Of a stretch of DNA of 21,552 nt, positions 1 to 21,552 are shown piece by piece. How positions within the stretch are numbered: the stretch's first letter is position 1; every line of letters begins with the position of its first letter. The notes beneath the pieces were generated by a model. The model was not told the DNA's origin. It saw only the letters and a program-made list of their open reading frames with translations, and did no database searches. Made by a program: the position numbers and the translations under genes. Source of the stretch: a virus; the IMG/VR virus record IMGVR_UViG_3300044911_000948, positions 1 through 21,552 of that record; one strand, written 5' to 3'.

Positions 1-2
1 CA

Positions 3-860
3 GCGACTCAGCAAGCGATGTCTATGGCTGAACAGAGGGCTTTAGCTGGCTCTCCGCTAACAGCACAGGCTCAGAACCTAATCTCTCAGCAAATGGGCTA
101 TACGAGTCCTTATGCCGCCAAGATTGAGTCTATGGGCATGGGTGCTGTTGATCCTAGTTCCGGTTTCTATCGTTCAATGATGGAAGGTCAGCCGGAGTCA
201 GAGGCTGCTCGTCTAACTCGTTCTACTGCTGGCGGTGCTTATCTTGGTGGTGGTAGCGAATATCTACAAGGTGCTTTGTCACAGGCTAACCGTCTAGCGG
301 GTGAGCAGTTTGGCGAGAGCATGAAGAATCTACAGGCTCAAGCTGCTGCTGCTGGTCGTTATGGCTCAGGTGCAATGGCACAGCAAACGGCTAAATCTCA
401 AGATATTTTAGCTAGAGGATTAGCAGAACAGAATCAGAAAGCCTACCTAGCGAATTACATGGCAGAGCGTCAGGCTCAAGAGGCCGCTATGGGTCGTTTG
501 GGAGGCTTAGAACAACAGGCTATAGCGAATCGATTTGCTGGTGCTAGTGGTCTAACGGCAGGTGAGCAACAGGCTTTGCAGACCCGTCTAGGGGCTTTAG
601 GTGCTGCTCAACAGATTAGTGCGGCTGACCTAGCTAGACAGCAACAAGCGGCTTCTATGGCTCCGGGATTGGCTGCTCAGGATTACGCAGATATTCAGAA
701 GTTGTTACAAGTTGGTCAAGGTCGAGAGGCTTACGATCTACAGGCTATTCAGGGTCAATTGGCTGCACAAGACTTGCCATTGGATCGTCTGCAACGTGCT
801 GCGAATATCTTCTATGGTGCGCCATTGGAAACGACTACTAGCTCTGGTGGGGGTAAATAA
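3..860 (+). CDS. Ala/Gln-rich putative virion (ejection) protein, 5'-partial
   Basis: The reading frame is open to the left edge of the window, so the true start probably lies upstream; the first in-window ATG is at 18. The visible part is very rich in Ala, Gln, Gly and Leu, with long stretches of predicted amphipathic helix and no membrane segment, Cys or catalytic motif I recognise. The C-terminus ends in a Ser/Gly-rich tail. Its TAA overlaps the next ATG by one base (TAATG at 858-862), which suggests translational coupling. Its place directly before three other Ala/Gly-rich proteins and the tail fibre suggests an internal virion or DNA-ejection protein, as in podovirus-like phages. That is inferred from position and composition; another tail-associated structural role is possible. 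Confidence 0.6.
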   Translation, partial: ATQQAMSMAEQRALAGSPLTAQAQNLISQQMGYTSPYAAKIESMGMGAVDPSSGFYRSMMEGQPESEAARLTRSTAGGAYLGGGSEYLQGALSQANRLAGEQFGESMKNLQAQAAAAGRYGSGAMAQQTAKSQDILARGLAEQNQKAYLANYMAERQAQEAAMGRLGGLEQQAIANRFAGASGLTAGEQQALQTRLGALGAAQQISAADLARQQQAASMAPGLAAQDYADIQKLLQVGQGREAYDLQAIQGQLAAQDLPLDRLQRAANIFYGAPLETTTSSGGGK

Positions 861-1324
861 TGGGTGATCCTGTAACTATGGCGATGATTGGTGCTGCGAT
901 AGGTGGTGGAACTTCTGCTGCTAGAGGTGGCAATCCACTTAAAGGCGCATTGCTAGGTGCTGTTGGTGGTGGCATTGGTGGTGCTGTTGCCGCTGGTGCT
1001 GGTGCTAGTGCTGCTGCCGGTGCTGGTGCTGCTCAGACTGCCGGTATAGCGGCTAATCCTGCGCTATCGATGGGTGCTATGAATACCGCTGCTGGCTCAA
1101 CAATGGCTAATCCGGGTCTATTAGCAACCTTAAAACAAGTTCCTTCATCGTTGAATACTTTCGCTAAAGAAAACCCATTTACGATGAACGTGGGTACTAA
1201 TTTGGCTCAACAAGAGATGAATCGTCAGCCTATCGAGGGCATGGGTTTGATGAGAGGTCAGCAGATTCCTATGGATCAGCGTCAAAGACCGTCATTCGCA
1301 GCACCACAGATTAGCTTAATGTAG
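860..1324 (+). CDS. Glycine-zipper hydrophobic putative ejection protein
   Basis: This 154-residue protein has an N-terminal half (about residues 6-75) made almost only of Gly, Ala and small hydrophobics, with repeated GxxxG-like spacing (GAVGGGIGGAVAAGAG). Such glycine zippers pack membrane helices together. The C-terminal half is polar, with many Met, Gln and Pro. It starts on the TAATG overlap with the gene before it and is followed closely by the next virion gene. I see no enzyme motif. A membrane-inserting DNA-ejection protein that helps form the channel across the host envelope would fit both composition and neighbourhood. This is inference, since low-complexity Gly/Ala sequence is weak evidence for a specific family. 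Confidence 0.6.
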   Translation: MGDPVTMAMIGAAIGGGTSAARGGNPLKGALLGAVGGGIGGAVAAGAGASAAAGAGAAQTAGIAANPALSMGAMNTAAGSTMANPGLLATLKQVPSSLNTFAKENPFTMNVGTNLAQQEMNRQPIEGMGLMRGQQIPMDQRQRPSFAAPQISLM

Positions 1325-1332
1325 GTGACATT

Positions 1333-2685
1333 ATGGCAATAGAGGATTATGTACCTAACATCTTTGGTGGCGTACCAGTAGGATTTGAAGGTTTACTAGG
1401 TACAGACCAAGCTGGTTTGGATCGAACTGCTGCGTTACAGAAACGAGCTAACCTAGCGGGATTGCTAGGTTTTGGTGCTGCATTGGCTCAGGGTATGGGT
1501 GCTGGTGGTGCTAGACGTTCTGCGTTACAGAATGTTCTAACGGCTGCTGCTCAAGGGTTTTCTGGTGCTGGTCAGACCTATGAGGCTGGTATTAAGAATG
1601 CTATGACTCAGCAGCAATTTGCTTTGCAACAGCGTCAGATGGCTGGCATTCAAGCCATGAAGCTGAAATATCCTGATTTGGCTGATGAGTTTGATACTAA
1701 CCCTGCTGGGGCTTTCCGTCTTGTTGCGGAACGTGAACAGGCTAGGATTAAGCCTATTACCGTTGGTGAAGGTCAGACTGTTATTAGTCCACAAGGTGAG
1801 GTTTTATTTTCTGCGCCGGGTGCTAAGAAGAAAAGTACGGCAGTCGTTGGTAATGTTATTGTTGATCTTGAAACAGGTCAGCCGATCTATACTGGTCAAG
1901 CTGAATCTAAGCCTGTAGTTGTTGGCGGTAATTTAGTTGATCCGACTACTGGGAGGGTAGTATTTACTGCACCTAAAGAAGAAAAACCTACTACAAGCAT
2001 TGAGGAATACAATTTTTACCTTTCTCAAGGCGGTAAAAAAACTTATGAGCAGTTCTTAAAAGAAAAAATACCTAGTACAAATATAAGTGTAAACACAGGT
2101 CAACTGAGTAAACCTACTGCTGGCAAAGTTGAGGAAGGCGTTTTAGCTGATGCTGCGGCAATTACTCGACTTAACAGTATTCAATTCTCTTACAAGCCTG
2201 AATATCAAAACATTAAGTTTAGAACTGGTCAGGCATGGAATACACTCAAAGATAAATTTGGGGGATTGCCTGAAACGGATAAGCGTCAATTAGCCGAATA
2301 TTCTCAATATAAGCAAAATTCATTGCAGAACCTTAACCAGACAATCAAAGACCTGACTGGTGCTGCTATGGGTGTCCAAGAAGCGGATCGAATCATTGCT
2401 TCTTTGCCTAATGCTGGAACGGATATATTTGGTGGTGATAGCCCAACTGAGTTTGAGGCCAAACTAAATAACGCAGTAAAGCAAACAAAATATGCTCTTG
2501 CTCGTAAGAATTATGCTTTGAAAAAAGGTTTGAATTGGGAAAGTTTGCCATTGGATAGCTTACCTTCGCTTATCAACAAGCGTGGAAAAGAAATTGCTGC
2601 TCAGTACAAACTAGACTTAAATAAACCTGCTGATTTACAAATTATTGATCGTCAATTAGCCGCTGAATTTGGCATAGCATTTTAA
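1333..2685 (+). CDS. Putative internal virion/ejection protein with beta-hairpin repeats
   Basis: The 450-residue product has a Gly/Ala-rich hydrophobic N-terminal segment (about 41-60), then a Gln-rich helical stretch (about 84-118). After that come three imperfect repeats of a short Gly-containing beta unit at about 143-162, 170-188 and 195-214 (for example VVGGNLVDPTTGRVVFTAP). The last 200 residues are mixed alpha, Lys- and Asn-rich, with no catalytic motif I recognise. AGGTGAC before the ATG at 1333 is a fair ribosome-binding site. It sits in the virion block upstream of the tail fibre. The role in the particle (ejection protein or tail-associated) is inferred from position and from the Gly/Ala-rich start shared with its neighbours. 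Confidence 0.6.
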   Translation: MAIEDYVPNIFGGVPVGFEGLLGTDQAGLDRTAALQKRANLAGLLGFGAALAQGMGAGGARRSALQNVLTAAAQGFSGAGQTYEAGIKNAMTQQQFALQQRQMAGIQAMKLKYPDLADEFDTNPAGAFRLVAEREQARIKPITVGEGQTVISPQGEVLFSAPGAKKKSTAVVGNVIVDLETGQPIYTGQAESKPVVVGGNLVDPTTGRVVFTAPKEEKPTTSIEEYNFYLSQGGKKTYEQFLKEKIPSTNISVNTGQLSKPTAGKVEEGVLADAAAITRLNSIQFSYKPEYQNIKFRTGQAWNTLKDKFGGLPETDKRQLAEYSQYKQNSLQNLNQTIKDLTGAAMGVQEADRIIASLPNAGTDIFGGDSPTEFEAKLNNAVKQTKYALARKNYALKKGLNWESLPLDSLPSLINKRGKEIAAQYKLDLNKPADLQIIDRQLAAEFGIAF

Positions 2686-2693
2686 GGTGCATC

Positions 2694-4739
2694 ATGGCTG
2701 AAGTTGATTTCGCAAGTAGGCTGGTATCTGGCGGTAAAGAATCAGGTCAAACTATTGATGACGTTGACTTTGCTGATCGTATGGTCAACAAGGCAACTTC
2801 AGGCAGACAGGTTGGCGGTGGTCAATTTGCGCCTATAGAAAAGCCTCCTGTAGCTATTTCAGAGCCTTCTATGGGTGCAAGTGCTTTGACATCGTTCATG
2901 GCTGGTGTGCCTACCGATAAAAAAGCAGCTATCCGATTCTTTGCTCAACGCCGAGGTATTCCAGAGAACCGTTATCAGGTTATTAACGGAGATATTGCGT
3001 ATCAGGCTGATGATGGCAAGTTCTACAAAGAAGTCTCTGGCGTATTACCTAATATCGCTTACTACACACCGGATGTATTGGAGATGGCTCCAGACGTAGC
3101 TGCTGGTGTGGCTATGGCTCCGGTAGCTATTTCTAGCCCTGTTGGTACTGCTGCTGCTGCTACAACGGTTGGTAGTGTAGCGGCTGGTACTAACATCATC
3201 CGTCAGAAGATTGCTGAACGTCTAGCGGGTCAGGAATTTGACGTATCTCAGCCGATTATTGCTGGTCTATTGTCTGGTGGTGCTGAGTTGGCTCCTGCTA
3301 TTCGTAAGGGCTTTGTAGAGCGCAGAACGGCTAGGGATATTGCTCAGGTCAATCCTAGTTTGGTTCAATCCCTGCGGTCTAAAGCTGGTAAATACAACAT
3401 TCCATTGACTCCGGGTGAGTTGACTGGGCTATCTTCATTGCTAGGTCAGCAGAAAGTTATTGGTAACGTACCAGATACTTCTGTAAAGATGCAGAAGTTC
3501 TACAAGGAAAGAGAAGCTAAGGTACAGAGTGCCGTAGATGACTACTTAGGTACGCTTTCTCAGGTTGAAGATGCTGCTGTTGCTGGAAATAGAGGAGTTG
3601 CTGCACTAGAACAGCAAAAGCAAAAGTTAATAGCTGAACGCGAGGCGGCTGTTGAGCCTATCTATAAGGCGGCATTTGAGTCATCTGTTCCTGTTGATTC
3701 TGCTCCAGTATTGAATCAGATCGACAGTATGCTTAAGACTCAGCCTCCTACTGGTCGTGCTGCTGGATACTTACGCAAGATTAAGGATTTGCTACAACGT
3801 CCAGAGATTGATGTTGATGGCAATGAGCTAAAGACGTTCATGCCAGAGAATAGGTTGCCAAACCTACAAAACGCGAAGTTTGAGATTGATGCAATGTTCA
3901 AAGAAGATGCGTTTAGTTCTTTGGACAAGACTGTTCAAGCAAAACTATCTGCCATTAAGGAAAACTTGCTTCAGCAGATGGGTAAGGATAACCCTGATTA
4001 TATTGCTGCAAACAAGAGGTTTGAGCTTCTATCTCAGCCTATCAATGAATTCAACGAGCGTATAACGGGCGTTTCATTGATGCAGATGTCACCAGACAAC
4101 ATCAAGAACTTTGCCAATAGGATATTTGCTAACCCTAGTCCGGGAACGATCCAATACGCTAAGAAACAGATTATTGCTGGTGGTGGTGAGGAAGCATGGA
4201 ACGCAGTTACTAGGGCTTTCCTAGAAGAACAATGGACACTTGCTAAGAAACCTGCAAAGACTCAGCAAGGAGCTAAATTAGATACTGGCAATACTTGGCA
4301 AAACATTATTATTGGTGATCCTAAGCAGATGAAGGCTATGCAAGCGGCTTTGTCACCAGAACAGTTCAAAGCATTGCGTGATTTGGCTGAGGTTTTGGAG
4401 GCTTCTGGTAGGGCTAAGAAGCTAGGCTCTGATACCGCATTTAATCAGTTGATTAACGAAGAACTGTTTAAAAATCCTCCGGTTACTGGTGTTACGACTG
4501 GTATTGCAAGAGCTACTGGCGTTGCGTTACAGCCGTTGAATTGGGGCAAAATGATTTCGGATTGGGCAATTAGGCGAGATGCTGCTGCTAATGCCGAAAA
4601 TATTGCTAACATAATTACAAGTCCAGACGGTATTAGTAGGCTTAGAGAATTACGTCAAATGTCTCCTACTTCTGCTAAGAGATGGGCTGGTACTGCTCAG
4701 TTGTTAGCTGATTATGGAATATTAGAAAGTAGAGAGTAA
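2694..4739 (+). CDS. Large putative internal virion/ejection protein
   Basis: At 681 residues this is the longest gene in the window. The N-terminus repeats a short motif twice, VDFASRLV at 4-11 and VDFADRMV at 24-31. It is followed by a compact region with RFFAQRRGIP (81-90) and a long hydrophobic Ala/Val/Gly segment at about 131-166 that could cross a membrane. The rest is helical and charged, with predicted coiled coil around 265-310. AAGGTG six bases before the ATG supports this start. I find no lysozyme or transglycosylase active site. It is the last gene before the tail fibre, and I infer an ejected internal protein; a tail-tip or adaptor protein cannot be ruled out. Confidence 0.6.
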   Translation: MAEVDFASRLVSGGKESGQTIDDVDFADRMVNKATSGRQVGGGQFAPIEKPPVAISEPSMGASALTSFMAGVPTDKKAAIRFFAQRRGIPENRYQVINGDIAYQADDGKFYKEVSGVLPNIAYYTPDVLEMAPDVAAGVAMAPVAISSPVGTAAAATTVGSVAAGTNIIRQKIAERLAGQEFDVSQPIIAGLLSGGAELAPAIRKGFVERRTARDIAQVNPSLVQSLRSKAGKYNIPLTPGELTGLSSLLGQQKVIGNVPDTSVKMQKFYKEREAKVQSAVDDYLGTLSQVEDAAVAGNRGVAALEQQKQKLIAEREAAVEPIYKAAFESSVPVDSAPVLNQIDSMLKTQPPTGRAAGYLRKIKDLLQRPEIDVDGNELKTFMPENRLPNLQNAKFEIDAMFKEDAFSSLDKTVQAKLSAIKENLLQQMGKDNPDYIAANKRFELLSQPINEFNERITGVSLMQMSPDNIKNFANRIFANPSPGTIQYAKKQIIAGGGEEAWNAVTRAFLEEQWTLAKKPAKTQQGAKLDTGNTWQNIIIGDPKQMKAMQAALSPEQFKALRDLAEVLEASGRAKKLGSDTAFNQLINEELFKNPPVTGVTTGIARATGVALQPLNWGKMISDWAIRRDAAANAENIANIITSPDGISRLRELRQMSPTSAKRWAGTAQLLADYGILESRE

Positions 4740-4741
4740 TC

Positions 4742-5908
4742 ATGCCAAAGACAAAGATCAGCGAATTTAGCGCAACAGCAGCAAACAATACCGATATTGA
4801 CGGTATTAACATTGCTGAAGGCTGTCCACCATCGACGATTAACAATGCTATCCGTGAGTTGATGGCACAGTTAAAAGATCAGCAAGCAGGTACGGCTGGA
4901 GATAACTTTACTGTAGGTGGTGATCTTAGCGTTTCAGGTAACGTCACGTTAACTAATGCTTTGCCTATTGCTCAGGGTGGTACAGGCCAGACTACGGCTT
5001 CTACGGCTATCAATGCGTTGATGCCTAGCCAGACCAGTAATTCAGGTAGATACCTTACGACTAATGGCGTTAGCGTTTCTTGGGGTACTGTAACGCCGGG
5101 GAGTGGTACGGTTACTAGCGTAGCACTTCGGTCTGACCTTTCAGGTATCACGGTATCGGGTTCTCCAGTTACTACGTCAGGAACATTGATTCTTTCTGGC
5201 ACTTTAGCGGTTGCTAACGGTGGTACTGGTCAATCTACCTTATCAACTGGTGCGGTTCTTGTTGGAAACGGCACTTCTGGCATTTCCTCAGTCTCTCCGG
5301 GTGGTAGTGGTCAAGTCCTAACGTCTAACGGCTCGTCTTGGTCATCGTCGGCATTACCTACGGCTTCTGCTACGGTTTCAGGTGTTGTAACAACAGGTAG
5401 CCAGAGTTTTGCTGGTGCTAAGACATTTGATACAGGGATCATTTCACCTAACGGATATAACTTTACATCGACAGGCAACTCGATTTATTGGACTGGTGCT
5501 GTAATGGAGGTCTATATCGGTTCAGCGATGAAGTTTTTCGTTGGGTCATCCTCAGCCGGTTTCAGTATCTCAGACGTTCAAAAAGTCGGTGGTGGATCGT
5601 TTAACTCGTACTCAGACTCGCGTTACAAGCAGGATATTTCTGCTTACGGTAAGGGTTTAGCTGAGATCAAGCAGGTAGAACCTAAGAACTACCGTTATAC
5701 CGCTGAGTTCATGAAGTCTGGTAGCCCATCACAGGCTTTTGTTGGTGTTATTGCTCAGGAACTAGAGGGTACAGCCTTTGCTAACTGTGTAAAAACTGAC
5801 GCTAATGGATATAAAATTGTGGATACATCAGAGCTAACCTTTGCTCTTATCAATGCTGTAAAAGAACTAAGTGCAAAAATTGACCAGTTAGAGGCTAGAA
5901 ATGTCTGA
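4742..5908 (+). CDS. Tail fibre/spike with C-terminal S74 intramolecular chaperone
   Basis: The 388-residue receptor-binding protein has an N-terminal attachment region (about 1-50), then Gly/Ser/Thr-rich fibre sequence with recurring GGTGQ and VLTSNG motifs. From about residue 291 it has a peptidase S74 (endosialidase-type) chaperone domain. The hallmark SDSRYK gives Ser291 and Lys296, the spacing of the Ser-Lys dyad known for this family, which trimerises the fibre and then cuts itself off on the N-terminal side of the Ser. Downstream GVIAQELE and the closing helix (INAVKELSAKIDQLEA) also match the family. Cleavage would release a piece of about 98 residues. The mature fibre of about 290 residues is short and has no recognisable depolymerase domain. 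The gene overlaps its follower by 8 bp. Confidence 0.9.
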   Translation: MPKTKISEFSATAANNTDIDGINIAEGCPPSTINNAIRELMAQLKDQQAGTAGDNFTVGGDLSVSGNVTLTNALPIAQGGTGQTTASTAINALMPSQTSNSGRYLTTNGVSVSWGTVTPGSGTVTSVALRSDLSGITVSGSPVTTSGTLILSGTLAVANGGTGQSTLSTGAVLVGNGTSGISSVSPGGSGQVLTSNGSSWSSSALPTASATVSGVVTTGSQSFAGAKTFDTGIISPNGYNFTSTGNSIYWTGAVMEVYIGSAMKFFVGSSSAGFSISDVQKVGGGSFNSYSDSRYKQDISAYGKGLAEIKQVEPKNYRYTAEFMKSGSPSQAFVGVIAQELEGTAFANCVKTDANGYKIVDTSELTFALINAVKELSAKIDQLEARNV

Positions 5909-6107
5909 TATTGACCCTAAAGAGTTCGGTATGCTACAGGCTGATGTTCGTACCCTAATCAATGAAATCCACCTGCTACGTCAGGAAATGGCTCAGGTTA
6001 ATGCCGTTATCAACAAAAGCAAAGGTGCTATGTATATGCTGATGTCTGCCTCTGGATTGGTAGGCTCTGCATTTACTATCTTTGTAACTAAGGTATTTGG
6101 GTTGTAA
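5901..6107 (+). CDS. XhlA-like small bitopic membrane protein
   Basis: The 68-residue protein has a charged, heptad-like N-terminal helix (about 8-36, MLQADVRTLINEIHLLRQEM) and one C-terminal membrane span (about 43-66). This layout resembles haemolysin XhlA-type phage lysis helpers. The start overlaps the tail-fibre end by 8 bp (ATGTCTGA), typical of a coupled late gene. It opens the lysis/membrane block. A role in holin function is plausible but is not shown by the sequence. The TAA stop at 6105-6107 is followed in the same frame, without a normal start codon, by the next gene. Confidence 0.7.
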   Translation: MSDIDPKEFGMLQADVRTLINEIHLLRQEMAQVNAVINKSKGAMYMLMSASGLVGSAFTIFVTKVFGL

Positions 6108-6110
6108 GAA

Positions 6111-6803
6111 ATTGACCCTATAACGATCCTTGCTGCTGCTAATGCTGCTGTTGCTGCGGTTAAGAAGGGTTGTGAGCTTTACAAGCAGATTAAAGGTGCA
6201 GCAGGAGATGTTAAGGAAGTACTAGACGATCTAAAGTCGCAGTACGAGAAAGCAACAGGTGGTAATCCGACTCCTGCACAGAAGCAACAGTATTACCAAG
6301 AAGTTCAACGAGTTCAAGAAGTCGCTAAGTCTGATCCTAATGATGTTTTTACAGACATTGGGAACCAGCTAGGTGCTTTGATGGATTCCTACGATGCAAT
6401 CAGTAAACTATTCCTAAAAGAACAACTAGACGCGAAACAGGTTTACAAGGGCGAGGAATCGATAGGCAGGAGAGCATTAAAAAGAATACTGATTACGTCG
6501 AGACTTGATGCAATGCTAGTAGAGATACGTGAAACCATGACGTATCGTGCGCCACCAGAACTAGGTGCTTTGTGGAGCAAGTTCGAAGAAATGTGGCAGA
6601 GGATTGTCGCAGAGCAAGAGGAAGCTCATGCCGAGGAACTTAGGATAGCGCAGATTGCATCATGGCAACGAAGAAAAAGGATAGCGGAAGCCAAGTCAAA
6701 AATAGCATGGGTTTCGGCAGTAGTTTTCGTGGTAGCGTGGGCGGTGGGAATAATGTGGCTAGTAACGAAAAGCGTGAGTCAGAGGATGTACCTTGGTCTT
6801 TGA
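6111..6803 (+). CDS. Membrane-anchored phage protein lacking a canonical start codon
   Basis: An open frame with clear protein character begins right after the TAA at 6105-6107 and continues in that same frame to 6803. From 6111 it reads ATT GAC CCT, giving (M)DPITILAAANAAVAAV if ATT initiates, about 230 residues. No ATG, GTG or TTG occurs in frame before 6378, yet the 89 codons between look coding: Ala-rich helix, then a Lys/Glu/Gln-rich region. The C-terminus carries a membrane span (about 198-219). Possible explanations are an ATT start, readthrough of the TAA, a lost start codon, or true initiation at 6378 (141 residues). Small phage proteins beginning like this often sit beside holin-like genes. 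Function unknown. Confidence 0.6.
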   Translation: MDPITILAAANAAVAAVKKGCELYKQIKGAAGDVKEVLDDLKSQYEKATGGNPTPAQKQQYYQEVQRVQEVAKSDPNDVFTDIGNQLGALMDSYDAISKLFLKEQLDAKQVYKGEESIGRRALKRILITSRLDAMLVEIRETMTYRAPPELGALWSKFEEMWQRIVAEQEEAHAEELRIAQIASWQRRKRIAEAKSKIAWVSAVVFVVAWAVGIMWLVTKSVSQRMYLGL

Positions 6804-6967
6804 TAACGGTGGTGATGGCAGTTTTGTTAATGTTCTTCATCATCATGCCTGTCCTAGCGTTTATGTACTACGATATGTATTATGCAACACAGGCTGCGGT
6901 TACTGAAGTCAAGAAGATGAAAGAGTTAAGACGAGAAATCCTAGAGGAACGGATGTATGGTCGATAG
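6662..6967 (+). CDS. Bitopic membrane protein, overlapping the gene before it
   Basis: The 101-residue product has a basic, Gly/Ser/Asn-rich N-terminus (about 1-45), one strongly hydrophobic span (about 46-69, LITVVMAVLLMFFIIMPVLA), and a charged C-terminal helix with heptad character (about 75-98). The ATG at 6662 makes it share 142 bp with the preceding gene in another frame. A TTG at 6800 overlaps that gene's stop (TTGA) but would delete the polar N-terminus and start inside the span, so 6662 is preferred. The TAG overlaps the endolysin start by 11 bp. The position suggests a lysis role (holin or regulator); the sequence alone does not prove it. Confidence 0.65.
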   Translation: MATKKKDSGSQVKNSMGFGSSFRGSVGGGNNVASNEKRESEDVPWSLITVVMAVLLMFFIIMPVLAFMYYDMYYATQAAVTEVKKMKELRREILEERMYGR

Positions 6968-7595
6968 AAAAGCCTTCAGAGCGTTTATTCCTCACTCTAA
7001 GTATTCAGATCATTGGTATGAAGCTCTGTTTAGTTCACAGACAGAGTTAGGTGGTAAGTCACTCCTTGAAGAATACGAGATTACGACTCCGCAACGAATA
7101 GCTGCTTTCCTAGCCCAATGCCACCATGAATCAGGTGGATTTGTCTGGCTAACGGAGAACCTGAACTATAGTGCTTCAGGACTTCTTAAAGTCTTTCCTA
7201 AGTATTTCCAAACAGATTCACAGGCTAAGTCCTACGCTAAACAGCCGGACAAGATAGCTAACTACGTCTATGCGAATCGTATGGGTAACGGTGATGAGGC
7301 TTCTGGAGATGGTGCTAGGTATAAGGGCCGAGGATTGATCCAGCTAACAGGCAAGGATAATTATTTCTGGTTTGCTGCTTCCTTAGAGATGACTCCTGAA
7401 CAAGCCTCAGAATATACACAGACGTTCGAAGGTGCTGGTCAGTCTGCTTGCTGGTTTTGGGAAACTAATAAACTTAATAGGTTTGCAGACTCAGGCGATC
7501 TTAAAGGCATGACTAGGGTGATTAACGGTGGTTACAAGGGAATGGAAGATAGAGAGGCTCAGTATGCGCGTGCTTTACGTTTGCTTGGTGCTTAG
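6957..7595 (+). CDS. Endolysin, glycoside hydrolase family 19
   Basis: This 212-residue protein matches phage GH19 endolysins (chitinase-like lysozymes) that cut the glycan strands of peptidoglycan. AQCHHESGGF at 53-62 supplies the proposed catalytic acid Glu58, and TENLNYSA at 66-73 the second Glu67. GDGARYKGRGLIQLTGKDNY at 117-136 is the conserved substrate-cleft segment, followed by the Trp-rich region CWFW near 169. There is no signal peptide or membrane anchor, so release to the periplasm would need a holin. The ATG overlaps the previous gene by 11 bp; the 3' end overlaps a lipoprotein gene by 32 bp. Both catalytic Glu residues and the full domain are present. Confidence 0.93.
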   Translation: MVDRKAFRAFIPHSKYSDHWYEALFSSQTELGGKSLLEEYEITTPQRIAAFLAQCHHESGGFVWLTENLNYSASGLLKVFPKYFQTDSQAKSYAKQPDKIANYVYANRMGNGDEASGDGARYKGRGLIQLTGKDNYFWFAASLEMTPEQASEYTQTFEGAGQSACWFWETNKLNRFADSGDLKGMTRVINGGYKGMEDREAQYARALRLLGA

Positions 7596-7797
7596 TCTGT
7601 TTGGATGCGATAGGTTCCGTTATCCTTGTAGCGACCCTGACAATTGGGAAACTAAGCAATGCAAAAGACCCTATTGCGCTGTTACCGGAACTTGTCCAGA
7701 CCAGCTAATGAAACCAGAGGAAGTTAAGGATGAATCCCCTAAAATTAGTCAGCCAGTTTCTTGCAATGACGCAGGAACAACACGATGCAGTAATTAA
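7564..7797 (+). CDS. Small Cys-containing phage lipoprotein
   Basis: Starting at the ATG at 7564 (GAGAGG six bases upstream), the 77-residue product begins with a lipoprotein signal, MRVLYVCLVLSLFGC, where the lipobox LFGC gives Cys15 as the likely lipidated residue. The mature part has further Cys (YPCSDPDNW, QCKRPYC, GTCPDQL) and little secondary-structure signal. A longer reading from a GTG at 7528 would bury the signal peptide, so the internal ATG is preferred. It overlaps the endolysin by 32 bp and the next membrane gene by 68 bp. Small lipoproteins of this RYPC...DPDNW type recur in phage lysis regions; the function is unknown. It is a second envelope lipoprotein besides Rz1. Confidence 0.75.
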   Translation: MRVLYVCLVLSLFGCDRFRYPCSDPDNWETKQCKRPYCAVTGTCPDQLMKPEEVKDESPKISQPVSCNDAGTTRCSN

Positions 7798-8185
7798 ATT
7801 CTGTATCGCTGTAACTTTCTGTTGTACGGTCATTATCATGGTCGGAGTGTCACTCTATAGTGTTGTATTTGTGACACAGCCTATGAATGGCATGGCTCCT
7901 GCTGATAAGCAGTTCTTCCTGATACTGTCCGATATGTCGAAGTACATTCTCGGATCATTGGCTACTTTACTAGCGGTCAAGGGTAAGGATGCTCTGCCTC
8001 AGTTCACTCCACCCGGACTATCGACTAAAGAGGAGCGTTCAGATACGCCTCAACCACCACCACCTAAAGCACCGACTCATGCACCAGTACGCATGGAACC
8101 GACGATACAGCCTATTTCGTCACAACTAGCAGGGTATAACGGCAAAGCTGCTCCTGAACAACCACCACACCCGGAGATTTCATGA
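7730..8185 (+). CDS. Two-helix membrane protein, holin candidate
   Basis: The 151-residue protein has two likely membrane spans (about 22-48 and 62-83) joined by a short polar loop (TQPMNGMAPADKQ). A long Pro/Gln-rich, probably cytoplasmic tail follows (about 90-151). GAGGAAG a few bases before the ATG at 7730 supports this start, even though it overlaps the lipoprotein gene by 68 bp; a later ATG at 7766 has no ribosome-binding site. Size, topology and location between endolysin and spanins fit a holin. The tail is longer than in most holins, so a regulatory membrane protein is the alternative. It ends with an ATGA overlap to the next gene. Confidence 0.7.
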   Translation: MNPLKLVSQFLAMTQEQHDAVIKFCIAVTFCCTVIIMVGVSLYSVVFVTQPMNGMAPADKQFFLILSDMSKYILGSLATLLAVKGKDALPQFTPPGLSTKEERSDTPQPPPPKAPTHAPVRMEPTIQPISSQLAGYNGKAAPEQPPHPEIS

Positions 8186-8367
8186 TTATCTACCTACGCA
8201 TGGCTGCTACTGTTTTGCTAAGTTCTGTCTTAGTGTTCCAGATTCATGCAGCAGAGACTAAGAAGGTCTGTCACGCTGAGAAGGATCGTAAGGGTAAAGA
8301 GGTTCAGGTCTGCCGTGAGGTTAAAGTCCACAAGAAGCTAGACGCGACTAAAGTTCCACCTAAATGA
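8182..8367 (+). CDS. Small secreted basic protein
   Basis: The 61-residue product starts with a signal peptide (about 1-23, ending QIHAAE with an AXA-like site), so it should be exported to the periplasm. The mature part is about 38 residues, very basic, with two Cys (VCHAEKD and QVCREVK) that could form one disulfide. Coupling is by ATGA on both sides (8182-8185 and 8364-8367). ATG codons at 8182 and 8200 both leave an intact signal. I do not recognise a named family. Lying inside the lysis cassette, it may act at the envelope during lysis or superinfection; that is only inferred from position. Confidence 0.7.
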   Translation: MIIYLRMAATVLLSSVLVFQIHAAETKKVCHAEKDRKGKEVQVCREVKVHKKLDATKVPPK

Positions 8368-8825
8368 ATCCTTGGTTTATTTCCGGTTCCCTTATTGCCA
8401 TTATCCTCGCAGCAGCAGGAGGATATTTTCAGGGTTCAGAGCATGGTAAGGCGCAGGTGCAACAGGCATGGGATAAGGAAAAAGCTGCTCAATATGCGGA
8501 GTATGCCAAGGGTCAGGAAGCGGCTAGGAAGAAGGAACAGGAGCTACAGGCAAACGCAGACCAGCTAAGGAGAGAGAAGGATGTTGAAATTAAGAATCTT
8601 AACGCTAGGGCTACTGCTCTCACTAACAGCTTGCAGCAGCGTCCGTCCATCTCCACCCAAGCAAGTGCCGTGTCCGGTTCCTCCGGTGCTGGACAAAGTG
8701 GATGTACCCCAAGACAGCTTTATCGAGAAAGTGCAGAAGATTTTGTCAAAGTAGCACTAGAGGCTGATAATCTTAGGGTAGCTTTAGCCCAATGTTATGC
8801 ACAGTACGATTCACTCAGAAAGTGA
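8364..8825 (+). CDS. Rz: Rz-like inner-membrane spanin subunit
   Basis: This 153-residue protein has an N-terminal signal anchor (about 5-22) followed by a long Lys/Glu/Ala/Gln coiled coil (about 30-95) and a helical C-terminal region. That is the layout of an i-spanin, which spans the periplasm and pairs with an outer-membrane lipoprotein to fuse the two membranes in the last step of lysis. A separate, fully formed Rz1 gene lies inside it in the +1 frame, which confirms the call. The start overlaps the previous stop (ATGA). The 3' end meets a minus-strand gene tail to tail, with a 15-bp shared palindrome. Confidence 0.9.
   Translation: MNPWFISGSLIAIILAAAGGYFQGSEHGKAQVQQAWDKEKAAQYAEYAKGQEAARKKEQELQANADQLRREKDVEIKNLNARATALTNSLQQRPSISTQASAVSGSSGAGQSGCTPRQLYRESAEDFVKVALEADNLRVALAQCYAQYDSLRK
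8581..8754 (+). CDS. Rz1: Rz1-like outer-membrane lipoprotein spanin, nested in Rz
   Basis: Inside Rz, in the +1 frame, lies a complete 57-codon ORF. It begins MLKLRILTLGLLLSLTAC, a textbook lipoprotein signal with lipobox LTAC and lipidation at Cys18. The mature chain is Pro-rich (RPSPPKQVPCPVPPVL), as in lambda-type Rz1, then has a short C-terminal helix (DSFIEKVQKIL) that could meet the Rz coiled coil. AAGGAG at 8567-8572, eight bases before the ATG, is an excellent ribosome-binding site. The stop is TAG at 8752-8754. At 57 residues it falls below common length cutoffs. Together with Rz it should give a two-component spanin. Confidence is high because signal, lipobox, Pro-rich body, site and nesting agree. 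Confidence 0.93.
   Translation: MLKLRILTLGLLLSLTACSSVRPSPPKQVPCPVPPVLDKVDVPQDSFIEKVQKILSK
8811..8825. other. Palindrome shared by two converging gene ends
   Basis: TCACT (8811-8815), loop CAGAA, AGTGA (8821-8825) form a 5-bp stem holding the stop codons of both Rz (TGA, plus) and the converging minus-strand gene (TCA, read as TGA). There is no U tract on either side, so it is at most a weak bidirectional terminator. Confidence 0.35.
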
Positions 8826-9005
8826 GTCCTGAGCCTCTGTAGCGATCTGTGAAGCCGTTTTTATCAACTGGTCATAGGATAGACCGCCCTTAGCGATTAA
8901 GCCTCCTAGAGCCGCTGCAAAGAATAATTGCCAGTCGTAATCTTTCGCAGTCGGTTTAGGTTCCTGCCACTTAGGATCGTCTGGATTCTTTCTAGGTCTG
9001 CCCAT
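8811..9005 (-). CDS. Hypothetical protein with basic GRPRKNP N-terminus
   Basis: The 64-residue product opens with MGRPRKNPDDPKWQEPKP, a Gly-Arg-Pro core like an AT-hook, which can bind the minor groove of AT-rich DNA. It continues with an Ala/Gly/Leu-rich helical segment (about 27-46, possibly membrane-associated) and an amphipathic tail. AAGGG eight bases upstream of the ATG supports the start. It is the last gene of the minus-strand operon, two bases after the preceding stop, and ends inside the Rz gene. I do not recognise a family; DNA binding is suggested only by the N-terminus. Confidence 0.6.
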   Translation of the reverse strand: MGRPRKNPDDPKWQEPKPTAKDYDWQLFFAAALGGLIAKGGLSYDQLIKTASQIATEAQDSLSE

Positions 9006-9007
9006 TG

Positions 9008-9235
9008 TTAATCCCTTGCTCTAATAATATGTATGGCTCTTAGACATCCTTCTTGTCCATGAAGAATGTTACTTATATTTTTTATGCAAGCCTCTCGTTC
9101 AGCAGAAGCTACAAGTTTAGCGAACTTTTCTAGGCAATTTACAAAATCATCTATATCTGAAAGTGTTGGGCAAAGAGCAAAATACCCATCTAATTCTGCC
9201 TCTGTTATTAGTTCGTTAATTTCATCCTTGGTCAT
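9008..9235 (-). CDS. Small helical hypothetical phage protein
   Basis: A 75-residue acidic, helical product (MTKDEINELITEAELDG... with a REACIKN segment near 53 and a C-terminal RAIHIIRARD). The ATG at 9235 forms an ATGA overlap with the stop of the upstream gene and is preceded by AGAG; a TTG at 9250 would add five residues with no better site. No catalytic motif is visible. Short phage proteins with an alanine-rich (A)EREAC segment and an AIRARG-like end are common and uncharacterised, and this one resembles them. It is translated from the minus-strand operon with MazG and the XRE protein. Confidence 0.65.
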   Translation of the reverse strand: MTKDEINELITEAELDGYFALCPTLSDIDDFVNCLEKFAKLVASAEREACIKNISNILHGQEGCLRAIHIIRARD

Positions 9236-9450
9236 AGTTTTCTCTGGCAACTAAATGCCTGAATATCTACTCTAAAAGCGTTAGCAAACTTACAATCTGA
9301 CGCTATCCGTATCTCGGTCTGGATTGCTCCTACGTTATAACCAATTACGGCTAAAACAATAGCGACCATAGACTTAGCCCACCATGTATTGACCATAGCT
9401 ATAACCTTCTGGAGTTCTTCAAGCATCTTTGACGAATACTCCTGTGGCAT
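9232..9450 (-). CDS. Small single-span membrane protein
   Basis: The 72-residue product has one hydrophobic span (about 33-49, SMVAIVLAVIGYNVGA) and a C-terminal region with two Cys (SDCKFANAFRVDIQAFSCQR), probably outside the cytoplasm. The ATG at 9450 is preceded by AAAGGG at eight bases. An in-frame ATG at 9426 would shorten the overlap with the MazG gene from 32 to 8 bp but has a poorly spaced site. The ends are coupled to both neighbours. I know no function for it; proteins with this span and CKFA...FRVD...C pattern recur in phage accessory regions. Confidence 0.65.
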   Translation of the reverse strand: MPQEYSSKMLEELQKVIAMVNTWWAKSMVAIVLAVIGYNVGAIQTEIRIASDCKFANAFRVDIQAFSCQRKL

Positions 9451-9724
9451 TGAGATAGCCCTTTCTATCTTTAATCTGTTCGTAAGCTGACAGGAAGCAT
9501 TGTTTCAGATCGACATCTTCAATAGCAGCAACCATAGTGAGGCATACAAGAATATCCCCAAGTCCATCGATAATTGCGTCACGATCTCGTTTGGTAATTG
9601 CATCAGCTAGTTCCCCCATTTCGCTAAAAGCCTTGAGTAACTGCGTCTTGCTATCTGAGTTCTGGATAATGCCTCTGGCTTCCCCCCAACGGACTACCAG
9701 TAGTTCAGTCTGTTCGTAACTCAT
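9419..9724 (-). CDS. MazG-like nucleotide pyrophosphohydrolase
   Basis: The 101-residue all-alpha protein shows the metal-binding pattern of the MazG/dUTPase-2 superfamily: EMGE at 35-38 and DGLGDILVCL at 53-62, with further acidic and Lys residues in the following helix (YEQIKDRKGY). Family members hydrolyse NTPs or dNTPs to the monophosphate and pyrophosphate; in phages they are thought to adjust nucleotide pools or alarmone signalling during infection. The second motif has Asp where many members have Glu, so activity or substrate cannot be assumed. The start overlaps the XRE gene stop by ATGA. Confidence 0.8.
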   Translation of the reverse strand: MSYEQTELLVVRWGEARGIIQNSDSKTQLLKAFSEMGELADAITKRDRDAIIDGLGDILVCLTMVAAIEDVDLKQCFLSAYEQIKDRKGYLNATGVFVKDA

Positions 9725-9912
9725 ATCATTGCCTTAATCTCTTTGATAGGAATATCGAAAGTCTCATGCACTTTAAGAATGAAATCAGCGGTAATCGTGG
9801 TGTGTCCGTTACGAATCTTGCTGATTGCTGGCGCACGAACACCCATAGTCAGGGCCAGTTGTCGGTCATTCTTAATGTCAAATTGCTTCTTTAAAAAGTC
9901 TAGTAGTTTCAT
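9721..9912 (-). CDS. XRE/Cro-type helix-turn-helix regulator
   Basis: The 63-residue protein is a single Cro/C1-type HTH domain: RQLALTMGVRAPAISKIRNG at 17-36 contains both helices and the turn, followed by the usual TITADFILKVHETFDIPI support helices. It has no extra domain for oligomerisation or cleavage, so it resembles Cro or a small autoregulator more than a lambda-type repressor. GAGG five bases before the ATG supports the start. It is the first gene of the downstream half of the minus operon and lies 16 bases from a dyad (9928-9948) that could be its operator. No integrase is in view, so lysogeny is not implied. Confidence 0.85.
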   Translation of the reverse strand: MKLLDFLKKQFDIKNDRQLALTMGVRAPAISKIRNGHTTITADFILKVHETFDIPIKEIKAMI

Positions 9913-10117
9913 GGATTCCTCGGTTAGTTGACCGCTTACGGCGGTTAATCGGCATACTCACAACGAGGGAGCAAACACGTAAAGGAGTCATTGCGTATGC
10001 TGCTGGAGTTATTGCCGCCACTCACAGCTAGGCGGGAAAAGGTGGGGTACTCGCTACACCAGTTCTATCCTTGACGATCTTACAATCGAAAAGCTGGCAT
10101 CTGCTTTTCCCCGTAGG
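9913..10117. other. Non-coding control region upstream of the XRE gene
   Basis: No minus-strand gene is convincing in these 205 bases. They hold the dyad at 9928-9948, repeated CGGTTA half-sites (9921-9926 and 9942-9947) and a possible plus-strand micro-ORF at 9997-10074 (25 codons) with AAAGGAG at 9981-9987. A promoter for the XRE operon is likely here, but I cannot identify a confident -35/-10 pair. Confidence 0.5.
9928..9948. promoter_or_regulatory. Dyad, candidate operator of the XRE regulator
   Basis: TTGACCGC (9928-9935), loop TTACG, GCGGTTAA (9941-9948) form an 8-bp stem with one G-T pair. It lies 16 bases upstream of the XRE start on the minus strand, where autoregulators usually bind. 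There is no U tract, so a terminator is unlikely. Confidence 0.45.
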
Positions 10118-10264
10118 TTAAAAACAGCTAGTGTTGCAGTTGCCACCATAGCAACAAGTTGTACAAGTAACGTATCTACCATCGTAGTAGTAACTATGAG
10201 TCGTGCAAGCAGCATAGACCATAGGTGCTGCAACTGTTAGCCAAAGTGCGATTAGGTATTTCAT
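10118..10264 (-). CDS. Tiny Cys-rich secreted protein (48 residues)
   Basis: An ORF shorter than usual cutoffs but well supported. AAGGGG lies six bases before the ATG at 10264, and the product starts with a signal peptide (MKYLIALWLTVAAPMVYAA, cleavage at about residue 18-19). The mature peptide of about 30 residues holds six Cys (20, 34, 37, 38, 43, 47) in a Tyr/Gly/Thr-rich chain (SYYYDGRYVTCTTCCYGGNC) ending in CF. This could be a disulfide-knotted periplasmic peptide or a metal-binding one. It follows the SSB-like gene by ten bases in the minus operon. Family unknown to me; an envelope-directed role in the infected cell is an inference from the signal peptide. Confidence 0.75.
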   Translation of the reverse strand: MKYLIALWLTVAAPMVYAACTTHSYYYDGRYVTCTTCCYGGNCNTSCF

Positions 10265-10274
10265 AGTTTCCCCT

Positions 10275-10526
10275 TTAGAAAGGTACTGAGCCTAAATCAT
10301 CTTCTTGGAAATCAGGCTTTTGTTTAGCCTTACTAGGCTTTGAATCTTTAGCCTTTACCGCTAAAGAGAAGAACTTGCTACCGTCTTTCTTAGACTCTTT
10401 AAGCCAGCCTGATAGCCAGTAATCAGTTCCATCAATGTTGATCTGTCCTGAGTAGTCAGGATGCGTATCAGACTTCTTGTTATGGTTCTTGCCTAAAGTG
10501 CCTTTGTTTGTATTGTCGTATTCCAT
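10275..10526 (-). CDS. SSB-like protein with acidic DDxxxxPF tail
   Basis: The 83-residue product resembles the small DUF736-like/ssDNA-binding phage proteins. A hydrophilic N-terminus (GTLGKNHNKKSDTHPDYSGQ) is followed by short beta strands with aromatic residues (IDGTDYWLSGWLKES, FFSLAVKAKD), a Lys-rich linker, and an acidic C-terminal tip, EDDLGSVPF. Tips of this kind in SSB proteins recruit partner enzymes. It lies two bases after the ERF-type annealing gene, a usual pairing in recombination modules. I infer binding of single-stranded DNA; a full OB fold would be larger, so a cofactor role is also possible. Confidence 0.7.
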   Translation of the reverse strand: MEYDNTNKGTLGKNHNKKSDTHPDYSGQINIDGTDYWLSGWLKESKKDGSKFFSLAVKAKDSKPSKAKQKPDFQEDDLGSVPF

Positions 10527-10528
10527 GA

Positions 10529-11188
10529 TTATCCTTGAGCGAATTTTTTAATTGCTGATCGTTGCTTGCTATCCAACTGGCTCCAGAGTGCTGTTTTCCA
10601 GTCAGCATCTAGCTCCAGACTATTGATGTACTCGACTGCTTCTCCGACCCGATCCTTATGAATCATCATGATGATGTCGGCTGCATAGCTCTTAATCTCG
10701 TTCTGAGATTGTTCGTCTAACGTATCGAATACCGACTTAGTGATCGGCTTTGCAGAACGAGGCTCATCAGCACCAGTCGTAGCGTCTAGGGCATCGTGTT
10801 CACAGATAGCCAGAGCCATAACCAGCAGGTAGCGAGTGATATACGTTATCGAGGCTCCGAGGTTCTGTACTGGATGACAGCCTTTAAGTTCAGCATTAGC
10901 CATAGGGCAAGTAAACTTTGCATGACCACCGTTTTCTGTATCAATGACGTACATCGTAGCCATAGTGTCAGAGAACTCTAGCGTATGTGCCAAACCTAGC
11001 TCAAAGAAAATGCTATTAACGGTAGGCAGGAAGTCTGATAGCTCGAAATACTTATAGCCAGCAAACTTGTTATGTCCAGACTTCTTGAGTTCTACATTCT
11101 GTAGCTTGACCCTAGCTGTCTGTAGCTTCTGGTAAACGATCCATTGCTGATGTTCGTCTTGCTCTTGTTGCCGATTATCTAAGTTCAT
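10529..11188 (-). CDS. erf: ERF-family single-strand annealing protein
   Basis: The 219-residue protein has the ERF core: VKLQNVELKKSGHNKFAGYK (about 27-46) with YFELSDFLPTVNSIFFELGL, then the conserved QNLGASITYITRYLLVMALAI (about 108-128) followed by the acidic HDALDA. ERF proteins (P22 Erf) form rings on single-stranded DNA and anneal complementary strands in RecA-independent phage recombination and genome circularisation. The C-terminal third is a helical Asp/Glu/Lys domain ending KKFAQG. It sits in a minus operon just before an SSB-like protein. The last codons and the ribosome-binding site that follows are nearly duplicated at the end of the upstream gene (11192-11215). Confidence 0.85.
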   Translation of the reverse strand: MNLDNRQQEQDEHQQWIVYQKLQTARVKLQNVELKKSGHNKFAGYKYFELSDFLPTVNSIFFELGLAHTLEFSDTMATMYVIDTENGGHAKFTCPMANAELKGCHPVQNLGASITYITRYLLVMALAICEHDALDATTGADEPRSAKPITKSVFDTLDEQSQNEIKSYAADIIMMIHKDRVGEAVEYINSLELDADWKTALWSQLDSKQRSAIKKFAQG

Positions 11189-11191
11189 ATT

Positions 11192-11215
11192 AATTATCCT
11201 TTAGCGAATTTCTTA
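11192..11215. repeat. Imperfect repeat of gene end plus ribosome-binding site
   Basis: These 24 bases match 10527-10550 at 21 of 24 positions. On the minus strand each copy encodes a C-terminus KKFA(K/Q)G, then a stop and the AAGGAT ribosome-binding site of the next gene. The copies end the 60-residue gene and the erf gene. Confidence 0.6.
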
Positions 11216-11376
11216 TTGAAAATGATATTGTGAGATTGTGTTTGCGTAGTAGTTTGTATCGTTGAAGCCTCCTTTTGCTCTTTGCGAATACGGTCGAAAG
11301 TCTTGCGAATGTTCGTTTTGCCTGACGGAACATATTTAAAATCTTTGTCTAAGATACAAGGGAATGTTTTCTTCAT
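11194..11376 (-). CDS. Basic hypothetical protein upstream of erf
   Basis: A 60-residue, strongly basic protein (CILDKDFKYVPSGKTNIRKT, then FDRIRKEQKEAS) with a disordered Thr/Gln-rich tail ending NKKFAKG. It starts in an ATGA overlap with the tiny membrane gene before it and ends six bases before the erf start. I recognise no domain; the repeated end sequence shared with erf may reflect past recombination or a useful coupling element. A role in recombination is suggested only by position. Confidence 0.6.
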   Translation of the reverse strand: MKKTFPCILDKDFKYVPSGKTNIRKTFDRIRKEQKEASTIQTTTQTQSHNIIFNKKFAKG

Positions 11377-11486
11377 GCAAAGCTGTCCATTAGTAACGCT
11401 AGTAACAGCATACCAGCTAACACAGCACCAGCATGACGGTCGATAAAGTCTGCCAGTTTATCGTCTGGATTGAATAGCTTTTTCAT
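11373..11486 (-). CDS. Tiny membrane protein (37 residues)
   Basis: A short ORF missed by length cutoffs. The ATG at 11486 forms an ATGA overlap with the upstream stop, and its own TGA (11373-11375) overlaps the next ATG. The product has a polar, acidic N-terminus (MKKLFNPDDKLADFIDRHAG) and one hydrophobic C-terminal helix (about 20-36, AVLAGMLLLALLMDSF). Exact four-base coupling on both sides and clean topology support it. Function unknown. Confidence 0.65.
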   Translation of the reverse strand: MKKLFNPDDKLADFIDRHAGAVLAGMLLLALLMDSFA

Positions 11487-11683
11487 TGGTTGCCTCTCTC
11501 TAGTTCGTCTACGATCTGCTTAATAACGTGTGGAGTATTCTCTAACGCACGATAAGCCATGTAGACAATTTGTTTATCTTCATCCGATGCTGTTCTGCGT
11601 TCTACTCTATCAATTAATAGACGCAAAGCATAGACTATTTCAGCAAGCTGCCAGTTATCGATTTCTGTACGGCTAGGGTTCAT
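11483..11683 (-). CDS. Small helical hypothetical protein
   Basis: The 66-residue product is all helical and charged (EIVYALRLLIDRVERRTASD, then KQIVYMAYRALENTPHVIKQ), with no Cys, signal or catalytic motif. ATGA overlaps tie it to the 110-residue gene upstream and the tiny membrane gene downstream. It belongs to the promoter-proximal part of the minus operon, where phages commonly put early host-interaction genes; no specific role can be assigned. Confidence 0.6.
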   Translation of the reverse strand: MNPSRTEIDNWQLAEIVYALRLLIDRVERRTASDEDKQIVYMAYRALENTPHVIKQIVDELERGNQ

Positions 11684-12012
11684 CTTCCCTCCGCTTCTCT
11701 GTCTTTCATTTCCTGATAGAGCCAGTCACCACGATCTCTATCAATATCTTCCTGAGTTTCGACATATTCAGGAAGTGTAGATTCTTTAACCAGTCTGTTG
11801 ACGATACCGACCATGTTGCGACGGATAGCTGCTTGCAACTTTAGTGGATCGGACTGGAACACAGCGCAAGTCTCAAGGAGGATGCAAAGTTCTTCCTCTA
11901 ACCGTTCCTCGCGTGACTGTTTTAATGTATCTTTGAAACAGGCAGTCAACTCGCCGGGAAACCCGTCTTGTAGCGTACCGATTAAGAACTGCTCGTAACC
12001 CTGCTTATCCAT
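11680..12012 (-). CDS. First gene of the minus operon, hypothetical
   Basis: The 110-residue protein is acidic and helical (CFKDTLKQSREERLEEELCI, and a C-terminal DIDRDRGDWLYQEMKDREA) with no motif I recognise. AGGAG eight bases before the ATG at 12012 is a strong ribosome-binding site. The start faces the divergent control region 12013-12115, so it is probably the first translated gene of the minus-strand transcript that runs to 8811. Coupled by ATGA to the next gene. Function unknown. Confidence 0.65.
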   Translation of the reverse strand: MDKQGYEQFLIGTLQDGFPGELTACFKDTLKQSREERLEEELCILLETCAVFQSDPLKLQAAIRRNMVGIVNRLVKESTLPEYVETQEDIDRDRGDWLYQEMKDREAEGR

Positions 12013-12115
12013 AATTTAATCTCCTAGTTGCAGTTCCGAAATACTAAACCGATTCAAGATTTGTGTGTAAAAACATTTCTAATAGGAATCCATATCCCAA
12101 TAGAAACATTCTATT
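12013..12115. promoter_or_regulatory. Divergent control region between minus and plus operons
   Basis: This 103-bp AT-rich gap separates oppositely directed gene blocks, so it should hold promoters for both. On the minus strand TTTACA, 17 bases, TTTAGT is a possible pair. An imperfect inverted repeat, arms 12076-12086 and 12096-12106 (TTTCTAATAGG and CCCAATAGAAA, 9 of 11 paired, 9-base loop), could be an operator. No confident plus-strand promoter is visible. Confidence 0.5.
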
Positions 12116-12298
12116 ATGAAACACTCTAACTCTGGCACAATGATGGTTAAGAAAAAAGACTTACCAAAAGAGCAACCTAAACAAGAAGTACAAAGATTTT
12201 TGCCTAAAACTAGCCCTAGAGGTCAACCCATTGGAAATAGACCCTTCAAAACCCTTGCGTCGAAAGTCCGATTCACGTGGAACGGAAACGACTTATAA
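12116..12298 (+). CDS. Basic hypothetical protein
   Basis: A 60-residue Lys/Pro/Gln-rich product (VKKKDLPKEQPKQEVQRFLP, then SPRGQPIGNRPFKTLASKVR) without predicted fold. No ribosome-binding site precedes the ATG at 12116 or the in-frame ATGs at 12140 and 12143, so the start is uncertain; leaderless initiation from the divergent promoter is possible. Its 3' end shares 68 bases with a Zn-finger ORF in another frame. Its first-in-operon position supports it as real, but only moderately. Confidence 0.5.
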   Translation: MKHSNSGTMMVKKKDLPKEQPKQEVQRFLPKTSPRGQPIGNRPFKTLASKVRFTWNGNDL

Positions 12299-12404
12299 CT
12301 TTGGCACTAAGCTGTGTCCGGCTTGTAAACGGACTAGATCGTTAGCTCAGTTCGTTGATAGCCAGCTATGTAAGATTTGCCAACTGCGTAACGTAAAGGT
12401 ATAG
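12231..12404 (+). CDS. Small zinc-ribbon-like protein with TTG start
   Basis: This 57-codon ORF starts at TTG 12231 with GAGGT about eight bases before it, and reads (M)EIDPSKPLRRKSDSRG, then KLCPACKRTRSLAQF and CKICQLRNVKV. The two CxxC pairs (CPAC, CKIC) about 19 residues apart look like one four-Cys zinc site. It overlaps the previous ORF by 68 bases; no ATG or GTG is in frame between the TTG and the Cys pairs. Such small Cys4 phage proteins are often nucleic-acid binders. The frame is open back to 12120, so a start further upstream cannot be excluded. Confidence 0.6.
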   Translation: MEIDPSKPLRRKSDSRGTETTYNFGTKLCPACKRTRSLAQFVDSQLCKICQLRNVKV

Positions 12405-12428
12405 TTCATAGGGAATGGCTAGAGTAGC

Positions 12429-12506
12429 TCTCGAAAAGACGATTTCTCACCGTCCTGCCTGACCCACCTAATTTGTGAGATTGCCGTGGTTGATTACCAC
12501 ACGAGA
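12429..12506 (+). promoter_or_regulatory. Structured RNA leader of the replication genes
   Basis: The 113 bases before the next gene fold by eye into a three-way junction. P1 pairs TCTCG (12429-12433) with CGAGA (12502-12506), P2 pairs TCTCAC (12445-12450) with GTGAGA (12475-12480), and P3 is GTGGT (12486-12490), loop TGATT, ACCAC (12496-12500). The 3' strand of P1 touches the AAAGG ribosome-binding site of the gene at 12518, so folding could control its translation. No ORF longer than 15 codons fits here. Confidence 0.45.
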
Positions 12507-12517
12507 AAGGCAAAGAT

Positions 12518-13150
12518 ATGCACTACTACCAACACCATATAGGTGATTTCCTGCGTGACACATCGTCACTATCTCAGGCAAATGCCTTTTCATATTTGAA
12601 ACTTCTGTGGATGTATTACGACACAGAGGCTCCACTACCTGACGATCCTGAATACCTAGCTTTTAAGATTGGCGCGTCTATTGAGGACGTTAAGCAAATC
12701 CTCAAAGGCTTTTTTACGTTAGAGAATGGTGTCTGGAATCAGAGAAGATGTGATGCTGAAATAGCAAAATTTCGTCTGAAATCAGATCGTGCTAAGACTG
12801 CGAATCAGATACGTTGGCAATCCAAAATGGATACCGTTTCAGAACCAGATCAGATCGCAACCAATAAACCAATAACCAATAATAAAGAATATATTGATCG
12901 ATTTGATGATTTCTGGAAACACTATCCTCGTAAGGTAGCAAAACCTAATGCACTCAAGGCTTGGTTAAAACTTAAGCCTGATGATGCTTTAACGAAAACA
13001 ATCATCTCAGCAATTTCTAACCAGAATCTTGCGTCTAGGGAACAGCAGTTTATTCCGCATCCTGCGTCATGGCTCAATGCTCAACGTTGGAATGACGAAA
13101 CTACGGTCTCCAATACAACTAATTTTCCTTTTGGAAAGAGAATCTTATGA
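12518..13150 (+). CDS. DUF1376-type replication protein
   Basis: The 210-residue protein begins MHYYQHHIGDFLRDTSSLSQ and continues with FSYLKLLWMYYDTEAPLPDD, the pattern of DUF1376 (YdaU-like) winged-helix domains at the N-terminus of phage replication proteins, ending near residue 85 with NGVWNQRRCDAEIAKF. The C-terminal part has FDDFWKHYPRKVAKPNALKA (about 128-147), the segment shared by many lambda O-like and DnaT-like initiators. It probably binds the phage origin or loads the helicase encoded three genes on. A short spacer with AAAGG precedes the ATG; a structured RNA lies just upstream. It overlaps the primase-finger gene by 4 bp. Confidence 0.82.
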   Translation: MHYYQHHIGDFLRDTSSLSQANAFSYLKLLWMYYDTEAPLPDDPEYLAFKIGASIEDVKQILKGFFTLENGVWNQRRCDAEIAKFRLKSDRAKTANQIRWQSKMDTVSEPDQIATNKPITNNKEYIDRFDDFWKHYPRKVAKPNALKAWLKLKPDDALTKTIISAISNQNLASREQQFIPHPASWLNAQRWNDETTVSNTTNFPFGKRIL

Positions 13151-13563
13151 TTGGTGAATTCTTAAACAAGCTCGAAAAAGTCCAAGGCAAGCGTGGTCAT
13201 TGGGTAGCCTGTTGTCCAGCGCATGAGGATAAGCGTCCTAGCCTAGCGATTACCGAAACTGATGACGGACGCATTTTGCTGAAGTGCTTTGCTGGTTGTA
13301 GCGCATACGAAGTGGTTTCAGCAGTCGGCATGGACTTGACTGATCTGTTTCCTAAAGATCAATCTTTTATGCCTAGCGAAACCAATAAACCAGTCAAGCG
13401 ACCTTTCTATGCCACAGACTTGCTTAAAATAATCCATTTTGAGGCACTTATTACGGGCATAGCGGCGTTTGATATGGCTGAGGGTAGGCAGGTATCAGAC
13501 ACCGATAAAAAACGGCTTAAAACGGCTTTTACGCGAATTAACGAAGCAATAGGATATTTATGA
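13147..13563 (+). CDS. Stand-alone primase zinc-finger protein
   Basis: The 138-residue protein has the CHC2-like zinc finger of phage primases: WVACCPAHEDKRPSLAI at 19-35 (Cys23, His26) and ILLKCFAGCSAYEVVSAVGM with Cys47 and Cys51, followed by DLF near 67. In larger primases this element recognises the priming site. Here there is no TOPRIM or polymerase domain after it, only a helical tail of about 70 residues (LLKIIHFEALITGIAAFDMA). It may act as a separate recognition subunit for the helicase downstream or for the host primase. ATGA overlap joins it to the replication protein and to the next small ORF. Confidence 0.82.
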   Translation: MIGEFLNKLEKVQGKRGHWVACCPAHEDKRPSLAITETDDGRILLKCFAGCSAYEVVSAVGMDLTDLFPKDQSFMPSETNKPVKRPFYATDLLKIIHFEALITGIAAFDMAEGRQVSDTDKKRLKTAFTRINEAIGYL

Positions 13564-13730
13564 CGGAATCGAAGTTAGTTGAGTTAGGCTTTAGCGAAGT
13601 AGTACCGGGGTTTTGGGTTGGTAGCGTTTTTTCACTTAACAGGCTTTACGAGCTAGGGAGACAAGATGAGTCTGGAGCAAAGAGCAGCGGAGTTAGACGA
13701 GGCGAGGAGATTGAGGATAATCAAGTCTGA
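13560..13730 (+). CDS. Small hypothetical ORF between primase finger and helicase
   Basis: A 56-residue ORF starts in an ATGA overlap (13560-13563) with AGGA six to seven bases upstream and reads MTESKLVELGFSEVVPGFWV, then VFSLNRLYELGRQDE. The first 35 residues look coding; the last 21 overlap the start of the helicase gene in another frame and may be a tail read into it. It otherwise fills the only gap (about 100 bases) in this operon. No domain recognised. Confidence 0.6.
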   Translation: MTESKLVELGFSEVVPGFWVGSVFSLNRLYELGRQDESGAKSSGVRRGEEIEDNQV

Positions 13731-14667
13731 CTCGATTGATGTAGAGAAATATCTACATTCAAACGACGTAACGATAAAGGTCAAACAGGCTAGAGACTTC
13801 CTAGATTCAATTAAGGAAAGCTATCTAAACGAGTCTAGAGATACAAAAATCCTACTGCCTTGGAGTAAAACGCACGATTCTTTTGCGTTTAGACCCGGAG
13901 AGGTGACGGTTTATGCTGGTTCCAACGGTGGTGGTAAGTCGCTGTTGACCGGACAAATAGCTCTGCACCTAGTGAAACAGGGTCAGAAGGTTTGCATGGC
14001 GTCGTTTGAGATGAAGCCGCAAAAGACGTTAGAGAGGATGTTGCGACAGTTTGCTGGTGAGTATGTAGATGATCCGTTAGCGTCCGATAGAGAGGCTTAC
14101 ATCACTAAACTTCTAGGAAGATTAGAGAAGTACACGGCTGATTCCTTATACCTTTACGACCAGCAGGGAACGACTAGCCCTGACAAGGTTATTGCTATGG
14201 CGAGATATTGCGCGATGGAACTAGGAGTTCAGCACATTTTTATCGATTCCTTGATGAAATGCGTCAAGAACGAGGATGACTTTAATGGACAAAAGAACTT
14301 TATCGATGAGCTAACGGCATTGGCTAGGGATCATAACGTTCATGTTCACCTAGTTCACCATATTCGGAAACAGGCTTCAGACGAGGTTACGCCGAACAAG
14401 AATGACTTGAAAGGCTCTGGTTCCATTAGCGATCAGGTGGATAACGTCTTTCTTGTGTGGCGCAACAAAAAGAAGGAAAACCAGCGAAACCGTGGCGAGA
14501 CTGTGGACGAATCACAGGGCGATACGTTCTTAATGAACGAGAAGCAGCGTAACGGAGAGGCTCAGGAGTGGTATCAACTCTGGTATCACACAGCAAGCCA
14601 GCAGTTTGTGGAATCGGCAGGATCAAGACCAATGGACTTTGACAACAATGGACGTTTTAGAGACTGA
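13666..14667 (+). CDS. DnaB-family replicative helicase (RecA-fold ATPase)
   Basis: The 333-residue protein carries the C-terminal RecA-like motor of DnaB/gp4 helicases: Walker A GSNGGGKS (85-92), acidic FEMKP (114-118), Walker B IFIDS with Asp194, HLVHHIRK (228-235) and the LKGSGSISDQVDNVFLVWRN segment (248-267) with its GSG loop and arginine finger region. It lacks a primase domain and the N-terminal DnaB domain, so loading and priming must come from other proteins, plausibly the DUF1376 protein and the zinc-finger protein just upstream. GGGAG precedes the ATG. It would unwind the phage replication fork. Confidence 0.9.
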   Translation: MSLEQRAAELDEARRLRIIKSDSIDVEKYLHSNDVTIKVKQARDFLDSIKESYLNESRDTKILLPWSKTHDSFAFRPGEVTVYAGSNGGGKSLLTGQIALHLVKQGQKVCMASFEMKPQKTLERMLRQFAGEYVDDPLASDREAYITKLLGRLEKYTADSLYLYDQQGTTSPDKVIAMARYCAMELGVQHIFIDSLMKCVKNEDDFNGQKNFIDELTALARDHNVHVHLVHHIRKQASDEVTPNKNDLKGSGSISDQVDNVFLVWRNKKKENQRNRGETVDESQGDTFLMNEKQRNGEAQEWYQLWYHTASQQFVESAGSRPMDFDNNGRFRD

Positions 14668-14860
14668 GGAATACAGGCATCAATGTGAAGTCAGGGCTGT
14701 ACTGGCGTGGAGAGCAGCAGACAGGGATTCAGCCTTAAAGTATCTGAGTGTTGTTAGGCAGAAACGTGGGCATCAAGCTGCTGACCAGCTAGAGGCTGAC
14801 TGTAAGCAACAATGGGGTTTAGGGAACCGAGGCAAGAAAGGGGATTGGCGTGGTCTATAA
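14648..14860 (+). CDS. Small helical hypothetical protein
   Basis: From the ATG at 14648 the product has 70 residues: acidic start (MDVLETEEYRHQCEVR), an Arg/Ala/Leu helix (AVLAWRAADRDSALKYLSVV), then RQKRGHQAADQLEADCKQQW and a Gly-rich end (GNRGKKGDWRGL). It overlaps the helicase end by 20 bp and the following nuclease by 11 bp. A longer form from TTG 14606 lacks better support. It resembles small uncharacterised phage proteins with an RG..A..L...V..QW pattern near nuclease genes. Function unknown. Confidence 0.65.
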   Translation: MDVLETEEYRHQCEVRAVLAWRAADRDSALKYLSVVRQKRGHQAADQLEADCKQQWGLGNRGKKGDWRGL

Positions 14861-15140
14861 GAAGGTGGACACAAACCAGACGCAGATCGTCAAGGAACTC
14901 AGGCGAGTAGGCATGGATGTCCAGCACTTGCATGGAGTCGGTCAAGGCTGTCCGGATATTCTGGTGGGCTATCGTGGCAAGAACATTTTGTTAGAAATAA
15001 AGAAAGATGAGAAAGCCAAGCTAACATTGGATCAGGTTATCTGGCATCAAACATGGCGAGGTCAGGTAGCAGTAGTTTCTAACCCACAGGCTGCGGTTAA
15101 GGCTGTAAGAGTTGCTTGTTCTGAAACTATTGATGAATGA
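14850..15140 (+). CDS. VRR-NUC-like nuclease/Holliday junction resolvase
   Basis: The 96-residue protein has the compact PD-(D/E)xK core: an N-terminal helix with QIVKELRRVG, then GQGCPDILVGYRGK (31-44) providing the catalytic Asp, ILLEIKKDE (46-54) with the Glu-x-Lys pair, and a Gln/Trp-containing helix (DQVIWHQTW) after it. VRR-NUC family proteins of this size in phages cleave branched DNA and help resolve replication or packaging intermediates. The start is GTG 14850 with AAAGGGG before it. It ends the replication operon; the following gap holds a promoter. Confidence 0.85.
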   Translation: MVYKKVDTNQTQIVKELRRVGMDVQHLHGVGQGCPDILVGYRGKNILLEIKKDEKAKLTLDQVIWHQTWRGQVAVVSNPQAAVKAVRVACSETIDE

Positions 15141-15161
15141 TTCTTGATAGAAATATTTATG

Positions 15162-15190
15162 TTGCAGTCTGGAATCAGTTTAGCTATAGT
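15162..15190 (+). promoter_or_regulatory. Sigma-70-type promoter
   Basis: TTGCAG (15162-15167), a 17-base spacer, and TATAGT (15185-15190, five of six matches to TATAAT). Transcription would start near 15197, about 35 bases before the ATG at 15232, which has AGGAG six bases upstream. Confidence 0.65.
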
Positions 15191-15231
15191 TACTTCACAG
15201 CAGCACAATATTAATTAACTAGGAGCTAAAC

Positions 15232-15417
15232 ATGAACGGTAACGAAAAATCACTAGGTCGCAACTTTTATACTGCTGACACAGCAGTAATGGTTTCATTT
15301 GCTGACTGCTTCCGTTGGGAGCTTCGTTGGGATGATGGTGCTTTTGTGTATGGCATTGAGGACTCAAAAAATGATGCCATTAAAGCATTAAATCGTTATG
15401 GTTTTTCACATAACTAA
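15232..15417 (+). CDS. Small acidic protein in its own transcription unit
   Basis: The 61-residue protein (SLGRNFYTADTAVMVSFADC, then FRWELRWDDGAFVYGIEDSK) is mixed alpha/beta with many aromatic residues and one Cys. AGGAG six bases before the ATG is a strong site. A promoter lies just upstream and a GC-rich hairpin terminator twelve bases downstream, so it can be transcribed alone, unlike almost all other genes here. That pattern is typical of a moron or a strongly expressed early gene. I recognise no family, and no toxin or anti-restriction motif is visible. Confidence 0.75.
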   Translation: MNGNEKSLGRNFYTADTAVMVSFADCFRWELRWDDGAFVYGIEDSKNDAIKALNRYGFSHN

Positions 15418-15428
15418 TTACTAATAAC

Positions 15429-15450
15429 ACCGGGGGAAACCCCGGTTTCT
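15429..15450 (+). terminator. GC-rich hairpin terminator
   Basis: ACCGGGG (15429-15435), GAAA tetraloop, CCCCGGT (15440-15446), then TTTCT. The stem is strong (7 bp, six G-C) but the T run is short. It ends 3 bases before the next ATG (15454) and may also affect that start. Confidence 0.75.
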
Positions 15451-15453
15451 AAT

Positions 15454-15783
15454 ATGAACTCAATCGATCCTCACGAAGCAATCAACTACATGATTAAGAA
15501 CGCCAAAGCCTATGCTCAAGCTAAGGCTGAGGTGACTTATCTGGAGGAGTTTCGTAAGAGCAAGAAAGCCATGTTATTCAGTTCGGCTATAGGCAATACC
15601 GTAGCGGATCGGGAGAATCAGGCATATAGCCATCCAGATTACTTAGCGGTGCTAGATGGGCTTAAAGAGGCTGTAGAGAAGGCTGAAGGGCTTAGATGGA
15701 TGCTGGTAGCAGCACAGGCTAGGATCGATGTGTACCGTACTCAGGAAGCCAGCAATAGGTCATTAGACCGCATTACTCAATAG
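15454..15783 (+). CDS. Helical phage protein, unknown function
   Basis: The 109-residue protein is fully helical and charged, with AYAQAKAEVTYLEEFRKSKK (19-38) and a C-terminal AEGLRWMLVAAQARIDVYRT (77-96). Heptad patterns suggest a coiled-coil pair. The ATG at 15454 has no ribosome-binding site because the terminator hairpin lies immediately before it; an internal ATG at 15490 is no better. Proteins with this HPDY...GL..A...LRW.LVAAQAR pattern recur in phages beside replication genes and are uncharacterised. It begins the block of small genes leading to the Lys-rich cluster. Confidence 0.65.
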   Translation: MNSIDPHEAINYMIKNAKAYAQAKAEVTYLEEFRKSKKAMLFSSAIGNTVADRENQAYSHPDYLAVLDGLKEAVEKAEGLRWMLVAAQARIDVYRTQEASNRSLDRITQ

Positions 15784-15791
15784 GAGGAAAT

Positions 15792-16001
15792 ATGAACGAG
15801 ATAGATGATTCAGATTTGGCGCAATGCTGTGCTTGTGGCTACGTTGATGATTGGGTAGAGATTCCCGGCGGTCATTGTGCGGTAAGTGGCGAGAGTATGT
15901 ATTACTGCCCTAGCTGCGATGAGGTGGATAATATGGCTGACTACGATCCTGAGAGAGCCAAGCGAATCGATGAGAAAAAGCGACAGAAAATACCTAGCTA
16001 A
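15792..16001 (+). CDS. Small zinc-ribbon protein
   Basis: The 69-residue protein has CCACG (12-16) and YYCPSCDEV (37-45), enough for a four-Cys zinc ribbon, in an otherwise acidic chain with a basic C-terminus (RAKRIDEKKRQKI). AGGAGG just before the ATG at 15792 is a perfect ribosome-binding site. It overlaps the start of the Ref-like nuclease by 32 bp. Small ribbons like this often bind nucleic acid or polymerase subunits; the partner here is unknown. Confidence 0.7.
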   Translation: MNEIDDSDLAQCCACGYVDDWVEIPGGHCAVSGESMYYCPSCDEVDNMADYDPERAKRIDEKKRQKIPS

Positions 16002-16263
16002 AGTGGCTGACTTTGGGTGCATAATCTGTTATAAAAATGGTTATTCCGGCACTCCAGCAGAGATTCACCATGTACGAGGTATGGGGCTAGGAATGGGAGT
16101 TCGGAACTCTCACGACAATGTTTTGCCTTTATGTCCTGAGCATCATCGAGGAAATACTGGCTATCATGGGTTAGGTCGTAAGGCTTTTGAACGTCGATAT
16201 GGTGTGACTGAGGCAGAGCTTCAGGACGAACTGATGGAGTTGCTAAATGAAAAAGATGTCTAA
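15970..16263 (+). CDS. Ref-like HNH-family nuclease
   Basis: From the ATG at 15970 the 97-residue protein has CIIC (17-20), AEIHHVRG (30-37), NSHDNVLPLCPEHHRG (46-61) and GYHGLG (64-69). This Cys/His arrangement is that of the Ref family (P1 Ref, a RecA-dependent nuclease) and related HNH folds, where His33/His34 and the LCxxHH segment hold the metal and active site. It has no extra RecA-binding arm that I can see, so RecA dependence is not implied. A longer frame from 15886 only adds out-of-family sequence. It couples to the Lys-rich cluster by a 17-bp overlap. Confidence 0.82.
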   Translation: MRKSDRKYLAKVADFGCIICYKNGYSGTPAEIHHVRGMGLGMGVRNSHDNVLPLCPEHHRGNTGYHGLGRKAFERRYGVTEAELQDELMELLNEKDV

Positions 16264-16411
16264 GGCGCAAAAGAAGGTCGGCAAGGTTATGGGTGAGTAC
16301 AAAGAAGGCACTCTCCATAGCGGTAAGGGTGGGCCAGTAGTTAAGAATCCTAAACAAGCCGTAGCTATCGCTCTTAGCGAGGCGGGTATGGCTAAGAAGG
16401 GTAAGAAATGA
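16247..16411 (+). CDS. Lys-rich small protein, DUF6496-like
   Basis: A 54-residue basic protein: MKKMSKAQKKVGKVMGEYKE, then GTLHSGKGGPVVKNPKQAVA and AIALSEAGMAKKGKK. The KVGKVM.E.K.G.L.SG ... KQA.AIALSEAGM pattern is that of DUF6496 proteins, small basic proteins found in phages and bacteria without known function. GGAG seven bases before the ATG supports the start. It ends in an ATGA overlap with the next Lys-rich gene. Its length is below common cutoffs. Confidence 0.75.
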   Translation: MKKMSKAQKKVGKVMGEYKEGTLHSGKGGPVVKNPKQAVAIALSEAGMAKKGKK

Positions 16412-16560
16412 AGCCCGGACTCTACAGTAATATCCAAAAAAAGCGTGAGCGTATAGCCGAGGGTTCTGGCGAGAATATGCGTAAGCCGGGAACTAAGGGT
16501 GCGCCTACTGCTAAGGCTTTCAAAGAAGCGGCTAAAACTGCTAAGGGGAAGAAGAAATGA
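16408..16560 (+). CDS. Lys-rich small protein (MKPGLY family)
   Basis: The 50-residue product MKPGLYSNIQKKRERIAEGS continues GENMRKPGTKGAPTAKAFKE and ends KTAKGKKK. This MKPGLY.NI..KR.RIA.GSGE.MRKPG.KGAPTA pattern is shared by many phage proteins that I know only as hypothetical. It is strongly basic and probably disordered, so nucleic-acid binding or packing is plausible. ATGA overlap at the start and ATG-in-stop overlap (ATGATG, 16557-16562) at the end tie it to its neighbours. Confidence 0.75.
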   Translation: MKPGLYSNIQKKRERIAEGSGENMRKPGTKGAPTAKAFKEAAKTAKGKKK

Positions 16561-16709
16561 TGAAGAACGGGAAGAAGATGTCCGACAAGGAATTGCTAAA
16601 GCAGTATCTTGAGGACGAGAAAGAGAAGAAAAAGAACGGTGTTAATGAGATAGAGATTGAAATCAAAATCCCTATGGGCAAAAAGAAGGGTAAAAATGGC
16701 AAAGACTGA
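16557..16709 (+). CDS. Lys/Glu-rich small protein
   Basis: A 50-residue ORF, MMKNGKKMSDKELLKQYLED followed by EKEKKKNGVNEIEIEIKIPM and GKKKGKNGKD. The middle has an alternating Glu/Ile strand (NEIEIEIKIP) between two Lys-rich arms. It starts in the stop of the previous gene and overlaps the next ATG by 14 bp. No family recognised. I believe it is real because it completes an unbroken chain of four coupled basic genes. Confidence 0.6.
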   Translation: MMKNGKKMSDKELLKQYLEDEKEKKKNGVNEIEIEIKIPMGKKKGKNGKD

Positions 16710-17001
16710 GGCTTGGCAGCGTTCTGAGGGTAAGAACAAGAAGGGCGGTCTTAACGAAAAAGGTCGCAAGTCTTACGAAGCTGCTAATCCCGGTTCTAAC
16801 CTAAAGGCTCCTGTGAAGTCGGGGGATAATCCTCGTCGAGCCAGTTTCCTAGCCCGTATGGGCAATATGCCGGGGCCAGAACGCAAGCCTAATGGTGAGC
16901 CTACTCGGTTACTCCTGAGCCTAAAGGCATGGGGAGCCAGTTCTAAGGCTGATGCTAAGGCAAAGGCTAAAGCCATTTCATCGCGAAATAAAAATAAGTA
17001 A
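16696..17001 (+). CDS. Basic protein, DUF6321-like
   Basis: From the ATG at 16696 (GAAGGG six bases upstream) the 101-residue protein reads GGLNEKGRKSYEAANPGSNL, then KAPVKSGDNPRRASFLARMG and a Lys/Ala tail. The GGL..KGRKSY....GSNLKAPV ... RR.SF.ARM pattern matches the DUF6321 domain of phages. It is strongly basic and lacks enzyme motifs. A longer frame from 16657 only reads into the previous gene. The stop overlaps the acetyltransferase ATG by one base (TAATG). Confidence 0.78.
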   Translation: MAKTEAWQRSEGKNKKGGLNEKGRKSYEAANPGSNLKAPVKSGDNPRRASFLARMGNMPGPERKPNGEPTRLLLSLKAWGASSKADAKAKAKAISSRNKNK

Positions 17002-17510
17002 TGCGGTACACCTATGGTCTGGAGAACATCCGAGTCCGAGATTGGGGAGAGGGTGCAGACGTAAGGATAGGGTCATTTTGCTCGATTGGCGATAACGTCG
17101 AGATATTTATCGGTGGAAACCACAGGGTAGACTGGATAACGACTTACCCTTTCGGGCATATCCATGAAGAAGAATTTCCGCATCATGGTCAAGGACATCC
17201 AGCTACTAAGGGCGATGTTGTTATCGGGAATGATGTCTGGCTAGGATCGGGCTGCACGATTATGTCAGGGGTAACGATAGGCGATGGCGCTGTTGTTGCT
17301 GCGAAATCCGTCGTAACGAAAGATGTTCCTCCTTATGCAATAGTCGGTGGGAATCCGGCTAAGGTTATCAAGCTCCGGTTTACGTTGAGCCAGATAGAAA
17401 GGCTCCTAAAGAAACCTTGGTGGGAGCTACCAGACGAGCGTATACGCGATTTAATTCCGTTACTGTGTTCAGACAAGGTGGAGGAGCTAATTGCAGCCTG
17501 TAACGCTTAA
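17001..17510 (+). CDS. CatB-like hexapeptide acetyltransferase
   Basis: The 169-residue protein is a left-handed beta-helix acetyltransferase of the xenobiotic (CatB/XAT) type. Hexapeptide turns run through about 20-36 and 72-105 (VVIGNDVWLGSGCTIMSGVT), GGNHRVDWITTYPF at 38-51 holds the likely catalytic His41, and YAIVGGNPAKVIKLRF (112-127) is the conserved end of the helix. It transfers an acetyl group from acetyl-CoA to a hydroxyl, in phages and surface loci usually on a sugar. Together with the methyl- and glycosyltransferase genes that follow it suggests modification of a host or virion glycan rather than drug resistance. Confidence 0.88.
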   Translation: MRYTYGLENIRVRDWGEGADVRIGSFCSIGDNVEIFIGGNHRVDWITTYPFGHIHEEEFPHHGQGHPATKGDVVIGNDVWLGSGCTIMSGVTIGDGAVVAAKSVVTKDVPPYAIVGGNPAKVIKLRFTLSQIERLLKKPWWELPDERIRDLIPLLCSDKVEELIAACNA

Positions 17511-18018
17511 TTTAGGCTCTGGTAAGGATTGGCGAGAGGATTGCGTCAATGCCGATATTCAGCAGAGGACTAACCCGGATTGGTGGGTAGATATTTCTAA
17601 GGTGCATTTCGGGGCTAAGATTGATACCCGATGGGGATCGATGACGATACAGCCTGAGATGTTCGAGAAGATCATTGCTAACGATGTCTTAGAGCATATC
17701 CCTGACTTAGTTTCTGCGATGAAAAACTGCTATGACTTACTGAAGTCTGGTGGTGAGTTTCATATTAGCGTACCTTATGACCTGAGTTTAGGGGCATGGC
17801 AAGACCCGACTCATGTACGAGCGTTTAACGAGAATAGCTGGTTGTACTACACCGATTGGGCTTGGTATCTAGGTTGGGAAAAAGGATTTAAGCTCAAGGA
17901 ATTGGCGTTTGACCTGTCAGAACTAGGTCAGAAGTTAATAACTAGACAACCAGACGATGAAGTAATTAGGACTCCGAGGGCTGTAGATAGCATGAGAGTC
18001 GTTTTATGCAAGCCATAG
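17491..18018 (+). CDS. SAM-dependent methyltransferase, TTG start
   Basis: The 175-residue protein has class I methyltransferase motifs: TLNLGSGKDW (5-14) for SAM binding, NADI (20-23) for the ribose-contacting acid, ANDVLEHIPD (63-72) and LLKSGGEFHISVPY (83-96). The C-terminal Trp/Tyr-rich part (NSWLYYTDWAWYLGWEKG) probably makes the substrate site. TTG at 17491 is the start, since GGAGG at 17480-17484 sits six bases before it and no better codon is in frame before the SAM motif. It overlaps the acetyltransferase by 20 bp and the glycosyltransferase by 13 bp. Small-molecule or glycan methylation is more likely than DNA methylation: no DPPY/PC motif is present. Confidence 0.85.
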   Translation: MQPVTLNLGSGKDWREDCVNADIQQRTNPDWWVDISKVHFGAKIDTRWGSMTIQPEMFEKIIANDVLEHIPDLVSAMKNCYDLLKSGGEFHISVPYDLSLGAWQDPTHVRAFNENSWLYYTDWAWYLGWEKGFKLKELAFDLSELGQKLITRQPDDEVIRTPRAVDSMRVVLCKP

Positions 18019-18713
18019 TCATTTGTCATGTAAGCAATCCGGGCATCTCGGTATTGCTGGAGAGCATCAAGGTATATGCACCTACCACCCCGATTTACGT
18101 TTATAGCGTTGACATTGCCAGAGGAGAGAGATTCCGACGAATCTTGCCCAATGTTATCGTCCGATCCAATACTGGTAGAAATTTTGGAGACTCATATAAT
18201 GAAGCCATCAGCGATGTTTTTGGAAGGGTCGCAGTCGATTCATTGATTGTTGCTAACGATGATGTCGTTCTGAATCCGCAAACAATCGAGTTATTGGGTG
18301 AGGATAAACGGATTCTTGAGGAAAACGGACAGAAGATAGGCTTCTTAGGTGCAAGAAGCGACTACGTGTTGCCAGACCAGAACATTAGGTTTCCGGTACA
18401 TGACGATAGGCAGCAAGGATTGTATTGGGCTAGTGAGGGTCAGATCAAGGAAACTCAGGTCATAGCACCAATATTTGCCACCATAACGAGAGAGGCTTGG
18501 AAGGTAGCCAAGTTTCCTAGCACGAATTGGTATTCAGATAATATAATCTGCCATGACCTGCAAGAAGCGGGTTACAGGCATTTCGTAAGCAGGGCGTATG
18601 TTCATCATGCTGGATCACAGACAGTAGGGATGGACTACAAGAAATGCCATGAGGAGCCGAGAGATTGGATTAAGGCTCACAGACCGGATGTGTACGAGGC
18701 TATCTATGGCTGA
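18006..18713 (+). CDS. Glycosyltransferase-like protein (GT-A fold)
   Basis: The 235-residue protein starts with a Rossmann-like strand (AIVICHVSNPGISVLLESIK), has RSNTGRNFGDSYNEAI (53-68) and IVANDDVVLNP (81-91), where the Asp pair fits the metal/nucleotide-sugar site of GT-A enzymes, then a C-terminal acceptor region with His and Trp (ICHDLQEAGYRHFV, AYVHHAGSQT). It would transfer a sugar from a nucleotide donor. The missing classical DxD is replaced by NDD. It is coupled to the methyltransferase before it and to the polyvalent-domain gene after it by 13- and 8-bp overlaps. Confidence 0.82.
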   Translation: MQAIVICHVSNPGISVLLESIKVYAPTTPIYVYSVDIARGERFRRILPNVIVRSNTGRNFGDSYNEAISDVFGRVAVDSLIVANDDVVLNPQTIELLGEDKRILEENGQKIGFLGARSDYVLPDQNIRFPVHDDRQQGLYWASEGQIKETQVIAPIFATITREAWKVAKFPSTNWYSDNIICHDLQEAGYRHFVSRAYVHHAGSQTVGMDYKKCHEEPRDWIKAHRPDVYEAIYG

Positions 18714-20229
18714 CGGATTGTTATCAGGATTGACGAACTGGATAGACCAGCGAAAACAGGCTGCGAAGTCTAGTGTTGGGTTGTTGGCTGACAATCCGCA
18801 GGAATGGTTGACTCAGACCACGGCTAGATATTTGCCTACTAAGGCAGAGGAGCAGCAGTATCGTGCTGTTCAGCAAGCTGGTGGAGATATAACGCAGACT
18901 CCGTACTATCAAAAGTTATTTGATCTGGCTCAGTTCCAGAGCAGCATTAAGACTCCTAAAGTTGGATCGGGCTTGATGGCTGAAGCACAGCCGCAAATGT
19001 CAGAATTTGTGCCTAACGTTCCTGCCGGTGAGGAATTGGTTGTAATGCACAACCTTTCTGCAAAGAATTTACAGGCTGCTAACAAATTAGGTGGCTTACC
19101 AGTACCGTCGTTAGGTGTTGGTAAGACTTCTGTGCCATATGAAGGATTTGGCGATATTACTTTGATTGCACCTAAAGAGTTTGCTATCCCTAGTGCGAAG
19201 AATCCAGTTTATCGGGCTGATGCTTATACAAAGCGGTTTCCCGGAATAGATTATCAATTTGATAAAAAAGCAGGTAACGCTTTCCAAAATCAGTTTGCGA
19301 CATTAAAAGATAAAGTACCAAAAAGCTATGAATATGATGTTGGTGAAGTCATGCAGAATTGGCGTGATAGAGATTATTCAACATTGTTTCAGTCAAAATT
19401 CCTTGAGGAAAAAGGAATGTTGCCAGAGAAGTCACAATTCAAAAGTGATTGGGAATTTGGTTCGGAAATCCGTACAAGAGTAGGTAAGCAATTTAATGAG
19501 TACAACAACTGGTTAGCCAATTTTGAAAATAGATTAGCTGAATCTGGTGCTGTTCCTACTGAAAAGCTATTTAAGGGATACACATATTCAGGTAAAAGAC
19601 GTTATCAAGAAGCAACATTAGATAACATCGTTAAAGAAATGAAAGGTGGTGCTGCTACAGAAAACTGGCATTATGGTGCTGGTAATATCAGAGCAGCAGT
19701 TAGCCCGAAATTTAGAAAGTTATCAGAGATACAAGAGAGTAGAGGTTTGCTAACTGATAACAAAACAATGGGGAAAATTAAGGATCAGACTAGCGCAGCT
19801 TATGCTGATTTGACTGGAAGATTGAAGCAACTTAATCCAAAGTACGATGCTGATGATGCTTTGTTAGAGATAGCTCAGACAAAGAATATGAATGTTTTGG
19901 ATCGGCAGTATGAAGCGGCTCCAGATGCACTAAAGGCAGACATAAGAGCGTTCCTAAACTCGTTTAAGGGTATGCCATCAGAGTTCTTTGAGATTAAGCC
20001 ACAGAGGGCTGTAAAGCTGGAAGAATTCCGAGGAGCAATTATTCCTAAAGATACGCCTCAAAATGCTAGAGATATTCTTCAGCAAAGAGGTATCAGAGAT
20101 GTTTACGAATACGCAACTCCAGAGGAACGTGCTAGTCTGATGCAAAGGTTTGGTAAAGAGATGTTTGTAGCGGCTCCAGTAGGAACAGGATTGTTAGAAG
20201 TTAAGCAAGAGAAGAAACCAAAGAAGTAA
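18706..20229 (+). CDS. Phage protein with large-polyvalent-protein-type domain
   Basis: From ATG 18706 (GAGG seven bases upstream) the protein has 507 residues. After a helical N-terminus, residues about 111-160 read VVMHNLSAKNLQAANKLGGL, VPSLGVGKTS and GFGDITLIAPKE, and the C-terminal part has LEEFRGAIIPKD and ILQQRGIRDVYEY. Both are hallmarks of a domain I know from large polyvalent phage proteins, thought to be carried in the particle and delivered with the DNA. The rest is charged and helical, without enzyme motifs. It is shorter than the usual polyvalent proteins, perhaps a free-standing version. Cargo or effector roles are inference. It lies between glycan genes and the terminase. Confidence 0.72.
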   Translation: MADGLLSGLTNWIDQRKQAAKSSVGLLADNPQEWLTQTTARYLPTKAEEQQYRAVQQAGGDITQTPYYQKLFDLAQFQSSIKTPKVGSGLMAEAQPQMSEFVPNVPAGEELVVMHNLSAKNLQAANKLGGLPVPSLGVGKTSVPYEGFGDITLIAPKEFAIPSAKNPVYRADAYTKRFPGIDYQFDKKAGNAFQNQFATLKDKVPKSYEYDVGEVMQNWRDRDYSTLFQSKFLEEKGMLPEKSQFKSDWEFGSEIRTRVGKQFNEYNNWLANFENRLAESGAVPTEKLFKGYTYSGKRRYQEATLDNIVKEMKGGAATENWHYGAGNIRAAVSPKFRKLSEIQESRGLLTDNKTMGKIKDQTSAAYADLTGRLKQLNPKYDADDALLEIAQTKNMNVLDRQYEAAPDALKADIRAFLNSFKGMPSEFFEIKPQRAVKLEEFRGAIIPKDTPQNARDILQQRGIRDVYEYATPEERASLMQRFGKEMFVAAPVGTGLLEVKQEKKPKK

Positions 20230-20256
20230 GCATGACATCCAAAGGATAATGCACAA

Positions 20257-20562
20257 ATGGGAACAAATAACGTTAAAGAAACGCCAAAAATCGGAGAAGG
20301 ACTAGCAGGTCCGGGTAGACCTAAGGGAGTGCCTAATAAGTCCACAGCGATTGTTAGAGAGGCTATTGCTAATCTACTAGAGCGTAATGCGCCTAACATG
20401 GACAAGTGGCTAAACGAGGTCGCAGCAGAAGACCCGTATAAGGCACTAGACCTAATGAACAAGCTATCTGAGTACCATATACCTAAGCTGGCTAGGACAG
20501 AGGTGACAGGTAAGGACGGGGAAGCTCAAGAGATGGTTATCAAGTGGGGTGGAAAGAAATGA
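20257..20562 (+). CDS. terS: Terminase small subunit-like protein
   Basis: The 101-residue protein has a basic N-terminus GPGRPKGVPNKSTAIVREAI (18-37), the GRPKG.xNK pattern of DUF5681-type phage proteins next to the large terminase, and then helices for oligomerisation (NMDKWLNEVAAEDPYKALDL). It probably binds the packaging site and stimulates TerL. The ATG at 20257 has AAAGG eleven bases upstream. Its TGA overlaps the ATG of the 29-codon Zn-ribbon gene. The sequence is typical but short, and the name rests largely on position before terL. Confidence 0.78.
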   Translation: MGTNNVKETPKIGEGLAGPGRPKGVPNKSTAIVREAIANLLERNAPNMDKWLNEVAAEDPYKALDLMNKLSEYHIPKLARTEVTGKDGEAQEMVIKWGGKK

Positions 20563-20648
20563 GTTACACGCCGACAAACTGCCCTATGTGCAGCGCATTT
20601 CTGGTCAAGAGCAAGTGCCTACGCTGTGGGTATCAAGAGACTGCATGA
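20559..20648 (+). CDS. 29-residue zinc-ribbon peptide between terS and terL
   Basis: A very short ORF: ATGA overlap with terS (20559-20562) and ATGA overlap with terL (20645-20648). The product reads MSYTPTNCPMCSAFLVKSKC, then LRCGYQETA. CPMC and CLRC, about nine residues apart, give four Cys for one zinc. The exact overlaps on both sides and the clean Cys4 pattern argue that it is translated; it is far below usual gene-calling limits. It could act as a terminase or DNA-binding accessory. Function unknown. Confidence 0.65.
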   Translation: MSYTPTNCPMCSAFLVKSKCLRCGYQETA

Positions 20649-21552
20649 CCGAGATCGTCATTGAGTACGAGCCACGATCTCAGCAGCTAGAGATACATGA
20701 TGCCATTGAGCAGCATCGTTTTACTGTGGTGGTTGCCCATCGTCGTATGGGAAAGACTGTTAGCGCAATCAATCATCTCATCAAGTCCGCTATCGAGTGC
20801 GACAAGCCAGACCCACGATTTGCCTACATTGCGCCTACTTACGGGCAAGCCAAGCGAGTAGCGTGGGATTACCTACAGAAGTACACCAGACCACTAGGAG
20901 CTACCTACAATGTCTCTGAGTTACGTGCTGATTTTTATGGGCGTAGGGTTAGTCTATATGGGTCTGATAATCCTGACAGTCTTAGGGGTCAGTATTTTGA
21001 TGGCGTGGTTATCGACGAAGTTGGCGATCAGAACCCACGTATTTGGAACGAAATCATCCGACCTGCTCTTGCCGACCGTCGTGGGTGGGCTTGTTTCATT
21101 GGCACTCCTAAAGGCGCTAACCATTTCGCTGAACTAGCGGATAGAGCCAAGTCTGAGGAAGGCTGGCATTTCCTAGAGTTTAAGGCTAGTCAAACAGGCG
21201 TATTGCCTAACGAGGAACTGAAAGCAGCCTATCGAGAGATGGGTGAGGACAGGTATAACCAAGAGTTCGAGTGTTCCTTTAACGCAGCGGTTGAGGGGTC
21301 TTACTATGGCAAGCTCATTAACGATCTTGAGAGCAATGGTCGTATTAGCGACTTTCCTAACGATAGTCTGTGCCGTAGCTACGCTGCTTGGGATTTGGGT
21401 ATGGGTGATTCGACTGCGATATGGGTTGCTCAACTGGCAGGGAAAGAAGTCCGACTTATTGACTGCATCGAGAATCATGGCGTAGGTCTGGACTGGTATG
21501 TGGGCTGGCTGAGGGATAACGGCTATGAGAAATATGAGCAAATCCTGCCCCA
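20645..21552 (+). CDS. terL: Terminase large subunit, 3'-partial
   Basis: The open frame from ATG 20645 to the window end (302 full codons visible) is the packaging motor. It has Walker A AHRRMGKT (31-38), YIAPTYGQAKRVAW (61-74), SLRGQYFDG before Walker B VVIDEV (121-126, Asp124 and Glu125), the coupling motif FIGTPKG (151-157), and the start of the nuclease domain, SYAAWDLGMGDSTAIW (245-260) with the metal-binding Asp250. The ATPase drives DNA into the procapsid and the nuclease cuts the genome. The frame is cut by the right edge, so the remaining nuclease residues cannot be checked. Its start overlaps the Zn-ribbon ORF by ATGA. Confidence 0.95.
   Translation, partial: MTEIVIEYEPRSQQLEIHDAIEQHRFTVVVAHRRMGKTVSAINHLIKSAIECDKPDPRFAYIAPTYGQAKRVAWDYLQKYTRPLGATYNVSELRADFYGRRVSLYGSDNPDSLRGQYFDGVVIDEVGDQNPRIWNEIIRPALADRRGWACFIGTPKGANHFAELADRAKSEEGWHFLEFKASQTGVLPNEELKAAYREMGEDRYNQEFECSFNAAVEGSYYGKLINDLESNGRISDFPNDSLCRSYAAWDLGMGDSTAIWVAQLAGKEVRLIDCIENHGVGLDWYVGWLRDNGYEKYEQILP

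Follow-up and report, generated by a model that had tools for sequence, protein, structure and literature searches.

The leader of the replication operon in a 21.5-kb virus record (21,552 nucleotides, analysed in full and hereafter called the window) contains, as far as comparison with relatives can tell, a real structured RNA, whose conserved three-way junction lies at 12411-12465, further upstream than the fold that was first, and wrongly, drawn for it. The core of this RNA is that of a known Rfam family, int-alpA (RF02996), and its variable loop is complementary to two sites near the start codon of the downstream gene, which points to antisense control. We favour, with some reservation, the reading that the element is a C4/P4-CI-like antisense RNA, int-alpA in type, and that the replication gene is repressed at the level of translation when this loop (L3) pairs at the ribosome-binding site.

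The leader and its conserved junction

The rightward genes from 12518 onwards form the replication operon. It opens with a gene for a primosomal or replication-initiation protein matching the DUF1376 family (12518..13150, + strand, as for all features below unless stated otherwise), continues with a gene that has a DNA primase family match (13147..13563) and whose product is probably a protein with a CHC2 zinc finger, and includes a gene matching the DnaB-like replicative helicases (13666..14667). The Zn_ribbon_DnaG model matched one of the 37 window proteins, in a listing that leaves its bearer unnamed. As the first-pass annotation had stated, no likely gene fills the space in front of the operon: the upstream frame stops at 12404, the replication gene starts at 12518, and the sole frame listed on the opposite strand of this gap encodes 55 aa from a GTG start. 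The upstream frame (12231-12404) is small, has paired cysteines (CPAC...CKIC) and belongs to phrog_38162, of unknown function; its end carries the leader promoter, and its stop codon overlaps the TATAGT hexamer. Elsewhere in this phage fragment, in which no integrase was recognised, a 63-aa frame on the - strand (9721-9912) is probably the helix-turn-helix protein of the window, and frames between the replication genes and the terminase (17001-18713) probably correspond to the hexapeptide-transferase and methyltransferase matches; a third frame in this interval is unassigned to a family.

The junction is closed by stem P1, in which GGG (12411-12413) pairs with CCC (12463-12465) and GGC (12417-12419) with GCC (12457-12459), as seen in the minimum-energy fold, in the alignment to RF02996 and in covariation. 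Hairpin P2 (GAG-UAGCU-CUC, 12422..12432, paired at 12422-12424/12430-12432) appears in the minimum-energy fold and covaries, and is followed by an unpaired GAAAA linker (12433..12437) that is among the most conserved words of the motif. Hairpin P3 (12438..12454), in which GACG (12438-12441) pairs with CGUC (12451-12454), is likewise backed by covariation and presents the 9-nt loop L3 (AUUUCUCAC, 12442..12450), the proposed antisense sequence, which is singled out by downstream complementarity and covariation. Further downstream, the minimum-energy fold contains stem P4 (12481..12513; UUGCC 12481-12485 with GGCAA 12509-12513), enclosing both hairpin P5 (GUGGU/ACCAC, 12486..12500) and the second of the sites complementary to L3. 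For 12411-12520 this fold comprises P1, P2 and P3, then P4 and P5, at -23.4 kcal/mol. Its energy is unremarkable (z -0.15; 92/200 shuffles at least as good), and that of the originally drawn interval 12429-12506 is equally ordinary (z -1.35; 22/200 shuffles at least as good), so that the evidence for the structure is comparative and not energetic.

The first-pass annotation had omitted the conserved 5' part of the element (12411-12428) and proposed a junction of three stems (5, 6 and 5 bp) at 12429-12506, possibly responsive to a ligand or a protein. All three stems can be drawn and they nest, with a folding energy of -15.7 kcal/mol, but the closing stem is broken in relatives. When the helices were checked one by one in the window and six close relatives, amounting to six distinct rows, the 5-bp closing helix (12429-12433/12502-12506) was paired in 66.7% of cells, with one pair formed in 1/6 rows, and it therefore looks coincidental; the ribosome-binding site, where this stem had been said to end, is instead overlapped by the second L3 complement (12503-12508). 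No variation is seen in the close rows for the 6-bp helix (12445-12450/12475-12480), which covaries in wider relatives and is actually a pseudoknot between L3 and the first complementary site. The remaining 5-bp hairpin (12486-12490/12496-12500) is P5, which shows two-sided changes at 2/5 pairs and one unpaired cell in the six distinct rows; it is confined to the subgroup of the window (6/31 rows of a viewing alignment that includes one row with wrong coordinates, L193), and P4 is invariant in the six rows and hence uninformative there. Covariation thus removes one of the three stems, supports the other two and adds a different three-way junction. Furthermore, the 12429-12506 fold dismantles P2, a conserved helix, and its stability falls 7.7 kcal/mol short of that of the conserved fold when both are evaluated over the same 110 nt. 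We give next to no credence to this junction as a ligand- or protein-responsive element, an idea that is unsupported, the most telling feature of the leader being the variable loop with its two complements.

A protein search returned 334 relatives, and among the leaders of the best 80 of these 334, a strict expression located the motif within 190 nt upstream in 51/78 that had enough sequence; five further leaders (L028, L060, L064, L067 and L077) carry variants that this expression missed and that were recognised by eye. Base pairing was assessed in 248 distinct cores picked by conserved words alone, with the tested pairs not required and related cores counted at full weight. The first extension pair of P1 is standard in 192/248 cores versus 101.5 expected, the second and third pairs of P2 in 201/247 and 177/238 (149.4 and 94.8 expected), and the second and third pairs of P3 in 196 and 209 of the 248 (97.9 and 110.9 expected). 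For these inner pairs of P2 and P3, and likewise for the first extension pair of P1, the counts are far above column expectation and many pair types occur; at the outer edge of what was tested (P2 fourth, P3 fifth, P1 fourth) the excess is weak or absent, the fourth extension pair of P1 being standard in 98 of the 248 cores versus 94.2 expected. A separate alignment of 30 hand-chosen leaders, mostly with loops of 9-10 nt and a short P2, gave a whole-structure covariation score of 0.285, compared with 0.110 for shuffled alignments (reached by 0/500) and at most 0.084 for slid ones, and the number of pairs with two-sided changes was matched by 5/500 shuffles; one row of this alignment (L156) is wrong (16 nt), and its cells were counted as gaps. 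In the same 30 leaders, 98.2% of P3 cells are paired and two P3 pairs show two-sided changes.

Some members of the same DUF1376 family (L008, L009, L010, L023, L033 and perhaps L039) are preceded by a different leader RNA in place of the element. It has a 5' hairpin, whose loop UUGGNN is complementary to a later word, followed by a branched stem that ends in a T5-T7 run before the start codon. Rfam gave no match at cut-off for it in L008, L010, L023, L033 and L039, and no convincing weak match in L023 either.

Two downstream complements of the junction loop

In the window, site 1 (GUGAGA, 12475..12480) pairs with L3 positions 12445-12450 to form the pseudoknot, with a duplex energy of -7.4 kcal/mol, and site 2 (GAGAAA, 12503-12508) pairs with L3 positions 12443-12448 at -6.4 kcal/mol. 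Site 2 is contained in the likely ribosome-binding site GAGAAAGG (12503..12510), whose end is separated from the AUG by 7 nt. The word AGAAAGG would pair with the 16S tail of many betaproteobacteria. Across the 30 leaders of the covariation alignment, 88.7% of cells in the L3:site 1 helix are paired and two-sided changes occur at 5/7 pairs, with rows L095, L110, L151, L058, L051, L107 and L189 looking misaligned at site 1 and mostly counting against the helix or as gaps.

This arrangement was quantified in a wider set of instances, for which 308 raw matches in viral and bacterial contigs were reduced to 176 distinct ones past a stem filter, 172 with full flanks and finally 132 that are non-redundant. 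As a measure we took the longest run complementary to L3 (the loop plus one stem base on each side) within 90 nt downstream, the second site being determined after masking. The best site has a mean length of 6.05 and the second of 4.87 (n=132), compared with 4.39 and 3.69 when each instance is given the loop of another (dealt loops; 20 deals, with maxima of 4.55 and 3.79); shuffled loops give 4.39 and 3.72. Within 60 nt upstream, complementarity to L3 shows no excess (3.86 vs 3.92 for dealt loops; n=132). Two downstream sites of at least 5 bases are found in 80/128 instances with a start codon (dealt loops: mean 12.7, maximum 18) and are not reached in 48/128. The first site mostly starts 10-19 nt past P1, and the second, at 5 bases or longer, ends 0-14 nt before the start codon in 61/128 instances (dealt loops: mean 5.1, maximum 10), start codons having been assigned by a rule that takes the longest frame of 35 codons or more and favours ATG, and not from annotation. 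When 4 bases are allowed for the second site, it ends within these 0-14 nt in 88/116 instances, at a median of 7. A search for orphan copies that might reflect action in trans left 8/172 instances in which no match within 60 nt is longer than chance would give.

As L3, site 1 and site 2 amount to one short word, present in inverted and direct orientation ahead of a replication gene, they could in principle be DNA sites, namely iterons or operators for an initiator or a repressor, and not RNA pairing partners. We consider this very improbable: P1, P2 and P3 covary around the kept GAAAA linker, the same arrangement also lies ahead of some integrase, HNH endonuclease and Rha genes, and the window holds no further L3 target, the 8-base complement of L3 12443-12450 occurring nowhere else in it.

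Comparison of close relatives shows how the RNA pairing partners change. L043 and L066 have the L3 type of the window, and L035, L037 and L038 have the AUUCGUUAC type. Between the two groups, the replication proteins are near-identical over the ~130 N-terminal residues compared and long DNA alignments reach 77-85% identity, yet L3 and its two sites differ as a set. Conversely, L192 and L035 share 97.4% identity over 1014 nt including the leader, but L192 has another initiator gene. The AUUCGUUAC loop occurs in 14/172 instances, ahead of more than one kind of gene. Such a concerted change of loop and sites is, at the level of sequence, the behaviour of an exchangeable specificity determinant.

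The likely ends of the transcript were considered in the window and in the 132 instances. A sigma70-like promoter precedes the element (12377..12405; TTGCCA 12377-12382, 17 nt, TATAGT 12400-12405) with 10/12 consensus matches, a hit that taken alone is not significant (1 found vs 1.2 expected), and a start 6-8 nt past TATAGT would fall on the 5' strand of P1. TATAAT-like hexamers (at least 5/6) start 13-19 nt before the GGC of the core in 59/132 instances, compared with 4-10/132 in five other stretches; they abut P1, so that transcription is expected to start on P1 in many elements. Downstream of the junction, TTTT occurs no more than 25 nt after P1 in 52/132 instances, compared with 10/132 further downstream and 21/132 upstream, which is suggestive of some transcripts stopping short of site 1. 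In the window itself, no intrinsic terminator follows P1 (0 found vs 0.5 expected), and its short RNA would therefore need processing or weak termination.

A U-run after P1 in part of the set, for example in GAAAC...GTTTCTTTT leaders, would also suit a transcription attenuator, in which the junction and the U-tract form a terminator whose use or read-through depends on L3:site 1 pairing; the CI RNA of satellite P4 is described in PMC4825925 as causing premature termination. This explanation appears improbable to us, since TTTT is absent from the 25 nt after P1 in 80/132 instances, the window itself lacks a terminator-like site and the position of site 2 at the ribosome-binding site would be left unexplained.

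The main rival to antisense repression is a pure cis switch, in which the leader affects its own mRNA alone, L3 pairs with site 1 (leaving the ribosome-binding site open) or with site 2 (closing it) and a ligand, a protein, temperature or the ribosome shifts the balance. Both pairings are possible in one molecule and their energies in the window are similar, the spacing of the first site from P1 fits, P4-like stems tend to enclose site 2 (the stems around it have a mean length of 4.52 vs 3.86 when shuffled; n=112), and purely cis-acting regulation would leave the same sequence traces. However, L3 is the variable part of the RNA, whereas a ligand pocket is expected to be conserved, and the joint replacement of L3, site 1 and site 2 between relatives, which suits an exchange of specificity, speaks against it as well, as do the T-runs between P1 and site 1. 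We therefore regard a cis switch as possible but rather unlikely, and retain antisense repression as the preferred reading.

Known phage antisense RNAs and a candidate mechanism

At the curated cut-off, Rfam gave no match on the window. RF02996 scored 26.7 bits there (model positions 6-52 of 71) without reaching its cut-off of 35.8, and some homologous leaders lie above it: 2/16 leader loci (L020 at 38.8 and L025 at 36.1 bits), 4/20 records of the window's kind (L025, L027, L058 and L070) and 10/13 other loci picked for testing. In a genome search with RF02996, the window was again without a match, and weak matches (E up to 1, all below the cut-off) came from 3/14 control genomes. The window is bridged to the family by those relatives whose leaders, at an equivalent gene position, score above the threshold, and on this ground we treat its element as a homologue. 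The int-alpA RNAs share the core of P1, UA, P2, GAAAA, P3 with a large loop, CU and the 3' strand of P1. Thus, the earlier proposal of a new cis-regulatory RNA holds in so far as a structured RNA probably controls the start of the replication operon, while a new kind of RNA is unsupported, the core being of the int-alpA type.

The present leader nevertheless differs from the family as modelled. The Rfam model, as aligned, contains no L3 pairing and ends before the second target, whereas the leader has both. Of the int and alpA neighbours that the family name leads one to expect, the integrase was sought here and not seen: DUF1376 lies downstream, and 0/20 records of the window's kind (including the window; 18-41 kb and possibly incomplete) match the Phage_integrase or Resolvase models, so that the role of the RNA may lie in superinfection or copy control and not in lysogeny. 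The sequence of Stutzerimonas stutzeri KOS6 has an int-alpA RNA (L227:2008-2072) ~0.8 kb away from a second Rfam motif, a DUF3800-VII RNA (L227:2879-2963).

In layout, the element resembles the C4 RNA of phages P1 and P7 and the CI RNA of satellite P4 (RF01695), which, according to PMC5320573, are three-way-junction antisense RNAs in the leader of the operon that they control, with short loop complements and two target copies, of which one lies where the controlled gene begins; here too, a loop is complementary to a target that lies at the ribosome-binding site of a phage gene downstream. The same source describes a C4 b' that partly occludes ribosome-binding sites, an a' that confers specificity and a precursor that is trimmed by RNase P. 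For P4, PMC4825925 describes replication-gene expression as prevented by pairing of CI RNA with seqA and seqC, leading to termination. There are differences in arrangement. C4 targets flank the RNA on both sides, whereas both targets of our element lie downstream; C4 uses two complements (a' and b'), whereas the single loop L3 serves both sites; and in phage P1, promoters and a1/b1 precede c4, whereas the promoter here abuts the RNA. RF01695 itself gave no match at cut-off in the window, none at E up to 10 in 12380-12540, and reached its cut-off in 0/29 loci scanned. The P4 element, used as a positive control, was recognised as RF01695 at 74.9 bits, with the a1/b1 target model upstream of it 2.6 bits under the cut-off of that family. 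In the phage P1 record, c4 is annotated together with putative targets on its upstream side and two targets on its downstream side, of which the last immediately precedes icd. We do not claim C4 family membership for the leader element. The IsrK/seqA-type leaders (RF01394) are alike in being, according to PMC4825925, phage leader RNAs with alternative structures that control a downstream phage gene; their fold differs from that of the present leader, and RF01394 gave no match at cut-off in 29 loci. One locus (L242) has an isrJ match elsewhere.

Because the layout is like that of C4 and CI but C4 membership failed, we propose that antisense repression takes place at site 2 and that site 1 is a partner of the same loop in cis. 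Transcription would probably start at the 5' strand of P1, and the first ~55-65 nt would fold into the P1/P2/P3 junction that presents L3, the complement of two copies of one short target: site 1, just past the junction, and site 2, which overlaps the ribosome-binding site. Once L3 is paired with site 2, ribosomes would be blocked and less primosomal protein made, and coupling would hold down the downstream primase-like and helicase genes as well. A short RNA ending before site 1 would leave its L3 free to act in trans on other transcripts. On a read-through mRNA, site 1 may instead capture the mRNA's own L3 in cis as a pseudoknot, acting as a self-titrating decoy that leaves site 2 to the short RNAs.

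If this mechanism is correct, the int-alpA family gains a mechanism and a role in many phages, and its targets could be deduced from sequence by comparing the P3 loop with the region around the start of the gene that follows. Control by RNA as in P1 and P4 would extend to phages without a visible integrase, and exchangeable RNA specificity, hence which phages exclude each other, would become predictable. More tentatively, and with somewhat less than even confidence, we suggest that the int-alpA-type RNAs make up a second class of antisense repressors in phages, one that was built independently and whose specificity is exchangeable. Each would carry its own two-copy target, with one copy a cis decoy that neutralises the mRNA's own loop and the other at the ribosome-binding site. 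They would form an RNA-only superinfection-exclusion or copy-control system in prophages as well as in phages that lack an integrase, in which loop types like AUUCGUUAC, common to phages with different initiators, would define immunity groups. A literature search that did not include the founding paper of int-alpA found no mention of the double target, the start-codon placement, the loop covariation or the exchange between relatives; int-alpA was named only in a table of predicted RNAs and in one sentence, and RF02996 went unnamed. Weinberg et al. 2017 is reportedly the source of int-alpA and may already have noted the loop complementarity. Searches for DUF1376 together with phage and small RNA found nothing, and neither did most searches for C4 and superinfection immunity.

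Distribution and downstream genes

Searches of named phages gave little. A DNA search with the window leader found no match at 1e-5, one with the element of L161 found only short matches (E 0.9-3, in 20 records), and the regular expression did not find the element in six examined of 184 records of named phages with a related DUF1376 protein, one of which (L328) begins too near the record end to judge. Pattern scans located at least 120 stretches in viral contigs and at least 119 in bacterial and archaeal genomes, with titles that name many phyla, and some of these stretches are chance matches.

Downstream frames were found for 128 instances, and 119 were aligned, namely 118 together with that of the window; ten truncated or very short frames were dropped (L117, L123, L125, L130, L144, L217, L223, L265, L267 and L309). 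Among the 119, 42 genes encode DUF1376 proteins, 18 belong to one replication O-like family and 9 to a DnaD-like loader family, and there are also 6 phage integrase, 6 HNH_3 and 2 Rha genes. As 20/119 came from the DUF1376 search itself, at least 22/99 of the remaining genes are DUF1376.

In E. coli, 50/5426 genomes contain a stretch similar to part of the leader of L281. Two E. coli prophages were examined (L329:5001-5094 and L330:3001-3094), and in each the core sits between the genes for lysis and those for packaging. In the prophage of strain M9 the element lies directly before a small DUF551 gene and in the other prophage downstream of a Rha gene, which indicates that the target of the element is not always a replication gene.
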